64,000 nucleotides of DNA from Fuscovulum ytuae (GTDB taxonomy: Bacteria > Pseudomonadota > Alphaproteobacteria > Rhodobacterales > Rhodobacteraceae), in assembly GCF_029953595.1 (NCBI RefSeq), contig NZ_CP124535.1:3331001-3395000 (forward strand), in the 5' to 3' direction. Numbering within the stretch: the first letter of the stretch is position 1; every line of letters begins with the position of its first letter. This document shows positions 1-64,000 of this stretch, in pieces. The notes beneath the pieces are model-generated. The model searched no databases. It had not been told where the DNA came from and saw nothing but the letters and a program-made list of their open reading frames with translations. Made by a program: the position numbers and the translations under genes.

Positions 1-1
1 G

Positions 2-1408
2 ATCCTTGCCAAACGGGCGCGTATCCTTGAGCGGCTGGCGGCGGTGCTGCCGGAGGATTCGCTGATTTCCGATCCGTCCGAGACGCGGGCCTATGAATGT
101 GATGCGCTGACGGCCTATCGCTGTTTGCCGCTGGCGGTGGTGTTGCCGCGCACGACGGAAGAGGTCGCGGCGGTGATGCGGGAATGCCATGCGGAGGGCG
201 TGAAGGTGATCCCGCGCGGGGCGGGCACGTCGCTGGCGGGCGGGTCGCTGCCCACGCCGGATGCGGTGGTCATCGGCGTGGCGCGGATGAATGAAGTGAT
301 CGAGACGGATTATGCCAACCGTTTCATCCGGGTGCAGTCGGGGCGGACCAACCTTTCCGTCACGGGCGCGGTGGAGGCGGAGGGCTTTTTCTACGCCCCC
401 GATCCGTCCAGCCAATTGGCCTGCGCGATTGCCGGGAATATCGGGATGAATTCCGGGGGGGCGCATTGCCTGAAATACGGGGTGACGACGAATAACCTCT
501 TGGGCGTGACGCTGGTCACCATGACGGGTGAGGTGGTGCAGATCGGTGGTCCTTACATGGATGCGGGCGGGCTTGATCTGCTGGGGGTGATCTGCGGGTC
601 CGAGGGGCAGTTGGGCGTGGTGACCGAGGCCTGGCTGCGTATCCTGCCGAAACCCGAAGGCGCGCGACCCGTGCTGATGGGCTTTGCCGCCAATGAGGTG
701 GCGGGGGCCTGCGTTTCAGACATCATCAAGGGCGGGCTTTTGCCCGTGGCCATTGAATTCATGGACCGCCCCTGCATCGAGGCGACCGAGGCCTTTGCAA
801 AGGCCGGCTATCCCGATTGCGAGGCGCTTTTGATCGTCGAGGTGGAGGGAAGCCCCGCCGAGATCGACGAGCAGCTGGCCCGGATCAAGGAGATCGCCGC
901 GCGGCATGACCCCGTGGCCTATCGCGAGGCGGCCAGCGAGGATGAGGCAAAACGCATCTGGCTGGGCCGGAAATCGGCCTTCGGGGCGATGGGGCAGATG
1001 GGGGATTACATCTGCCTTGATGGAACGATCCCCGTGTCGTCCTTGCCCCTTGTGCTGCGCCGGATTGGCGAGTTGTCGGATCAATACGGCCTGCGGGTGG
1101 CGAATGTCTTCCATGCCGGGGATGGGAATATGCATCCCCTGATCATCTTCAACGCCAATCAGCCCGGTGATCTGGACCGCGCCGAGGCGTTGGGCGCGGA
1201 TATCCTGAAGCTGTGCGTCGAGGTGGGGGGATGCCTGACGGGCGAACATGGCGTGGGGGTGGAAAAGCGCGACCTGATGTCGGTGCAGTTTTCCGACACG
1301 GATATGGAGGCGCAGTTGCGGGTGAAGGATGTGTTCGACCCGGGCTGGCTGCTGAATCCGGCGAAGGTGTTTCCGCTTTATGTAACGGCGAGCCGTCGCG
1401 CGGCCTGA
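2..1408 (+). CDS. glcD: Glycolate oxidase subunit GlcD, FAD-linked (5' truncated)
   Basis: FAD-binding catalytic subunit of the GlcDEF complex, which oxidises glycolate to glyoxylate and passes electrons to the respiratory chain. The N-terminal FAD_binding_4 half carries the typical PRGAGTSLAGG nucleotide-binding stretch and the GNIGMNSGGAHCLKYG segment. The C-terminal half has FHAGDGNMHPLI and the GGCLTGEHGVGVEKR motif of the FAD-linked oxidase C-terminal domain. The frame is open to the window edge. The GTG at base 44 would give 454 residues, but in-frame coding continues upstream (AKRARILERLAAV), so the true start lies outside the window. glcE, a small membrane gene and glcF follow on the same strand. 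Confidence 0.93.
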   Translation: MLAKRARILERLAAVLPEDSLISDPSETRAYECDALTAYRCLPLAVVLPRTTEEVAAVMRECHAEGVKVIPRGAGTSLAGGSLPTPDAVVIGVARMNEVIETDYANRFIRVQSGRTNLSVTGAVEAEGFFYAPDPSSQLACAIAGNIGMNSGGAHCLKYGVTTNNLLGVTLVTMTGEVVQIGGPYMDAGGLDLLGVICGSEGQLGVVTEAWLRILPKPEGARPVLMGFAANEVAGACVSDIIKGGLLPVAIEFMDRPCIEATEAFAKAGYPDCEALLIVEVEGSPAEIDEQLARIKEIAARHDPVAYREAASEDEAKRIWLGRKSAFGAMGQMGDYICLDGTIPVSSLPLVLRRIGELSDQYGLRVANVFHAGDGNMHPLIIFNANQPGDLDRAEALGADILKLCVEVGGCLTGEHGVGVEKRDLMSVQFSDTDMEAQLRVKDVFDPGWLLNPAKVFPLYVTASRRAA

Positions 1409-1418
1409 GGGTGCGGGG

Positions 1419-1445
1419 CCGGGGTTTCACACCCCCGGACCCCCG
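1419..1445. repeat. GC-rich dyad (CCGGGG/CCCCGG) in the glcD-glcE gap
   Basis: The 94-base gap between glcD and glcE holds CCGGGG (1419-1424), an 8-base spacer, and CCCCGG (1433-1438), followed by ACCCCCG. It resembles the left part of the composite intergenic repeat near 59.9 kb but lacks the GAGTATTT part. It may be a partial repeat copy or a weak intercistronic hairpin. Confidence 0.5.
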
Positions 1446-1502
1446 TCGGAATTTAGAGACAGAAAATGAAGGGCGCTGCTGGACAGTGGTGCGGGGGGCG
1501 GG

Positions 1503-2597
1503 ATGAACCGACCGGGAAATGAGGCGGAACTGGCAGAGTTGGTGCGGGGGGCGGCGGGGCCTTTCGTGATCCGGGGCGGCGGGACGCGAGGGATCGGGTC
1601 GCCCGGGCCCGGTGCGGTGCTGGAGACGGGGGGGCTGTCGGGGGTGGCCCTTTACGAGCCCGGTGCCCTGACGCTGGTTGTCGGGGCGGGGACGCCCTTG
1701 ACCGAGGTGGAGCGGGTGCTGGCGGCGGAAGGGCAGCGCCTGCCATTCGAGCCACCGGATATGCGGGGCCTTCTTGGGCGCGGCGGAGAAAGTACGATTG
1801 GCGGGGTGGTTGCCGCCAATGCGAGTGGGCCGCGCCGGGTGCAGGCGGGGGCATGCCGCGACAGTCTGATCGGGGTTCGGTTCGTCGATGGGACCGGGAC
1901 AGTGGTCCGCAATGGCGGGCGCGTGATGAAGAATGTCACGGGGATCGACCTTGTGAAGCTGATGGCGGGGTCACATGGCACTTTGGGCGTGCTGACCGAG
2001 GTGGCGTTCAAGCTATTGCCCGCGCCGGAAGTGCAGGCGACGCTGTGTGTGGCAGGGCTGGCGGATGAGGCGGCGGTGGCGGCCATGGCGGCGGCGCTGG
2101 GGTCGCCTTATGACGTGACGGGCGCGGCGCATATTCCGGGGCGGGGGACGTTCCTGCGGCTGGAAGGGTTCGAGACATCGGTGCGCTATCGGGCGGGCGC
2201 ATTGGCGCGGGTGCTGGGTCGGTTCGGATCGGTTGCAGAGGTGGGCGGCGATGTCTGGTCGCAAGTGCGGGATGTGGTCCCGTTCCATGGGCAGCCGGGG
2301 GATGTCTGGCGGTTGTCGGTGACGCCGTCGGAGGCGCCAGCGCTGGTCGTGAAGGCGGGGGCGGAGGCTGCGCTTTATGACTGGGGCGGTGGGTTGGTCT
2401 GGCTGAGGATGGCGCCGGGGGTGGATTTGCGGGCGCGCTTGGGGCGGTTCACGGGCCATGCGACACGGGTCAGGGGCGAGGGGGCGGTGCCTGCCTTCCA
2501 GCCGGAGCCACCCGCGCTTGCGGCGCTGTCGGCGGGCCTTAGAGCGAAGTTCGATCCGCGCGGGGTTCTGAACCCCGGCCTGATGAAGGCGGCCTGA
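1503..2597 (+). CDS. glcE: Glycolate oxidase FAD-binding subunit GlcE
   Basis: Second flavin-domain subunit of glycolate oxidase, 364 residues and close to the usual GlcE length. It has the FAD_binding_4 fold: an FVIRGGGTRG loop near residue 20, then GAGTPLTEVERVLAAEG, and GGVVAANASGPRRVQAGACRD near residue 105, where GlcD has its GMNSGGAHC stretch. The C-terminus, KFDPRGVLNPGLM, is typical of the family. ATG is at 1503. Its stop is followed after one base by the small membrane gene, so the operon is probably translationally coupled here. Confidence 0.93.
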   Translation: MNRPGNEAELAELVRGAAGPFVIRGGGTRGIGSPGPGAVLETGGLSGVALYEPGALTLVVGAGTPLTEVERVLAAEGQRLPFEPPDMRGLLGRGGESTIGGVVAANASGPRRVQAGACRDSLIGVRFVDGTGTVVRNGGRVMKNVTGIDLVKLMAGSHGTLGVLTEVAFKLLPAPEVQATLCVAGLADEAAVAAMAAALGSPYDVTGAAHIPGRGTFLRLEGFETSVRYRAGALARVLGRFGSVAEVGGDVWSQVRDVVPFHGQPGDVWRLSVTPSEAPALVVKAGAEAALYDWGGGLVWLRMAPGVDLRARLGRFTGHATRVRGEGAVPAFQPEPPALAALSAGLRAKFDPRGVLNPGLMKAA

Positions 2598-2598
2598 G

Positions 2599-2910
2599 AT
2601 GGCGCTGGTTTTCATCATCTATCCGCTGGCGATCTATGTGTCGCTGTGCCTGCTGCCACGGGCGCGGGCGGGGCTGGGGATCGGGCTTGCGGCGGCGGCG
2701 CTGGCGCTGGTTTGGATCACCAATGATGGAGCGGCGGATGAGGGTTTCGCGCGGCTTCTGGTGATGATCGGGGCCGTCCCTGTGGCGCTGGCCGCGCTGG
2801 CGCAGGGGGTGCGGCGGATGATCCCCGACGGGGCGGCGGGCTGGGTTTGGCCCGCGCTGGCGGTAGGCTTGGCGCTGTCGGCGCTGGCGATTTTCCTGAT
2901 GCTGCTGTGA
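2599..2910 (+). CDS. Small membrane protein inside the glc operon
   Basis: 103-residue hydrophobic protein with three or four predicted membrane segments (residues about 3-18, 24-40, 51-67 and 83-103) and few charged residues. I do not recognise a family. It starts one base after the glcE stop and ends 9 bases before glcF, so it is co-transcribed with the glycolate oxidase genes. A role in anchoring the GlcDEF complex to the membrane, or in glycolate transport, is inference from position only. Its size fits other unnamed proteins found between glcE and glcF. Confidence 0.75.
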   Translation: MALVFIIYPLAIYVSLCLLPRARAGLGIGLAAAALALVWITNDGAADEGFARLLVMIGAVPVALAALAQGVRRMIPDGAAGWVWPALAVGLALSALAIFLMLL

Positions 2911-2919
2911 GGGGATGAG

Positions 2920-4203
2920 ATGCAGACGTTTTTCACCGATGAGCAGCTGAAGGTGCCCGCGCTGGCGCGATCGAACGAGATTTTGCGCTCTTGCGTGCAT
3001 TGCGGGTTCTGCACGGCGACCTGCCCGACCTATCAGGTGCTGGGCGACGAGTTGGACAGTCCGAGGGGGCGCATCTATCTGATCAAGGATATGCTGGAAA
3101 GCGGGCGTCCTGCCGATGAACGCACGGTGAAACATCTGGACCGCTGCCTTTCGTGCCTTGCCTGCATGACGACCTGCCCGAGTGGCGTGCATTACATGCA
3201 TCTGATCGATCATGCCCGCGCCCATGTGGAGGCGACCTATAAGCGGCCCTTCACCGATCGGGCGCTGCGTTTCGTTCTGGCGAAGGTGCTGCCCTATCCG
3301 ATGCGGTTCCGGCTGGCGATCCTTCTGGCCAAGGCGGGGCGGCCTTTCGCGCGGCTGATCCCGGATGCGCGGGTGCAGGCGATGCTGGATATGGTGCCGA
3401 AGCAGGTGCCGCCCGTGTCGCGCAATGATGACCCTCAGAGCTTTGCCCCCGTGGGCGCGCGGAAGATGCGGGTGGCGCTGATGACGGGCTGCGCGCAGAA
3501 GGCGCTGAATACCGATATCAATGATGCGACGATCCGGCTGCTGCGGCGGTTGGGCTGCGAGGTGGTGGTGCCGAAGGGCATGGGCTGCTGCGGGGCGCTA
3601 ACGCATCATATGGGGCGCGAGGAGGAGGCGCATGGTTTTGCCGCCGCGAATATCCGCGCATTCATGGCGGAAGTGCGGGGCGAGGGGCTGGATGCCATCG
3701 TCATCAACACGTCGGGATGTGGGACGACGGTGAAGGATTATGGGCATATGTTCCGCACCGAGGCGTTGGCCGACGAGGCAAAGACGGTGGCGGGGCTGGC
3801 CTGTGACATCTCGGAACTGCTGGTGCGGATCGGGTTGCCGGAAGGGGCGGCGAAGGGGATGCGGGTTGCCTATCATGCGGCCTGTTCCTTGCAGCATGGG
3901 CAGCAGGTGAAGACCGCGCCGAAGGATTTGCTGAAACGGGTGGGGTTCGAGGTGGTGGAACCTGCGGACAGCCATCTGTGTTGTGGGTCGGCGGGGACGT
4001 ATAACCTGTTGCAGCCCGAGATTTCCAAGGAGTTGAAGGCCCGCAAGGTGCGGACGCTGGAGGCGAAGGGGCCGGATGTGATCGCGGCCGGGAATATCGG
4101 CTGCATGATGCAGATCGGATCGGGGACCGAGGTGCCGGTGGTGCATACGGTGGAATTGCTGGATTGGGCGACAGGGGGCCCCGTGCCGCGCGGTCTTGCG
4201 TAG
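2920..4203 (+). CDS. glcF: Glycolate oxidase iron-sulfur subunit GlcF
   Basis: Electron-transfer subunit of glycolate oxidase, 427 residues. Two ferredoxin-type 4Fe-4S motifs are visible: C25, C28, C31, C35 and C76, C79, C82, C86. The C-terminal half has two CCG domains of the heterodisulfide-reductase type, with CCGAL near residue 222 and CCGSAG near residue 353. The start has an AGGGGATGAG stretch just upstream. It is the last gene of the operon, and its stop codon sits inside a perfect hairpin. Confidence 0.95.
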   Translation: MQTFFTDEQLKVPALARSNEILRSCVHCGFCTATCPTYQVLGDELDSPRGRIYLIKDMLESGRPADERTVKHLDRCLSCLACMTTCPSGVHYMHLIDHARAHVEATYKRPFTDRALRFVLAKVLPYPMRFRLAILLAKAGRPFARLIPDARVQAMLDMVPKQVPPVSRNDDPQSFAPVGARKMRVALMTGCAQKALNTDINDATIRLLRRLGCEVVVPKGMGCCGALTHHMGREEEAHGFAAANIRAFMAEVRGEGLDAIVINTSGCGTTVKDYGHMFRTEALADEAKTVAGLACDISELLVRIGLPEGAAKGMRVAYHAACSLQHGQQVKTAPKDLLKRVGFEVVEPADSHLCCGSAGTYNLLQPEISKELKARKVRTLEAKGPDVIAAGNIGCMMQIGSGTEVPVVHTVELLDWATGGPVPRGLA

Positions 4204-4227
4204 GATGGGCCGTATTGCCCATCCTAC
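4200..4227 (+). terminator. Perfect 11-bp stem-loop at the glcF stop
   Basis: GTAGGATGGGC (4200-4210), loop CGTATT, GCCCATCCTAC (4217-4227) form a perfect 11-bp stem that includes the glcF TAG. No T-run follows, so it may act in either direction or protect the transcript end. The GATGGGC/GCCCATC core recurs at 27290-27352. Confidence 0.7.
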
Positions 4228-4314
4228 GGGATGGACGGACCGCCCCGGTGGTGCCAAACTTCCGCCGGAAAGCCAGATTAGGCCGGGCGTGACCTTGCCG
4301 GAACGGATGAAGAG

Positions 4315-5106
4315 ATGCGTCTTGCCGCCCTGATCCTGTCGCTGATGGCTGCGCCCGCTCTGGCCGAGGGGCCGACGATGCGATCGTTGCAGACGGGCGA
4401 TCAGGGGCGTGGCTGGGAAGCGGTGGGGCGGATCGAGCTGGGCGGGCGCGGATTTTGCACCGGGGCGCTGATTGCGGATGATCTGGTTCTGACGGCGGCG
4501 CATTGTCTTTTTGATAAAACGACAGGCGCGCGCATCGCCGATGGCGAGATGCGGTTTTTGGCAGGCTGGCGCAATGGGCGTGCCGAGGCTTATCGCAATG
4601 TGTCCCGTGCCGTGGCGCATCCTGATTATGTGCTTGGCCCGCAAGAGGACTTGACGCGGGTAGGGCGTGATCTTGCGCTGTTGCGGCTGGATCAGCCGAT
4701 CCTTCTGCCGCAAGTCCAGCCCTTTGCCACCGACTGGACCCCGAAGAAGGGGGAAGAGGTGGGCATCGTGTCCTATGCCAAGGATCGGTCAGAGGCCCCC
4801 TCATTGCAGGAGGTCTGCGAGATCATGGCGCAGCGCAGCGATTTGATGGTGCTGACCTGTGCGGTGGATTTCGGGGCCTCGGGCGCGCCGGTCTTTGCGC
4901 TGCGCGAGGGGCAGATGCGGATCGTGTCGGTGGTGTCGGCCAAGGCCGAGGTGGATGGGGCACCTGTCGCGCTGGCGGTGCCATTAATGGAGCCTTTGGC
5001 GCGCCTTCAGGCGGCGATGGAGGCGGATGCACCGCGCAAGGCCCCCGGCGTGCGGGTCTTGTCGGGATCGGGCGGCGGGGCGAAGTTTCTGAAAGTGGCG
5101 CCCTAA
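4315..5106 (+). CDS. Secreted trypsin-like serine peptidase (S1 family)
   Basis: 263 residues with an N-terminal Sec signal ending near ALA-EG (residue 18). The chymotrypsin-fold triad can be placed: H63 in LTAAHC, D119 in RDLALLRL and S189 in FGASGAPVF. The usual GDSGG around the nucleophile reads GASGA, so the Asp before Ser, which normally helps form the oxyanion-side salt bridge, is Ala. Activity may be altered. It is probably periplasmic. It stands alone on the plus strand after the glc terminator, with no operon partner visible. Related short secreted S1 peptidases of unknown substrate are common in this family of bacteria. Confidence 0.85.
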   Translation: MRLAALILSLMAAPALAEGPTMRSLQTGDQGRGWEAVGRIELGGRGFCTGALIADDLVLTAAHCLFDKTTGARIADGEMRFLAGWRNGRAEAYRNVSRAVAHPDYVLGPQEDLTRVGRDLALLRLDQPILLPQVQPFATDWTPKKGEEVGIVSYAKDRSEAPSLQEVCEIMAQRSDLMVLTCAVDFGASGAPVFALREGQMRIVSVVSAKAEVDGAPVALAVPLMEPLARLQAAMEADAPRKAPGVRVLSGSGGGAKFLKVAP

Positions 5107-5126
5107 GAGGGCAGTCTGTCGCAGGG

Positions 5127-5158
5127 CTTGAAAAGCCGCGCGCCTTTTCCCACGTCTA
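5127..5158 (+). promoter_or_regulatory. Candidate RpoH (sigma-32) promoter of hsp20
   Basis: CTTGAAA at 5127-5133, a 15-base spacer, then CCCACGTCT at 5149-5157 resemble the heat-shock sigma consensus (CTTGAAA and CCCCATNT). It would start transcription near 5165 and give an approximately 87-base leader that ends in the ROSE-like hairpin. Confidence 0.5.
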
Positions 5159-5226
5159 GGGTGTGCCGGATGCCCATGAGGGGCCGGCCACTCACCGCCC
5201 GTCCGTGATGGAGGGCAGCAACATAG

Positions 5227-5251
5227 CATCGCTCGATGGAGGATGACCCTT
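5227..5251 (+). promoter_or_regulatory. ROSE-like RNA thermometer over the hsp20 ribosome binding site
   Basis: CATCGCTC (5227-5234), loop GATG, GAGGATG (5239-5245) form a hairpin in which the GGAGG ribosome binding site (5238-5242) is almost entirely paired (5239-5242) and a single G is bulged. The local pairing TCGCT with AGGA is the hallmark of ROSE elements (UYGCU opposite the Shine-Dalgarno). ROSE elements repress small heat-shock genes at normal temperature and melt on heat shock. The hairpin also covers an in-frame ATG at 5243, supporting 5252 as the start. Confidence 0.78.
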
Positions 5252-5725
5252 ATGCGAACGCTGGATTTCGCCCCGCTTTATCGTGCCACCGTCGGTTTTG
5301 ACCGGATCGCCGATCTGATGGATCGCGTTCTGACGACCGAGGTCGCGCAGCCGACCTATCCGCCCTACAACATCGAAAAGACCGCCGAGGATGCCTATCG
5401 CATTTCGATCGCCGTGGCCGGGTTCACGCCTGATGAACTGGGAGTCGAGGTGAAGGATGGCACTCTTTTGGTGACGGCGCGCAAGGCGCCGGAGACAACT
5501 GAAAAGACCTATTTGCATCGTGGCATCGCCACGCGCGCCTTTGAACGCCGCTTTGCGCTGGCCGATCATGTGCGCGTGTCGGGTGCGGTGCATGAGCATG
5601 GGATGCTGCATATCGATCTGGTCCGCGAGACGCCGGAGGCGTTGAAGCCGCGCCGGATCGAGATTTCGACCGCAACCAGCGTTGCCGCACCGGTTCTGGA
5701 AGGGACGGCTGCGAAGGCCAACTGA
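5252..5725 (+). CDS. Small heat-shock protein, Hsp20/IbpA type
   Basis: ATP-independent holdase chaperone of 157 residues. The N-terminus MRTLDFAPLYRATVGFDR and YPPYNIEKTAEDAYRISIAVAGF match the class A Hsp20 proteins of proteobacteria (IbpA/HspA), with the alpha-crystallin domain spanning about residues 35-130. An in-frame ATG at 5243 directly abuts GGAGG, so initiation there is unlikely. The ATG at 5252 has GGAGG nine bases upstream and gives the conserved N-terminus. A candidate heat-shock promoter, a ROSE-like leader and a strong terminator make it a single-gene unit. Confidence 0.92.
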   Translation: MRTLDFAPLYRATVGFDRIADLMDRVLTTEVAQPTYPPYNIEKTAEDAYRISIAVAGFTPDELGVEVKDGTLLVTARKAPETTEKTYLHRGIATRAFERRFALADHVRVSGAVHEHGMLHIDLVRETPEALKPRRIEISTATSVAAPVLEGTAAKAN

Positions 5726-5754
5726 TCCGCGACGCCCCTGTCGGATCGGTTGCT

Positions 5755-5781
5755 GGGGCGCCCGGAAGGGCGCCCCTTTTT
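5755..5781 (+). terminator. Rho-independent terminator of hsp20
   Basis: GGGGCGCCC (5755-5763), loop GGAA, GGGCGCCCC (5768-5776), then TTTTT. A perfect 9-bp stem with a T-run, 30 bases after the hsp20 stop. Confidence 0.95.
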
Positions 5782-5784
5782 CGG

Positions 5785-6309
5785 TTAGTAGATCAGGCTG
5801 TCATAGACGGTATAGGCCCCCGAGGCGCTGTCGATCCCTGCATTCAGGTTGCGATCGGCGGCATAGGCCGAGATGGCACGGAAGGTGGCCGGGCCGAAGA
5901 CGCCGTCGATGGCCCCACCGTAATAGCCCTGACGGGCCAGTTGGCGCTGGATGGCGCGGCGTTCGCTGGGGCTGTAGCTTTTGAAGGCCTGCGCAGCGGC
6001 CGAGGTAGAGATGCCGTGCCGCTGGACCGGCGGCGGGGCGAAATAGACGGGTTCGCGCGGGGCCGGGGGGGCGTAATATTGCGGCTGCTGGGCCTGCTGG
6101 CGCGGCTGTTGCGGGACATAGCGCGGCTGCTGGGCCTGTGCGCGCTGGGTGTTCATGCTTTTCAGCACGGTGCCGACGATCACGGTGGCGGCGACGCCCT
6201 TGAGGAAATCACGCTCGCGCTGGCCTGCCTGCACGGGGGCGGCGGTGGTGGCGGCGAGGGCGAGGGCCGCGATGGCGGCGGTTGTCGCGGTGCGGAAGTT
6301 CGGCAGCAT
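5785..6309 (-). CDS. Secreted peptidoglycan-binding-domain protein
   Basis: 174 residues. The N-terminal signal peptide has a long hydrophobic Ala/Thr-rich core and ends near AAPVQAGQ (residue 29). A Gln/Pro-rich linker spans about residues 55-95. A PG_binding_1-like domain follows at about residues 105-155, with SERRAIQRQLARQGYYGGAIDGVFGPATFRAI holding the typical LxxxGYYxGxxDGxxGPxT pattern. It is probably periplasmic and cell-wall associated. No catalytic domain is present. The stop lies immediately beyond the hsp20 terminator, so the two genes converge. Confidence 0.85.
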   Translation of the reverse strand: MLPNFRTATTAAIAALALAATTAAPVQAGQRERDFLKGVAATVIVGTVLKSMNTQRAQAQQPRYVPQQPRQQAQQPQYYAPPAPREPVYFAPPPVQRHGISTSAAAQAFKSYSPSERRAIQRQLARQGYYGGAIDGVFGPATFRAISAYAADRNLNAGIDSASGAYTVYDSLIY

Positions 6310-6453
6310 GTCATCTGTCCTTTCGGGTTCTTGCCCGACGCCTTGGCCAGATCGTGACAGGTGATCTGGGCCGTCTTGCCGGGGCGGTTTGCCTTGGGAC
6401 GGATGTGGCAGGCGGCGCGATGCTAGGCAAAAGCGCGGGCCTGTTATCTGATA

Positions 6454-6744
6454 TCAGGGGGCGACATCGTCATTGGCCATGGGTTTATGCCAGCTTTCGG
6501 GAAGAGCGTCCGCCGTTCTGAGCAGTGCTCGCAACGACTTGACCCGGAGGATGGCCTGCTGGCGCGCGACGGCATCGGAATGGGTGATGGGAGGGGACGA
6601 GATCGTGTCGGCGAGGCGGTAAAGTTCGGCTGCGACGGCGAGACGGTCTTCATGCGAGAGGTGCGGCCGGTCTTTGTGCGGAGGGAGAGAGACGGCATCA
6701 TGGATGGCGACGGACAGGCGCGGCCCTTGATCGGCAGACATAAA
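6454..6744 (-). CDS. Hypothetical protein, 96 residues
   Basis: Small soluble protein starting MSADQGPRLSVAIHDAV with no signal peptide or membrane segment. The middle (residues about 27-75) is helical with LSHEDRLAVAAELYRLAD and VARQQAILRVKSLRALL. The frame is open up to 6903, but the upstream 53 codons have mixed composition and the ATG at 6744 is preceded by AAGAAAG. I do not recognise a family. It shares no operon with the divergent or flanking genes. Confidence 0.55.
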   Translation of the reverse strand, partial: FMSADQGPRLSVAIHDAVSLPPHKDRPHLSHEDRLAVAAELYRLADTISSPPITHSDAVARQQAILRVKSLRALLRTADALPESWHKPMANDDVAP

Positions 6745-6891
6745 GGAATCTTTCTTAAAATCAATTATCCGGGCAAATAGGGCCGATATGGGGACTTGGC
6801 AATAAGTTGTGCCAGCCTTGGATAATTCACCTAAAAGCTGTGGCGAATCGGCACTGAGTGGCCCCTTTTTGTGTTGCCCTAGAATGCAGAA

Positions 6892-6910
6892 CGCCCCCGC
6901 CACGGGGGCG
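6892..6910 (-). terminator. GC-rich stem-loop downstream of gabD
   Basis: CGCCCCCG, loop CCA, CGGGGGCG form a perfect 8-bp stem 35 bases after the gabD stop on the minus strand. The T-run after it is poor (TTCTGCATT), so termination efficiency is uncertain. Confidence 0.5.
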
Positions 6911-6944
6911 GGGGCGGTATGACATACTGAGCGTTGGCCGTGCC

Positions 6945-8423
6945 TTAGACGCTGAGGCAGATGTATTTCATCTCCAGATAATCCTCCATCCCGTGGTGGG
7001 AGCCTTCGCGGCCAAGGCCGGATTGCTTGACCCCGCCGAACGGGGCGACTTCGGTGGAGATGAGACCAGTGTTCACGCCGACCATGCCGTATTCCAGCGC
7101 CTCTTGCACACGGGTGATGCGGCCGATGTCGCGGGCGTAGAAATAGGAGGCAAGGCCGAAGATCGTGGCGTTGGCCATGGCGACCACTTCCTCTTCGGTG
7201 TCGAATTTGAAGAGGGGGGCGAGGGGGCCGAAGGTTTCTTCGTTGGTCACCAGCATGTCGGTGGTGACGCCGGTGAGGATGGTGGGTTCGAAGAAGGACC
7301 CGCCCAATTCGTGGCGCTTGCCGCCGGTTTCGACCTTTGCGCCTTTGGCCAGCGCGTCGGAGATGTGTTCTTCGACCTTGACCACGGCCTTGTCGTTGAT
7401 GAGGGGGCCGAAGGTCACATCTTCGGACAGACCATCGCCGACCTTGGTCTTGGCGACGGCCTCGGCCAGTTTCTTGGCGAAGGCATCATAGACGCCGGCC
7501 TGCACGTAGATGCGGTTGGCGCAGACGCAGGTCTGTCCGTTGTTGCGGAATTTGGAGATCATCGCGCCTGCGACGGCGGCATCCAGATCGGCGTCGTCGA
7601 AGACGATGAAGGGGGCGTTGCCGCCCAGTTCCATGGAACATTTCATCACCTGTTCCGCCGCTTGACGCAGCAGGATACGGCCCACTTCGGTGGAGCCTGT
7701 GAAGGTGAGTTTCCGCACGGCGTGGTTTTCGCAGAATTCCTTGCCGATGTCGGAAGAGCGGGTGGAGGTAATGACCGAGAAGATCCCCGCCGGAAGCCCC
7801 GCGCGTTCCCCAAGCAGCGCCATGGCCAGCGCCGAAAGCGGCGTTTCGGCGGCAGGGCGGGCGACGAAGCCGCAGCCTGCGGCAAGCGCCGGGCCCACCT
7901 TGCGGGCGATCATGGCGTTCGGGAAGTTCCAAGGTGTGATGGAGCCCACCACACCGATGGGCTGTTTGATAACGGTGATGCGCTTGTCGCGCTGATGGCC
8001 GGGGATGGTTTCGCCATAGACGCGCTTTGCCTCTTCGGCGAACCATTCGATGAAGGAGGCGCCATAGGCGACTTCGCCCTTTGCTTCGGCGAGGGGCTTG
8101 CCCATCTCGGCGGTCAGGATTTTCCCAAGGTCATCCTGATTGGCCATCATCAGATCGAACCATTTGCGCAGGATGGCCGCGCGTTCCTTGCCGGTGCGGG
8201 CGGCCCATTCCTTCATCGCGGTTTCAGCCGCGGCGACGGCGCGGGCAGTTTCCGCGCGGCCAAGGTTCGGCAGGGTGCAGATCACGTCGCCACGGGCGGG
8301 GTTGGTGACCGGGAAGGTGGTGCCGTCATCGGCATCGATCCATTGGCCCGCGACATAGGCCTTGGTGACCAGAAGGGTCGGGTCTTTCAGCAGCGCGGCG
8401 AGATTGGTGACGGAATCGAGCAT
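6945..8423 (-). CDS. gabD: NAD(P)-dependent succinate-semialdehyde dehydrogenase
   Basis: Oxidises succinate semialdehyde to succinate, the last step of 4-aminobutyrate breakdown. 492 residues, the usual family length. The aldehyde dehydrogenase fold is complete: [10 protein letters not shown] near 163-172, FTGSTEVG near 241-248, general base E265 in MELGGNAP and catalytic C299 in [12 protein letters not shown], the last motif being typical of GabD. The cofactor-binding Lys normally seen in KPA(S/A)ETP reads R189 (ARPAAETP). No gabT or transporter is adjacent, so the physiological substrate is inferred from sequence alone. Confidence 0.92.
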
Positions 8424-8542
8424 GTGGGCCTCCGGCGTTTCGGGTTAAGGATGGATGCATCCGCGAGGGGGGGCTTGTCCAGTTCTGGCGGGGGAAATTT
8501 GCGGCAAGGCGGGAAGATTTTGATCAAATCGGCGGAAATCGG

Positions 8543-9349
8543 ATGAGCAAAGGGCAGCAGTGGCGCAGCGCGGCGGACCGCGCCTATGCGAATGGGGCCT
8601 TCATTGCGGGGGCGGATGCCTATCCGCCGCAGTGGGCGGCGGCGGCGGCGGCGTTTCGCGAGGGACTGGGCGGGCGGGCGCGGCTGGGGCTGGCCTATGG
8701 CGACGGCGCGCGGCAGCGGTTCGATCTGTTCCTGCCAGAGGAGAAGGCGCACGGGCTGATGGTCTTTGTCCATGGGGGCTATTGGCTGGCCTTTGGGCGC
8801 GAGACGTGGTCGCATCTGGCAGGCGGCTCGGTGGCCCGGGGATGGGCCTGTGCGGTGCCATCCTACACGCTGGCCCCCGAGGCGCGGATTAGTGAGATCA
8901 CGGGCGAGATCGCGGCGGCCTGTGCGGCAGCGGTGAAAGCCGTGCCCGGCGTGCCTGTGGTGGTGGCGGGGCATTCGGCGGGCGGGCATCTGGCGGCACG
9001 GATGGGATGCGCGGATCGGGCGGTGCCGGGGCTGCGGCGGGTGGTGCCGATCTCGCCCCTAGCGGAGTTGGCCCCCCTGATGGAGACGGAGATGCAGGAG
9101 AAGCTGCATCTGGACGCAACGGAATGCGCGGGGGAAAGCCCGGCACGGTTGGCGCGGAAGGCAGGGGTGGAGGCCCATGTCTGGGTGGGCGGGCAGGAGC
9201 GGCCCGCCTTCCTGTGGCAGGCGCGGCTTTTGTCAGAGGAATGGGATTGCCCTTGGACCGTCGATCCGGGGCGACATCATTTCGACGTGGTGGAGGCGCT
9301 GGCCGATCCGGGATCGGCCCTGACGGAGGCCTGTATCGGCGGGCTTTAA
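8543..9349 (+). CDS. Alpha/beta hydrolase, arylformamidase-like
   Basis: 268-residue cytoplasmic hydrolase of the alpha/beta fold. HGGYW (residues 77-81) is the oxyanion-hole motif seen in HSL-like esterases and KynB-type arylformamidases. GHSAGG gives nucleophile S145. A late His in RHHFDVV completes a plausible triad. Short alpha/beta hydrolases with HGGYW that end in HHFD are often N-formylkynurenine formamidases, but no other kynurenine genes lie nearby, so the substrate is not settled. It is divergent from gabD across a 119-base gap with no strong promoter I can defend. Confidence 0.8.
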   Translation: MSKGQQWRSAADRAYANGAFIAGADAYPPQWAAAAAAFREGLGGRARLGLAYGDGARQRFDLFLPEEKAHGLMVFVHGGYWLAFGRETWSHLAGGSVARGWACAVPSYTLAPEARISEITGEIAAACAAAVKAVPGVPVVVAGHSAGGHLAARMGCADRAVPGLRRVVPISPLAELAPLMETEMQEKLHLDATECAGESPARLARKAGVEAHVWVGGQERPAFLWQARLLSEEWDCPWTVDPGRHHFDVVEALADPGSALTEACIGGL

Positions 9350-9376
9350 GCGAAGAATCTTGGAAGACCGTCGCAA

Positions 9377-9392
9377 ATTTCTTCGAAGAAAT
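9377..9392. repeat. AT-rich perfect palindrome centred on TTCGAA
   Basis: ATTTCTTC/GAAGAAAT is a perfect 16-base palindrome in the 54-base gap between two convergent genes. It resembles the palindrome at 20889-20908 and the array at 28864-28971. Confidence 0.7.
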
Positions 9393-9403
9393 GTGGGCTT
9401 GCG

Positions 9404-9733
9404 TCAGTTTGCGGCGTGCATGCGTTCGATATAGGCGCGCATCTCTTCCGCCTCGTGCCGCGCGTCGCGTAGGCCTTCCATGGCGGCGCGCAACTCGGCC
9501 TCGGTCTGGGCGATCTGGTTGAGGAGTTCGGCTTCGCGTTCCTCAAGATAGATCAGCGCCTGATCGCGGGCCTCTTCAGCCTCGTGCAGGGATTGGGCGA
9601 GGTTGTCCATTTCCGCCACGTCGCCGCCGGCCACGCGGGTGAAGCGGTGCAAGAGCCAATAGGTGAACCAGCCAAGCGCGAAGGCCAACAAAAGGATGAT
9701 GGCGGTGGCGGTGATGAATTCCTGACGGTTCAT
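9404..9733 (-). CDS. Small membrane-anchored coiled-coil protein
   Basis: 109 residues. One membrane segment at about residues 9-29 (AIILLLAFALGWFTYWLL) is followed by a Glu/Ala-rich region from about 40 to 105 predicted to form a long coiled coil (LHEAEEARDQALIYLEEREAELLNQIAQ). The function is unknown, and it looks like the small membrane-tethered scaffold proteins common in Rhodobacteraceae. It lies 36 bases downstream of the OmpA-family gene on the same strand and is probably co-transcribed with it. Confidence 0.75.
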   Translation of the reverse strand: MNRQEFITATAIILLLAFALGWFTYWLLHRFTRVAGGDVAEMDNLAQSLHEAEEARDQALIYLEEREAELLNQIAQTEAELRAAMEGLRDARHEAEEMRAYIERMHAAN

Positions 9734-9769
9734 GGCCCTGCGTCTACACCCTGTCTCTACGATTACGCC

Positions 9770-12415
9770 TTAGCCGTTATTCGCGGGGCGGGGCGACGGA
9801 CGCAAGGTCTTTTCCTGCGGGGCGATGGAGGGGCTGGTGTCATTCGAGAAATCGGGCGCGCCTGTCGGGGGTGTGGCGGGTGTGGTGCCGGTTGTGACTG
9901 GTTGTGCGTCGGTGGGCGGTTCGGCGGGCGGTTCGGCGGGGTTTTCCACCTGTGCCGGTTGGTCGGGCGCGGAATTGGCCGGGGCTTCGGGCGCAGCGGG
10001 TTCGTCGGTGGCGGGTGCTGGCGCAGGTTCGCCGATCAGGGTGAATTCGATGCGGCGATTGGCCTCGCGCCCCTCTTCGGTGCTGTTGTCGGCGATTGGC
10101 TTGTCTTCGCCATAGCCCACGGCCTTCATGGTGGAGACATCGACCCCGCGTTCCTTCAGCGCGACCAGAACCGCCTTGGCGCGATCTTCGGACAGGGTGA
10201 GGTTGTTGCGCGAGGTGCCTTGGCTGTCGGTATGGCCGGCCACTTCGATCGGTTTGCCGGGGCATTGCTTGAGCAGCTCGCCAAGGGCGGAGACAAGGCC
10301 CGCAGAGGCAGAGGAAATGTCGTCGGAACCCGGATCGAAGGTGATCTTGTTGCGGGACAGAAGCGCGGTGATGTTGGCCACGCAGGCGGCGGCGTCGGCG
10401 GGGGGAAGGGGGGCGGCAAGGGTGGTGCCGGTCGCTTCGGCCACGGCTTCAGGCGCTTTGGTCGCCGCCACCGGTGTTTCGGGCGTTTCAGGAGTTTCGG
10501 GGGGTTCGGCAAGGGCGGCGGCGGCATCCGCCACTGTTGTGTCCGCTTCTGGGGCGCCGATCATTGTGATTTCGATGCGGCGGTTGGCTTCGCGGCCTTC
10601 TTCGCTGCCATTGTCGGCGATTGGGCGGCTTTCGCCATAGCCCACGGCGCGCATCAGCGACACCTCGACCCGACGGCCCTGCAGGGCGAGCAGGACCGCA
10701 TCGGCGCGGGCCTGCGACAGGGCGCGGTTGCCTTCCTCGGACCCTTGGGAATCGGTGTGACCCGCGATTTCCAAGGGCAAGGCGGTGCATTCGTTCAGCG
10801 CATCGGCGATACGGGTCATCAACTGGGCATTGGTGCCGTCGATTTCGGCAGATCCCGGCGGGAAGGTGATCTTCTGTTCGGAGAGGATGGCATCGAGAGT
10901 GGCCATGCATTCTTCGGGGGTAGGCAGGGCAGCGAGGGGATCGCGCGCCTCGTCATAGCGGACATCGACCTTGAAGGTTTTGCCCTGACCGAGCTTTTCG
11001 GAAAGGATCTGGCTGATCCGGCCACGGGCGTTTTGCGACCCCGTCACGCCCGACACTTCGACCGTGTCCTGACGGACGAGGAGGGAGCCTTCCTCCAACT
11101 CTCCGAGTGCCTCGATCCCGGCGAGGACGCGGACGGGCCAACCATCGGGAAGTTCGGGGTCAAGGCGGGTGGCGTTATAGACATTGCCCGCGCCGAATTC
11201 GACCTTGGCAAAGCTGTCGACGGCGGCGCGGACCATGTCATCGGTCAGGCGGCCGCGCATGTCGACCTTGCCTGTGGGGGCGAGGGTGGCAGTGAATTCG
11301 GCCGGGCCTGCGGTGACGGTCGCAGGGCGGGGGAGGGATGCGGCAAGCGAGAAGGAGGCGGGCAAAGCGGCCTTAAGCTCTCCGACCGCGCGGTCGAAGG
11401 CGGATTGATCGGTGCCTTCGGCGGCGATGAGCGAGACATCGGCGTCCGAGAAAGTGACGGTTGCATTCCCGATGGCCGTGACGGCGCGGATGGCGGATTC
11501 GACGGCTTCGGCCCAGCGGGGGGAGGGGACGCCAAGGCCGATGGTGCAGCTGCCCTTGCCTTCCATCCCGGCGGCGATGGCGGCAGCGAGGATGCGGGAA
11601 CGGGCCGCCTCGGTATCGGCCGAGCAGGCATCAAAGCGTGCGCCTTCAGCATCCTTGACGAAGCGGAGCGTGAAGGGAGTGATGACGGGGCGGGGGGCGG
11701 AAATATCGATGGTGACCGGCAGGCCTTCGGGGCGCATGCGGGCGAGTTCGCTTTCCAGCCTGCGCTTTTCGGCATCGCTTGTTGCGATGGCGGTGACGGT
11801 GACGGCATCGGCAGCGACGGAGATCTTGGAGCGGGGCAGGAGTTTTAGGGCCGCAAGGCCGAAATCGAAGGCGGGTTGCCATGTTTCAGGCGGTGTATAG
11901 GCCGCGATTTCCAGCATATCCGCCACGGGAATGCCGCGGCTGAGTTCGCCTGCGGCAAGGGCGAGGGTTTGTTCATTTGGGCCTTCGGGAAGCAGGCCGA
12001 TCAGCTGTATCCCGTCATCATTGCGCAGCATTTCGACCGAGAAGCGGGGGGCCTCGATCTGGGTGACGGGGGTGACGGTCAATTCGTCTCGGACGCGGCC
12101 AGTGTCGATCACCGTGCCTGCAAGGTTGACGGCGCGGAAGCGCGCGGCTTCGTTCGGGGCGTTGCCGGTGAGGGTGACAAGCATCCCGTCGGCCTGTGCG
12201 GTGACCCATGTGATGCCGTCCTGCGCCATGACCCAGTTCACCGCCTTGACCGAGCGGCGTTCGATCACCTCAGCCGCTGTGGTGGCGATGCCGATGGCTG
12301 CAATGCCCGCGACGGCGAAGGCGCCAAGGGCGATCACCCCCTGCGGCAGGCGGCGCGGTGCGGCCCATCCGTTGGGAAGGCGCAGGTTGGGCAGGCGCGG
12401 CTTGGGCAGGCGCAT
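9770..12415 (-). CDS. Large OmpA-family protein with two OmpA-C domains
   Basis: 881-residue envelope protein. A basic, Pro-rich N-terminus precedes one membrane anchor at about residues 27-47. A long region of BON-like or related alpha/beta repeats (about 60-515) follows. Two OmpA-type peptidoglycan-binding domains sit near 520-630 and 690-805, each with a GHTDSQG motif, a VGYGE segment and an EEGREANRRIE segment. A Pro/Glu/Ala linker separates them, and the C-terminal tail is acidic and Pro-rich. The duplicated domains suggest bivalent attachment to peptidoglycan from the inner membrane. Homologues with one OmpA domain are common; tandem copies are less so. Confidence 0.85.
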   Translation of the reverse strand: MRLPKPRLPNLRLPNGWAAPRRLPQGVIALGAFAVAGIAAIGIATTAAEVIERRSVKAVNWVMAQDGITWVTAQADGMLVTLTGNAPNEAARFRAVNLAGTVIDTGRVRDELTVTPVTQIEAPRFSVEMLRNDDGIQLIGLLPEGPNEQTLALAAGELSRGIPVADMLEIAAYTPPETWQPAFDFGLAALKLLPRSKISVAADAVTVTAIATSDAEKRRLESELARMRPEGLPVTIDISAPRPVITPFTLRFVKDAEGARFDACSADTEAARSRILAAAIAAGMEGKGSCTIGLGVPSPRWAEAVESAIRAVTAIGNATVTFSDADVSLIAAEGTDQSAFDRAVGELKAALPASFSLAASLPRPATVTAGPAEFTATLAPTGKVDMRGRLTDDMVRAAVDSFAKVEFGAGNVYNATRLDPELPDGWPVRVLAGIEALGELEEGSLLVRQDTVEVSGVTGSQNARGRISQILSEKLGQGKTFKVDVRYDEARDPLAALPTPEECMATLDAILSEQKITFPPGSAEIDGTNAQLMTRIADALNECTALPLEIAGHTDSQGSEEGNRALSQARADAVLLALQGRRVEVSLMRAVGYGESRPIADNGSEEGREANRRIEITMIGAPEADTTVADAAAALAEPPETPETPETPVAATKAPEAVAEATGTTLAAPLPPADAAACVANITALLSRNKITFDPGSDDISSASAGLVSALGELLKQCPGKPIEVAGHTDSQGTSRNNLTLSEDRAKAVLVALKERGVDVSTMKAVGYGEDKPIADNSTEEGREANRRIEFTLIGEPAPAPATDEPAAPEAPANSAPDQPAQVENPAEPPAEPPTDAQPVTTGTTPATPPTGAPDFSNDTSPSIAPQEKTLRPSPRPANNG

Positions 12416-12519
12416 GAGTGGGACGTGTTCCTTCGGTCGGGCCGTGGCAGCGGACGCGGGCGATCCGGGGGATTCTCTCCGCGCCGCATGTGCTTACGGT
12501 GACGGGGGGCGGGGATCAA

Positions 12520-13497
12520 TCAAAGCAGCGCGGCGGCGGCAAGAAACAGCGCAGCGATCAGACCGGCGTCGCGGTTGGAGCGGAAAATGGCAAGGCAGGC
12601 GGCGGGATCGTCGATATCCACCCGCCGCATCTGCCAGAGCATATGCGCCCCCATGGCCCAAGCGCCCATCAGGGCGATGAGAAGGGGAAGGGGCGAGGCG
12701 AGCGGCAAAAGGGCCGTGATGGCGGCGGCGGCCATCAGGCAGACGGTGGCCACGAGGAAGGCCGCCAGCCATTTGCCCGTGTTCTGCCCGAAGAGGCGGG
12801 CGGTGGAGCGGACGCCGATCAGGGCGTCATCCTCTTTGTCCTGATGGGCATAAATCGTGTCGTAGAAAAGCGTCCAGACGAAGCCCGCCGCGTAAAGGAA
12901 CAGGGGGGCGAGCGAGAGGCTGCCCGAATGCGCGGCCCAGAGGAGGAGCGCGCCCCAGTTGAAGGCGAGGCCGAGAAAGGCCTGCGGCCACCATGTGAAG
13001 CGTTTGGCGAAGGGGTAGATGGCGACAAGGGCGAGGGACCCCACGCCAAGGGCGATGGCCAGCGGGTGATAGGTGAAAAGGATCGCGGCTGCGACAAGCG
13101 CCTGTGCCACCATCCAGAAAAGGGCCTGTTTTACCGTGACTTGGCCGGATGGGATGGGGCGGGACCGGGTGCGGGCGACGGCTGCGTCGAAGTCGCGGTC
13201 GGTAATGTCGTTCCATGTGCAGCCCGCGCCGCGCATCAGGAAGGCACCAACAGCCGAGGAGGTGGCAAGCCAGAGGTCCAGCGCCGTGAAGCCGCCCGTC
13301 GCGGCGGCGGCCAGCGCGATGGCCCATAGGCAAGGGATCAGAAGGAGCCATGTGCCGATCGGCCTGTCAGCGCGCGAGAGGCGCAGATAGGGGCGGGTGG
13401 CGGCAGGGGCCAGCGTATCGACCCAATTGCCGCGCGGGGCATCGGCGACGGTTCCGACGGGTCGTTCGACCTCTGGAAAATTGGGCGGTTGGGTCAT
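12520..13497 (-). CDS. ubiA: 4-hydroxybenzoate polyprenyltransferase UbiA
   Basis: Integral membrane prenyltransferase that attaches the polyprenyl chain to 4-hydroxybenzoate in ubiquinone synthesis. 325 residues with about eight membrane segments. The two Asp-rich motifs are present: GAGCTWNDITDRDFD near residue 91 and YAHQDKEDDALIGVRST near residue 217. The frame is open further upstream, but ATG at 13497 gives the normal UbiA N-terminus (MTQPPNFPEVERPVG) and leaves a 12-base divergent gap to rsmE. Adjacency of ubiA and rsmE is usual in this family. Confidence 0.95.
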   Translation of the reverse strand: MTQPPNFPEVERPVGTVADAPRGNWVDTLAPAATRPYLRLSRADRPIGTWLLLIPCLWAIALAAAATGGFTALDLWLATSSAVGAFLMRGAGCTWNDITDRDFDAAVARTRSRPIPSGQVTVKQALFWMVAQALVAAAILFTYHPLAIALGVGSLALVAIYPFAKRFTWWPQAFLGLAFNWGALLLWAAHSGSLSLAPLFLYAAGFVWTLFYDTIYAHQDKEDDALIGVRSTARLFGQNTGKWLAAFLVATVCLMAAAAITALLPLASPLPLLIALMGAWAMGAHMLWQMRRVDIDDPAACLAIFRSNRDAGLIAALFLAAAALL

Positions 13498-13509
13498 AGG
13501 GTGCGGGCC

Positions 13510-14232
13510 ATGGATGCGAAGGTTCGTCTTTATGTAGAGCAGCCCCTTGCGCCGGGGCAAGCCGTGGCCCTGAGCGGGGATCAGGCGCATTACCTGTTTT
13601 CGGTGATGCGGCTGGCCAAGGGGGCGGCGGTGGCATTGTTCAACGGGCGCGACGGGGAATGGCGGGCCGAGGTGGCCGAAGCGGGCAAGCGCGGCGGGGT
13701 GCTGGTCTGCGACGTGCAGACAAAGCCCCTGCTGATGCCGCCTGACCTGTGGCTGATCTTTGCGCCGATCAAGAAGGCGCGGACGGATTTCATCGTCGAG
13801 AAGGCGGTGGAGTTGGGGGTGCGGCGCATCCTGCCAGTGCAGACGCGACATACCAATTCCGAACGCATCAGGCAGGATCGTTTGCAGGCCCATGCCGTGG
13901 AGGCGGCAGAGCAGTGCGGTGGCACCTATGTGCCTGAAGTTGCTGATCTTGTTGCGCTTGATCGGCTGTTGGCGGGGTGGGACGCGGGGCGGCGTATCCT
14001 GTGGTGCGACGAGTCAAGGCTGGGGGTTTCCGAAGGGCTGGCGGGGGAAGAGCCGGGGCCGTGGGCCATTCTGATCGGGCCTGAGGGCGGGTTTTCCGAT
14101 GGTGAAAAGGCGAAGCTGCGGGGACTGCCTGCGGTGCTGCCCGTCAGCCTTGGGCCGCGCATCCTGAGGGCGGATACTGCGGCGGTGGCGGCGCTGACGC
14201 TGTGGCAGGCGGCGCTGGGGGATTGGCGGTGA
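13510..14232 (+). CDS. rsmE: 16S rRNA (uracil(1498)-N(3))-methyltransferase RsmE
   Basis: SAM-dependent SPOUT-class methyltransferase acting on U1498 of 16S rRNA. 240 residues. An N-terminal PUA-like domain (HYLFSVMRLAKGAAVALFNGRDGEW) precedes the trefoil-knot domain, where KKARTDFIVEKAVELGVRRILPV, LIGPEGGFSDGEKAKL and LGPRILRADTAAVAAL form the SAM site. ATG at 13510 is chosen because it gives the standard N-terminus; an upstream in-frame start at 13489 would overlap ubiA. The stop overlaps the GTG of the next gene. Confidence 0.94.
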   Translation: MDAKVRLYVEQPLAPGQAVALSGDQAHYLFSVMRLAKGAAVALFNGRDGEWRAEVAEAGKRGGVLVCDVQTKPLLMPPDLWLIFAPIKKARTDFIVEKAVELGVRRILPVQTRHTNSERIRQDRLQAHAVEAAEQCGGTYVPEVADLVALDRLLAGWDAGRRILWCDESRLGVSEGLAGEEPGPWAILIGPEGGFSDGEKAKLRGLPAVLPVSLGPRILRADTAAVAALTLWQAALGDWR

Positions 14233-14771
14233 TCCGGCCCGAGCTGCGAGCGGCCCTGTGGCGGGGGCGTGAGGTGATCGCGGCGGGGGCGGTGGTGGCC
14301 TTGGGGCTGTGGGTGGCAGGACAGGGCGGCTATGTGCTGGTGCCCTTTGGCGGGGTGGTTGCGGCCTTTGGCGCGGGGCTTGGCGTGCAGGCGTGGCGAC
14401 GGATGCGCTTTGCCCAAGGGGGGGATTCGCCGGGCCTTGTCGAGGTGGATGAGGGGCAGATTTCCTATATGGGCCCGACGCTTGGCGGGTTTGTGGCGGT
14501 GCCTGATCTGGTTGAGCTGCGGCTGGTGGCCCTGCGCGGGCGGCGGTTGTGGCGGCTGAAACAGGCGGATGGACAGGTGTTGCTGGTGCCTGTGGATGCG
14601 GCGGGGGCGGATCAGCTTTTCGATGTGTTCGCCACGCTGCCGGGGATGGATATGGCGGCGTTGTTGGCGGCGCTGGCGCCGGGGGGTGTTGCGACGGGCA
14701 CGGGATTGGCCATGGGCGAGGCTGTGCAGGTGATCTGGCGGCGGGCGGGGGCGGGGCTGGCGACCCGTTGA
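14229..14771 (+). CDS. Hypothetical membrane protein coupled to rsmE
   Basis: 180 residues with a GTG start overlapping the rsmE stop by four bases (GTGA), so translational coupling is likely. Two adjacent membrane segments lie at residues about 15-32 and 36-55. They are followed by a beta-rich soluble domain (VEVDEGQISYMGPTLGGFVAVPDLVELRLVALRGRRLWRLKQADGQVLLVPV), a layout like bacterial PH-type membrane proteins. The function is unknown. Confidence 0.72.
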   Translation: MIRPELRAALWRGREVIAAGAVVALGLWVAGQGGYVLVPFGGVVAAFGAGLGVQAWRRMRFAQGGDSPGLVEVDEGQISYMGPTLGGFVAVPDLVELRLVALRGRRLWRLKQADGQVLLVPVDAAGADQLFDVFATLPGMDMAALLAALAPGGVATGTGLAMGEAVQVIWRRAGAGLATR

Positions 14772-14865
14772 AGCAGAGTTAACCGCCTTCCGGCCCCTTG
14801 ACTTGACCGTGCAGTCAAAGCACCTGTGGGGGCCTTGAGAAAAGCGAAGACGCGGAGCCTAGCAG

Positions 14866-16212
14866 ATGTCGATTCCCCAATCCGGCGGCGGGCCGATCGA
14901 AAGCTTTTCCCAGCTGGCGGAATTCATGGAATCCGGCTGCAAATCCAAAGACTTGTGGCGGATCGGGACAGAACACGAAAAGTTCGGCTGGCTGACCGAT
15001 ACGCGCCGCCCGCTGCCCTATGATGGTGAACGATCCATTAACGCCCTGTTCGCGGGGTTGGCCGCAAAATTCGGCTGGGAACCCGTGCGGGAAGGCGAGA
15101 ATGTTATCGGTTTGACACGGAACGGGGCGAATATCAGCCTTGAACCGGGCGGTCAGTTCGAACTGTCTGGCGCGGCCTTTGCCAGCCTGAAGGAAACCGA
15201 TGACGAGTTAAGGAACCATCTCGACGAGGTGCGGTCCTTGGCGGAACCGCTGGGCATCCGGTTTATGGGGATCGGGGCTGCGCCGGAATGGCGGCATGAG
15301 GATATGCCGGTGATGCCCAAGGGGCGCTATCGGCTGATGACCGACTATATGGGCAAGGTCGGCACCCATGGCACGCAGATGATGTATCGGACATCGACGG
15401 TGCAGGTGAACCTCGACTATGCGTCGGAAACCGACATGGTGAAGAAGATGCGTGTGGCGCTGGCTTTGCAGCCCGTAGCGACCGCGCTGTTCGCGTCATC
15501 GCCATTCTTCGAGGGGAAGGAGAACGGGCACAAATCCTGGCGGTCGCGGATCTGGCGGGGCTTGGACGATGCGCGGACGGGGATGCTGCCTTTCGCCTTT
15601 GATCAGGGGTTCGGCTTTCAGGCCTATGTGGACTGGGTGCTGGATGTGCCAATGTATTTTGTCTATCGAGATGGCAAATATATCAATGCCTTGGGGCAAT
15701 CCTTCCGGGATTTCCTGAAGGGGGAACTGCCTGCGCTGCCGGGGGAAAAGCCTACGCTTTCGGATTGGGCGGATCACATGACCACGGTCTTCCCCGAGGC
15801 GCGGGTGAAGCGGTATATCGAGATGCGCGGGGCCGATTGCGGGGATCAGGCGCATCTGATGGCGTTGCCTGCCTTCTGGGTCGGGTTGATGTATGACCAG
15901 ACGGTGCTGGATGCGGCTTGGGACCTTGTGAAAGGGTTGGATGCCGAGACGCGTGAGGGGCTGCGGGTGGCGGCCTCGGTCCAGGGGCTTGGCGGGCAGG
16001 CGGGGGGCGTGCGGATTTCCGATCTGGCGCGGGCGGCGGTGGCCTTGTCGCAGGCGGGGTTGGCTGGGCGGGCCTTGGGCGAGGAGCGCTATCTTGCGCC
16101 GCTGGTCGAGGCGGTGGAGTCCGGCGTGACGCAGGCGGATCGCTGGCTGTCGCTTTATCGTGGGGACTGGGGCGGCGATCTTTCGAATATCTATCAGGCT
16201 GCGAGTCTTTGA
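14866..16212 (+). CDS. gshA: Glutamate-cysteine ligase, GCS2/plant-like type
   Basis: First enzyme of glutathione synthesis, joining L-glutamate and L-cysteine with ATP. 448 residues, typical of the alphaproteobacterial and plant-like class rather than the E. coli class. Recognisable blocks are RIGTEHEKFGW near residue 42, NISLEPGGQFELSGA near 91, TSTVQVNLDYASE near 182 and FDQGFGFQAYVDWVLDVPMYFVYRD near 246. The start lies nine bases after a GGAG. It is transcribed alone, with a terminator after it, and no gshB in the window. Confidence 0.93.
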   Translation: MSIPQSGGGPIESFSQLAEFMESGCKSKDLWRIGTEHEKFGWLTDTRRPLPYDGERSINALFAGLAAKFGWEPVREGENVIGLTRNGANISLEPGGQFELSGAAFASLKETDDELRNHLDEVRSLAEPLGIRFMGIGAAPEWRHEDMPVMPKGRYRLMTDYMGKVGTHGTQMMYRTSTVQVNLDYASETDMVKKMRVALALQPVATALFASSPFFEGKENGHKSWRSRIWRGLDDARTGMLPFAFDQGFGFQAYVDWVLDVPMYFVYRDGKYINALGQSFRDFLKGELPALPGEKPTLSDWADHMTTVFPEARVKRYIEMRGADCGDQAHLMALPAFWVGLMYDQTVLDAAWDLVKGLDAETREGLRVAASVQGLGGQAGGVRISDLARAAVALSQAGLAGRALGEERYLAPLVEAVESGVTQADRWLSLYRGDWGGDLSNIYQAASL

Positions 16213-16299
16213 CGGCGAAAACGACTGTGCCCTGTTTTGTGCCGGGTTTTGTGCAGCATTCTGTGGGCACGCAGCGCGCGCCGGGGTAGCGTTTCGGTA

Positions 16300-16320
16300 G
16301 GGTGGGGTTGAACCCCACCC
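16300..16320. terminator. Bidirectional stem-loop between gshA and DUF805 gene
   Basis: GGGTGGGGTT, one base, AACCCCACCC form a perfect 10-bp stem between two convergent genes (gshA on plus, DUF805 on minus). No long T-run on either side. Confidence 0.7.
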
Positions 16321-16327
16321 CGCGGGA

Positions 16328-16699
16328 TTACGCAGCGAGCGGGTCGGGGCCGAAGCGGTTGGTGCCGAGCGTGCCCTTGGTCGCGAACCAGTAGATCAGG
16401 ATCAGCCAGCCAATGAGCGGGATGAAGCCGATCAGCAGCCACCATCCCGCCCGGTCGATGTCATGCAGGCGACGCGCGCCGACGGCGAGCGAGGGCAGGA
16501 GCACGGCGAGCGACCAGAGCGAGTTGATCATGCCGCCGCCGCCCATGCCCATGCCGTGCCCGTTCCCGAAGAGCAGGGCAAGAAGCGCCGAGACGATCAT
16601 GTTGAAGAGGAAGAACCACCAATATTCCGACCGCCGGGCGCGGCCGGAGAAGGTGGCGTAGTTGGAAAAGACGGTCTTGACGGCCTCGATCATGTTCAT
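16328..16699 (-). CDS. DUF805 family membrane protein
   Basis: 123 residues starting MNMIEAVKTVFSNYATFSGRARRSEYWWFFLF, the signature N-terminus of DUF805 proteins (YaxI/YhaH group). Three or four membrane segments follow, with the ARRLHDIDRAGWWLLIGFIPLIGWLILIYWF block in the second half. The C-terminus (GTNRFGPDP) is also family-typical. The function is unknown. The ATG at 16699 has GGGAAC upstream, so the longer open frame is not used. Confidence 0.9.
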   Translation of the reverse strand: MNMIEAVKTVFSNYATFSGRARRSEYWWFFLFNMIVSALLALLFGNGHGMGMGGGGMINSLWSLAVLLPSLAVGARRLHDIDRAGWWLLIGFIPLIGWLILIYWFATKGTLGTNRFGPDPLAA

Positions 16700-16875
16700 C
16701 GCGGTTCCCTCGTTCTTTTTGGGGCCTTCTCCTTCCAACGCGGGAAGGTGGCGGGGGGAGGGTGAAACAAGGGCGGGCGTGGTGCAAGCCCCTTGCCGTG
16801 GGAAGGAAACGGCGCGGCGTGCCGCCGCAAGCCTTTTGGCATCGGAGGCCGCGTGCCGCGCCTCCTCCGGGGTTA

Positions 16876-16943
16876 GGGGGCCTTCTGCCCCCTCTTGGCC
16901 ATTCGGCCAATTCACCCCCGAGAGTATTTTCGCCAAGATGAAG
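16876..16943. repeat. Composite intergenic repeat (hairpin plus GAGTATTT box)
   Basis: GGGGGC (16876-16881), loop CTTCT, GCCCCC (16887-16892) is followed by a short GGCCATTCGGCC dyad. Then come CCCCCG, AGAGTATTTT and CGCCAAGATGAAG (16915-16943). The same order of hairpin, CCCCCGGAGTATTT and GCCAAGATGAAG occurs at 59873-59920. It looks like a dispersed Rhodobacteraceae element placed between operons. Confidence 0.72.
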
Positions 16944-16950
16944 AGGCAGG

Positions 16951-17574
16951 TCAGGCGGTTTTCTTGCCGATCTTGGGTTCGGTGCCAGCCTTGAGGCGGC
17001 GGATGTTCTCGGCGTGGCGGAACCAGACGAGGGCGGCGAGGAGGAGGGCGAGGAGGACCTTGTCGGAATAGCCTGCGAAGGCGAGGTAGCCGGGCGCGAG
17101 CGCCGAGGCGGCAAGGGCCGAGAGCGAGGAGATGCGGAAGAGGGCCGCCGCTGCCGCCCAAGTGGCGCAGGCCAGAAGGCCGATGGGCCAGGTGAGGGCG
17201 AGGAGGATGCCGAGGAAGGTGGCCACGCCTTTGCCGCCCTTGAAACCAAGCCAGACCGGGAAGAGATGGCCGAGGAAGGAGGCCAGTGCGGCCACCTGTG
17301 CCGCATCATCGCCCACGGTCGCGCGGGCGATGAGGACGGCGATGCCGCCTTTGGCCGCGTCGAGGATCAGCGTGGCGGCGGCGGCGGGTTTGTTTCCGGT
17401 GCGCAGGACATTGGTTGCGCCGATATTGCCCGATCCGATCTGGCGCAGGTCGCCAAGGCCCATGGCGCGGGTGATGACCACGCCGAAGGGGATGGAGCCC
17501 AGAAGATAGGCCAGTGCCGCTGTCAGGAGGAGCATCAGCGCGGGCGAGGTAAGTTCGGGCAGGAAGATCGTCAT
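16951..17574 (-). CDS. plsY: Glycerol-3-phosphate acyltransferase PlsY
   Basis: Integral membrane enzyme that transfers the acyl group of acyl-phosphate to glycerol 3-phosphate, the first acylation of phospholipid synthesis. 207 residues with five membrane segments. The three PlsY motifs are seen: [12 protein letters not shown] near residue 47, [18 protein letters not shown] near 101 and [22 protein letters not shown] at the C-terminus. Its ATG overlaps the stop of the upstream dihydroorotase-like gene by four bases. It is the last gene of the pyrB operon. Confidence 0.95.
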
Positions 17575-18842
17575 GTGGCGTAGACCTGTATTCCGTTCAC
17601 GAAGGTTGCCATGACCTTACCTTCCATGCGTTGCCCGTCAAACGGGGTGTTCTTGGATTTGGAGCGCAGGGTGAAGCGGTCCATCAGGAAGGGCGTGTCA
17701 GGGTTGAAGAGGACAAGGTCGGCGGGCGCGCCGGGGGCCATCCTGCCCTGCGGGAGGCCGAGGCGTTTGGCGGGGTTGAGGGCGAGGGCGCGGAAGAGGG
17801 TGGGCAGGTCGATATGGCCTGCATGGTAAAGGCGCATGGCGGCGGGAAGGAGGGTTTCGAGGGCGACGGCACCGGGGGCGGCCTCTTCGAAGGGGAGGCG
17901 CTTTGATTCCTCATCCGCGGGGGTATGGAGGGAAGAGATGCAGTCGATGGTGCCGTTGGCGACGGCCTCGACCATGGCGAGGCGGTCTTCTTCGGAGCGC
18001 AGGGGGGGCGTGAGTTTGAAGAAGGTGCGGTAATCGCCGAGGTCGATTTCGTTCAGCGTGAGGTGGTGGATGGAGGTGCCTGCGGTGACGTCGAGGCCAG
18101 CGGCCTTGGCCCGTTCAAGCGCGGGGAGGGCGCGGGCGGTGGTGATCTGGTCGGCGTGGTAGCGGACCCCGGTGAGTTCGACGAGCGCGAGGTCGCGTTC
18201 CAGCCCCATGCGTTCGGCGATGGGGGAGACGGCGGGCAGGCCGCGCAGCGAGGCGAATTTGCCCGAGGTGGCGGCGGCACCTTGGGAGAGGCCGGGGTCT
18301 TGCGGGTGGCCGATGACAAGCGCGCCGAGCGAGCGGGCATAGGTGAAGGCGCGGGACAGGACCTTGGCGTCGGCGGTGACGGCGAAGGCATCGGTGAAGG
18401 CGATTGCGCCCGCGTCGAGGAGGAAGCCGATCTCGGTCATCTCGCGCCCTGCGCGGCCCTTGGTGAGGGCGGCCATGTGGCGGATGCGGACGGGGGAGGC
18501 ATCGCGCGCGCGGCGGGTGACGAATTCCAGCGTTTCAGGCGTGTCGATGGCGGGAAGGGTGTCCGGGCGGGCGATGAGGGTGGTGACGCCGCCTGCCGCT
18601 GCCGCCAGCCCTGCGGAGCGGAAGCTTTCGCGGTGGCGTTCGCCGGGTTCGCCGATCTTGACGCCGATATCGACGATGCCGGGGGCGAGGTGGTTGCCGC
18701 CGCAGTCAATCTCTTGCGCGGATTTCGGTTTGGGACCGTTTATTGCGGCGATGACGCCCTTGGCGAGGGTGACGGAGCCTTGGGTGACGGTGCCAGCCTC
18801 GGGGTCGATGATGCGGGCGTTGGTGAGGTGGAGCGTGGTCAT
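17571..18842 (-). CDS. pyrC: Dihydroorotase-like protein without metal ligands (PyrC')
   Basis: 423 residues of the amidohydrolase/dihydroorotase family. The HxH metal motif (normally DxHxHLREPG) reads [10 protein letters not shown] at residues 58-67, with G60 and K62 in place of both His. The late TDHAPH motif reads SSLHTPA. The protein therefore cannot bind zinc normally and is unlikely to be catalytic. In Pseudomonas a similar inactive PyrC' is needed to assemble aspartate carbamoyltransferase, and here pyrB is the first gene of the same operon. A structural partner role is inferred. Overlapping ATGA junctions occur at both ends. Confidence 0.85.
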
Positions 18843-19219
18843 GCGTGGGGTCCGGGATGGATCGCGCGCGCGGCGGCGGCGGGATCGGGGAGGTAGCGGA
18901 TCAGATGCTTGTCGCCTGTTGCCGTGACGATCTGCACCGCGCCGAGGAAGGCGCGGGCCCGCACGATCTGCGCGCGGGGGATGGCGCGGCCGCCGGGGCC
19001 GGTGAGATGGGTCGGGGTGAGGGTCCAGACCTCGGCCAGTGCTTCGGAGCGGAGATAGGCGGCGCGGATGCCGATGGCGAGAAGGGCCGCCACGGGGCCG
19101 ACCCATGGATTGGCATTGCCCAGAAGGATCAGGGCTATGCCCGCCGCGACGCCGCCGACAAGGGCCATGATCACATGGGCGCGGTGATAGGCGGCGGGGG
19201 AGGGGCGAAACTCCATCAT
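18839..19219 (-). CDS. Membrane protein with PH-like domain
   Basis: 126 residues. Two membrane segments (about 16-33 and 38-52) are followed by a short beta-rich region, EVWTLTPTHLTGPGGRAIPRAQIVRARAFLGAVQIVTATGDKHLIRYLPDP, that looks like a bacterial PH (YdbT-like) domain. Its stop overlaps the pyrC-like start (ATGA), and its own ATG overlaps the stop of the preceding 38-residue gene. The function is unknown. It shares its layout with the other PH-like protein in this operon. Confidence 0.72.
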   Translation of the reverse strand: MMEFRPSPAAYHRAHVIMALVGGVAAGIALILLGNANPWVGPVAALLAIGIRAAYLRSEALAEVWTLTPTHLTGPGGRAIPRAQIVRARAFLGAVQIVTATGDKHLIRYLPDPAAAARAIHPGPHA

Positions 19220-19335
19220 CAGCCCAGCACGAAATAAGTGGTGAAGAGGGCGAGGAAGATCAGGACGAGGGCGGCGACCTTGCCGCCTTGTTTCATTTCG
19301 TCCTTCGTGGGTTTGCGATCAGGATCGGGGGTCAT
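19219..19335 (-). CDS. 38-residue single-span membrane peptide
   Basis: Very short gene between the two PH-like proteins. It reads [16 protein letters not shown], then a membrane segment KVAALVLIFLALFTTYFVLG. Its ATG overlaps the upstream stop as ATGA and its TGA overlaps the downstream start as TGATG. The continuous overlaps and good codon use support it as real. A charged Asp/Lys-rich cytoplasmic end and one C-terminal helix suggest a small membrane protein. No family recognised. Confidence 0.72.
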   Translation of the reverse strand: MTPDPDRKPTKDEMKQGGKVAALVLIFLALFTTYFVLG

Positions 19336-19856
19336 GCTTTGCCTGCCTTTACCGCGCGCATGCGGTGGATGAGCATCCCTGCATCAGGCCCCACGATCAT
19401 GGAGCCGAGGGGGCCGAAGCGGATCACCCCCGGCATGCCGCCGGAGGGTGGGGTCTGGAGGTAATTCCCGGTCTTCATTCGCCGCCACGGCCAATGGGAA
19501 AGGCGGATCAGCCGTTTGTCGGTGAGAAGGAGCGCCCCATGGGCGCGGCCTGTGGTGATGGCTTGGCGTTCCATCAGTGCAAAGCCCTGCACAAGGGCGA
19601 TGGCAAGGAGGAGGGGGCCGACCAGCCAGTAAAAGCCCGCGCAGCCCTGACCTGCGGTTTCAGCGGGGCAGAATTCGACCACGGAGCGGGTGATCCATGT
19701 TTCCCAGAAGGCGTAGAAGGCCAGAAGGAAGAGGGCGGCCACCGTCGGCGGCGCGGAGGCATGGTTGAAGCCGAGCGGCCCCTGCCAGAGCAGGGTTTCA
19801 CCGGGGTCGAGGATGCCCGTCACGTCGATACCTTCTTGTGGCGTGGGAGCGGTCAC
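19332..19856 (-). CDS. Membrane protein with PH-like domain, pyrB-coupled
   Basis: 174 residues. The GTG start overlaps the pyrB stop by four bases. The N-terminal region ([17 protein letters not shown]) has the GExxxWxG pattern often seen at the start of bacterial PH-domain membrane proteins. Two membrane segments lie near 39-57 and 78-95, then [23 protein letters not shown] matches the TxxRLI/V beta strand of the same class. The C-terminus has [14 protein letters not shown]. Its link to pyrimidine synthesis is positional only. Confidence 0.75.
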
Positions 19857-20815
19857 ACCATCGTCCCCACGATCTTGCGCCCACGTTCGAGGCGGAGGTT
19901 GCGGGCGAGAAGGTCCATGCAGGCCATGCGCACGGCGACGCCCATTTCCACCTGATCCTGAATGACGGAGCGGTTGATGTCATCGGCGAGGTCGCCGTCG
20001 ATTTCCACGCCCCGGTTCATCGGGCCGGGATGCATGACGATGGCGTCCGGCTTTGCATGGGAGAGCTTTTCGGCATCCAGCCCGTAGCGGTGGTAATATT
20101 CGCGTTCTGAAGGGATGAAACCGCCATCCATGCGTTCCTTCTGAAGGCGGAGCATCATCACGACATCAGCGCCTTCGAGGCCTTTTTTCATGTCGTCATA
20201 GACCTCGACCCCGAAATCGGCGATGCCCGCGGGCATCAGGGTGGGCGGGCCGATCAGGCGGATGCGGTTTTCCATCTTGCCGAGCAGGATGAGGTTGGAC
20301 CGCGCGACGCGGGAATGGGCGATGTCGCCGCAGATGGCGATGGTGAGGCGCTGGATACGGCCCTTGGCGCGGCGGATGGTGAGTGCATCGAGAAGCGCCT
20401 GCGTGGGGTGTTCGTGGCGGCCATCGCCTGCATTGAGGACGGCGCAGTTGACCTTGGATGCCAGAAGGTTGACCGCGCCTGAAGCGCCGTGGCGCACGAC
20501 CAGCAGATCGGGATGCATGGCGTTGAGCGTCATCGCCGTGTCGATCAGGGTTTCGCCCTTTTTCACCGAGGATTGGGCGACGGACATGTTCATCACATCG
20601 GCCCCCAGACGCTTGCCCGCAAGTTCGAAGCTGGCCTGCGTGCGGGTGGAGTTTTCGAAGAACATGTTGATCTGCGTCATCCCAGCCAACACGTCGGATT
20701 GTTTCACGGTGCGGCGGTTCAGATCGACATAGCGGTCGGCCAGATCCAGGACGGTGGTGATCTCGAGCGGCGCGAGTTGTTCGATGCCGAGGAGGTGGCG
20801 GGCGCGGAAGGTCAT
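19853..20815 (-). CDS. pyrB: Aspartate carbamoyltransferase catalytic subunit
   Basis: Condenses carbamoyl phosphate with aspartate in pyrimidine synthesis. 320 residues. The carbamoyl-phosphate loop STRTQASFE near residue 56, the SSVKKGE loop near 82 and HPTQALLD near 136 are intact. It heads a six-gene, fully overlapping minus-strand operon with an inactive PyrC-like protein, which fits the class of aspartate carbamoyltransferases that require a dihydroorotase-like partner and no PyrI. ATG at 20815 has GGAGGAA just upstream. Confidence 0.95.
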
Positions 20816-20888
20816 CTGTTCCTCCTTCGGTGGGTCTTGCGGCTTATAGGGAGGGGCGGGGGTTCGGGCAAGCGGTGGGGCAGGGAGG

Positions 20889-20908
20889 AAATTCCTTCGA
20901 AGGAATTT
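20889..20908. repeat. 20-base perfect palindrome centred on TTCGAA
   Basis: AAATTCCTTC is followed directly by its exact complement in the divergent pyrB-udg gap. TTTTTC/GAAAAA forms a second, shorter dyad at about 20915-20927. Local AT content stands out from the GC-rich surroundings. Confidence 0.75.
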
Positions 20909-20971
20909 GCGAGGTTTTTCGGAAAAATTTGGCGGTGGCGCGGGGGCGGGGTGGGGCCTAGGTTTGCGGGC

Positions 20972-21817
20972 ATGGGAATCGATCTGGACATAGCTTCACC
21001 CGAAGGCTGGCAGGCGGCGCTGGCGGCGCTGCGTTGGCAGTTGGAGATGGGGGTTGATGAGGCGATCGGTGATGCGCCGGTGAATGCCTATGATCTGCCA
21101 GACAAGGTGGTGAAGGCCACGGTGCCTGCGCCATCGGCGCGGGTGGAGCGGGTGGCGGATGTGCCTTATGTGCCGCAGGCCAGTGCGGCGGAACGCGCGG
21201 CGGTGGCAGCGGATGCGGCGGTGGCCGAGGCTGCGGCGCGGGCGGCGGGTGCGGGTAGCCTTGAGGCGCTGCGCGAGGCGCTGGCCGGATATGAGCATTG
21301 CGAGTTGAAGAAGGGGGCGCGGAACCTTGTCTTTGCCGATGGGCGGGCAGGGGCGCGGGTCTTGATCCTTGGGGAGGCGCCGGGGCGGGACGAGGATCTT
21401 GAGGGGCGGCCCTTCGTGGGGGCGGCGGGGCAGCTTTTGGATCGGATGTTCGGGGCGATTGGTCTGTCGCGGGAAAGCCCTGATCTGGAGCGGGCGCTTT
21501 ACATCACCAATGTGATGCCGTGGCGGCCACCGGGGAACCGGGAGCCTGTGCCGGAAGAGATTGCCATGATGCGGCCCTTCGTGGCGCGGCATGTGGATTT
21601 GGCGGCGCCCGAGATCATCGTGGTGATGGGGAATACGCCCTGTTCGGCGCTGTTGGGGGCGAAGGGCATTCTGCGTTTGCGCGGGACATGGGCCGAGGCG
21701 CTGGGCCGTCCGGTGATGCCGATGGTGCATCCGGCCTATCTGTTGCGCAATCCGGTGGCGAAGCGCGAGGCTTGGGCGGATCTCTTGGAAATACAGGCGA
21801 AATTGAGGGGGCGATGA
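20972..21817 (+). CDS. Uracil-DNA glycosylase family 4-like protein lacking the FeS cysteines
   Basis: 281 residues. The C-terminal 180 residues match the family 4 uracil-DNA glycosylase fold: motif [20 protein letters not shown] (134-153), [12 protein letters not shown] (179-190) and HPAYLLR (253-259). The iron-sulfur ligands, normally CxxC and two Cys 16 residues apart, read Y107/C110 and W184/M200, so three of four are lost. A roughly 95-residue Ala-rich N-terminal extension is present. ATG at 20972 follows a short non-coding gap. It is probably a DNA repair or uracil-DNA-binding protein, with activity uncertain. The stop overlaps moaB. Confidence 0.85.
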
Positions 21818-22356
21818 GCCGGATTGATGAGACGCGGGACTTCATCCCGGTGCGGATTGCCGTGCTGACGGTATCGGACACGCGGAAGGCCGAGGATGAC
21901 CGTTCGGGCGACACGCTGGTGGAGCGGCTGACCGGGGCAGGGCATGTGCTGGCCGCGCGGGGGATTGTGCGGGATGAGCGGGCGGAGATCGCGGCGCAGT
22001 TGCGCGCGTGGATCGCCGATCCGGGGGTGGATGTGATCCTGACCACAGGAGGCACGGGCCTGACGGGCCGGGATGTCACGGTCGAGGCGCATCGGGATGT
22101 CTATGAAAAGGAGATCGAGGCCTTTGGCACGGTCTTTACCATGGTGTCGATGCAGAAGATCGGGACAAGCGCGGTGCAGTCGCGTGCCTGCGGGGGCGTG
22201 GCGGGGGGGACCTATCTTTTCGCGCTGCCCGGCAGCCCCGGCGGGTGCCGGGATGCGTGGGACGAGATTCTGAAATGGCAGCTGGATTACCGGCACCGGC
22301 CCTGTAATTTCGTCGAGATTTTCCCCCGGCTGGAAGAACATCGGCGGCGCAAGTAG
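21814..22356 (+). CDS. moaB: Molybdenum cofactor biosynthesis protein B
   Basis: MogA/MoaB-like protein that adenylylates molybdopterin before metal insertion. 180 residues. The conserved segments are VLTVSDTRKAEDDRSGDTL near residue 17, TTGGTGLTGRDVT near 78 and ALPGSPGGCRDAWDEIL near 149. The ATG overlaps the udg stop by four bases, so both are in one transcript. No other moa genes lie nearby. Confidence 0.93.
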   Translation: MSRIDETRDFIPVRIAVLTVSDTRKAEDDRSGDTLVERLTGAGHVLAARGIVRDERAEIAAQLRAWIADPGVDVILTTGGTGLTGRDVTVEAHRDVYEKEIEAFGTVFTMVSMQKIGTSAVQSRACGGVAGGTYLFALPGSPGGCRDAWDEILKWQLDYRHRPCNFVEIFPRLEEHRRRK

Positions 22357-22473
22357 CGACGGAAGGCGCGCGGGCCGGCGTTTAACCGGGCAAGAGGGCC
22401 GTTTCACGCAGGCGTCATTGGCGCGGGGCGCGCGGGCGGCTAGGTATTCGGCTGGGCGGCAGAAGGGATGTAG

Positions 22474-23928
22474 ATGCGGTTCTTCGGGCGCGCGATGGGC
22501 GGGCTGTTTCTGGCGGCGGTGACGCTGGCGATCCTTGCGCTGGCGGTGGGGGTCGTTGTCGGCGCGCTGCGCGAGCGGATGGCGGGCGGGCCTGCGGCGC
22601 GGCCAGCCGAGGAGCGGGTGGTTTCGGCCAATGTGATCCGGGTGGAGACGGGGCGGATCGTGCCCGTGACCACGGCCTATGGCGAGTTGCGGGCGGTGCG
22701 GACGCTGGAACTGCGCGCGCCGGTGGGCGGGCGTGTGGCGGAACTGTCGCCCAATTTTGCCGAAGGGGCAGCGGTGGCGGAGGGCGAGGTGCTGCTGCGG
22801 CTGGACCCGGCAGAAGCCATGGCGGCGCGCGATCTGGCGGCGGCGGCCTTGGCCGAGGCAGAGGCGGGCGGGCGGGAGGCGGGCCGGGCGCTGACCCTTG
22901 CGCGCGAGGATTTGGCACAGGCTGAGGCGCAATTGGCGCTGCGGGCGCAGGCCGTGCAGCGGCAGCGCGACATTGCGGCGCGCGGAGCGGGGTCGGCGGC
23001 GGCAGTGGAGACGGCGGAATTGGCCGAGGCGCAGGCGGAGCAGGCGCTTTTGGGCAGCCGGTCGGCGCTGGCGCAGGCCGAGGCGGCGGTGGATCAGGCG
23101 GCAATCACCTTGACGCGGGCGCAGATTGGGCTGGGCGAGGCGGAGCGGGTTCTGGGCGATACCGTCATCCGGGCAGAGTTTGCCGGGCGGCTGGAGGGGG
23201 TTTCGTCCGTGGTGACGGGCGGAAAGGTCAACGCGAATGAGGTGCTGGGGCGGGTGATCGATCCGGCGGCGCTGGAGGTGCGGTTCCGGCTTTCGACGGC
23301 GCAATATGCGCGGCTGGTGGATGCGCGCGGCGCCTTGGTTGCGGCACCCGTGGCGGTGCGGCTTGAGGTGGTAGGGGCTGATCTGGCGGCGGAAGGGCGG
23401 CTGGTGCGGGCCGGAGCCTCGGGCGCGGAGGCAGGCGGGGGGCGGGTGGTCTTTGCCATGCTTGACGCCGCGCCGGGGCTGCGGCCGGGGGATTTCGTGA
23501 CAGTTGAGGTGGCGGAACCTGCGCTGGAGGCGGTGGCCGATCTGCCCGCGACGGCGGTGGATGCGGCGGGCCGCGTGCTGGCCGTGACAGAGGAGGCGCG
23601 GCTGGAAGAGGTGGCGGTCGAGGTGCTGCGGCGGCAGGGGGATCGGGTGATCGTGGCCCCCGGCGCGCTGGTGGGGCGCGAGGTGGTGGCGGAACGGTCG
23701 CCCTTGCTGGGCGCGGGCATCAAGGTGCGCCCGGTGCGGCCGGGGGTGGAGACTGAGGCGGCGGCGGGTGTCGTGCTGACCGAGGCGCGGCGCGCGGCGC
23801 TGATCGCGGCGGTGGAAGGCAATGACCGGATGCCGGAAGAGGCGCGGGCGCGTCTGATCGAACAGTTGCGGCAGGATGTGGTGCCTGCCGAAGTGGTGGC
23901 GCGGATCGAAGCCCGGATGGGAGGCTGA
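22474..23928 (+). CDS. RND efflux membrane-fusion (periplasmic adaptor) subunit
   Basis: 484 residues, HlyD/AcrA type. A short cytoplasmic end and one membrane segment (about 8-32) lead to the lipoyl-like half TAYGELRAVRTLELRAPVGGRVAELSPNFAEGAAV. An unusually Ala/Glu-rich alpha-helical hairpin follows at about 110-215, then TVIRAEFAGRLEGVSSVVTGGKVNANEVLGRVIDP and a beta-barrel. It links the inner-membrane pump to an outer-membrane channel. AAGGGATG is placed correctly for the ATG at 22474. The pump gene starts five bases after the stop. No TolC-like gene is adjacent. Confidence 0.9.
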   Translation: MRFFGRAMGGLFLAAVTLAILALAVGVVVGALRERMAGGPAARPAEERVVSANVIRVETGRIVPVTTAYGELRAVRTLELRAPVGGRVAELSPNFAEGAAVAEGEVLLRLDPAEAMAARDLAAAALAEAEAGGREAGRALTLAREDLAQAEAQLALRAQAVQRQRDIAARGAGSAAAVETAELAEAQAEQALLGSRSALAQAEAAVDQAAITLTRAQIGLGEAERVLGDTVIRAEFAGRLEGVSSVVTGGKVNANEVLGRVIDPAALEVRFRLSTAQYARLVDARGALVAAPVAVRLEVVGADLAAEGRLVRAGASGAEAGGGRVVFAMLDAAPGLRPGDFVTVEVAEPALEAVADLPATAVDAAGRVLAVTEEARLEEVAVEVLRRQGDRVIVAPGALVGREVVAERSPLLGAGIKVRPVRPGVETEAAAGVVLTEARRAALIAAVEGNDRMPEEARARLIEQLRQDVVPAEVVARIEARMGG

Positions 23929-23933
23929 GCGCG

Positions 23934-26900
23934 ATGATGGGGCGGGGGATACTGTCCTATTTCGTGCGCCACCGGACGGTGGCCAATCTGCTGATGGTGC
24001 TGATGCTGGTGGGCGGGCTGGTCGCCGCCATGAATATCCGCGCGCAGTATTTTCCTGATGTGGTGCTGGCCGAGGTGGATGTGTCCGTCCGTTGGGACGG
24101 TGCAGGGGCCGAGGATGTGGATCGCGGCATCGTGCAGGTTCTGGAACCCGCGCTGATGGCGGTGGAAGGGGTGTCGGCGACGGCGTCGCGGTCTGTGGAG
24201 GGCCGCGCCTCGATCGAGATCGAGTTTGAGCCGGGGGTGGATATCGACCGCGCCGCGCAGGATGTGGCGGCAGCGGTGGAGGCGGTGACGACCCTGCCCG
24301 ACGGTGCCGAAGAGCCGGAGGTGCGGCGGTCGGCTTGGCGGGACGGGGTGACGGATGTGGTCATCTCGGGTCCCGTGGGGGTGGGGCAGATCGCACGGTT
24401 GGCGGATGAATTTACCGCGCGTTTGTTCGCGGCGGGGGTGACGCGCACCACGATCAGCGGGCTGGCCGCGCCGCAGATGGTGGTGGAGGTGCCGACCGTC
24501 GCCCTGATGCGGCATGACGTGACGCTGGCGCAAATCGCTGAGGCGATTGCGGCGGCGGTTACGACGACCCCGGCAGGCGAGGTGGCCACGGGCACCGCGC
24601 GGGTGCGGACGGGCGAGGAGCGGCGGCAGGCCGAGGAGATCGGCGAGATCGCGCTGCGGGTGGCGGCGGATGGCACAGTGCTGCGCATCGGTGATGTGGC
24701 CACGATCCGGGTTGAGGGGGCGGATCGGGGGCGGGCGTCCTTTGTCGGGTCAAACCCGGCGATGACGGTTCGGGTGGAGCGGGGGGCCGAGGGCGATGCC
24801 ATCGACATGCAGGCCCGCGTGGCGCAGGTGGCCGAGGCGATGCGCCCCGGCTTGCCCGAAGGCGTGACGATGGACCTTGTCCGGGCGCGGGCGGATCAGA
24901 TCAGCGAACGCTTGACGCTGATGCTGGACAACGCGCTGACGGGGTTGGTTCTGGTTGTCCTGATGCTTTTCCTGTTTCTGAACGGGCGCATCGCGCTGTG
25001 GGTGGCGGCGGGGATACCGGTTGCCACGCTGGCCGCCATCGGGGTGATGTGGCTGGGCGGGTTGACGGTAAATATGATCTCGCTCTTTGCGTTGATCCTT
25101 GTGCTGGGGGTGATCGTCGACGATTCCATCGTGGTGGGCGAACATGCCGATTTCCGCGTGCGGCATATGGGGGAAAGCCCGATGCAGGCGGCGGAACGGG
25201 CGGCGGTCAGGATGGCGGGGCCGGTGCTGGCATCCACCCTGACGACGGTGATCGCTTTTCTGGCGCTGGCCGTGATCGGGGGGCGCTTTGGCGATCTGAT
25301 CAAGGATATTCCTCTGACGGTGATGGCGGTGATGATCGCGTCGCTGATCGAATGCTTTTTGATCCTGCCCAATCACATGGCCCATGCCTTGGCGGATTCG
25401 GTGAAGGAAAAGTGGTATGACGCGCCAAGCCGGTTCACGAACCGGCAGTTGGAGCGGTTCAAGGAGCGGGGGATGAAGCCCCTCATGCGGGCCGTGGTCG
25501 TGGCGCGTTATCCGGTGCTGGCGGCGGCGGTTCTGGCCTTGGCGACGCAAGCGGTGCTGTTCCTGCGGGGGGATGTGCCGTTTCGGTTCTTTAACGCGCC
25601 GGAACAATCCTCGCTGACCGGAAACTTTGCCATGCTGCCGGGGGCCACGCGCGCCGATACGATGGCGATGATGGCCGAGTTGCAGCGTGCGGTGGAGGCG
25701 GCGGGGGCACGGCTGGAGGCGGAGCACGGGGTGAACCCGGTGGAATTCGCCATGGCGGAAGTGGGTGGCGGGTCAGGGCGCGGGCTTTCGGGGGCGGCGA
25801 CGAAGGATGCCGATCTTCTGGGCGGGATCGCGGTAGAGATCATCAACCCGGATCTGCGGCCCTATTCCAGCAATGCCTTCATCGCGGCGGTGGAGGAAGA
25901 GGTGCGCCGCCATCCGCTGCTGGAGGAACTGAGCTTTCGTGGCGGGCGGTTTGGACCCGGCGGCGCGTCGATCAGTGTTGATCTTTATGGCGCGGAGGCG
26001 GGTGACCTGAAGGCGGCGGCAGAGGCGTTGAAGGCGCGGCTGGCGGTTTACCCAGAGGTGTCGGGGCTGGAGGATACGCTGGCCTATGACAAGGAAGAGT
26101 TGATCCTGACGCTGACGCCCACGGGGCAGGCTTTGGGCTTTTCCATTGACGGGTTGGCGCGGGACCTGCGCGCCATGCTGGCGGGGATAGAGGCCGCGAC
26201 CTATCCTGATGGGCCGCGATCCGCCGCGATCCGGGTGGAATTGTCGGAGGGCGAACTGACAGCGGATTTTCTTGACCGCATCCAGATGCGGGCGGTGGGG
26301 GCAGGGGGCGCGGTCTATGTTCCGCTGGCCGATATCGTGACGGTCACGCGGGAGGCGGGGTTTTCCTCGGTTCTGCGCGAAAATGGGCTGCGGGTGGTGA
26401 CGGTATCGGGCGATCTGGCCGAGGATGACCCGGCGCGGGCGTCAGAGATACAGGCGGCGCTGCGCGGGCAGATCGTGCCGGGGGTAGAGCAGGATTTCGG
26501 CGTCATGGCGCGGTTTTCGGGCCAAGCCGAGCAGGAGCGGGAATTTCTGGGCGGGGCGGCAGTGGCGATCCTGCTGGCGCTGTTGGGAATTTATCTGTGC
26601 CTTGCGTGGATATTCGCCAGCTGGGCGCGGCCTGTCGTGGTGATGTCGGTCATCCCCTTCGCGCTGGTGGGGGCGGTGTTTGGGCATTGGGTCTGGGACG
26701 TGCCTTTGTCGATGTTCTCGGTCGTTGGGATCATCGGGATGTCGGGGATCATCGTGAATGATTCCATCGTGCTGGTCTCGACCATCGACGATTATGCGAA
26801 AAGGCGCGGGCTGATCCCGGCCGTGGTGGATGCGGTGGCGGATCGGTTGCGGCCAGTGCTGTTGACAACGTTGACGACGGTGCTGGGGCTGGCGCCGCTC

Positions 26901-27332
26901 TTGTTCGAACGGTCAAGTCAGGCGGAGTTTCTGAAGCCGACGGTGGTGACGCTGGTCTTTGGCCTTGGCTTCGGGATGTTCCTTGTGCTGCTGGTGGTGC
27001 CGGCGATCCGGGTTGTGCAGGCCGATATCGGGCGGCGGCTGCGTGCCTTGCGGCGGGCGCTGCGCCGGGGGCCGGCCGGGCTGCGCGGGCTGGTGCGGGG
27101 GGCGGCGGTGGTGCTGGCGCTGTTTTGGCTCGCGGTGATGGGGCCCGTCATGGTGACAGGGGCGCTGCCTGCGTGGCTGGTGGCGCTGCTACCTGGGGAA
27201 GCGGGAGAGGCGGTTGGGCCTGTCGCGCTGCTGCTGGTGGCGGGAGCGGCGGCGTTGGTGGCGGGCGGGGCCTGGGTTTTCGGGCGGGTGATGGGCCGGA
27301 AGGCCCATCCGACGCGCGCGGCCCAAGGGTAG
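23934..27332 (+). CDS. RND-family efflux transporter permease with C-terminal extension
   Basis: 1132 residues, AcrB/HAE1 superfamily, proton-driven export pump. The first helix follows SYFVRHRTVANLLMVLMLVGGL. The proton-relay aspartate pair is present in LGVIVDDSIVVGEHADF, and its counterpart in the second half is IIGMSGIIVNDSIVLVSTIDDY. After the usual twelfth helix (FGLGFGMFLVLLVVPAIRV) an Arg-rich stretch and two extra hydrophobic segments (about residues 1060-1080 and 1095-1118) extend the protein by about 80 residues beyond usual family length. The substrate is unknown. The fusion subunit is immediately upstream. Confidence 0.9.
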   Translation: MMGRGILSYFVRHRTVANLLMVLMLVGGLVAAMNIRAQYFPDVVLAEVDVSVRWDGAGAEDVDRGIVQVLEPALMAVEGVSATASRSVEGRASIEIEFEPGVDIDRAAQDVAAAVEAVTTLPDGAEEPEVRRSAWRDGVTDVVISGPVGVGQIARLADEFTARLFAAGVTRTTISGLAAPQMVVEVPTVALMRHDVTLAQIAEAIAAAVTTTPAGEVATGTARVRTGEERRQAEEIGEIALRVAADGTVLRIGDVATIRVEGADRGRASFVGSNPAMTVRVERGAEGDAIDMQARVAQVAEAMRPGLPEGVTMDLVRARADQISERLTLMLDNALTGLVLVVLMLFLFLNGRIALWVAAGIPVATLAAIGVMWLGGLTVNMISLFALILVLGVIVDDSIVVGEHADFRVRHMGESPMQAAERAAVRMAGPVLASTLTTVIAFLALAVIGGRFGDLIKDIPLTVMAVMIASLIECFLILPNHMAHALADSVKEKWYDAPSRFTNRQLERFKERGMKPLMRAVVVARYPVLAAAVLALATQAVLFLRGDVPFRFFNAPEQSSLTGNFAMLPGATRADTMAMMAELQRAVEAAGARLEAEHGVNPVEFAMAEVGGGSGRGLSGAATKDADLLGGIAVEIINPDLRPYSSNAFIAAVEEEVRRHPLLEELSFRGGRFGPGGASISVDLYGAEAGDLKAAAEALKARLAVYPEVSGLEDTLAYDKEELILTLTPTGQALGFSIDGLARDLRAMLAGIEAATYPDGPRSAAIRVELSEGELTADFLDRIQMRAVGAGGAVYVPLADIVTVTREAGFSSVLRENGLRVVTVSGDLAEDDPARASEIQAALRGQIVPGVEQDFGVMARFSGQAEQEREFLGGAAVAILLALLGIYLCLAWIFASWARPVVVMSVIPFALVGAVFGHWVWDVPLSMFSVVGIIGMSGIIVNDSIVLVSTIDDYAKRRGLIPAVVDAVADRLRPVLLTTLTTVLGLAPLLFERSSQAEFLKPTVVTLVFGLGFGMFLVLLVVPAIRVVQADIGRRLRALRRALRRGPAGLRGLVRGAAVVLALFWLAVMGPVMVTGALPAWLVALLPGEAGEAVGPVALLLVAGAAALVAGGAWVFGRVMGRKAHPTRAAQG

Positions 27333-27352
27333 AATGGGCCATTCGGCCCATG
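27290..27352. terminator. Two successive ATGGGCC stem-loops at the end of the RND gene
   Basis: GATGGGCC (27290-27297), 5-base loop, GGCCCATC (27303-27310) lies inside the last codons of the RND gene. ATGGGCC (27335-27341), loop ATTC, GGCCCAT (27346-27352) lies just past its stop and before the convergent DsbD-like gene. These probably terminate both strands; no T-run. Confidence 0.6.
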
Positions 27353-27358
27353 CTGCGC

Positions 27359-28162
27359 CTAGGGGGCGGGGCAACCCCTGACCTCAACCGCGCGATGGTC
27401 GGAGATCACGGTCACGGTGACCCCCGAACGATCAAGGGAGAAGGGCGTGCCTTGTGGCGGCACCATCTCGGCGCTGGCCATCAAGCGGTTGCCATCGCGT
27501 GACGATGCTGCCTCGGATACCCAGATTCCGGCCTTGCCGCTTTCGAAGACCACCACCTCTTCACCCGCAGCGGGGGGCATGTCCAAGGTCGCGGTGATGC
27601 GGATACCGTCGGCGATGGGGTCAATCACGCAGCCGATATGCGAAAGGCCCGCGCTTTTGCCCGAGATGGGCCGATCGGCCAAGGCCATGTCAATGACAGG
27701 GTCGGGCGCGCCGGGGCCTTGCACGGCCAGATCGAAATCGAAGGTGGCGGGAAGGCAGATATCGTCACAAACGCCAAGTTCCACGCTGCCCTTCAGACGC
27801 AGGGGGCGGGTCGGATCGGTGGGCGTCACCTCGATCGGCAGGACAAGTTCGCCCTTGTAGCCCACGGTTTGCAGACCGTTGAGGTGAAAGACATGCGGAC
27901 GGGGCCAGTGGAAGAGGACGGTTTTCACATTCTCGCTGCCCGTCCAGTCGAACATCGGGGGGATGCCGGCATCGCCGGGGCTGCGCCAATAGGTTTTCCA
28001 TCCGGGCGCGAGCGTCAGGTGCAGGGCGGTCATATGGCCGCCATCGGACAATTGCCAACCGGGGCGCATCTGGCCTGCCATCACCTCTTCTGGGGAAAAG
28101 GCGCGGGCGGCGGGTGGCAAGGTGCCACAGAGAAGGGCGGAAAGAAGGATGATCTGGCGCAT
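27359..28162 (-). CDS. Secreted DsbD N-terminal-domain protein
   Basis: 267 residues. The signal peptide is cleaved near ARA-FS (residue 21). The remainder is an N-terminal DsbD/ScsB-alpha type immunoglobulin-like domain: LTLAPGWKTYWRSPGDAGIPPMFDWTGSENV is the typical opening. The cysteine pair VCDDICLP (about residues 131-136) is the redox-active pair of that domain. The transmembrane and thioredoxin-like parts of DsbD are absent. It is probably a periplasmic thiol carrier or redox partner for a separate CcdA/ScsB-like protein. ATG at 28162 is preferred because only it gives a signal peptide. Confidence 0.85.
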   Translation of the reverse strand: MRQIILLSALLCGTLPPAARAFSPEEVMAGQMRPGWQLSDGGHMTALHLTLAPGWKTYWRSPGDAGIPPMFDWTGSENVKTVLFHWPRPHVFHLNGLQTVGYKGELVLPIEVTPTDPTRPLRLKGSVELGVCDDICLPATFDFDLAVQGPGAPDPVIDMALADRPISGKSAGLSHIGCVIDPIADGIRITATLDMPPAAGEEVVVFESGKAGIWVSEAASSRDGNRLMASAEMVPPQGTPFSLDRSGVTVTVISDHRAVEVRGCPAP

Positions 28163-28294
28163 GTCGCCAAGATAGGCAGGACGACGCAGAGTGGAAATCA
28201 CGTTCCGGCGACAGGATGTGTCAGCTTTGCCCTTGAGGCCGGGGGGCAACAGGCCCATCTTGAGAGAAGGTGAAGCGGTGGCAGGGGATCGGTG

Positions 28295-28858
28295 ATGGCT
28301 GATCTGGAACTGGACGGGAAGCTTCTGGTGGCGATGCCGGGGATGGGCGATCCGCGCTTTGCCAAAAGCGTCATCTTGGTTTGCGCCCATTCGGCCGAGG
28401 GGGCGATGGGATTGATCGTGAACCGCCCGTCGCCCGATCTGAACTTTCGCAACTTGCTGGAGCAGTTGAAGATTCCACGCGCGCCCTTGGGGCGGGACAT
28501 TCGCGTGCATGTCGGCGGGCCGGTGGAGCGGGGGCGGGGGTTCGTGCTGCATTCGCGCGATTATGCCGGAGGCCCTACGACGATGAAGGTGGGCGATGAT
28601 TACGGCATGACCGCCACGCTGGATATCCTCGAGGCGCTGGCGCGGGGCGAAGGTCCGGCGCAGGCCATTCTTGCGCTGGGCTATTCCGGGTGGGGGCCGG
28701 GGCAGCTTGAGACCGAAATCAAGGCCAATGGCTGGCTGATTGCAGAGGCCAGCGAAGGGCTTGTCTTTTCGCAGGACGATGCGGGCAAATGGGCAGGGGC
28801 CCTGCGGGGGATGGGAATCGATCCGCTGACCCTGTCAGCGGCGGCTGGCCGAGCCTGA
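28295..28858 (+). CDS. yqgE: YqgE/AlgH family protein
   Basis: 187-residue UPF0301 protein of unknown biochemical role. All family blocks are seen: GKLLVAMPGMGDPRFAKSVILVCAHSAEGAMGLIVNRP near residue 8, VHVGGPVERGRGFVLHS near 73 and ALGYSGWGPGQLETEI near 128. AGGGG is five to ten bases before the ATG at 28295; a GTG one codon earlier is possible. It is the last gene before a cluster of palindromes and faces the convergent ALDH gene. Confidence 0.92.
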   Translation: MADLELDGKLLVAMPGMGDPRFAKSVILVCAHSAEGAMGLIVNRPSPDLNFRNLLEQLKIPRAPLGRDIRVHVGGPVERGRGFVLHSRDYAGGPTTMKVGDDYGMTATLDILEALARGEGPAQAILALGYSGWGPGQLETEIKANGWLIAEASEGLVFSQDDAGKWAGALRGMGIDPLTLSAAAGRA

Positions 28859-28863
28859 GGGAG

Positions 28864-28971
28864 CGAAAATTTTTCGGCGAAAAATTTTCGGGGGGGCAAA
28901 TTTTCCGTGGAAAATTTGCGGGGGCTTTCGTTCGAAAGCCCCTTTGGGAAAAATCTTCGGGAAGATTTTTC
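28864..28971. repeat. Array of four tandem perfect palindromes between convergent genes
   Basis: Four perfect inverted repeats run back to back: CGAAAATTTTTCG arms of 13 bp around one base (28864-28890); GCAAATTTTCC arms of 11 bp (28896-28919); GGGGCTTTCG arms of 10 bp (28921-28942); GAAAAATCTTC arms of 11 bp (28948-28971). They fill almost the whole 114-base gap, are AT-rich against a GC-rich background, and separate yqgE from the ALDH gene. Confidence 0.9.
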
Positions 28972-28972
28972 G

Positions 28973-31315
28973 TCACTCGCCGTAGGGGACCCAGACCGTT
29001 TTGATCGCGGTGGCGTGGCGCAGGAATTCCCGACCTTCCCCTTCAGCGCCAAGCCAATCGCGGGCGCGGCCGTTGTTGACCCATGTCCGCTTGAGGTTTG
29101 TCGCGCTTTCGCCTTCGATCAGGCTGGACAGATCGGTTGAGCAGAAGGACCAGAGCGCATCGATATCCATATGGCCTGCCAGCGGCTTGGCCAGTTCCGC
29201 AGGTGACCCGGTGACGATATTCACCACGCCTGCGGGCAGGTCAGAGGTTTCCAGCACCTGATAAAGGTCGGTCGCGGCCAAGGGGAAGGGGTCGGAGGGG
29301 ACCAGCACGCAGGTGTTGCCCATGGCGATGGCGGGGGCCATGGCCGAGATGAGGCCCAGAAGGGGGGACTCGTCCGGGCAGAGGGCGGCGATGACGCCGA
29401 CGGGTTCGTTCATGGCCAGCGCAATCCCACGCAGGGGGACGGATTTCGCCTGACCGTCGAATTTGTCGGACCAGGCGGCATAGGTGAAGAGGCGGGCGAT
29501 CGAGGCCTCGACCTCTGCGTGCCCATCCTTGCCGGTCAGGTCTTTCAGGCGAGTGGCGAATTCGGCGGCGCGGGCCGAGAGGTTTTCGGCGATGTAGTAA
29601 AGGATCTGCGCGCGGTTATGGCCGGTGGCCTTGCCCCAGCCTTTGGCGGCATGGGCGGCCTCGACCGCGTTCCGGATGTCCTTGCGGTTGCCGAGGCCGA
29701 TATGGCCGAGATGTTTGCCCTTGGCCGAAAACACGGCGCGGGAATAGCCGCCATCGGGACGGGCCTGTTTGCCGCCGATGAAGAGTTTTGCCGTCCGGTC
29801 CAGCGCCGGGGGGGCGAAGTTGCTGGGTTCGGGGATGGCAGGGACAGGTTTCAGGGGTTTCGCCGTGCGGGCGGGTTTGAGATAGGCCATGAGGCCTTCC
29901 CAGCCGCCTTCGCGGCCAAAGCCGCTTTCCCGCACCCCGCCAAAGCCTGCTGCAGCGTCAAAGAGGTTGGTGGCGTTTACCCAGACGACGCCTGCCTTGA
30001 TCTTTGGCGCGATATCGAGGGCGAGGTTGACGTTTTCGGTCCAGACGCTGGCAGCAAGGCCGTAGCGGGTGTTGTTGGCCAGTTCCACCGCCTCGGCCGG
30101 GGTGCGGAAGGTCATGGAGACGAGGACGGGGCCGAAGATTTCCTCCTGCATCAGGCGGGAGGCGGTGCCGAGGCCGGTGATGAGGGTGGGCGGGTAATAG
30201 CAGCCCTGCGGCGGGATGGGCGTCTTGGCGTGGTAGATGTCGCCGTCGGAGCTGCGGACCATGTCGGTGATGGTTGCGAGCTGAACCGGGTCGACCACAG
30301 CGCCTACGTCGATGCATTTATCCAAAGGGTCGCCAAGGCGGAGGCCATCCATCCGGCGTTTCAGTTTTTCGTGGAAGCGCTGGGCGATGCCTTCCTGCAC
30401 CAAAAGGCGCGAGCCTGCGCAGCAGACTTGACCCTGATTGAACCAGATGGCGTCGACGAGGCCTTCGATGGCGCTGTCGATATCGGCGTCGTCGAAGACG
30501 ATATAGGGAGATTTGCCGCCGAGTTCGAGCGTCAGCGCCTTGCCCGTGCCTGCTGTGGCGCGGCGGATGGCCTTGCCGACCGAGGTGGAACCGGTGAAGG
30601 CGATCTTGTCGACGCCGGGATGGGCGACAAGGGCCGCGCCCGTGTCGCCGTCACCCGTGACGATGTTGAAAACACCCTTGGGCAGCCCCGCCTCGCGCGT
30701 GATTTCGGCGAAGAGGAGGGCGGTGAGGGGGGTGTATTCGGCCGGTTTGAGGACGATGGTGTTCCCTGCGGCAAGGGCCGGGGCGACCTTCCATGCCAGC
30801 ATAAGAAGGGGGAAGTTCCACGGGATGACCGCGCCGCAGACGCCATGGGGGGCGTGGCCGGGAAGTTCGCTGTCCATCAGCTGCGCCAGCCCTGCGTGGT
30901 AGTAGAAATGGCGGGCGACGAGCGGCACGTCAATGTCGCGGCTTTCACGGATGGGTTTGCCGTTGTCCATGGTTTCCAACACCGCCAGAAGGCGGGCGTG
31001 TTTCTGGATCAGGCGGGCCAGCGCGTAGAGATATTTAGCGCGGGCGTGACCCGGCAGGCGTGCCCATTTCGGTTGCGCGCGGCGGGCGGCGGCGACGGCC
31101 TCGTCGATATCCGCTGCGCTGCCTTGGGTGATTTGGGAGAGGTCGGTGCCATTGGCCGGGTTCTTCGTGGCGAAGGTCTGGCCTGGTTTGGTGAAGGCGC
31201 CGTCGATGAAATGGCCAAAGGTCGCGCCGTGTTTGGCGAGCCATGCCTTGGCTTCGGCATTGCCTTCGGGGGCGGGGCCGTACTCCATGCGGTCGAAGAT
31301 TTCCTTGATCGTCAT
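28973..31315 (-). CDS. Two-domain aldehyde dehydrogenase, ALDH16 type
   Basis: 780 residues. The first 490 residues form a full aldehyde dehydrogenase: KPAEYTPLTAL (K190), FTGSTSVGKAI (240-250), E264 in ELGGKSPY and C298 in NQGQVCCAGSR. The last 280 residues form a second, shorter ALDH-like domain with no ELGGK and no GQxC motif, so it is non-catalytic. This plan is that of ALDH16, which has been studied structurally in a marine Rhodobacteraceae. The gene begins four bases after deoC and probably oxidises the acetaldehyde that DeoC produces. Confidence 0.9.
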   Translation of the reverse strand: MTIKEIFDRMEYGPAPEGNAEAKAWLAKHGATFGHFIDGAFTKPGQTFATKNPANGTDLSQITQGSAADIDEAVAAARRAQPKWARLPGHARAKYLYALARLIQKHARLLAVLETMDNGKPIRESRDIDVPLVARHFYYHAGLAQLMDSELPGHAPHGVCGAVIPWNFPLLMLAWKVAPALAAGNTIVLKPAEYTPLTALLFAEITREAGLPKGVFNIVTGDGDTGAALVAHPGVDKIAFTGSTSVGKAIRRATAGTGKALTLELGGKSPYIVFDDADIDSAIEGLVDAIWFNQGQVCCAGSRLLVQEGIAQRFHEKLKRRMDGLRLGDPLDKCIDVGAVVDPVQLATITDMVRSSDGDIYHAKTPIPPQGCYYPPTLITGLGTASRLMQEEIFGPVLVSMTFRTPAEAVELANNTRYGLAASVWTENVNLALDIAPKIKAGVVWVNATNLFDAAAGFGGVRESGFGREGGWEGLMAYLKPARTAKPLKPVPAIPEPSNFAPPALDRTAKLFIGGKQARPDGGYSRAVFSAKGKHLGHIGLGNRKDIRNAVEAAHAAKGWGKATGHNRAQILYYIAENLSARAAEFATRLKDLTGKDGHAEVEASIARLFTYAAWSDKFDGQAKSVPLRGIALAMNEPVGVIAALCPDESPLLGLISAMAPAIAMGNTCVLVPSDPFPLAATDLYQVLETSDLPAGVVNIVTGSPAELAKPLAGHMDIDALWSFCSTDLSSLIEGESATNLKRTWVNNGRARDWLGAEGEGREFLRHATAIKTVWVPYGE

Positions 31316-31319
31316 GGTC

Positions 31320-32306
31320 TTATCCCATCGGGTGGCGGTTGGCGGCCGAGTAGTGGCCGGTCAGGTGGTGTTCAAGCTGGCGTTCGATATCGCCCAGAAG
31401 GGACGAGGCGCCGAAGCGGAAGAGATCAGGTTGCAGCCATGGGTGGCCGAGTTCGTCCTTCATCAGGGCGAGGTAAAGAAGCGCGTCCTTTGCCTTGGAG
31501 ATGCCGCCTGCGGGTTTGTAGCCGACTTTGATGCCGGTGCGGTCCTGATAATCGCGGATCGCGCGGATCATGGTGAGCGAGACGGGGAGCGTGGCGTTGA
31601 CGGTCTCTTTCCCCGTGGAGGTTTTGATGAAATCGGCCCCCGCCATCATGCAGACGAGCGAGGCGCGGGCGACGTTGCGCAGGGTGGCCAGTTCGCCCGT
31701 AGCAAGGATCGCCTTTACATGGGCGGGGCCGCACGCTTCGCGCATTTCGCGCATTTCATCGTAAAGCGCCTGCCAATTGCCGGTCAGGACGTGGCGGCGG
31801 GAGATGACGATATCAATCTCGCGCGCGCCAGCGGCGACGGATTGGCGGATCTCTTCGATCCTCAGATGGAAGGGCGAAAGGCCTGCGGGGAAGCCTGTAG
31901 ACACTGCGGCGACGGGTATATTGCTGCCTTCAAGCGCGCGGACGGCGGTTTCGACCATGTCGTGGTAGACGCAGACGGCACCGACAGTGAGCCCCTCCAT
32001 CCCCAGTTTTTCCAGCATCCAAGGGCTGACGGGTTGGCGCGCCTTGGCGCAGAGGCGTTCGACGCGGCCCCATGTATCGTCGCCCGAGAGGGTGGTGAGG
32101 TCGATCAGCGAGACGGCCTTGAGAAGCCATGCCGCCTGCCAGTCCTTCTTGACCGACCGGCGGCCGCCCAAAGTGGCGGCGCGGCGTTCGATGGCGGAGG
32201 TATTGGCCTGCACGGCGGCGACCCAGTCGAGGTCGAGGGGCATCCCCTCATTCCTTGGATGGGCGACCTGAGGCAATTGGGTCGGGCTGGGGGTGAGAGT
32301 GGTCAC
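31320..32306 (-). CDS. deoC: Deoxyribose-phosphate aldolase
   Basis: Splits 2-deoxy-D-ribose 5-phosphate into glyceraldehyde 3-phosphate and acetaldehyde. 328 residues. The catalytic Schiff-base Lys lies in ADFIKTSTGKE near residue 227, with the second active-site Lys in VGYKPAGGIS and DLTTL near residue 71. A GTG start at 32306 has GAAGGGAGGA upstream and is preferred to the longer frame beginning at 32339. The long N-terminus, about 50 residues before the barrel, is typical of this group. It forms a bicistron with ALDH16. Confidence 0.92.
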   Translation of the reverse strand: MTTLTPSPTQLPQVAHPRNEGMPLDLDWVAAVQANTSAIERRAATLGGRRSVKKDWQAAWLLKAVSLIDLTTLSGDDTWGRVERLCAKARQPVSPWMLEKLGMEGLTVGAVCVYHDMVETAVRALEGSNIPVAAVSTGFPAGLSPFHLRIEEIRQSVAAGAREIDIVISRRHVLTGNWQALYDEMREMREACGPAHVKAILATGELATLRNVARASLVCMMAGADFIKTSTGKETVNATLPVSLTMIRAIRDYQDRTGIKVGYKPAGGISKAKDALLYLALMKDELGHPWLQPDLFRFGASSLLGDIERQLEHHLTGHYSAANRHPMG

Positions 32307-32399
32307 GCGGTCCTCCCTTCGGACGGAGGGAAGATGCACGGGGGAGAGGCCCCGCGCAAGGGCGGGGTGGCGTTGATCGGCTAATTTTTGACCTTTCGG

Positions 32400-32792
32400 T
32401 CAGGAATCGCGGCTGGGAAGCTGCGGCTCCGGGTCTTCGGGGGCTTCGTCGAAGGTGGCCCAATCGCGGCTGACGCCTGTGGTCGGGGTTTGCCCATCAT
32501 AGTGGCGGGAATGGAGATGGACCTTGGACAGGTAATTGGCGGTAATGGGGGCGGTGACGAAGATGAAGAGCATCACCAGCACCTCTTGCCACGAAAAGCC
32601 CGTGCCGATCAGAAGGCCGTGGAACATGGAGACCAGAAGGGCCGTTCCAAGGCCGACGGTGGAGGCCTTGGTGGGGGCGTGCAGGCGCTGCATCCGGTCC
32701 TTGAGGCGGATGAGGCCGTAGCTGCCTGTGAGGCCGAAGAGGCCGCCGACGACAAGCAGGATAGAGAGCACGATTTCGAGGGCGTAGGTCAT
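32400..32792 (-). CDS. mnhG: Mrp cation/proton antiporter subunit G
   Basis: 130 residues with three membrane segments. LVVGGLFGLTGSYGLIRLKDRMQRLHAPTKASTVGLG is the family signature in the first half, and FIFVTAPITANYLSKVHL is the third helix. A polar tail of about 30 residues follows. The ATG overlaps the mnhF stop by four bases. Last gene of the Mrp operon. Confidence 0.93.
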   Translation of the reverse strand: MTYALEIVLSILLVVGGLFGLTGSYGLIRLKDRMQRLHAPTKASTVGLGTALLVSMFHGLLIGTGFSWQEVLVMLFIFVTAPITANYLSKVHLHSRHYDGQTPTTGVSRDWATFDEAPEDPEPQLPSRDS

Positions 32793-33058
32793 TCGATCAC
32801 GCTCCCCCGCAGGAGGTATTTGCAAAAGGCGACGGTGCCGACGAAACCGGTCATGGCGAAGAGCATCGCCGCCTCGAAGTTGATGCCGAGGCCGGTCTGG
32901 ATGCCGTAAAGGACGATGATGGCGATGACGTTCACCACCATCGTATCGAGCGCAAGGACGCGGTCGGCCACGGTGGGGCCAAGGACAAGGCGCCAGAGGT
33001 TCAGGATCAGGCCAAGGCCGAAACAGACAAGCGCGAAGGCAAGGGCGTAGGTGATCAT
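32789..33058 (-). CDS. mnhF: Mrp cation/proton antiporter subunit F
   Basis: 89 residues with three membrane segments. LNLWRLVLGPTVADRVLALDTMVVNVIAIIVLYG is the conserved MnhF core. Overlaps mnhE and mnhG with ATGA-type junctions, so the last three subunits are translated together. Confidence 0.93.
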   Translation of the reverse strand: MITYALAFALVCFGLGLILNLWRLVLGPTVADRVLALDTMVVNVIAIIVLYGIQTGLGINFEAAMLFAMTGFVGTVAFCKYLLRGSVIE

Positions 33059-33546
33059 TCGAAGATCCTCTTCAGCCGGGATTCATAGCGCGACTTGATA
33101 TCGTCGCGGATGGCGTCGGGGTCGGGGGCGTGCAGCGAGTGGATCAGGAGCACGCGCCCACAGGCGGACATGTCGGCGGTGACAGTGCCGGGGGTCATGG
33201 TGATGGTGCCCGCCAGAAGGGCGATGGCCTCGGGTGATTTCAACTCGATCGGGACGCGGATCCATGCCGATTGGATGCGGTCGCGCGGCATGAAGAGGAC
33301 GATCTTGGCCACTTGAATATTGGCGATGATGACGTCCCAGACCACCAGCACGACATAGGACAAAAGCGCGGGCATGCTGTTGAGCTTTGGCCGGTGCGGC
33401 CAATAGGGCGCGGTGAGCAGCGGGATCACCGTGGCGAGGAAGATCGCCATGACGAGGGAGCCGACCTTCCATTGGTTCACCAGAAGGAACCACGTGACCA
33501 CGAGGAAGAGCGACAGATAGGGATGGGGGTAAAGGCGGCGGAGCAT
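33055..33546 (-). CDS. mnhE: Mrp cation/proton antiporter subunit E
   Basis: 163 residues. Two N-terminal membrane segments (about 12-28 and 34-48) are followed by a further one near 64-82 and a soluble C-terminal domain with GTITMTPGTVTADMS, the conserved MnhE motif. MnhE is needed for assembly of the Mrp complex. It begins one base after the mnhD stop and overlaps mnhF by four bases. Confidence 0.93.
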   Translation of the reverse strand: MLRRLYPHPYLSLFLVVTWFLLVNQWKVGSLVMAIFLATVIPLLTAPYWPHRPKLNSMPALLSYVVLVVWDVIIANIQVAKIVLFMPRDRIQSAWIRVPIELKSPEAIALLAGTITMTPGTVTADMSACGRVLLIHSLHAPDPDAIRDDIKSRYESRLKRIFE

Positions 33547-33547
33547 G

Positions 33548-35056
33548 TCAGTTCACCCCCGGCAGATCGTTGGCGGTGATATAGGCGGCGGGGGCGTGGA
33601 TTGCCTGCGCCGTGGTGTCGAGCCAATCCTTCACGGGGCCGGCGAAGATGGTGAGCAGGACAAGACCTGCCAGAAGGCCGCCGATGGCGGCGAAGGCCAA
33701 GGGTTCGCTGCTGTGATGCGGGTCGGCCGGTTCGCCAGTGGCATGGGATTTCCAGAAGAGGGTGGAGCCTGCCCGACCGAAACCCAGAACCATCAGGAAG
33801 GACGAGGCGAGGATCACGGTCCAGATCAGCGCGGCATCGGCGCGCAGGGCGTCCAGCACCATCAGCTTGCCGATGAAGCCCGACAGGGGCGGCATCCCGG
33901 CCAGCGCGATGGCGTTGGCGAAGAAGAGCGCGGCGATGAGGCCTTGTTGCGCGATGCGCGGCTGGGCGGTGAGGGTGGCGTTGCCGCGCCGGTCGGTCAC
34001 CAGATCGGCGATCAGGAAGACTGCCGCCGTGGCGAGGGTGGAATGCAGAAGGTAGTAGAGCGCGGCCGAGGTCGCCTCGGGCGTGAAGGCGGCGAAGGCG
34101 GTGAAGATTGTGCCCATGGAGGCGATGCCCGAGAAGGCCGCAAGTCGGGGCAGGGTCGTCGCGCCGAGGATGCCGATGGAGCCCACGGCAAGGGTGACAA
34201 GTGCGGCGGGAAGCATCAGGTCGGCCACCATGCTGCCGGTCGCCGCCGTATCGGGCGGGAAGATCAGGGTGCTGGTGCGCAAGATGGCATAGGCGCCAAC
34301 CTTCGTCATGATTGCGAAGAGGGCAGCCACAGGACCGGGCGCGTTGGCATACGTGCCGGGCAGCCAGAATTGCAGCGGTACCAGCGCGCCCTTGATGGCG
34401 AAGACCGACAGCATCAGGATGGCCGCCACGCGGATGAGGGCCAAATCGCCCTCGGGCAGGGCCGCGACCTTGACCGCGATATCGGCCATATTCAGCGTGC
34501 CGGTCACGGCATAGACCGTGGCCAGCGCGAAAAGGAAGAGCGTCGAGGCAATGAGGTTGAAGGCGATATATTGAACGCCCGCGCGCAGCCTGTCGCGTCC
34601 CGCACCGTGGATCATCAGGCCGTAAGAGGCGATGAGCAGCACTTCGAAGAAGACGAAAAGGTTGAAGGCATCGCCTGTCAGGAAGGCCCCGTTGATGCCC
34701 ATCATCTGGAACAGGAAGAGCGCATGGAAATGGCGCCCGCGTGCATCCCAATTGGTGGAGATGACGTAAAGCTGCACCGCGATGGCAAGCAGGGCCGTCA
34801 GCATCAGCATCATGGCCGAGAGACGGTCCAGCACCAGAACGATGCCGAAGGGGGCGGGCCAGTTGCCGAGGCGGTAAACCTCGGGCCCGTTATGGCTGGC
34901 GGCGAAAAGAAGGGCGGCGGCGATGGCCGCCAGCGCCAAGGTGCCAGCCAGACCGAAGACGCGCTGCAAGGTCAGGTCGTTGCGCATCACCAGCACGACG
35001 AGCGGCGCGAGGATCGCCGGAACGACGACGGGCGCGATGATCCAGTGATACATCAT
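33548..35056 (-). CDS. mnhD: Mrp cation/proton antiporter subunit D
   Basis: 502 residues, NuoM/NuoN-like proton-translocating membrane subunit with about fourteen helices. The conserved lysine in IMTKVGAYAILR and the glutamate in FVFFEVLLIASYGLMIHG are the expected channel residues. FLTGDAFNLFVFFEV and LSGFIGKLMV are family segments. The ATG overlaps the mnhC stop. Confidence 0.94.
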   Translation of the reverse strand: MMYHWIIAPVVVPAILAPLVVLVMRNDLTLQRVFGLAGTLALAAIAAALLFAASHNGPEVYRLGNWPAPFGIVLVLDRLSAMMLMLTALLAIAVQLYVISTNWDARGRHFHALFLFQMMGINGAFLTGDAFNLFVFFEVLLIASYGLMIHGAGRDRLRAGVQYIAFNLIASTLFLFALATVYAVTGTLNMADIAVKVAALPEGDLALIRVAAILMLSVFAIKGALVPLQFWLPGTYANAPGPVAALFAIMTKVGAYAILRTSTLIFPPDTAATGSMVADLMLPAALVTLAVGSIGILGATTLPRLAAFSGIASMGTIFTAFAAFTPEATSAALYYLLHSTLATAAVFLIADLVTDRRGNATLTAQPRIAQQGLIAALFFANAIALAGMPPLSGFIGKLMVLDALRADAALIWTVILASSFLMVLGFGRAGSTLFWKSHATGEPADPHHSSEPLAFAAIGGLLAGLVLLTIFAGPVKDWLDTTAQAIHAPAAYITANDLPGVN

Positions 35057-35403
35057 GCGCGGGTCTCCTGTTCGTCTTTCTCATCGTCCATGTCGACCTT
35101 GTCATGGCCCGCCTCAAGCCATGACCCAAGCGCCATAAGGACGATGACGGCGGTCATGCCGAAAGAGATGACGATGGCGGTCAGAACGAGCGCCTGCGGC
35201 AACGGGTCGGTGTATCCCGCCGCATCCTTGGCGATGATGGCGGGCAGGCCGGGCACGAGGCGACCTGCGGTGAAGAGAAACACGTTCACCGCATAGGAAA
35301 CGAGTGTCAGCCCGATGATGACCGGGAAGGTGCGCTGGCGCAGCATCAGATAAACGCCGCTGGCGGTAAGGGTGCCGATGGCGATGGCGATGAGGGCTTC
35401 CAT
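35053..35403 (-). CDS. mnhC: Mrp cation/proton antiporter subunit C
   Basis: 116 residues, NuoK-like, with three membrane segments. LIAIAIGTLTASGVYLMLRQRTFPVIIGLTLVSYAVNVFLF is the MnhC opening, and TDPLPQALVLTAIVISFGMTAVIVLM is the conserved third helix. An acidic tail (DKVDMDDEKDEQE) is visible. Confidence 0.94.
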   Translation of the reverse strand: MEALIAIAIGTLTASGVYLMLRQRTFPVIIGLTLVSYAVNVFLFTAGRLVPGLPAIIAKDAAGYTDPLPQALVLTAIVISFGMTAVIVLMALGSWLEAGHDKVDMDDEKDEQETRA

Positions 35404-35404
35404 G

Positions 35405-38248
35405 TCAGTTTCCCCCTTCCGGGCGATCCACGGAATAGGGATCGGCGCTGGTGGTTTCGCCTGCGCGGCGGGCCAGCCGGCTGAGTGAGTTGAGGGCGAG
35501 CATCACCGCGCCAAGAACGCAGAGGAAGACGCCAAGGTCGAAGATGGCGGCGGTGGCAAGTTCAAACTCTTCCAGCGGCCAGAGATGGACATAGGTGAAG
35601 CTGGAGGCGAGGAAGGGCGCGCCGAAGAGCCATGAGCCCACGCCGGCAGCGGCAGCGACCAAGGCGCCCAGTGCGATGAGGGCGTGGTGGTCGATGCGCT
35701 GGCGTGTTTCGGTCCAGGCAAGGCCAGAGGCCATATATTGCATCACGGTGGCAATGGCGAAGACGAGGCCCGCGATAAAGCCGCCACCCGGCAGGTTGTG
35801 CCCGCGCAGGAAGATGAAGACGCCGATCACCATGGCAACCGGCAGGATGAAGCGGGTGGCCATCACCATCAGCAGCGGGTGGCGGTCGCCGGCAAAGCCC
35901 TTGCGCGTGGCGGCCATGGCGTGGAGCGCGTCATTGGCGGGGCCGGGTTTCAAGAGCGCCTCAACCAGCGCGTAGATCAGAAGGGCGGCGATGCCCAGCA
36001 CGATGATTTCGCCGTAGGTATCGTAGCCGCGGAAGTCGACGATGATGGTGTTGACCGCGTTGGTGCCGCCTGCGCCGGGTTTCGACTGTTCCAGATGGAA
36101 GGCGGAAATCGGCGGGAAAGCCGCGGCGCGGGTCATCAGCGCATAGGCAAGCGCCGCGATCCCGGTGCCTGCGCCAACGGCGATGACGGCATCGCGGGTG
36201 CGGCGGACGGGGCTGCTTTCGCGCGGGGTTTCCTTGGGCAGGAAATTGAGGGCGAGGAGCATGAAGACGACCGTCACCACCTCGACCGTGATCTGGGTCA
36301 GGGCGAGGTCAGGGGCGGAGAGCCATGCAAAGCCAAGCGAGATGATCAGGCCGATGATCCCAATGAGGACGAGCGACAGAAGGCGGTTGCGGTGCATGAC
36401 CGCAACGCCCACAGCGGCGAACATCAGAAGGCCCCAGGCGATGATGGTGACCGGGGTGATGGCCAGCATGTCGCGCGTGCCGGGCAGGTGGGTGCCCGTG
36501 TCGAAAGCCCAGAGCGCAGTCGCGCCGATGGCGATGGTGCCGATGGCGATGGCGCGGGTCAGCGAGCCGTTGTGCAGGAATTGCGTCACGCTGCGGGCGG
36601 TGGCGGCAAGCGGTTCGATGATGGCATCGAATATGGCCTTCGCTTCGGGGCGCGGGGTGGCATCCCACATGGCGCGGAGACGGGGGAAGATCGACAGCAG
36701 GGCATAGCCGCCACCGACGGCCGCGATCGACATCCACAGGGCGGGGGCATAAAGGCCATGCCAGTGCTTGATATGCACCTCTTGCGGGGTGCCGGTGACG
36801 GCAGACGAGGCTGCATCGACCAGCCAGGCGGCGGTGGTCATGGGCATCAGGCCGATCAGGACAACAAGCGTGGCGAGCAGCGCCGGCGCTGCCCAGAGGC
36901 CGAAGCCGGGGTCATGCGGTGTATGAGGGTAATCATCGCGCTTTGGCCCGAGGAAGGCATGGGCGAGGAAGCGGAAGCTGTAGGCCACGGAAAAGAGTGC
37001 GGCGAGGGTCGCCAGCACGGGCAGCAGCCATGCCGGGCCGAGGGCGGTATGCGCGGCCTCTTCCAGCATCAGTTCCTTGGAGAGGAAACCGTTGAAGGGC
37101 GGGATGCCCGCCATGGACAGCGCCGCGATGCCCGCGATGGTGAAGGTAACGGGCATCAGGTGGCGCAGGCCGCCAAGACGCTTGAGATCGCGGGTATGGG
37201 TTTCGTGATCCACGATCCCCGCCGACATGAAGAGCGCGGCCTTGAAGGTGGCGTGGTTGATAATGTGAAAAACGGCAACCGTGGCGGCCTTGGCCGTGCC
37301 CATGCCCAGAAGCATGGTGATGAGGCCCAGATGACTGACCGTTGAGAAGGCCAAAAGCGCCTTAAGGTCATCTTTGAAGAAGGCAATCTTCGCCCCGATC
37401 AGCATCGTGATGAGGCCCGCCGAGGTGACGATCCAGAACCATTCCGGCGTTCCGGCCAGCACCGGCCACATGCGTGCCATCAGGAAGATGCCCGCCTTCA
37501 CCATCGTGGCCGAATGCAGATAGGCCGAGACGGGCGTGGGGGCGGCCATGGCGTGGGGCAGCCAGAAATGGAAGGGGAATTGCGCGGATTTGGTGAAGCA
37601 ACCCAGAAGGATCAAGATCAGCGCGGGCAGATACCAATCGGACGCCTGAATCGCCTCTTTCTGCGTGAGGATGACCGAAAGGTCATAGCTGCCCGCGATA
37701 TTGCCGAGGATCAGCATCCCTGCGATCATCGCAAGCCCGCCGCCGCCCGTGACGGCCAGCGCCATGCGTGCGCCTTGGCGGCCTTCGGGAAGGTGCTTCC
37801 AATAGCCGATCAGCAGGAAGGACGACAGCGAGGTCAGTTCCCAGAAGATCAACAAAAGCAGGATGTTGTCGGACAGGACGATCCCCACCATCGCGCCTTG
37901 GAAGAGCATGAGGTAGGTGTAGAACACCCCCATCGGATCGGATTTCGCGAGGTAGAAGCGGGCGTAAAGGATGATCAGGAGGCCGATGCCAAGGATGAGC
38001 CCCGCAAAGAGCAGGCCAAGTCCATCGAGCATGAAGTTCGCATTCAGGCCGAGGGAGGGGAGCCAGTCGATCCGGGTGGTGACAACTTCGCCCCGCAGGA
38101 CGGCGGGGGCTTGCAGGCCCAAAAGCACCAAGGCAAGCAGGGTCACTGATCCGGTGACGGTGGCGCAGGCGGTGCGGCCAGAACGGATGAGCAGGCCCGG
38201 CAAAAGGGCGCCGAGGAAGGGCAGGGCGGCAATCAGCGCAAGGGTCAT
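35405..38248 (-). CDS. mnhA: Mrp cation/proton antiporter subunits A and B, fused
   Basis: 947 residues. The first about 500 residues are the NuoL-like MnhA domain, with LIIFWELTSLSSFLLIGYW near residue 134 and HFWLPHAMAAPTPVSAYLHSATMVKAGIFL near 226. The C-terminal part, from about residue 790 (RFILPVAMVIGVFIFLRGHNLPGGGFIAGLVFAIA), is MnhB. The A-B fusion with separate C to G is the alphaproteobacterial Pha/Mrp form. The complex exchanges Na+ or K+ for H+ and supports pH and salt tolerance. It heads a six-gene minus-strand operon. The promoter would lie in the 207-base gap upstream. Confidence 0.94.
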   Translation of the reverse strand: MTLALIAALPFLGALLPGLLIRSGRTACATVTGSVTLLALVLLGLQAPAVLRGEVVTTRIDWLPSLGLNANFMLDGLGLLFAGLILGIGLLIILYARFYLAKSDPMGVFYTYLMLFQGAMVGIVLSDNILLLLIFWELTSLSSFLLIGYWKHLPEGRQGARMALAVTGGGGLAMIAGMLILGNIAGSYDLSVILTQKEAIQASDWYLPALILILLGCFTKSAQFPFHFWLPHAMAAPTPVSAYLHSATMVKAGIFLMARMWPVLAGTPEWFWIVTSAGLITMLIGAKIAFFKDDLKALLAFSTVSHLGLITMLLGMGTAKAATVAVFHIINHATFKAALFMSAGIVDHETHTRDLKRLGGLRHLMPVTFTIAGIAALSMAGIPPFNGFLSKELMLEEAAHTALGPAWLLPVLATLAALFSVAYSFRFLAHAFLGPKRDDYPHTPHDPGFGLWAAPALLATLVVLIGLMPMTTAAWLVDAASSAVTGTPQEVHIKHWHGLYAPALWMSIAAVGGGYALLSIFPRLRAMWDATPRPEAKAIFDAIIEPLAATARSVTQFLHNGSLTRAIAIGTIAIGATALWAFDTGTHLPGTRDMLAITPVTIIAWGLLMFAAVGVAVMHRNRLLSLVLIGIIGLIISLGFAWLSAPDLALTQITVEVVTVVFMLLALNFLPKETPRESSPVRRTRDAVIAVGAGTGIAALAYALMTRAAAFPPISAFHLEQSKPGAGGTNAVNTIIVDFRGYDTYGEIIVLGIAALLIYALVEALLKPGPANDALHAMAATRKGFAGDRHPLLMVMATRFILPVAMVIGVFIFLRGHNLPGGGFIAGLVFAIATVMQYMASGLAWTETRQRIDHHALIALGALVAAAAGVGSWLFGAPFLASSFTYVHLWPLEEFELATAAIFDLGVFLCVLGAVMLALNSLSRLARRAGETTSADPYSVDRPEGGN

Positions 38249-38402
38249 CGTGAAACGGTCTCTCCCTGTGCGCCGTTCCCTCGACGCAGTCTCCTTATTC
38301 GTCCGGGTTCGCCCAAAAGTTAGAGCATCCGTTAGGACGGGCCCACCCCATCTGGGCAGAATGTTCGATCAGATCAAGATGCAGTTGCGGCAAATCGGGC
38401 GC

Positions 38403-38426
38403 ATCCGCAGCGAAAGCGTTGCGGAT
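38403..38426 (-). other. Stem-loop downstream of the ROK gene
   Basis: ATCCGCAGCG, loop AAAG, CGTTGCGGAT form a 10-bp stem with one G-T pair, 30 bases past the ROK stop on the minus strand and about 155 bases upstream of mnhA. No T-run. It could separate the ROK transcript from the Mrp operon. The rest of the 207-base gap must hold the Mrp promoter, which I cannot place. Confidence 0.45.
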
Positions 38427-38455
38427 TGGACGCAGGTTTCGACGGGTTGCGACAA

Positions 38456-39676
38456 TCAGCCCTGAAGGGCGGCGGGATCGATCAGGTAGCGCTGGGCAAG
38501 CGGGATGGCAGCGGCGCCAAGGGCGCGGGCCTCGGCGCCCACGGTGCCTTCGCGAATCTGGGGCGGCTCAACCCCCGACAGATCGATGCGATTGAGGGCG
38601 GCGATGGTGCGGCGGGTGATTTCGGCGCGGATGCGGGCAGGCATCCAGCCGTCGATCATCACCGCCTCAAGCTCTACCAGAGCGGCGGCGGAGAGGGTGG
38701 CATAGGCCAGCCCTTCGGCGGCGTGCTGAAGCCAGTTTTCCAAAAGGCCCGGCGAAACGCGCCATTGAAGATGCTGTTCCCACAAGTGATCGCTGCTTTC
38801 GCCGGCCTGTTCCATCATCTCGGCCAGACGGGACATGGAGGCCACGTCGAAAAGCCGTTCAAGGCGGCCATCGGGGCCGGGAACGGGCAAGGGGCCCACG
38901 CCGCCCGCATTGCCCGTGCGGCCCGTAAACAGCTGGCCGTTCAGGACAAGGCCGCCGCCGATGAAGGTTCCGAAGTAGAAATAGAGGAAATCCTTCGGCT
39001 TTTCGCCCGTGCCGAAGACAAGTTCGGCCCCGCAAGCGGCAGTGGCGTCGTTCTGGATATGGACGGGCATCCCCGCGATGGCCGCGATCTCGGTTGCGAT
39101 GTCATGGTTACGCCATGCGTCCATCTCGGCTTGCGGGGCGCCGATGTAGCGGACCCAGCTCCAGAGCTGAAAAGGCATGGCGATGCCCATGCCGCCGATG
39201 CGGTCGCGCTGCGACGGGGGAAGGGCGTCACAGACGGCGGGCAGTGCTTCGCGCACGAAGGCCACGACGCCAGAGGGGGTAGGGTAGCGATAGACGCGGC
39301 GGCGCGAGGCGCGGACACGGCCCAAGAAATCCACCAGCATCAGGTCGGCAGAGCGGCGGCCGATCTTGAGGCCGAGGAAGAAGGCCCCTTCGGCATCAAG
39401 CGACATCGGGACGGAGGGCTGCCCGATACGGCCCCGGATAGGTTCGCCGCGCAGAAGAAGCCCGTCCTGTTCAAGCGAGCGCATGATGACCGAGACGGTC
39501 TGCACGGAAAGGCCGGTCATGCGCGCGAGATCGGATTTCGCCAGCGCCCCCTGCTGACGCAGAATGGACAGGACGAGCCTTTCGTTGTGGGCGCGCATGC
39601 CGGATTGGTTCGATCCCCGGAAGCCGGATGCTTCGGGGAACGGACGATCTGGCATCGTCTCGGCCTGCTGTCTCAC
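38456..39676 (-). CDS. ROK-family transcriptional repressor, FrcR-like
   Basis: 406 residues. An N-terminal winged helix-turn-helix (about 30-85: [47 protein letters not shown]) precedes a ROK sugar-kinase-like domain (about 90-400) with [11 protein letters not shown] and [13 protein letters not shown]. The ROK zinc motif (CxCGxxGCxE) is not seen, so the domain is a ligand sensor rather than a kinase. It is divergent from the sugar ABC transporter and probably represses it in the absence of the sugar. A start eight codons later (39655) is possible. Confidence 0.88.
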
Positions 39677-39740
39677 GTCTCCTCCCGCCCGGGGCTTTGC
39701 CCGGATTTCAGGCGAGGATGCGCGGGGAATCGGCAGTCTG

Positions 39741-39776
39741 TCAATAATAAATCAGAGTGATTTAATTATCTTGACG
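39741..39776. promoter_or_regulatory. Operator candidate between ROK regulator and frcB
   Basis: TAAATCA-GAG-TGATTTA (39748-39764) is a perfect 7-bp dyad. With one inserted base it extends outward through ATAAT and ATTAT. It lies in an AT-rich island in the otherwise GC-rich 205-base divergent gap. TTGACG (39771-39776), a plausible -35 box, abuts it. A ROK repressor binding here would control both directions. Confidence 0.6.
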
Positions 39777-39881
39777 TGGAGGCGGGAATCAGTTTTCTTG
39801 TGGCCTGTCGCAACGGGCCTAGGCCCACACGGCACGCAACATGAGGGGGCGCACCCCCGGATTTTCTTGGGAGGAAAATCG

Positions 39882-40904
39882 ATGAAATTCAAAGCTAAGG
39901 CCCTTGCGGGCGCGGCTACGCTTGCCCTTCTGTCGGTGGCACCGGCCATGGCGCAGGACGTGGCGGCCTGCCTGATCACCAAGACCGACACCAACCCCTT
40001 CTTCGTGAAAATGAAGGAAGGCGCCGAGGCCAAAGCCGCCGAACTGGGCGTTTCGCTGAAGTCCTATGCGGGTAAGGTTGACGGCGACCACGACAGCCAA
40101 GTCGCCGCTATCGAAGCCTGCATCGCAGATGGCGCAAAGGGCATCCTGATCGCGGCGTCCGACACCAAGGCGATCGTCGACTCGGTGAAGAAGGCGCAGG
40201 AAGCGGGCATGGTTGTGATCGCGCTCGACACCCCGCTTGATCCGGCGGATGCCGCCGACGCGACCTTCGCGACCGACAACCTGGAAGCTGGCAAGCTGAT
40301 CGGCGCTTGGGCCGCTGCGACGCTGGGTGCAGAAGCCGCAAATGCGAAGATCGGCTTCCTGAACCTGACCCCGTCGGAACCCACCGTGGACGTTCTGCGG
40401 AACCAGGGCTTCATGATGGGCTTTGGGATCGACGTGAAGGACCCCAACGACATCGGCGACGAGGATGATGCGCGCATCGTTGGCCATGACGTGACCAACG
40501 GCAACGAAGAAGGTGGCCGCAAGGCGATGGAAAACCTTCTGCAGATCAACCCCGATATCAACGTGATCCACACGATCAACGAACCGGCTGCCGTGGGTGC
40601 CTATCAGGCGCTGAAGGCGATTGGCAAAGAGAACGACGTGCTGATCGTGTCGGTTGACGGCGGCTGCCCGGGCGTTGCCTCGGTCAAGGATGGCGTGATC
40701 GGCGCGACCTCGCAGCAGTATCCGCTGATGATGGCGGCGCTGGGCGTGGAAGCGATCAAGAAGTGGGCCGACACGGGCGAGAAGCCGCAGCCGACCCCCG
40801 GCAAGGCCTTCTTCGACACCGGCGTGGCGCTGATCACCGACAAGCCCGCCGAAGGCGTGCCGTCGATCGACACCGCCAAGGGCACCGAGCTCTGCTGGGG
40901 CTGA
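39882..40904 (+). CDS. frcB: Sugar ABC transporter substrate-binding protein, FrcB type
   Basis: 340 residues, periplasmic. Sec signal ends at AMAQ-D (residue 25). The peripla_BP_4 fold is seen: [28 protein letters not shown], then [45 protein letters not shown] and a VDGGCPGV loop. Closest to fructose/ribose-type binding proteins; the sugar cannot be fixed from sequence. GGGAGGAAAA precedes the ATG at 39882. It is the first gene of frcBCA, with a strong hairpin after it. Confidence 0.9.
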
Positions 40905-40919
40905 TCTGAAAAGACTTGC

Positions 40920-40940
40920 GCGGGGGGCCTATCCCCCCGC
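40920..40940 (+). promoter_or_regulatory. Intercistronic stem-loop after frcB
   Basis: GCGGGGGG, loop CCTAT, CCCCCCGC form a perfect 8-bp stem 16 bases past the frcB stop, in a 129-base gap before frcC. No T-run follows. Such hairpins raise the level of binding protein over permease by stabilising or partly ending the transcript. Confidence 0.75.
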
Positions 40941-41033
40941 ACCATCCCGCAAGGGAGAAAACGGGGGCGGCTCTCGATCAGGGCCGCCCTTTGTCTAGGT
41001 AGCGCCCGGATGACGGGTTGAACGGGGGGACAG

Positions 41034-42095
41034 ATGAGCCAGCCACAAGAATTCGAAAAGGTGCTTGGGCAAAGCGCGACAGGCGTCGCGCAGTTCGAAG
41101 AGCGGCGGAGCGGTTTGCGCAAGTTGCAGCATTTCCTGCATTCAAACCCGGCCGCGGTGCCGATGATCGTTCTGGTCGCGCTGGTCATTTTCTTTGGCTT
41201 CGCGCGCGGAGAGCGGTTCTTTTCGGCCTATACCCTGACGCTGATCATGCAGCAGGTGGCGGTGGTGGGCATCCTTGCCGCAGGCCAGACGCTGGTCATC
41301 CTGACGGCGGGGATCGACCTGTCGATCGGGGTGGTGATGGTCTTTGCCTTCGTCATCATGGGGAATTTCGTGCTGGCCTATGAAATGCCAGCAATGGTGG
41401 CCATCCTTGCCGGGTTCCTGATTGCAGGGGGTGGGGGCGCGCTGAACGGGTATCTGGTGTCGCGCCTGAAACTGCCGCCCTTCATCGTGACGCTGGGCAC
41501 GTGGAACATCATTATGGCGATCTGTCTGATTTATTCAGAAAACGCCACATTACGAGAGGCGGACCTAACGGCGCAGACCCAATGGCTGCACATCTTCGGG
41601 ATCAGCTTCAAGCTTGGCGGCGCTGTGGTGACGCTGGGCGTGGTGGCGATGCTGACGCTTTATGTGGGTCTTTGGTATATGCTGAACAACACGGCTTTCG
41701 GGCGGCATATCTATGCGGTGGGCGATGACCCCGATGCCGCCGATCTGGCCGGAATCCGGACGAACCGCGTGCTGTTGAAGACCTATACGCTGGCAGGCCT
41801 GATCGCGGGGCTGGCGGCCTGGGTGTCGATTGGGCGGAACGGGTCAATCTCGCCTTCTACCGTGGTGACGGACTTCAACTTGCAGGCCATCACCGCTGCG
41901 GTGATCGGGGGGATTTCGCTCTTTGGTGGGCGCGGGTCGATCCTTGGCGTGCTGTTCGGGACGCTGATCGTGGGCGTGATGAGCATGGGTCTGAACATGC
42001 TGGGCGCAGACCCGCAATGGAAAGTGCTTTTGACCGGTATCCTGATCATCGGCGCTGTCGCCATTGACCAGTGGATCCGCAAGGTTTCGGGCTAA
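41034..42095 (+). CDS. frcC: Sugar ABC transporter permease, FrcC type
   Basis: 353 residues, BPD_transp_2 (RbsC-like) permease with about ten membrane segments. The family-wide GILAAGQTLVILTAGIDLSIG block (about 81-101) and AGLIAGLAAWVSIGRNGSISPS with IGGISLFGGRGSILGVLFGTLIVGVMSMGLNM are present. A polar N-terminal tail of about 40 residues is typical of FrcC. AGATGAGC precedes the coding region. frcA follows after 13 bases. Confidence 0.92.
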   Translation: MSQPQEFEKVLGQSATGVAQFEERRSGLRKLQHFLHSNPAAVPMIVLVALVIFFGFARGERFFSAYTLTLIMQQVAVVGILAAGQTLVILTAGIDLSIGVVMVFAFVIMGNFVLAYEMPAMVAILAGFLIAGGGGALNGYLVSRLKLPPFIVTLGTWNIIMAICLIYSENATLREADLTAQTQWLHIFGISFKLGGAVVTLGVVAMLTLYVGLWYMLNNTAFGRHIYAVGDDPDAADLAGIRTNRVLLKTYTLAGLIAGLAAWVSIGRNGSISPSTVVTDFNLQAITAAVIGGISLFGGRGSILGVLFGTLIVGVMSMGLNMLGADPQWKVLLTGILIIGAVAIDQWIRKVSG

Positions 42096-42108
42096 GGGAG
42101 GACGAGAT

Positions 42109-42882
42109 ATGGCTGAACCCATTCTGACGGCACGCGGCCTGACCAAGCGCTATGGGCGCGTCACCGCCTTGGACAATTGCGACTTTGACCTTTATCCCGG
42201 CGAGATCCTTGCCGTGATCGGCGATAACGGCGCGGGGAAATCCACGCTGATCAAGGCCTTGTGCGGTGCCGTGGTGCCGGATGAGGGCGAGATCAAGCTT
42301 GACGGGAAGGCTGTGCATTTCACCAACCCGATGCAGGCGCGGGAGGCGGGGATCGAAACCGTCTATCAGAACCTTGCGTTGTCGCCCGCGCTTTCGATTG
42401 CGGACAACATGTTCATGGGGCGGGAAATTCGCAAACCCGGTGTGCTGGGATCGATGTTCCGCATGCTGGACCGCAAGGCGATGGAAAAGGTGGCGCGCGA
42501 CAAGCTGAGCGAGCTGGGCCTGATGACGATCCAGAATATCGGGCAGGCGGTGGAAACGCTTTCGGGTGGCCAGCGCCAGGGTGTGGCCGTGGCGCGGGCG
42601 GCGGCCTTTGGGTCCAAGGTCGTGATCATGGACGAACCGACCGCCGCACTGGGGGTGAAAGAAAGCCGCCGAGTGTTGGAGCTGATCCAAGATGTGAAGA
42701 AGCGCGGACTGCCGATCATCTTGATCAGCCATAACATGCCGCATGTCTTTGAGGTGGCGGATCGCATCCACATTCACCGGCTGGGCAAGCGGCTCTGCGT
42801 CATCGATCCGAAGGAATATACGATGTCGGATGCCGTGGCCTTCATGACCGGGGCAAAGATGCCGGAACATGTCATGGCCTGA
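42109..42882 (+). CDS. frcA: Sugar ABC transporter ATP-binding protein, FrcA type
   Basis: 257 residues with a single ABC domain, unlike the double-domain RbsA type. Walker A is GDNGAGKST (38-46), the signature is LSGGQRQG (about 147-154) and Walker B is VVIMDEPTAALG. GGGAGGACG precedes the ATG at 42109. The cognate frcK sugar kinase usually downstream is absent; a strong terminator follows instead. Confidence 0.93.
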   Translation: MAEPILTARGLTKRYGRVTALDNCDFDLYPGEILAVIGDNGAGKSTLIKALCGAVVPDEGEIKLDGKAVHFTNPMQAREAGIETVYQNLALSPALSIADNMFMGREIRKPGVLGSMFRMLDRKAMEKVARDKLSELGLMTIQNIGQAVETLSGGQRQGVAVARAAAFGSKVVIMDEPTAALGVKESRRVLELIQDVKKRGLPIILISHNMPHVFEVADRIHIHRLGKRLCVIDPKEYTMSDAVAFMTGAKMPEHVMA

Positions 42883-42906
42883 GGCCTGATGGAAATTCGG
42901 GGGGAA

Positions 42907-42928
42907 GGGGGCCGGTGGCCCCCTTTTT
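42907..42928 (+). terminator. Rho-independent terminator of frcBCA
   Basis: GGGGGCC, loop GGT, GGCCCCC, then TTTTT: perfect 7-bp stem plus T-run, 24 bases after frcA. Confidence 0.95.
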
Positions 42929-42940
42929 CTTTACGGTTTG

Positions 42941-43591
42941 TTAGGGTGGGCCGTGATGGGGGGTGATGCCGGCAAGGCGCAGGATGGCCGGGGCGATGCG
43001 ATGCAGGGGGAGCAATTCCTCCACCGCGCCGTGGTTCAGGGCCTGTTTTGGCATGCCGAAGATGGCACAGCTAGCCTCATCCTGGCCAAGCGTGCGCGCC
43101 CCGGCAGCACGCATGTCGCGCAAGCCCCGCGCGCCGTCGTCGCCCATGCCGGTAAGGATAACCCCGATTGCATTTCGTCCGGCCGCCAGGGCGACCGATC
43201 GAAAAAGCACGTCGCATGACGGTCTGTGGCGCGAGACATGTGGGGCATCGTCAAGGGCGATGGTGCCGCCATTGGGCGACTTGCGCAGCACAAGATGCCG
43301 ATTTGCGGGTGCAATCAGGGCAAGGCCAGTTTGGGGAATGTCACCCATCCGGGCCTCGCGCACAGTGATCCGGCAGGCGACATCCAAGCGGCGCGCGAAA
43401 GAGGCGGTAAAGCCTTCGGGCAGATGCTGCACGATCAAAATCGGCGGGGCCTCTGGTGGAAGTGCGGAAAGCAGGATGTGCAGCGCCTCTGTGCCACCGG
43501 TCGAGGCGCCAATTGCAACGATAGGATTGCGCGCAGGCGGCAGGGCATTTGCGTCTTTCACTGCGGCAGGGTGGGAAGGCGGGTTTGGCAT
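42941..43591 (-). CDS. cheB: CheB-type methylesterase without receiver domain
   Basis: Protein-glutamate methylesterase domain, about 216 residues. The catalytic triad is seen in IGASTGG (Ser), QHLPEGFT (His) and ILTGMGDDG (Asp). The N-terminal response-regulator domain of classical CheB is missing; a separate receiver lies two genes upstream. The open frame reaches 43738, but the extra part overlaps the preceding gene by 94 bases and has poor third-position GC, so the ATG at 43591 is chosen; a GTG at 43627 is possible. It removes methyl groups from chemoreceptors. Confidence 0.85.
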   Translation of the reverse strand: MPNPPSHPAAVKDANALPPARNPIVAIGASTGGTEALHILLSALPPEAPPILIVQHLPEGFTASFARRLDVACRITVREARMGDIPQTGLALIAPANRHLVLRKSPNGGTIALDDAPHVSRHRPSCDVLFRSVALAAGRNAIGVILTGMGDDGARGLRDMRAAGARTLGQDEASCAIFGMPKQALNHGAVEELLPLHRIAPAILRLAGITPHHGPP

Positions 43592-43644
43592 CGCGCGGGC
43601 GGCGTTCTTTGGGTGAGGAGGGGGCACTGTGTTCGGGTTTACAG

Positions 43645-43989
43645 TTACGGGGTGAAAAGCGATGTGGCGGCAGGTTCGGGCGGCGGTGACGGTCGCAGGT
43701 CCGACATGAACCGGGCCAACCTTATTGCGTGAAAGCACCCTGTCGCGGCGGGCATCGGGTGTGGCGGAGCTTCTGCGGCGGCAGCAGTTGCCAGCCGGGA
43801 CAGCGCGGCAAGGCGCTGCTGCACCGGATCAAGGTTTTGAACTGCGATGGACAGATCGGACCGCCCCGGAAGCTGGGGCAGGAGGGCGGGAAGCAGCGCT
43901 GCCTCTAGTCTTTGCAGATCGGCCGATAATTCGGCCGCCTCTTGTGCCAGCGCGGCAAGAAGCCGTGGCAAGGGGATAGGATCGGTCAT
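43645..43989 (-). CDS. Unknown protein coupled to the receiver gene in the che cluster
   Basis: 114 residues, rich in Ala, Leu and Pro. The first 70 residues are helical (LLAALAQEAAELSADLQRLEAALLPALLPQL, then LDPVQQRLAALSRLATAA), and the C-terminal 40 residues are Pro-rich and disordered. The ATG overlaps the upstream receiver stop as ATGA, and third-position GC is about 70 percent even in the tail, both favouring a real gene. No family recognised. A helical adaptor in chemotaxis adaptation is inference from position. Confidence 0.65.
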   Translation of the reverse strand: MTDPIPLPRLLAALAQEAAELSADLQRLEAALLPALLPQLPGRSDLSIAVQNLDPVQQRLAALSRLATAAAAEAPPHPMPAATGCFHAIRLARFMSDLRPSPPPEPAATSLFTP

Positions 43990-44372
43990 GTCAGCGGCCC
44001 GGTGACGGATTCAATACAGCGTCGCAACTGTTCCTTGGTGAAGGGCTTGTTGATCAGGTTGTTCAGGCCGAGGGCGCGCCCGTTGGCGATCATATTGGCG
44101 TCGGCCCGGCCGGTGACGATGATGAAACCTAGCCGTTGCAGACCGGGCGTCCGCCGAACCCGCTCCAGCAGGGCAAGACCATCCATATCCGGCATGTGGA
44201 AATCAGAGATCACCATATGGACAGGGCTGGCCAGCAACCCGGCCAACGCGGAACTGCCGTTGTTGTAGGTGGTGTAGTGAAACACCTCCATCCAATCGAG
44301 GACTTCGGTGATGAGATGGCGGCTGACGGCGGTGTCGTCGACGACCGCGATCCGAAGGTCGGAACGTTTCAT
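43986..44372 (-). CDS. Single-domain response regulator (second CheY-like)
   Basis: 128 residues, a stand-alone receiver. Acidic pair D12 and D13, phospho-acceptor D57 in VISDFHMP, Thr in IIVTGRADA and Lys in NLINKPF are all present. It could be a CheY-type output protein or supply the receiver missing from CheB. It lies 37 bases downstream of cheR. The ATG at 44372 gives the usual short N-terminus. Confidence 0.9.
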   Translation of the reverse strand: MKRSDLRIAVVDDTAVSRHLITEVLDWMEVFHYTTYNNGSSALAGLLASPVHMVISDFHMPDMDGLALLERVRRTPGLQRLGFIIVTGRADANMIANGRALGLNNLINKPFTKEQLRRCIESVTGPLT

Positions 44373-44409
44373 ATTCGGCCTTTCATTTCGTCTTTCCTGC
44401 GGGCGGGGA

Positions 44410-45252
44410 TCACCCGATCTTGCGGTAGGCAGTAATATCTTCACAGCGGAAGGCAGCGGTGGCGGGTCCAGAAAGGCGCTCGGAATGGCCCAGAAGAAGC
44501 CAGCCCCCCGGTGCGAGTAGATCGGCAAAGCGTTGCCAAAGCCGTTCCTGCCGTTCGCGCGGGAAATAGATCGCGACGTTGCGGCAGAAGATGACGTCGA
44601 AGGGGCCACGCATCGGCCAGTCGCCATTGAGGTTGAGCTGGCGAAAGCCAACCAGTTGGCGCAATTCGCTGCGGATTTGAGTCGATCCGGTCGGCCCGAA
44701 AAGGAGACCCCGTTGGACAGGCGACAGGCCTGCCATCTGCTGCGGCCCATAATCGCCCGTGATGGCGCGGTTGAGGACCTGTTCGTCGATATCCGTAGCA
44801 AGGATGCGGGCATCCCGGCGGTTTGCATCCGGCACCGCGGCCAGAAGGATGGCTGCGATGGAATAGGCCTCTTCGCCGCTGGAACAGGCCGATGACCAAA
44901 GCCGCAAGCGCGCGCCGTTGCGGGGTTGATCAAGGAGGGGGGGAAGAATGCGGTCCTGCAACAAGGTGAAGTGATGCGCTTCGCGAAAGAAGGAGGTCAC
45001 GTTGGTGGTGATGGCCGAAATCAGGCTGGCGCGTTCGGTCGCGGCATCCGGGCCTTCGACACGGGTGAGGAATTCCTGAAATCCGGCCATACCAAGGCTG
45101 CGCAGACGGGTTGCCAGCCGCGCCTGCAGCATTGGCCGCTTGCCTTCGGCCAGCGCGATGCCGGTTTCGCGTTCGACGATCCGCTGAAGGCGCGCGAAGG
45201 TCTCGGCGTCTATTTCGTTGTCCGGTCGGCCCGGCGCGACGGTCTGTGGCAT
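44410..45252 (-). CDS. cheR: Chemoreceptor methyltransferase CheR
   Basis: Transfers methyl groups from SAM to receptor glutamates. 280 residues. An N-terminal all-helical domain (about 15-75, with ARLATRLRSLGMAGFQEFLTRVEG) is followed by the SAM domain: SFFREAHHFTLLQ, LRLWSSACSSGEEAYSIA and FDVIFCRNVAIYFPRERQ. The ATG shares a base with the cheW stop (TGATG). The C-terminal GWEDF of the nearby receptor could recruit it. Confidence 0.93.
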   Translation of the reverse strand: MPQTVAPGRPDNEIDAETFARLQRIVERETGIALAEGKRPMLQARLATRLRSLGMAGFQEFLTRVEGPDAATERASLISAITTNVTSFFREAHHFTLLQDRILPPLLDQPRNGARLRLWSSACSSGEEAYSIAAILLAAVPDANRRDARILATDIDEQVLNRAITGDYGPQQMAGLSPVQRGLLFGPTGSTQIRSELRQLVGFRQLNLNGDWPMRGPFDVIFCRNVAIYFPRERQERLWQRFADLLAPGGWLLLGHSERLSGPATAAFRCEDITAYRKIG

Positions 45253-45797
45253 CAACCACCTTCGGCCTGTGATGGAAGGAGTGCCTCAAGATCGACGATG
45301 CGGATCAATCGGCCGGAATCTACGATCATGCCCGAAAGGGCGACATGCGCCTCTTCACGTGTCAGGTCGGGGACGGGATGCATAGCGTCTGATGAGGCCG
45401 AAAAGATGTCGGTGACTGTTTCGACCAGTAGGCCGACCACCCGCTTTCCGACGACAGTGACGATGATCACGTTGCGATCATGTTCGGGGATGCGGGCAAG
45501 GCCCAACTTCGCCGCAAGGTCAAAGATCGGAACGATGGCCCCGCGCAAATTGATGACACCCTCGACATAGTGAGGTGCATGCGGCAGCGCGGCGGCACGG
45601 GTCCAGCCGCGGATTTCGCGCACGGCAAGGATATCGATGCAGAAATCCTGCCCTTGCGCGCGAAAGGCGATGAATTCGCGCGGTTTTGTTTGCTGCGCGG
45701 CATCAGTGGCCGCTGCGTCGGGATGTTGCGCACCTTCGGCAAGTGGCGGCCGAATTTGGGGGGAAGGACGTGCGGTGTCGGGAAGGGATGTCTGCAT
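45252..45797 (-). CDS. cheW: Chemotaxis coupling protein CheW
   Basis: Adaptor linking CheA to receptors. 181 residues. A Pro-rich 38-residue N-terminal extension comes before the CheW/SH3-like domain (FIAFRAQGQDFCIDILAVREIRGW, VEGVINLRGAIVPIFDLAAKLGL). It starts three bases after the cheA stop. Confidence 0.93.
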   Translation of the reverse strand: MQTSLPDTARPSPQIRPPLAEGAQHPDAAATDAAQQTKPREFIAFRAQGQDFCIDILAVREIRGWTRAAALPHAPHYVEGVINLRGAIVPIFDLAAKLGLARIPEHDRNVIIVTVVGKRVVGLLVETVTDIFSASSDAMHPVPDLTREEAHVALSGMIVDSGRLIRIVDLEALLPSQAEGG

Positions 45798-45800
45798 CTG

Positions 45801-47894
45801 TCACTCGGCGGCTGCGGAATAGGGGGAAAGTCCGACGCGCGATCCGCGCGCCTGAACCAGCTCTGCGGGGTCGATGATGAGGGCGACCGCCCCATCGCCG
45901 AGCACCGTTGCGGCGGCGATACCGGGGATGTGGCCATAATTTTCGTCCAGGCTTTTGATGACGATCTGCCTTTGGTCATCTATCCCGTCGACGATCAAGG
46001 CGAGGCGGCTTTTGTCTTCGCGTTCGACAACGATGATGACCTGATCCTCGGGGCGCGTGGTGACTTTTGTCAGACCCAGCGTGGTGGCGACACCGAGGAC
46101 AGGCAGACATTGCCCGCGCAGATCGACGAGGCGACCGCCATCCCCCAGATGATGCATCGTGGCCCCATCAAGGCTGAGGGTTTCGACGATACTGGATAGG
46201 GGCAGGACGAGCGGCTGCCCCCCGGCGCGCACGACCATGCCATCCATCACGGCAAGCGTCAGCGGCAAACTGATCCGCAGGCTTGTGCCTTCACCGGGCG
46301 TGGAGGAGATGCCGATCCGCCCCCCAAGGGCAAGAATCGCCGATCGGACGACATCCATCCCAACCCCGCGCCCAGAAAGTGCCGAGACGGATTTGGCGGT
46401 CGAGAAACCGGGAAGGAAAAGCAGTGCGTCGATATCCGCCGGTGCAAGATCGGCCGAAGATGAGACAAGGCCGCGATCGATCGCGATCTGCTGGACCCGT
46501 GCGCGATCGATGCCCCCGCCATCATCCGAAACGATGATCAAGATGCGCCCGGAACGATGCTGCGCCTCTATCCGGACGGTGCCAGTTTCCGGCTTGCCGA
46601 CCATGCGGCGGCGTTCCGCGGTTTCGATTCCGTGATCCACCGCATTGCGGACCATATGGGTCAGCGGATCGGCAAGCCGTTCGATAATGGTTCGGTCGAC
46701 CTCGGTCGTTTCGCCAAGGATTTCCAGACGGGCCTTCTTGCCGGCGGTTGATGCCGCTTCGCGCAGGATGCGGTGCATGCGGTCAAAAAGAGGCTTCACC
46801 GGTTGTGCGCGGATGGCCATCGCGCTGTCTTGGATCATGCGGGAAAGCTGGCGCAACTGATCGAGGCTGCGCGCGATCTCATGCGGGTCTGCCGATGGTT
46901 TGCGGTTTATCGCGTCGGTCAGCATCGCATTGTGGATAACAAGTTCCCCCGCCACATTGACCAGTCTGTCGACCCGTTCGACATCGACACGCAGTGTGGG
47001 TTTCTGGATTTGTGGTCCCGTGTCCCGCGGGGCGTCTATAGGAGGAGGGCGCGGATGGGGGCCGCCTTCAGGGGACGCAGTGCCCTCTTTGATGGGAGCG
47101 TTTGTCGGCTGGGGGGCGGGTTGAGGCGGGACTTCGGCGATTTCGATGCGAAGGTCGAGATCGGCGTGAAAGGCGATGAAGTCGAACAGGGCGCGGATAT
47201 CGGCTTCGGGATGATCGGTCCGAAGGGCGATGGTCCAAGCGAGGTGACTGCTTGCCGGATCAAAGGCCTTGATTGTGGGCAGGCCAGAGGTGTCGAGCGT
47301 GACCTTCATATCCCCAAGCAGCGAGAGGTCACGAAGAATAAGCGCGGGGTCGTGCCCGGCGCGAAAGGCGCCTTCATGCGGATCAAAGTGGATGTGAACG
47401 ATGCGGTGCGACGGTGCAGCATCCATTTGCACGGCCTCGAATGGGGCAAGGGGCACCGGATCAAAGGCGAGTTCTATGCGAACCTGACTTGGACCGGCCT
47501 CGCCAAAGGCCTTGAGCCGGTCGAGGGCATGGCGGATCTGTTCCGGATCAAGCAGGCTTCCGCTGCGTTCGCAGGTGACTAGGTCGGCGAGATGATCGGC
47601 GGCCTCGGTCAGGGTAGCTATGCAATCGGCCTCGGGCAGACGAAGGCCGGTGCGCAATTCGTCAAGCAGGGATTCGAAGCAATGCGCATAGGCCACCAGA
47701 TCGTGCAAGGCGAAGGCGGCGGCCCCCCCCTTTATGGAGTGAACGGCACGGAAGACGGCGTTGATCACTTCCCCATCCGTCTGCCCTGTGCCGAGCGCGC
47801 GGAGGCCTTCATCGAGGGCGGTGAGAAGTTCCTCTGCCTCTTCAAAGAAGATCGCGCGAAGATCGGTACTGCTGGCCATCATCGCCTCATTCAA
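45801..47894 (-). CDS. cheA: Chemotaxis histidine kinase CheA
   Basis: 697 residues. HPt domain with phospho-accepting H52 in RAVHSIKGGAAAF. A poorly conserved, Pro-rich linker region (about 230-290) follows. Then come the dimerisation domain (about 295-360), the ATPase with DPLTHMVRNAVDHGIE (N box), VSDDGGGIDR (G1), SALSGRGVGMDVVR (G2), and a C-terminal CheW-like domain. No clear CheY-binding P2 domain is visible between HPt and linker. The ATG overlaps the cheY stop by four bases. Confidence 0.94.
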   Translation of the reverse strand: MNEAMMASSTDLRAIFFEEAEELLTALDEGLRALGTGQTDGEVINAVFRAVHSIKGGAAAFALHDLVAYAHCFESLLDELRTGLRLPEADCIATLTEAADHLADLVTCERSGSLLDPEQIRHALDRLKAFGEAGPSQVRIELAFDPVPLAPFEAVQMDAAPSHRIVHIHFDPHEGAFRAGHDPALILRDLSLLGDMKVTLDTSGLPTIKAFDPASSHLAWTIALRTDHPEADIRALFDFIAFHADLDLRIEIAEVPPQPAPQPTNAPIKEGTASPEGGPHPRPPPIDAPRDTGPQIQKPTLRVDVERVDRLVNVAGELVIHNAMLTDAINRKPSADPHEIARSLDQLRQLSRMIQDSAMAIRAQPVKPLFDRMHRILREAASTAGKKARLEILGETTEVDRTIIERLADPLTHMVRNAVDHGIETAERRRMVGKPETGTVRIEAQHRSGRILIIVSDDGGGIDRARVQQIAIDRGLVSSSADLAPADIDALLFLPGFSTAKSVSALSGRGVGMDVVRSAILALGGRIGISSTPGEGTSLRISLPLTLAVMDGMVVRAGGQPLVLPLSSIVETLSLDGATMHHLGDGGRLVDLRGQCLPVLGVATTLGLTKVTTRPEDQVIIVVEREDKSRLALIVDGIDDQRQIVIKSLDENYGHIPGIAAATVLGDGAVALIIDPAELVQARGSRVGLSPYSAAAE

Positions 47895-48271
47895 TGCGGA
47901 AGGACACGGCGGATTGTCGCCACCAGTGCTGCGTCGTCGAAGGGTTTCCCAATCCAGCCGGTTGCCCCGATGCGTCGGGCGCGATCCTTCAGGTCTTGGC
48001 CGGTTTCTGTGGTGAGGACGAGGATCGGCACCCGTGCGGCCTTTTGGCCGGAGCGAATCGCCTCGATCAGGCCGAAGCCGTCGAGTCGCGGCATGTTCAG
48101 ATCGGTTACGATCACATCGGGCGGCGCTTCGGCGAGGCGATCAAGCGCCTCGCGCCCGTCGCTGGCCAAAGTGACGCTATAACCGGCCGAACTAAGGGCG
48201 GAGCGCAAAAGTTCGCGCATCGTCAAGCTGTCATCCACGGCGAGGATGCGGGTTGCGTTGCGTTCCTTCAT
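47891..48271 (-). CDS. cheY: Response regulator CheY
   Basis: 126 residues, single receiver domain. D13 and D14, phospho-acceptor D57 in IVTDLNMPRLDG, Thr in LVLTTETG and Lys in GWIGKPFDD are intact. Probably the flagellar-switch output of this cluster. It overlaps the STAS gene stop and the cheA start. Confidence 0.93.
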   Translation of the reverse strand: MKERNATRILAVDDSLTMRELLRSALSSAGYSVTLASDGREALDRLAEAPPDVIVTDLNMPRLDGFGLIEAIRSGQKAARVPILVLTTETGQDLKDRARRIGATGWIGKPFDDAALVATIRRVLPH

Positions 48272-48558
48272 TCCACACCTCCGGGCAGAGCGGTCGCCTG
48301 AACCGGGATGAGTTGAGTTGCCCCAAGGTTGCCGAGCTGTGCCGCGATGTCGGGCCCAATATTGACAAGGCTTAAGGATCGGCCCTGACTTTCTTGATGC
48401 CTTTGCGCCATCAGAAGGGTTTGGAGGCCTGCCGCACCAAGATGATGCAGGTCGACCGCATCGAGCAGAAGGTCACCGTCGGACAACAGGATTTTTGTCC
48501 AAAGCGCGGCGGCCGCTTCAACATCGAGACGGGAAGGCAGAGGGATGGTTTGCGTCAT
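48268..48558 (-). CDS. STAS-domain protein in the che cluster
   Basis: 96 residues, single STAS domain of the anti-anti-sigma type: LDAVDLHHLGAAGLQTLLMAQRHQESQGRSLSLVNI is the core. The site where the family has the phosphorylatable Ser (DxSxLxSxG) reads DLHHLGAAG, so no Ser is present and regulation by phosphorylation is unlikely. It overlaps cheY by four bases. Confidence 0.85.
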   Translation of the reverse strand: MTQTIPLPSRLDVEAAAALWTKILLSDGDLLLDAVDLHHLGAAGLQTLLMAQRHQESQGRSLSLVNIGPDIAAQLGNLGATQLIPVQATALPGGVE

Positions 48559-48604
48559 GGTGCAGGCCTAAGGAGGGGGCATAAGGACAGGAGTGACGGC
48601 CGGT

Positions 48605-50548
48605 TCAGAAGTCTTCCCAACCGGATTGCGCCATGGCGGCACGGGCAGGGACACGGTCTTCGCGGGGATGAGGAGGATCAGCTGGGCGTAACGGGGTGAC
48701 CTTTGCGTCTCGCACAGCCAGTTGGGCGGGCTGTTGAGGTACACCGTCTAGCCGGAAGCGTTGCATCAGCGCGGAGAGGTTTTCAGCCGCGCGGTGCAGA
48801 GAATGGCTGGCGGCAGTTGATTCTTCGACCATCGCGGCATTTTGCTGTGTCACCTGATCCAGCATCGTGACGCCCGAATTGATTTCGGTGATGCCTGTGG
48901 CCTGTTCCCGAGAGGACTGAGCCAGGGACGAGACTCGATCAGCGATATTCGTGACGCCCGCGACAATGGCCTGGAGCGTGCTGCCCGCCTGCCCCACAAG
49001 GCCAACACCGTTTTCCACCTGACGGCTGGAAGCCGAGATCAATGTCTTGATTTCGCGCGCGGCTTCGGAAGAGCGCTGGGCAAGAGCACGAACTTCCGAT
49101 GCGACGACGGCAAATCCACGCCCTGCCTCGCCCGCACGGGCAGCCTCGACGCCGGCATTCAGGGCGAGCAGGTTGGTCTGGAAGGCGATTTCGTCGATCA
49201 CGCCGATGATCTGGCTGATCTGGCGGGAGGAGGCTTCGATCTGGCCCATGGCTTCGACGGCGTCGGTGACGACGCGCCCCGACTCTTCAGCCTCACGATG
49301 GGCGGAGCGGGCCGAATTGTCGGCGCTGGCGGCGCTTTCGGCGGCTGAGCGGACGCTGGCGGTGAGTTCGTCCAGCGCGGCGGCGGTTTCTTCGAGCGTG
49401 GCGGCCTGCCCTTCGGTTCGACGTGACAGATCCTCAGCCGCGGCGTTGAGTTCGGCGGCATCGTTGCGGATGCCCGCGGTAACGGAAACAACCTCTGTCA
49501 GGGCTGCTGCCAAACGGTCCAGAGCGGTGTTGAAGTTCTGCCGCAAGGGTTCGTATTGCGCAGGAAAGGCCGTGAGGATGCGATGGGTAAGGTCGCCAAG
49601 AGCGAGGGCCGTCAACCCGTCGCCAAGATGGCGGGCCATCAGGTTCTGTGCTTCTTGCGCGGCACGACGTTGCAGGTCTTCGGCGCGGGTGGCGAGGACC
49701 CGTTCGGTAACATCCGACCCCAGAAGGAGCAGGTGGTCAACCCGGCCTTCGGCATCGGGAACGGCATGGAAAGTGACGTCGAGCCATGACCCACCAGGGG
49801 TTCCGGTGATGTGAAAGCGTGCCTTCGCGGTGCCTGTTGCCATGGCTTGCGCAAGGGCGGGGGGAAACGCTGCGCCCTCTTCCCCGATGATCGTGCCGTA
49901 ATCTTGGCCTGCCAATGCGTCGGGCGTCGTCGCGGCGAAACGTGCGGCGGCGGCATTCGCGCGGAGGATCCGGCCATCGGGGGCCAGTTCGAAAAGCGGA
50001 TGCTGCCCATGGATCGCCGCGAGTTGTGCCTGCTGCCTATCGGTGAGGTCGGCCTCGGCCAGGGCGATGATGACCCCTGCTTGATCCGGCAGGGCCGAAA
50101 GATGCAAATCCAGCCCGGCCCTGCGCGCCATGGCCGGGGCAGAAAGAAGACGATCGTAATCCGGCAGGAAGTAGCGGATATCGGTTCCGATGACGGACAA
50201 CGCGCCGCCTTTGGCAAGATGACGCTGCAGGGGCGAGCCGGGCTTGGCCAAGAGATCGTGCAGGGCAGCGTTGGCATGAGTGATTTTGCCGGCAGGGTCG
50301 GTGACAATCAGCGCTACCGGTGCGGCATCAAAGGCGGGGGCGCAGGCATCGCCGACGTTGGCCTTTTCCATGCGCCCCTTGCGGGCGAAGCAGACCATTC
50401 CGGCAGTGGTTGCCGCAACCAGCGCGGCAGCGGCCGTGGCCCCAGCGCCCGGAAGGCCCGCCGCAAGGGGCAGGCCCCCTGCCAGCATCCCTGTTACGGT
50501 TCCTGCGGCGACCGAGATCGGTGCCCCATCCTTGATTTGCGTGAACAT
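48605..50548 (-). CDS. Methyl-accepting chemotaxis protein with CheR-type pentapeptide
   Basis: 647 residues. Two close hydrophobic segments near the N-terminus (about 12-45) lack a periplasmic sensor between them. Two PAS-like regions follow (about 65-180 and 190-300), then a HAMP-like segment and a full signalling domain with [41 protein letters not shown]. The C-terminus ends GWEDF, close to the NWETF-type CheR/CheB tether. GGAGGT seven bases before the ATG at 50548 fixes the start; the frame is open further upstream. It is likely a cytoplasmic-facing sensor. Confidence 0.9.
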
Positions 50549-50672
50549 CCTGCGCACCTCCATTCGCGGGGGCCTGACCTTCGGCCCCGTGCCCGCCCGT
50601 TCGTTCCCCAAGCTTGCAACTGATTCGTTAAATCGACGTAAGTTCCGAAGCAGTTCCCGCATGGCGATCCAC

Positions 50673-51251
50673 CTAGAAGAGCAGAACCTCACCCGCCCCG
50701 ACGGGGGGCGACGGCCTTTCGCGCAGGGCGGTCGGGGGAAGGAGGAATTGCTGTGCCCGCCCGTCATGGGGCCAGAAACGGATGCGCCGAGCACGGTTGC
50801 CGCCTGTGGAGCCGCCAATGCAGAGAATGCCTTCACGGTTCAGAAAATCCTGGGCGAAGGCTATGTTGCGGCTGCCGATATCTGGCAGATGCGGTTGCAG
50901 ATGGGCGCCACCAAAGAGTTTTGCCCGCAGAGTGGCGCGATCCGCCCCTTGGCGCAGGAGGGCGTTGATCAGCAATTCCATCGCATGCAGACCATAGCGC
51001 ATGGGGATGGCCCCCCCGTCGGGGCCATCCGGCAGAAGGAAGTGGTTCATCCCGCCGATTCCCGCGCGCGGGTCCCAAAGGCAGGCGGCAATACAGGAGC
51101 CGAGGACGCTGGTGATCACCGTCCCCGGATCGGAGGAAACCTGTTGTTCCCCTTGAAGCAGGGGAAGCGTTCGTCCCGCCGCCCGGTCGGGCGGCAGCGG
51201 CTCGATTGAGCTTGAAGCGGGGGGAGGATGTATCGGCATGGATCGCAGCAT
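50673..51251 (-). CDS. cheD: Chemoreceptor glutamine deamidase CheD
   Basis: Deamidates receptor glutamines. About 192 residues. [27 protein letters not shown] holds catalytic Cys, His and the GGMNH motif; [11 protein letters not shown] and FLNREGI are further family blocks. The start is uncertain: ATG at 51251 or 51239. The first about 40 residues are Pro-rich. The 51251 codon lies within a hairpin (ATCGCAGC, loop ATAG, GCTGCGAT, 51242-51261). Confidence 0.88.
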
Positions 51252-51283
51252 AGGCTGCGATGGGTTAACCGACCCTTTCGCCG

Positions 51284-51760
51284 TTAGATTCGTCCGAGAT
51301 TTGGCAGGCCATTCGTTACGGGCGACCGGTCGAGACCTGCCAGATGATCCACCGAAATTCGCCCTGGCCCCCGTGCCGCAACGGCAAGAAGGCAGGCGGC
51401 CCAGAGTCCGTGGGTTTGCCATGCCTCGGGATAGACGAAGATCTGGATAACGGCGGTCATTCCCAAGAGGCCGAGCGCCGAAAGGCGGGTGGCGATGCCA
51501 AGGATCAGGAGAATCGGCAGGACATGTTCGGCCACGGTGGCGGCAACGGCGGCAAATGGGGACGGAATCAGGGGGAGGGCATATTCATGTTCGAACAGGA
51601 ACCACGTGCTGTCGGCAATCTGCCAGCCCTCTACCTTGGTGCGGCCAGAGGCGAAGAAGATGGCGGCGGGAAAGACCCGTAAGGCAAAGGCGGGGATGTC
51701 CCATGTCACACGATCGAGCAGGCCATTGATCTGGCGCAGAAGGCCGGTTGCAGAGGTCAT
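51284..51760 (-). CDS. DoxX-family membrane protein of the buf operon
   Basis: 158 residues, four membrane segments. [19 protein letters not shown] and [37 protein letters not shown] are DoxX hallmarks. DoxX proteins (BufD) are common in bufferin operons with BufA, B and C; their role there is unproven, perhaps redox or membrane functions. The ATG overlaps the bufC stop by four bases. Confidence 0.9.
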
Positions 51761-52518
51761 GGGGCATTCCTTTCGATCAGTCCGGTGATGGTGCCGGTAT
51801 GGGCGAGTTGGGCAAGGAGGGGGCCGGGGTCGGCCCCTTCGGCGGCTTGGGCAGCCATCAGGAGCGTGTCGCCGCGAAGAAGGGCGGCGAGGAAGGCCGC
51901 TTCGCCCGATGGCAGGGCGATGACGGGCACCCGGTCTGCCCGGTTGCGCAGGACCATCGCATCTTCAGCGAGATCGGCGCGGATCGGGCGTTCTGGCGCG
52001 GATGCGCCGGGTTGATTGGCCTGCCAGATGGTCACGACGGCATGGCGCGAGCGCAGGATTTGCACGGATGGGTGCAGGGTAAGGGCAAAGCGCTGGGGTG
52101 CGGTGGCGGCTGCGGTAAGCGCTTCTGCCTGAAGGGGGGATGCGTCGGCGGCGTGATAGGCCAGCCCGCGCATCCATTCGAGACGGGCCACATCGGGCAG
52201 ATAGGGCAGGTCGCGCAGGGGGCGGAAGCCTTGCAGGAAGGCGGGAAAGGTTTCGCCCCAAAGAAAGAGGCGCGGGTCGCGGGGCGGATGGTCGCGCAAG
52301 AACAGCCGCGCCATGGCGGCAAAGAATTCCGGGCCGACAAGGCGTTCGACCACCGGATAGCGGCGAGCGAGGGCCCGCGTCAGGCTGTGGGTCACGTTGT
52401 TGCGGTAGACGGCGAAGCGGGTTTCAGCCTCGTCCGCCGCGCGGGCGGTGACGCCGGGGGGAAGGCTGCCGTCGAAAAGGCCGGCGCGGAAGGCGGGCAG
52501 GGGATCGGCGGCTTGCAT
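51757..52518 (-). CDS. bufC: BufC/HvfC-type partner protein (DUF2063)
   Basis: 253 residues. The N-terminal DUF2063 domain (about 7-95) shows [62 protein letters not shown], the usual block of the family, and a C-terminal winged-helix-like region follows. The family is the partner of DUF692 enzymes in bufferin and related systems, recruiting the precursor to the enzyme. The start lies next to the stop of bufB, sharing one base. Confidence 0.92.
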
Positions 52519-53366
52519 CAGGCGGCACCTTTCAGGTGATCGGCCTGCCGGGCGAGGATTTTGGCGGCACGCGCGGCCTCGTCCATCAGGGTTGCGAAGG
52601 GGGGGATGTCATTGTCCCATTCGATAAGGGTAGGCAGGGGGCCTGCATCGGCGATCACCTCGGCATAGAGCGTCCAGACGGGATCGGCGACGGGGCTGCC
52701 ATGATCGTCGATCAGGAGGGGGCCGGAAGGCAGTTCTTCTTCGGCATGGCCGCCGAGATGGATTTCGCCCACATGCGACAGGGGAAAAGCGGCCAGCCAA
52801 TCGCGCGGGTCGCGGCGATGGTTTGTGCAGGAGACGAAGACGTTGTTCACGTCAAGCAAGAGGCCGCAGCCCGTGCGGCGGGCGATTTCGGCGAGAAAGG
52901 CGGGTTCGTCGATGCTGGACTGTTCAAAGAGAATGTAGGTGGAGGGGTTTTCCAAGAGCATCCGGCAGCCGAGGGCGGCTTGCACTTCGTCGATATGGTC
53001 GCAAATGCGGGCAAGCGTTTCGGGCGTGTATGGTAGGGGCAGGAGGTCGTTGAGATAATCGCCGCCATGGCTGGACCATGCGAGATGTTCCGAGAAGGCC
53101 GCGGGTTCATAACGGCGGATCAGGTCGCGCAGGCGTTGAAGATGAGCGGCGTCGGGGCGGTCGGTCCCGCCGATAGAAAGGCCGACACCATGCAGCGAAA
53201 GCGCATAATCCTGCCGCAGCGCGGCCAGTTGGCGATGGGGCGCACCGCCTGCACCCATGTAGTTTTCGGCATGAACCTCGAAAAAGCCCAAGCTTGGCAG
53301 GGTCAGGCAGATGGTATCGAAATGTTCGGCTTTGAAGCCGAGGCCGGGAGAAGCGGGCAGGGTCAT
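52518..53366 (-). CDS. bufB: BufB-type multinuclear iron enzyme (DUF692/MNIO)
   Basis: 282 residues, a TIM-barrel multinuclear non-heme iron-dependent oxidase. Metal-binding motifs of the family are present: HGVGLSIG near residue 59, FSEHLAW near 91, LENPSTY near 139, [11 protein letters not shown] near 169, HLGGHAEEE near 204, DDHGSPV near 219 and LIEWDND near 247. In bufferin systems this enzyme modifies cysteines of the BufA precursor (to thiooxazole-type products). It lies 57 bases after bufA, with a strong stem-loop between. Confidence 0.94.
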
Positions 53367-53392
53367 GGCGCGGGGCCTTTCGCTGAAAGGGA

Positions 53393-53415
53393 GGCCGGGG
53401 CGCGATGCCCCGGCC
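53393..53415 (-). promoter_or_regulatory. Perfect 9-bp stem-loop between bufA and bufB
   Basis: GGCCGGGGC, loop GCGAT, GCCCCGGCC in the bufA-bufB gap. No T-run on the minus strand. It is placed to favour bufA transcript over the rest of the operon, giving excess precursor over enzyme. Confidence 0.8.
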
Positions 53416-53423
53416 TTTGGGCA

Positions 53424-53702
53424 TCACGATTCGATGGGGTCCAGCGAGCCCATGCCATTGGGCGTTTCCATCGTGGTGCAGGTCCCGGCGGGGACGAGTT
53501 TCCAGGCATTGCCCTGATAGTCGACGGTCGAGGTGCCTGCACAGGTCGTGCCCGGGCCGGCGGCGCAGTCATTTTGGCCAGCAAGTGCCACGCCATAGCA
53601 TTTTTCCATCGCGTCTTCGGCGTGCGAGGCGGTGGCGGCGGCCATGGTCAGCGCGGTGGCGAGCGTGGCCGTGAGGGTCAGGGTCTTGTCGATCATGGAC
53701 AT
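53424..53702 (-). CDS. bufA: Bufferin-type secreted precursor (DUF2282, BufA1-like)
   Basis: 92 residues. An N-terminal Sec signal ends near SHA-ED (residue 28). The mature peptide has four cysteines, C35 ([14 protein letters not shown]), C46, C54 ([13 protein letters not shown]) and C75 (VPAGTC), the DUF2282 pattern of Caulobacter BufA1-like bufferins, which chelate copper after modification by BufB. AAGGAG seven bases before the ATG fixes the start. The C-terminus ends in an unusual [15 protein letters not shown] tail. It is the first gene of the buf operon. Confidence 0.93.
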
Positions 53703-53753
53703 GTGTTTGCTCCTTGTCAGACGCAGTTGGAAGGAAAGGCCTTGATGCGGCCA

Positions 53754-53770
53754 AGGACCGCTGCGGTCCT
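53754..53770 (-). repeat. 17-base palindrome at the buf transcript start
   Basis: AGGACCGC, one base, GCGGTCCT: perfect 8-bp arms just downstream of the predicted buf transcription start, within the mRNA leader. Could be an operator or a leader hairpin. Confidence 0.6.
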
Positions 53771-53779
53771 CGGTGCGTC

Positions 53780-53807
53780 CTTTCGCGGCAGGGTCGGGGG
53801 GCGTTAC
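53780..53807 (-). promoter_or_regulatory. SigF-type ECF promoter of the buf operon
   Basis: On the minus strand GTAACG (53807-53802), 16 bases, CGAAAG (53785-53780). It agrees with the -35 GTAAC and -10 CGAA pattern reported for Caulobacter SigF targets, recalled from memory. It sits 78 bases upstream of the bufA ATG and divergent from a SigF-like gene. Confidence 0.78.
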
Positions 53808-53935
53808 TGTCGATCACGCTCTGGTGTTCGAAATTATGGAAAACGCGGGCTTGCGTGAGCGGTTTGAAACATTTCTGCTGTAGCGGACGGTGGGTCTGTA
53901 ACATCTTGCGCGGCACTGCGTAGGGACAGGGTGGA

Positions 53936-54481
53936 ATGGCGACGCGCGAAGCTGAATGGTCGGCGCTGCTGATTGCGGCGATGGAAGGGGACGGGCGTGC
54001 CTATGCCCGGTTCCTTGGGCTTGTGACGCCTGTCCTGAGGGGCATCGTCCGGGCCCGTGGCCGTGTCTTGGGGCCGGAAGCGCAGGAGGATGTGGTGCAG
54101 GAGGTGTTGATCGCCATCCACACGAAGCGCCACACATGGGACCGCACGGCCCCCCTGTTGCCGTGGCTTTATGCGGTGACGCGGCACAAGGTGGTGGATG
54201 CCTTCCGCCGAAGGGGCGGGGCGGTGCATCTGCCCATCGAGGACTTCTCCGAGGCCTTGGAAGCCGAGGCTGAGGGCGATGTTATGGCGGCGCGCGACAG
54301 CGCTGTCTTGATTGGACGGCTGGATGCGCGGTCGGCACAGATCGTTCAGGCGGTCAGCCTGGATGGATTGAGTACAGCCGAGGTTGGCGCGCAGTTGAAG
54401 ATGAGCGAAGGCGCGGTGCGTGTGGCCTTGCACCGGGCGATCCGCCGGATGGCGGATATTGCGAAGGGACTGGAAAGATGA
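53936..54481 (+). CDS. ECF sigma factor, SigF-like
   Basis: 181 residues. Region 2 (about 25-95) has EDVVQEVLIAIHTKRHTWDRTAPLLPWLYAVTRHKVVDAFRRR, and region 4 (about 125-178) has the helix-turn-helix GLSTAEVGAQLKMSEGAVRVALHRAIRRM. It matches the SigF class paired with NrsF anti-sigma factors. AGGGTGGA precedes the ATG. The stop overlaps the anti-sigma gene by four bases. A GTAACA, 15 bases, CGTAGG element upstream (53898-53924) could be an autoregulatory site, but it is too close to the ATG to be convincing. Confidence 0.92.
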   Translation: MATREAEWSALLIAAMEGDGRAYARFLGLVTPVLRGIVRARGRVLGPEAQEDVVQEVLIAIHTKRHTWDRTAPLLPWLYAVTRHKVVDAFRRRGGAVHLPIEDFSEALEAEAEGDVMAARDSAVLIGRLDARSAQIVQAVSLDGLSTAEVGAQLKMSEGAVRVALHRAIRRMADIAKGLER

Positions 54482-55113
54482 GGACGGATGATCTGATCGG
54501 GCTTCTGGCAGCGGATGCGCAGCCGTCCCCGCCGCTGCGTCCGGCGCGGATCGGCGGTGTCGCGGTTGCGGGCATCCTTGCGGCGGTGGCGTTGTTTCTG
54601 ACGCTGGCCGGGATGCGGGACGGGCTGGCCACTGTGATGCAGCGACCTGAGGTTCTTGCTAAGACGCTGCTGCCGTTGATCCTTTTTCTTATGGCCTTGC
54701 CTTGGGCACTGCGGCAGATGCGGCCCGACGCAAGCACGCCGCCTTGGGGTTATGTCGCGCTGCCGGTGGCGGTTGCGGTTGGGCTTTGGGTCTGGGCCTT
54801 TGCGGTTTTGCCGCCACCTTTGCGCTTTGCCGAACAGATGGGGTCGGCCATTGTGGAATGCCTTGGCTTCATCCTGCTTTTGTCGCTGCTGCCGCTTGGG
54901 GTTTTGTTGTGGATGATGCGTCAGGGCGCGAGCGAGAACCCGATGCGCGCGGGGGCCTTGGCAGGGCTGGCGATTGGTTGCGGAGTGACGGTGGGCTATT
55001 CGTTGTTTTGCACCAAGGACAACCCGATCTTCTATGTCACCTGGTATGGTGTGGCGGTGCTGCTGGTTACGGGGATCGGGGCGCTGGCGGGGCGGCGGAT
55101 GCTGCGCTGGTAG
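54478..55113 (+). CDS. NrsF-type membrane anti-sigma factor (DUF1109)
   Basis: 211 residues with six membrane segments (about 25-45, 62-80, 93-112, 125-146, 158-175, 186-206) and a short cytoplasmic N-terminus (MRTDDLIGLLAADA) that binds the sigma factor. C128 (VECLG) and C178 (LFCTKDNP) are 50 residues apart, the same spacing as the two cysteines needed for metal sensing in Caulobacter NrsF; C168 is extra. Probably holds the sigma factor at the membrane until metals or redox stress release it. Confidence 0.9.
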   Translation: MRTDDLIGLLAADAQPSPPLRPARIGGVAVAGILAAVALFLTLAGMRDGLATVMQRPEVLAKTLLPLILFLMALPWALRQMRPDASTPPWGYVALPVAVAVGLWVWAFAVLPPPLRFAEQMGSAIVECLGFILLLSLLPLGVLLWMMRQGASENPMRAGALAGLAIGCGVTVGYSLFCTKDNPIFYVTWYGVAVLLVTGIGALAGRRMLRW

Positions 55114-55116
55114 GCG

Positions 55117-55986
55117 TCAGAACCACTGACCGGGTTCCATCAGGCCAAGGTCCATCAACTGCTGTGAATGCCACTCGAAAGGGGTTGAATTGTGCCAGCG
55201 GAAGCTGGTGATTTCCCATTTCGAGCCGGGATTGGACTTGAGCGCCTTGGCCGTGCGGAACGAGCAGACCGCGGCGGTCAGGTTATTGTGCCACGGACAG
55301 GCATAGGTGTTGTATTCCTCGTCCGAGAAGGTGAAGTCGGGGCGAAGGACAAGGTCCTTCTTGGCCTTGAAGATCGAGATGCGGTCGATGTTGCGCCGGG
55401 ATTTGGGAACATGTTCTTCGAATCGCCAGCGCAGGCCGCCGAAGAAATCCAGTTGCCGTTCCTTGGGGTGCCAGTGGTTGTCGGGGTCGGGGCGGGCAAG
55501 GGCGTAATAGCCGGACCGATCCAGATGGGCGGTTTCAAGGCTGACGGCGGAAGGGTGGCGGTCAAGGTCACCGGCGTAGAGATCGACGACATAGGTGAGC
55601 ATGGCGTCGCGCCGTTCTTCGGCATGAAAGGTAAGAACGTCGCGGACCGTGCGCGCTTCGCAGAAGGGATGAAAGAGGTATTCCGCGTTGAAGCAGTAAT
55701 ACATCCATATGCCGGGAAAGGCCGCGATCAGCGCGTTCACAGCCCCCGGCAGGGCGTTTTCGGAATGGACGTTGTGATCTATGCGGTGAATTTGCGGATC
55801 GAGTTCCTTAGCCACCGCGATCTCGGGCGGGGCGAGGAGAAGGACCGGGGCAAAGCCCGCGCGCAGATGGTGGCGGAGGGTGGTATCCACCTCGACCCCG
55901 TCTTCGGCCATGATGATGGCCATCGGCCCTTTGGGCGGCGTGGCCGCCGTGCTGGCGATGTAAGCTGACAAAGACCCGTGCTGCAT
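55117..55986 (-). CDS. Uncharacterised protein, possibly glycosyltransferase-like
   Basis: 289 residues, no signal or membrane segment. The opening, [35 protein letters not shown], is a Rossmann-like strand-helix pattern seen in family 2-type glycosyltransferases, but no clear DxD motif was found. Trp, His and aromatic residues are dense in the second half ([34 protein letters not shown]), which I do not recognise. ATG at 55986 has AGGG upstream. It is divergent from miaB, with 155 bases between starts. Confidence 0.6.
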
Positions 55987-56141
55987 GCACCCTGCCCGAA
56001 CTGCACCTGTGCGGCCCTTTGTGGCCGTTCGCGGCGCAGAGTCCGGCATGGCCCGCGCCGATGCAAGCCCTTTGGCGGCGCGTCGATTGCGAAATCCGGC
56101 GATTTGACTATATGGGGCGCTTGCGGATCACGGGGGGCGAG

Positions 56142-57476
56142 ATGCCGGACACCAAGAAGCTGTTCATCAAGACCTATGGCTGCCAGATGAACGTCTATGA
56201 CAGCGAGCGTATGGCCGAGACGCTGGGCGCGGAAGGCTATGTCGTGACCGAGGTGGCGGAAGAGGCGGATATGGTGTTGCTGAACACCTGCCACATCCGC
56301 GAGAAGGCCTCCGAGAAGCTGTATTCCGACCTTGGCCGTTTGCGGCCGCTGAAACAGGCCAAGCCTGATCTGAAGATTGGCGTGGCAGGTTGTGTGGCGC
56401 AGGCGGAGGGAGAGGAAATTCTGCGGCGGATGCCGCTGGTCGATCTGGTGGTGGGTCCGCAAAGCTATCACCGTCTACCGGGGATGATGGGCGAGGTGGC
56501 CAAGGGGAAGAAGGCGGTCGATACCGATTTCCCCGCCGAGGACAAGTTCGACCACCTGCCCGAGCGCAAGATGCTGCGTGGGCCTTCGGCCTTTTTGACC
56601 GTGCAGGAAGGGTGTGACAAGTTCTGCGCCTTTTGCGTGGTGCCTTACACGCGCGGGGCAGAGGTCAGCCGCCCGGTGGCACGGCTGCTGGGCGAGGCGC
56701 GGGCGTTGGTGGAGAAGGGGGTGCGCGAGATCACCCTGCTGGGCCAGAACGTGAATGCCTATCATGGCGAGGGCGAGGGCGGCAGTTGGGGCCTTGCGCG
56801 GCTGGTGCGGGAACTGGCGCGGATCGATGGGCTTGAGCGCATCCGCTACACAACGAGCCACCCGAACGACATGGATGACGACCTGATCGCCGCCCATGGC
56901 GAGGAGGCAAAGCTGATGCCCTATCTGCATCTTCCGGTGCAATCGGGTAGCGACCGCATCCTGAAAGCGATGAACCGCAAGCACACGCGGGAGCAATATT
57001 TCCGGCTGGTGGAACGCATCCGCGCGGCGCGGCCCGACATCCTGCTGAGTTCGGATTTCATCGTGGGTTTCCCGGGCGAGAGCGATGCGGACTTCGCCGA
57101 TACCATGGACCTGATCCGGCAGGTCGGGTTTGGCGCGGCGTTCAGTTTCAAATATTCGGCGCGGCCCGGCACGCCTGCGGCTGAGAAAGACCCAGTCGCG
57201 GCGGATATCGCCGATGCGCGTTTGCAGGAGTTGCAGGCGTTGATCACATCGCAGCAGCGCGCCGCGCAAGAGGCCATGGTTGGGCGCGAGGTGGCGGTTC
57301 TTTATGAAAAGGCTGGGCGCTTGCCGGGGCAGATGGTGGGCAAATCGGACCACCTGCACGCGGTGCATGTGGCTGATTCCGAGGGCCGAGTGGGCGATCT
57401 GGTGCGCGTGCGGATCACGGCGTCGGCCCCCAATTCTTTGGCTGGCGCGCGCCTGGACGGGTCGATTGTTGCGTGA
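56142..57476 (+). CDS. miaB: tRNA-2-methylthio-N6-dimethylallyladenosine synthase
   Basis: Radical-SAM methylthiotransferase acting on A37 of tRNAs. 444 residues. The N-terminal UPF0004 domain has cluster cysteines C14, C50 and C84. The radical-SAM motif is C158, C162, C165 in [15 protein letters not shown] domain is at the C-terminus (about 375-440). The frame is open upstream; ATG at 56142, with GGGGGGCGAG before it, gives the standard N-terminus. Confidence 0.95.
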
Positions 57477-57685
57477 TTGGTGACAATCCGGCCTGCTTTG
57501 GCGTGAATCGCGCGGCTAAACCCAGATTTTCGTTCGACAAAGGTCCGAACGCCAAGATTTTGCCTTGATTTGCTTAATGAGGGGCGGCAATCCTGACTGC
57601 GAGTATCCGTATGTGGTGAACTGTTAACGAGGAGGGCTTCGGCTTGTTTCGATAATCGCGTCGCGCGCTGGTAAGCGCGCTTTGT

Positions 57686-58213
57686 GTGGCGCTTGGCCTA
57701 GGGGCGCCGACCGGGCTGATGGCCCAATCCCAACCCGAAGTGACCGGACGGATCGACTGGGGTGCATGGGTCGATGATGATGGCTGCATGCATTGGTGGG
57801 CCGATGGCGGCACGGAAGGCTATATGGTGCCGCGCCGCGATCCGGCGACGGGGAAGCCGGTTTGTCTGAAGCGCAATCTTTGTCTTGTGGAGAACACGGA
57901 CACGCTGTTTGCCACCGACAGTGCGCATTTGACGGCGCATGGTCGGGCAAGGTTGCAGTCGTTCTTCCAATCGGCGGGTGCCTTTGGCTATGCTATCTAC
58001 GGGCATACCGACAGCCGGGCATCGGATGAATACAACATGCGCCTGTCGCAGCGTCGCGCGGCAGCAGTGGCCGAGGTGGCGCAGTCGGTCGGTGCCCCGG
58101 TGGAGCGTATGATCGGCTTTGGCGAGCGGCAACCGCGCGCCAGCAATGCAACGGCGGCAGGCATGCAGCAGAACCGCCGGGTGGAAGTCGTCTGCTATAC
58201 GTGGGGTCGGTGA
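57686..58213 (+). CDS. OmpA-like protein with GC-W-GY module; start disrupted
   Basis: 175 residues from the GTG at 57686. An N-terminal module (about 30-60: DDDGCMHWWADGGTEGYMVPRRDP, ending PVC) is followed by a compact OmpA-type domain (about 72-172, GHTDSRASDEYNMRLSQRRAAAV, FGERQPRASN). In frame upstream, RRALVSALCVALGLGAPTGLMAQ looks like a signal peptide, and a well-placed AGGAGGG lies seven bases before a TTG at 57644, but TAA at 57653 interrupts after three codons. The start is therefore uncertain, and the annotated GTG gives a signal peptide without basic residues. Probably periplasmic or outer-membrane associated. Confidence 0.7.
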   Translation: MALGLGAPTGLMAQSQPEVTGRIDWGAWVDDDGCMHWWADGGTEGYMVPRRDPATGKPVCLKRNLCLVENTDTLFATDSAHLTAHGRARLQSFFQSAGAFGYAIYGHTDSRASDEYNMRLSQRRAAAVAEVAQSVGAPVERMIGFGERQPRASNATAAGMQQNRRVEVVCYTWGR

Positions 58214-58557
58214 TGGTATGTGTGAACTTGCCCCGTGTGGGGGCCTTTGTTGCGGTCGGGCTGATGCTGTCGGCCTGTGGCATCCAGCCTTATCAGGGGC
58301 CGGGCAGCGTGATTGCAACGGGACAGGACCGCGGGCTGCTTGATCGCGGCGCGCTGGTCAATGGTGAAGCGGCCATCGCCTATGACCCCGACGGGTGCCA
58401 GAACTGGATCATCGATGACGGTCTGGAAGGCTATTCCAGCCCGCGCTTTGACCCGGTCAGCGGCTTGCCGATCTGCAACAACCGCTATCCGCCGGGCACG
58501 GTGCTGGGGCGGTATCAGACCGAGTCGGCGGTGTTGAACGACTGGATCCCGCGCTAA
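58213..58557 (+). CDS. Small lipoprotein with GC-W-GY module
   Basis: 114 residues. Lipobox LMLSAC (Cys near residue 22) after an N-terminal hydrophobic stretch. The mature part has YDPDGCQNWIIDDGLEGYSSPRFDPVSGLPIC, sharing the DGC-W-D-G-EGY-PR-DP-G-P-C pattern with the adjacent OmpA-like protein. The function is unknown. The ATG shares a base with the upstream stop (TGATG), so the two are co-translated. Confidence 0.8.
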   Translation: MVCVNLPRVGAFVAVGLMLSACGIQPYQGPGSVIATGQDRGLLDRGALVNGEAAIAYDPDGCQNWIIDDGLEGYSSPRFDPVSGLPICNNRYPPGTVLGRYQTESAVLNDWIPR

Positions 58558-58595
58558 GGCGCAGGGACCGAGAGAATAAGGGACAGGACCGGAAG

Positions 58596-58621
58596 GGGCG
58601 CGTCGCAGGATGCGCCCTTTT
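58596..58621 (+). terminator. Rho-independent terminator after the lipoprotein gene
   Basis: GGGCGC and GCGCCC arms, extended by two weaker pairs, 6-base loop, then TTTT. 39 bases past the stop. Confidence 0.8.
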
Positions 58622-58768
58622 CGTTGTGGCTGGCTTTGGCGCGGGGCGTCACGGGATTTGCACAATCCTTGGGCAATCTTTGCCTGCGCCCGTGAATGGT
58701 GCTTGCCTTGTGGATCAACGCGGCACATCATCAAGATATTGGCGAAGCCCTTGTAGAAGGAGAGCCCT

Positions 58769-59788
58769 TTGGGCATCAGCGCGCTGACCCCCCCGACCCG
58801 TTCCGAGGACGTTGTGGAAACGCTGCTCGAATTTCCGGACAACCGATTGCTGATCGATCTATGCGGCGAGTTCGACCGCAACCTTGCACAGATCGAACAT
58901 CAGATCGGGGTGCATATCCTGAGGCGGGGCAACAGGTTGGCCGTGATCGGCGAGAAAGGGGCAAGGGATCAGGCGGCAGGCGTGCTGCGGTCGCTTTATG
59001 CGCGGCTGGAATCGGGGCGCGGCGTGGCGGCGGGCGATATCGACGGCGCAATGCGGATGGGGCGACCCATGCCAGACCGCGCGATGGCCGAGGGCGAGCA
59101 GATCGAGATGTTCTCGGGCGGCGGCATGGAGTTGCGCACCCGCAAAAAGCCGATCGAACCGCGCACCGAGGCGCAGAAGGCCTATGTGGCGAACCTGTTC
59201 CAGAATGAATTGGGTTTCGGCATCGGGCCGGCGGGGACGGGGAAGACCTATCTTGCCGTGGCCGTTGGCGTCACGATGTTCATTTCGGGTGCGGTGGAGA
59301 AGATCATCCTGAGTCGTCCTGCGGTAGAGGCGGGCGAACGGCTTGGTTTCCTGCCCGGCGACATGAAGGAGAAGGTCGATCCCTACATGCAGCCGCTTTA
59401 TGACGCGCTGAACGATTTTCTTCCGCAGAAGCAGGTGCAGAAGCTGATGGAGGAAAAGCGGATCGAGATCGCGCCGCTGGCCTTTATGCGGGGGCGGACG
59501 CTATCGAATGCCTTCATCGTGCTGGATGAGGCACAGAACGCGACGACGATGCAGATGAAGATGTTCCTGACGCGACTGGGCGAGGGAAGCCGGATGGTGA
59601 TCACCGGGGACCGCACGCAGATCGATCTGCCGCGTGGCGTGCCGTCAGGGCTTGCTGATGCGGAGCGCATCCTGAAGGGGGTGAAGGGCGTGACCTTCAA
59701 CTATTTCACCGCCAAGGATGTGGTCCGTCACCCGCTGGTGGCACGGATCATCGAGGCCTATGAGGCAGACGAATCGCCAAGCGCGTGA
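58769..59788 (+). CDS. phoH: PhoH-family ATPase
   Basis: 339 residues with a TTG start (58769) preceded by AAGGAG at correct spacing. An N-terminal KH-like region (about 30-90) leads to the P-loop domain with Walker A GPAGTGKT (153-160) and a Walker B region AFIVLDEAQNATTMQM. Likely RNA-related ATPase; it is usually found with ybeY, as here. Confidence 0.92.
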   Translation: MGISALTPPTRSEDVVETLLEFPDNRLLIDLCGEFDRNLAQIEHQIGVHILRRGNRLAVIGEKGARDQAAGVLRSLYARLESGRGVAAGDIDGAMRMGRPMPDRAMAEGEQIEMFSGGGMELRTRKKPIEPRTEAQKAYVANLFQNELGFGIGPAGTGKTYLAVAVGVTMFISGAVEKIILSRPAVEAGERLGFLPGDMKEKVDPYMQPLYDALNDFLPQKQVQKLMEEKRIEIAPLAFMRGRTLSNAFIVLDEAQNATTMQMKMFLTRLGEGSRMVITGDRTQIDLPRGVPSGLADAERILKGVKGVTFNYFTAKDVVRHPLVARIIEAYEADESPSA

Positions 59789-59872
59789 CGCAAATTGCGC
59801 GCGGCCCCCGCAGGCGGGGACCGCGCAAGACATTCCTCTCGCCTTCGCGCGTGCCGCGCTTCGGCTCGGTTG

Positions 59873-59920
59873 CCGGGGGCCCTGCCCCCGGACCCCCGGA
59901 GTATTTGGGCCAAGATGAAG
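59873..59920. repeat. Composite intergenic repeat (hairpin plus GAGTATTT box)
   Basis: CCGGGGGC, loop CCT, GCCCCCGG (59873-59891), then ACCCCCG, GAGTATTT, GGGCC, AAGATGAAG. Matches the element at 16876-16943. It fills much of the 172-base phoH-ybeY gap. Confidence 0.75.
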
Positions 59921-59960
59921 GGGCTTTGCGCTTTTCTTGGGCATCGGTTAGAGCGCGGTC

Positions 59961-60467
59961 ATGAGCGGAATCGTGGATATTGTCATCGAGGATGACCGTT
60001 GGGTGGCCTTTGGCCTGACCGCCTTGGCAGAGCGGGCTGTGGCTTCGGCGTTGGCGGGTGTGGGGCTGGGGGCGGCAGGGTTTTCTGTTGTGCTCATGGG
60101 CTGTGACGATGCGCGAATCGCGGAATTGAATGCGGATTTCCGGGGCAAGCCGCAGCCGACAAATGTTCTGTCCTGGCCATCAGAAGAGCGGGCGGCGGAA
60201 GAGGTGGGTGGCGTGCCGGACCTGCCCGAGGCGGGGGATGAGGACGATCCTTGCGAATTGGGTGACATCGCAATTGCCTTTGAGACTTGTGCGCGCGAGG
60301 CGGAGGAACAGGGCAAACCGATGGCCGAGCATGTGACCCATCTGATCATTCATGGTCTGTTGCATTGTCTGGGTTATGACCATGTCGAGGAGGCGGATGC
60401 CGCCGTGATGGAAGGGCTTGAAGTGCGGATACTTGCCAGCATGGGCCTTTCTGACCCATATTCGTGA
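59961..60467 (+). CDS. ybeY: Endoribonuclease YbeY
   Basis: 168 residues, metal-dependent RNase for 16S rRNA 3' maturation. Zinc ligands H131, H135 and H141 in HGLLHCLGYDH are intact. It lies between phoH and the CBS-domain gene, the usual order. Confidence 0.95.
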   Translation: MSGIVDIVIEDDRWVAFGLTALAERAVASALAGVGLGAAGFSVVLMGCDDARIAELNADFRGKPQPTNVLSWPSEERAAEEVGGVPDLPEAGDEDDPCELGDIAIAFETCAREAEEQGKPMAEHVTHLIIHGLLHCLGYDHVEEADAAVMEGLEVRILASMGLSDPYS

Positions 60468-60503
60468 GGCCCTGCGTGACGGGGTGTTTTGGAAGAAGGA
60501 TCC

Positions 60504-61436
60504 ATGGGCAGTAGCAGCGACGGTTCTCTTGCGGCGCGGGGCGCGCAGGATGATATGGGCGCGGATGAGGCGGAGCCTCCACAGCGCGGATTTTTCGGGC
60601 GCATCTTGAGCGCCTTTTCCTCTTCGAACAGCGAGGCTTCCACAGGGTCCGAGCAGGCCCCGGCGACGGGTGGCCCATCGGGTGGCGTTGCGCAGGCGGC
60701 GCTGCCGGGGCTGGGTGCTTTGCGCCGCTTGCGGGTCGATGATGTGGCGGTGCCCAAGGTGGAGATCGTGGCGGTGCCTTTGGATATCGGGCGGGACGAG
60801 TTGGTGGAGGTGTTCCGCGAGCATGGTTTCAGCCGGGTGCCTGTCTATAAGGGGACGCTGGATCATCCGCAGGGACTCGTGCTGCTGAAGGATCTTGCAT
60901 TGCAGCATGGCTTTGGCGCGGGAGGGCGGTTTTCGCTGAAGCGGATGCTGCGGCCTGTGCTTTATGCGCCGCCATCGATGCCGATCGGGGTGCTGTTGCA
61001 GAAGATGCAGCGCGAGCGGGTGCATATGGCGCTGGTGATCGACGAATATGGCGGGGTGGATGGTCTGGTGACCATCGAAGACCTGATTGAGACGGTGATC
61101 GGCGAGATCGAGGATGAGCATGACGAGGAAGAGGGTGCCCTCTGGAAAGAGGAGAAGCCCGGTGTCTTTGTCGCCATGGCGGCCGCGCCTTTGGAAGAGA
61201 TCGAGACAGCGATCGGTTTGAAGCTGCGGCATGACGAGGATGACGAGGAGATCGACACGCTGGGCGGCATCGTGTTCTTGCGGACGGGTCGGGTGCCCGC
61301 GCGGGGCGAGATCGTGCCACATGAGAGCGGGGCCGAGTTCGAGGTGATCGACGCCGATCCGCGCCGGATCAAGCGGCTTCGCATTCGTCTGCCCGAGGCG
61401 GTGGCCGCGCGGCCGCCGGCGCCTGCCGAGGAATGA
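60504..61436 (+). CDS. CBS-domain hemolysin-like protein, CorC/TlyC type
   Basis: 310 residues. A disordered Ser/Ala-rich N-terminus of about 75 residues is followed by two CBS domains (about 77-205: FREHGFSRVPVYKGTLDHPQGLVLLKDL, MALVIDEYGGVDGLVTIEDLIETVIGEIEDEHD) and a C-terminal CorC_HlyC domain. The DUF21 membrane domain is absent. It probably works in divalent cation homeostasis. AAGGA precedes the ATG at 60504. The stop overlaps lnt. Confidence 0.9.
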   Translation: MGSSSDGSLAARGAQDDMGADEAEPPQRGFFGRILSAFSSSNSEASTGSEQAPATGGPSGGVAQAALPGLGALRRLRVDDVAVPKVEIVAVPLDIGRDELVEVFREHGFSRVPVYKGTLDHPQGLVLLKDLALQHGFGAGGRFSLKRMLRPVLYAPPSMPIGVLLQKMQRERVHMALVIDEYGGVDGLVTIEDLIETVIGEIEDEHDEEEGALWKEEKPGVFVAMAAAPLEEIETAIGLKLRHDEDDEEIDTLGGIVFLRTGRVPARGEIVPHESGAEFEVIDADPRRIKRLRIRLPEAVAARPPAPAEE

Positions 61437-62926
61437 CGGGAGAGACGGCCCCTGCCCGGCGCTGGGCGCGGCCCGGTTGGGGCGCGCTGGCCATGGCCTT
61501 CGTGACGGGGGCGGTGGTGGCGGTGGGGCAGGCCCCGCTGGGCTGGTGGTGGCTTGCGCTGCCTGCCTTGGCGTTGCTGATCGGCCAAGTGGGGCGGAGC
61601 GGGCGCGGGTCTTTTTGGTTGGCGTGGTTTGCCGGAGCGGGGCATTACATGGCCGCGCTGAACTGGATCGTGGAGCCATTTCTGATCGAGCCTGAAGTTT
61701 ATGGCTGGATGGCGCCCTTCGCGGTGGTTTTCCTGAGTTTTGGATTGGCGCTGTTCTGGGCTGCGGCGGGCTTTTTGGGGGCGCGCGGGCGTTGGCCAGG
61801 GATCGGGTTTGCGGTGGCGCTGGGCGCGGCGGAACTGGCGCGGGGCTATGTTCTGACGGGGTTTCCGTGGGCAGCGCTGGGTCATATCTGGGTGGACCAT
61901 GCGCCGATGCAGGTGGCGGCGCTCATGGGGCCGTCGGGGCTAACACTGCTGACGTTGCTGGTGGCGGGTTCGGTGGCGCTTTGGCGGCCTGTGCCCGTGG
62001 CGGTCGGGGCGGCGCTGATGGCGGCGGGCTTTGGCTTTGGGCTGTGGCGGCTGGCGGCGCCGGAGCCTGTGGCGCAAGGGGCGAAGCTGCGGCTGGTGCA
62101 GCCCAATGCGGAGCAGGGCCTGAAATGGGAGCCGGAGCAGGCACGCCTCTTCTTTGAGCGGCAGTTGGATTTCACGCTGGCCGGGGTGCGGCCCGATCTG
62201 GCGATCTGGCCCGAGACGGCGGTGCCCTATCTGTTGGAAGACTACCCCGAGGTTGCAGTGCGGATCGGTGCCGCGGGGCGAGGGCAGCCGGTTGCGGTGG
62301 GCGTTCAGCGGGTGGAGGGCTGGCGGTTCTGGAACAGTCTTGCTGTGATCGGCCCAGAAGGGCGGGTCATGCAGCATTACGACAAGCATCACCTTGTGCC
62401 CTTTGGCGAATACATCCCCTTTGGCGATGTCATGTACGACTGGTTCGGGCTGGTCGCTTTTGCCGCGCAAGAGGGGAATGGCTATTCGGCGGGGCCGGGG
62501 CCAGCAGTGCTGGACCTTGGTCCGGGTCTGGGCAAGGTGCTGCCCTTGATCTGCTATGAGGCGGTCTTTCCGCAGGACCTGCGCGCGGCACCAGAGCGGG
62601 CGAATTGGATTTTGCAGATCACGAATGATGCTTGGTTTGGAGAGTGGACGGGGCCTTATCAGCATCTGGCGCAGGCGCAGCTGAGGGCGGTGGAGCAGGG
62701 GCTGCCCTTCGTGCGGGTGGCCAATACCGGCGTATCGGCCCTGATCGATGCGCGGGGGCGGGTGGTCGAAAGCCTGCCCTTAGGTGAGGCGGGTTATCTT
62801 GATGTGGTGCTGCCGGGGGCCTTGGCTGCGCCGCCTTACGCGCGTTGGGGAGAGGGGCCGGTTCTTCTGTTGCTGGTGGGACTCGGCGGCGGGCTGGTTC
62901 TGGCCGGGCGGCGGAAGGCGGCTTGA
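61433..62926 (+). CDS. lnt: Apolipoprotein N-acyltransferase Lnt
   Basis: 497 residues. About seven N-terminal membrane segments are followed by the nitrilase domain (about 215-465). The catalytic triad can be read as E in [10 protein letters not shown] in [13 protein letters not shown] and C in [12 protein letters not shown]. Performs the last step of lipoprotein maturation. The ATG overlaps the stop of the CBS-domain gene by four bases. Confidence 0.95.
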
Positions 62927-62963
62927 CGCGCAAGGGGGGGGCGGCTAGGGAGGCGCATCGAAC

Positions 62964-63015
62964 CGTCACAACGGCTTCCTGGCGTGACGGGGGTAACCCT
63001 AATGGAGCACTTCCC
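62964..63015 (+). promoter_or_regulatory. SAM/SAH riboswitch upstream of metK
   Basis: CGTCAC (62964-62969), ACGGCTTCCTGGC loop, GTGACG (62984-62989), short GGGTAACCC insert, then GGAGCA (63004-63009). The core GTCACAACGGCTTCCTGG and the distal GGAGCA match the SAM/SAH riboswitch. The loop TTCC pairs with GGA of the Shine-Dalgarno to block initiation when SAM or SAH is bound. Found in Rhodobacterales before metK. Confidence 0.95.
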
Positions 63016-64000
63016 ATGTCCCGACTGAACTATGTTTTTACCTCCGAGTCCGTGTCGGAGGGGCATCCTGACAAGGTGTGCGATCGCATTTCCGATGCGG
63101 TTCTGGACGCCTTCCTGTCGGAAGAGCCGAATGCACGAGTAGCTTGTGAAACCTTTGCCACGACCAACACGGTCGTCGTGGGCGGGGAAGTTGGTCTGTC
63201 CAGTGAGGCGGCCACCAAGGCGATGCTTGCGCGCGTCGAGGGGATTGTCCGCGATTGCGTCAAGGATATCGGATACGAGCAGGACAAGTTCCACTGGAAC
63301 ACCCTGAAGGTTCATAACCTGCTGCATGAGCAATCAGCCCATATCGCGCAGGGCGTGGATCGTGACGGCGCGGGCGATCAGGGCATCATGTTCGGCTATG
63401 CCTGCCGCGAGACGCCGGAACTGATGCCGGCACCGATCCAGTATTCGCATGCGATCCTGCGGCGTCTGGCCGAAGTGCGGAAATCCGGCAAGGAACCGAC
63501 GCTTGGGCCAGATGCGAAATCGCAGCTGTCGCTGCGCTATGAGGATGGCAAGCCGGTCGAGGTGACGTCCATCGTGCTGTCGACCCAGCATCTGGACGAG
63601 GCGCAGACGAGCGATGACATCCGTGCGATCGTGGAACCCTATATCCGTGAGATCCTGCCCAATGGGTGGATCACCGCCAAGACGGAATGGTGGGTGAATC
63701 CGACGGGCAAGTTCGTGATCGGCGGACCCGATGGTGATGCGGGCCTGACAGGGCGCAAAATCATCGTGGATACCTATGGCGGGGCCGCCCCGCATGGTGG
63801 CGGGGCGTTTTCGGGTAAGGACCCCACCAAGGTGGATCGCTCGGCCGCCTATGCCGCGCGCTATCTGGCGAAGAACGTGGTTGCGGCGGGGCTGGCAGAT
63901 CGTTGCACGCTGCAGGTGTCCTATGCCATCGGGGTGGCAAAGCCCTTGTCGATCTATGTTGATACGCATGGCACCGGGACCGTGGATGCTGCCGCAATTG
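63016..64000 (+). CDS. metK: S-adenosylmethionine synthetase (3' truncated)
   Basis: First 328 residues, gene runs off the window. N-terminus [36 protein letters not shown] and [25 protein letters not shown] are MetK signature motifs. Makes SAM from methionine and ATP. Its translation is controlled by the riboswitch just upstream; GGAG ends eight bases before the ATG. Confidence 0.97.

Follow-up and report, generated by a model that had tools for sequence, protein, structure and literature searches.

A probable Buf1-type bufferin operon and its putative SigF/NrsF switch in Fuscovulum ytuae

INTRODUCTION

Operons of bufferin type lying beside a SigF/NrsF-like regulator pair have already been published for Caulobacter, Sinorhizobium, and Cupriavidus. 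In Caulobacter, the SigF-NrsF pair has been published (PMC3511200), and both induction by copper and a copper-sensitive sigF::Tn5 mutant have been reported (PMC8224329). The locus CC3254-CC3257 of Caulobacter crescentus (vibrioides) contains the same four gene families as the one described here, again with sigF-nrsF adjoining, and its promoter reads GTAACC-N16-CGAA, against GTAACG-N16-CGAAAG here. The Caulobacter regulon also includes CC2907-CC2905 and msrPQ, whereas we found one buf operon. Expression of sigF rose with copper in one study (PMC8224329); the other reports that under metal stress the gene shows no strong autoregulation (PMC3511200), which counts against the explanation we propose below.

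In Sinorhizobium meliloti, RpoE7-EcfR7 adjoins a DUF692/DUF2063 operon (SMb20530-SMb20527), much like the present locus, in a layout that the gene numbers suggest to be divergent. This pair belongs to group ECF16, a name that here refers to the S. meliloti homologue. Both operons have GTAACA...CGAA promoters, and neither rpoE7 nor its target responded to cadmium, chromate, or H2O2 (PMC6180224), an observation that also counts against our explanation. In Cupriavidus metallidurans, the same kinds of genes form a divergon, with gigPABT divergent from rpoQ-rsqA. The gig genes are induced by copper and gold, but deletion of rpoQ raised their expression in metal-treated cells, which is a further point against the explanation favored here. 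The study of this divergon did not show gig to depend on RpoQ and identified no gig promoter, in contrast to the predicted SigF-type promoter of the locus described below.

RESULTS

Gene content and protein families

The window, i.e., the whole stretch of 64,000 nucleotides that was analyzed, carries bufA1-bufB-bufC-doxX on the minus strand, divergent from sigF and nrsF (Table 1). The gene order, strands, families, and limits (51284-55113) proposed in the initial annotation were all confirmed by the sequence and by profile matches. The genome has one buf operon, bufA1 being its sole DUF2282 match and bufB its sole PF05114 match.

Table 1. Features of the buf and sigF-nrsF locus (positions in the window)
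Feature	Position	Strand	Basis
bufA1, DUF2282 bufferin precursor	53424..53702	-	PF10048, E 5.5e-27, 93.9 bits (cut-off 22.4)
bufB, MNIO (DUF692) maturase	52518..53366	-	PF05114, E 4.9e-105
bufC, DUF2063 partner protein	51757..52518	-	PF09836, E 5.9e-24, 84.6 bits (cut-off 27.2)
bufD, DoxX-family membrane protein	51284..51760	-	PF07681, E 3.3e-17
bufABCD SigF-type promoter (predicted), GTAACG-N16-CGAAAG	53780..53807	-	sequence; core conserved in relatives
sigF-nrsF SigF-type promoter (predicted), GTAAC-N16-CGTA	53898..53922	+	relaxed pattern search
sigF, ECF sigma factor	53936..54481	+	PF04542 and PF08281
nrsF, membrane anti-sigma factor, C128 and C178	54478..55113	+	PF06532, E 6.4e-45

BufA1 has 92 amino acids and, as had been claimed, four cysteines. 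Read by eye, its N terminus is hydrophobic and signal-peptide-like, with a plausible cleavage site. A Buf2 bufferin (Buf_6/12Cys precursor) could be ruled out given these four cysteines and a score of 22.3 of the 60 bits demanded by the NCBIfam BufA2 model NF050166. We reject the earlier suggestion that the C-terminal tail is unusual: its 18 residues, counted from the last cysteine, are ordinary among relatives, with a class-wide median of 19 (range 10-28, 29 loci) and family medians of 21 (14 nrsF-linked loci) and 28 (86 unlinked loci). The same tail comparison showed GSL to be common to 89 of the 100 family loci. The structure model of BufA was uninformative (pLDDT 50), and a search of PDB sequences at E 1 gave no match.

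BufB scored 381.6 bits against NCBIfam NF050167 (MNIO_BufB), above the cut-off of 310 and hence as a bufferin-type maturase, and it retains the conserved His/Glu/Asp. A PDB sequence search with BufC (E 0.001) found no match; its AlphaFold model (pLDDT 94) retrieved with Foldseek 8hi7_A (TglHI, E 1.2e-6), 8hci_A (E 3.0e-6), and 3dee (NGO1945, E 2.2e-5). The predicted fold of BufC thus matches known MNIO partner proteins, in line with a partner protein of the DUF2063 plus RRE type.

SigF scored 199.7 bits against NF009165 (cut-off 198). In NrsF, C128 and C178 are invariant in 13 of 13 complete aligned sequences, including that of the window (the incomplete NrsF of locus L050 was dropped), and their 50-residue spacing is, as the initial annotation had it, that of Caulobacter (C131/C181). 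Where six transmembrane segments would be expected of NrsF, a hydropathy scan revealed several overlapping transmembrane-like stretches. Three of the proteins fall under NCBIfam equivalog cut-offs: NrsF (79.6 of 300 bits, NF042994), BufC (55.8 of 142 bits, NF050145, HvfC), and the DoxX protein BufD (48.6 of 80 bits, HvfX-family model), and this counts against the explanation given below.

A SigF-type promoter tracks nrsF

The promoter GTAACG-N16-CGAAAG that had been proposed before bufA is present as an exact site (53807-53780, minus strand). In the 4.19-Mb genome, GTAAC-N17-CGAAA has a single match, which lies before bufA, versus nine for the reversed control pattern. The looser GTAAC-N16-18-CGWA gave 18 genome matches, two of them at the buf locus (reversed control, 183). 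When one mismatch was allowed and only the window was searched, there was one match versus 1.18 expected, which is not significant. A second SigF-type site upstream of sigF (53898-53922) was absent from the initial annotation. This copy of the promoter site suggests that sigF is autoregulated.

To compare relatives we used 100 loci of the host's bacterial family, of which 14 (window included) have an adjacent nrsF and 86 do not; L050 was counted as linked despite its incomplete NrsF, so that complete nrsF neighbors number 13 of 100. Of the 14 linked loci, 12 have a GTAAC...CGNA site before bufA, versus 1 of the 86 others, and class-wide a SigF-type site occurs in 8/8 loci with nrsF versus 3/21 without, although related loci do not give independent counts. 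Among buf loci located via NrsF, a set of which at least three probably coincide with family loci, 41 of 47 have the site before bufA, and 28 of 47 have one on the strand opposite bufA; the sigF-side site was found in 11 of the 14 linked family loci. Two culturable relatives in the NrsF-derived set, Gemmobacter caeni DSM 21823 and Tabrizicola rongguiensis J26, share the divergent arrangement of the window. At the level of sequence, the SigF-type promoter follows the distribution of nrsF. Linked relatives conserve the core CGAA. The full CGAAA form is not, since among the matches listed for the 13 other linked genomes the bufA site appears only in G114 and G026.

Searching GTAAC-N16/17-CGAAA in these 13 genomes gave 55 matches (reversed control, 151), which with the 18 of the own genome make 73 candidate SigF sites. 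In the 48 of these 73 that were examined, bufA was the sole downstream ORF to recur (in the own genome and in G026), so that this partial test, unlike the Caulobacter regulon, gave no second recurrent SigF target. The search picked a wrong ORF at one bufA site (L178) and can therefore miss targets.

A second motif in loci without nrsF

Family loci without adjacent nrsF revealed a different conserved element, TGACG-N4-CGTGA-NN-CACG-N4-CGTGA. It lies some 100 bp upstream of bufA and is followed, 24-25 bp further on, by a -10-like element that contains TA. The motif precedes bufA in 72 of the 86 such loci (score thresholds of 0 and -3.7 gave this same number) and is nearly exclusive with the SigF site; thrS lies in the fetched flank of 73 of the 86. 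The window locus scores -19.9, under the shuffled 95% level of -8.0, and the exact core has no match in its genome. Of 149 genomes, 36 contain this core, with 39 matches in all (two for the reversed control); of the 39, 20 precede bufA, 14 are of one identical sequence, and 5 lie elsewhere. The identical sequence, where viewed (L182, L190), is inside a coding frame that we take to be that of a ribosomal protein S4-like product. The five remaining matches have no common target; one precedes a response-regulator gene.

DISCUSSION

We consider it highly probable that this locus is a Buf1-type bufferin (captophorin) operon with a dedicated SigF/NrsF switch, because BufB exceeds its family cut-off, the BufC model matches the fold of MNIO partners, and the promoter tracks nrsF. 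The initial annotation, which had proposed a bufferin-type operon under its own SigF/NrsF, is supported by the same three lines of evidence. By analogy with the studied relatives, the membrane protein NrsF, with its two conserved cysteines, would hold SigF until envelope metal stress, most likely from copper and possibly from other metals, acts on NrsF and frees the sigma factor. From GTAAC-N16/17-CGAA or CGTA promoters, SigF would then transcribe bufABCD and, in all probability, the operon in which it is itself encoded. BufB and BufC would oxidatively turn the two central cysteines of BufA into 5-thiooxazoles, each conversion removing 4 Da, and the peptide, exported by Sec to the periplasm, would bind copper there.

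The same operon and regulator could instead respond naturally to thiol-oxidative or other envelope stress, or to metals other than copper, with copper binding being secondary. This is unlikely in our view, even though bufA is missing from the stored flank of 33 of the 80 NrsF loci, some of which stand close to genes with representatives matching MsrA, MsrB, or DsbD domains, and Caulobacter SigF also controls msrPQ and responds to chromium and cadmium. The bufA-less NrsF loci are systems of their own, and certain stored contigs are short; moreover, the SigF targets of Caulobacter were reported to be induced by copper but not by agents generating reactive oxygen species. It is very improbable that SigF/NrsF is not the main switch and that transcription of bufABCD starts mainly at a different promoter, as is probably the case in most family relatives examined. 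The second motif of loci without adjacent nrsF would make such control conceivable, but the window locus scores poorly for this motif, whose exact core the genome lacks; the SigF-type site of the locus, by contrast, is exact and has a core conserved in relatives. That the promoter match arose by chance, the two operons being accidental neighbors, has a close to negligible probability: the results of the one-mismatch and loose searches would fit such a coincidence, but the sole exact genome match is in the right place and on the right strand, and the conservation of the core across relatives already contradicts chance.

The preferred reading for this bacterium remains a buf operon under SigF/NrsF, and most family relatives examined seem, from their upstream sequences, to control the same operon differently. 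We lean slightly toward a family-wide picture in which the buf operon is under near-exclusive control of either SigF/NrsF, through GTAAC-N16/17-CGAA, or an undescribed activator acting at the second motif, with at least one swap of regulators at a single chromosomal address (thrS-buf, locus L043).

These results add one more bacterium to those with a SigF/NrsF-bufferin pairing, and the comparison yields a clean promoter footprint for this system. The second motif, if real, would point to another regulator, common to most family bufferin operons examined, and the signals that induce bufferins could then be approached via two independent sensors.

Gene content of the locus

The initial annotation placed four buf genes on the minus strand, divergent from sigF and nrsF on the plus strand, and this gene set and order hold, with all families confirmed by Pfam (see the table). 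Within the buf operon, the gap between bufA and bufB is 57 bp and the later gene ends overlap, as do sigF and nrsF on the opposite strand. Among NCBIfam models, NF009165 is only narrowly passed by the sigma factor; BufC, DoxX and NrsF match related models but fall short of the respective thresholds, and BufA scores just 22.3 bits against the BufA2 model, whose cut-off is 60. The whole genome has one PF05114 match and one DUF2282 match. The closest named relatives of NrsF are from Rhodobacteraceae (a MAG, 76% identity, and Tabrizicola sp. TH137, 62%). A 310-aa ORF convergent with nrsF (55117-56049, minus strand) matched no Pfam or NCBIfam model at E 0.001.

Genes of the bufferin-type locus, with window positions and family matches
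Gene	Position	Strand	Family match
bufA1	53424-53702	minus	Pfam DUF2282, 5.5e-27
bufB	52518-53366	minus	Pfam MbnB_TglH_ChrH, 4.9e-105; above NCBIfam bufferin-maturase cut-off
bufC	51757-52518	minus	Pfam DUF2063, 5.9e-24
doxX	51284-51760	minus	Pfam DoxX, 3.3e-17
sigF	53936-54481	plus	Pfam sigma-70 regions 2 and 4; NF009165, 199.7 vs cut-off 198 bits
nrsF	54478-55113	plus	Pfam NrsF, 6.4e-45

BufB can be aligned to solved DUF692 proteins and to MbnB, and its residues H59, H94, E139, D172, H203, H207, D220, H222, E249 and D251 are kept in at least 96 of 99 family sequences. We take conserved His, Glu and Asp residues of this kind to be iron ligands. The predicted BufC structure (pLDDT 94, input of 29 sequences) retrieved with Foldseek, at E 0.001 or better, only the TglHI chains 8hi7_A and 8hci_A and NGO1945 (3dee), termed a partner protein in an excerpt of PMC13097082.

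The Caulobacter-like cysteine pair attributed to NrsF is also present: C128 and C178 lie 50 residues apart, exactly as C131 and C181 do in Caulobacter, and are invariant in 13/13 complete sequences and in a ten-sequence alignment. Replacing the Caulobacter pair raised the expression of SigF targets (PMC3511200, excerpt). A third cysteine of the window protein, C168, is not conserved. In one relative (L050), the nrsF frame keeps its start and then runs into unrelated sequence, through rearrangement or assembly error.

SigF-type sites accompany nrsF

The proposed promoter GTAACG-N16-CGAAAG has an exact match on the minus strand (53807-53780); the bufA start codon lies 77 nt further on. This is the only match to GTAAC-N17-CGAAA in the 4,185,011-bp genome, against nine for the reversed control pattern. 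A relaxed SigF-type pattern has 18 matches (183 for its reversed control), two of them at the window locus, one before bufA and the other before sigF (53898-53922). Because a SigF-type site also precedes sigF, SigF may drive its own operon; an excerpt on Caulobacter reports no strong autoregulation of sigF under metal stress (PMC3511200). Only 13 nt separate the end of this site from the sigF ATG, so either the predicted start codon or the predicted promoter may be slightly off.

DUF2282 is present in 106 of 149 genomes sampled from the family and NrsF in 23 (22 above the cut-off). We compared 100 of the 106 buf loci. Fourteen, including the window locus, have an nrsF match within ~5.5 kb (linked loci; one nrsF is cut short), and 86 are unlinked. 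Eleven linked loci have the divergent, window-like order, which L042 very probably shares. A search for GTAAC-N15-18-CG[ATG]A within 260 bp, on the bufA strand, found the site in 12/14 linked vs 1/86 unlinked loci (Fisher p 1.1e-12, relatedness ignored), and in 3/86 unlinked loci when either strand was allowed. It is also found on the sigF side in 11/14 linked loci. Most linked relatives keep the core CGAA but not the final A of CGAAA. In a BufB tree (FastTree), 11 of the 14 linked loci form a single well-supported group; L125 is its neighbour, and L110 and L043 fall in other parts of the tree.

Among the 29 best-scoring class-wide loci, with a flank of only 1.5 kb, the site precedes bufA in 8/8 with nrsF vs 3/21 without, one of these three having sigF. 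Among the best 80 of 158 confirmed NrsF loci from named records, a set overlapping the family one (L218, L223 and L281 at least are apparently the same loci), bufA is found in 47, with the site before it in 41/47 and on the opposite strand in 28/47.

The other 33 of these 80 have sigF-nrsF without bufA in the stored flank (e.g., L225, L217, L236 and L233). Some have neighbouring genes with representatives that match domains of MsrB, MsrA, DsbD or cytochrome b561. A sigF match is present in 31 of the 33, and 22 of these have a SigF-type site near the sigF start. One record titled Exiguobacterium profundum MAG (L235, CP059262.1) carries a Rhodobacteraceae-type sigF-nrsF-buf locus and is probably misnamed or misbinned.

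The unusual C-terminal tail claimed for BufA did not withstand this comparison. It spans 18 residues after the last cysteine, vs medians of 21 in linked, 28 in unlinked and 19 (range 10-28) in class-wide loci, and GSL is found in 89/100 family loci; the tail is ordinary.

Relation to published systems

Excerpts of several reports describe comparable systems. Sigma factor and NrsF genes occur in Buf1 clusters and are absent from Buf2 clusters (PMC12452194). In Caulobacter, the SigF regulon is copper-induced and sigF::Tn5 is copper-sensitive (PMC8224329). In S. meliloti, GTAACA...CGAA promoters serve rpoE7-ecfR7 and the adjoining DUF692/DUF2063 operon, and Cd, chromate and H2O2 gave no induction (PMC6180224). 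The copper-induced gigPABT is divergent from rpoQ-rsqA, and rpoQ deletion increased gig expression (PMC10304878). For the products, 5-thiooxazoles were assigned and the name captophorins proposed (PMC13097082). The same arrangement being already published, the window locus is not new in kind: it is a further instance of a known system type, and the initial finding is essentially correct and ordinary in type.

A second motif in relatives without nrsF

About 100 bp before bufA, 72/86 unlinked loci carry a second motif, with consensus cCTGACGcgcgCGTGAnaCACGGgctCGTGAaTgg (TGACG-N4-CGTGA-NN-CACG-N4-CGTGA). Its exact core, GTGA-N11-GTGA, occurs in 46/86 unlinked vs 0/14 linked loci, and in 0/29 class-wide loci. 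The count of 72 comes from a matrix built on the 46 exact-core loci, with the top score of 200 base-shuffled upstream regions as threshold; it includes 26/40 loci outside the training set, and a single linked locus passed (1/14, L050). The distance from motif to bufA has an SD of 13 nt, vs 460 nt to thrS, the latter inflated by outliers. TA follows the second GTGA at 25 nt in 40/72 loci and at 24 nt in 16/72 (raw counts). The motif is taken here as a putative activator site of another regulator. A literature search, covering mostly titles and abstract openings, returned no recognised description of the motif.

The gene thrS, named from the Pfam match of one representative, lies in the stored flank of 73/86 unlinked vs 1/14 linked loci. 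In this one (L043), which lacks the second motif, nrsF and sigF separate thrS from bufA, likely a regulator swap at the thrS-buf address where many relatives carry the motif. The interest of the locus comes mostly from the alternative promoter in its relatives.
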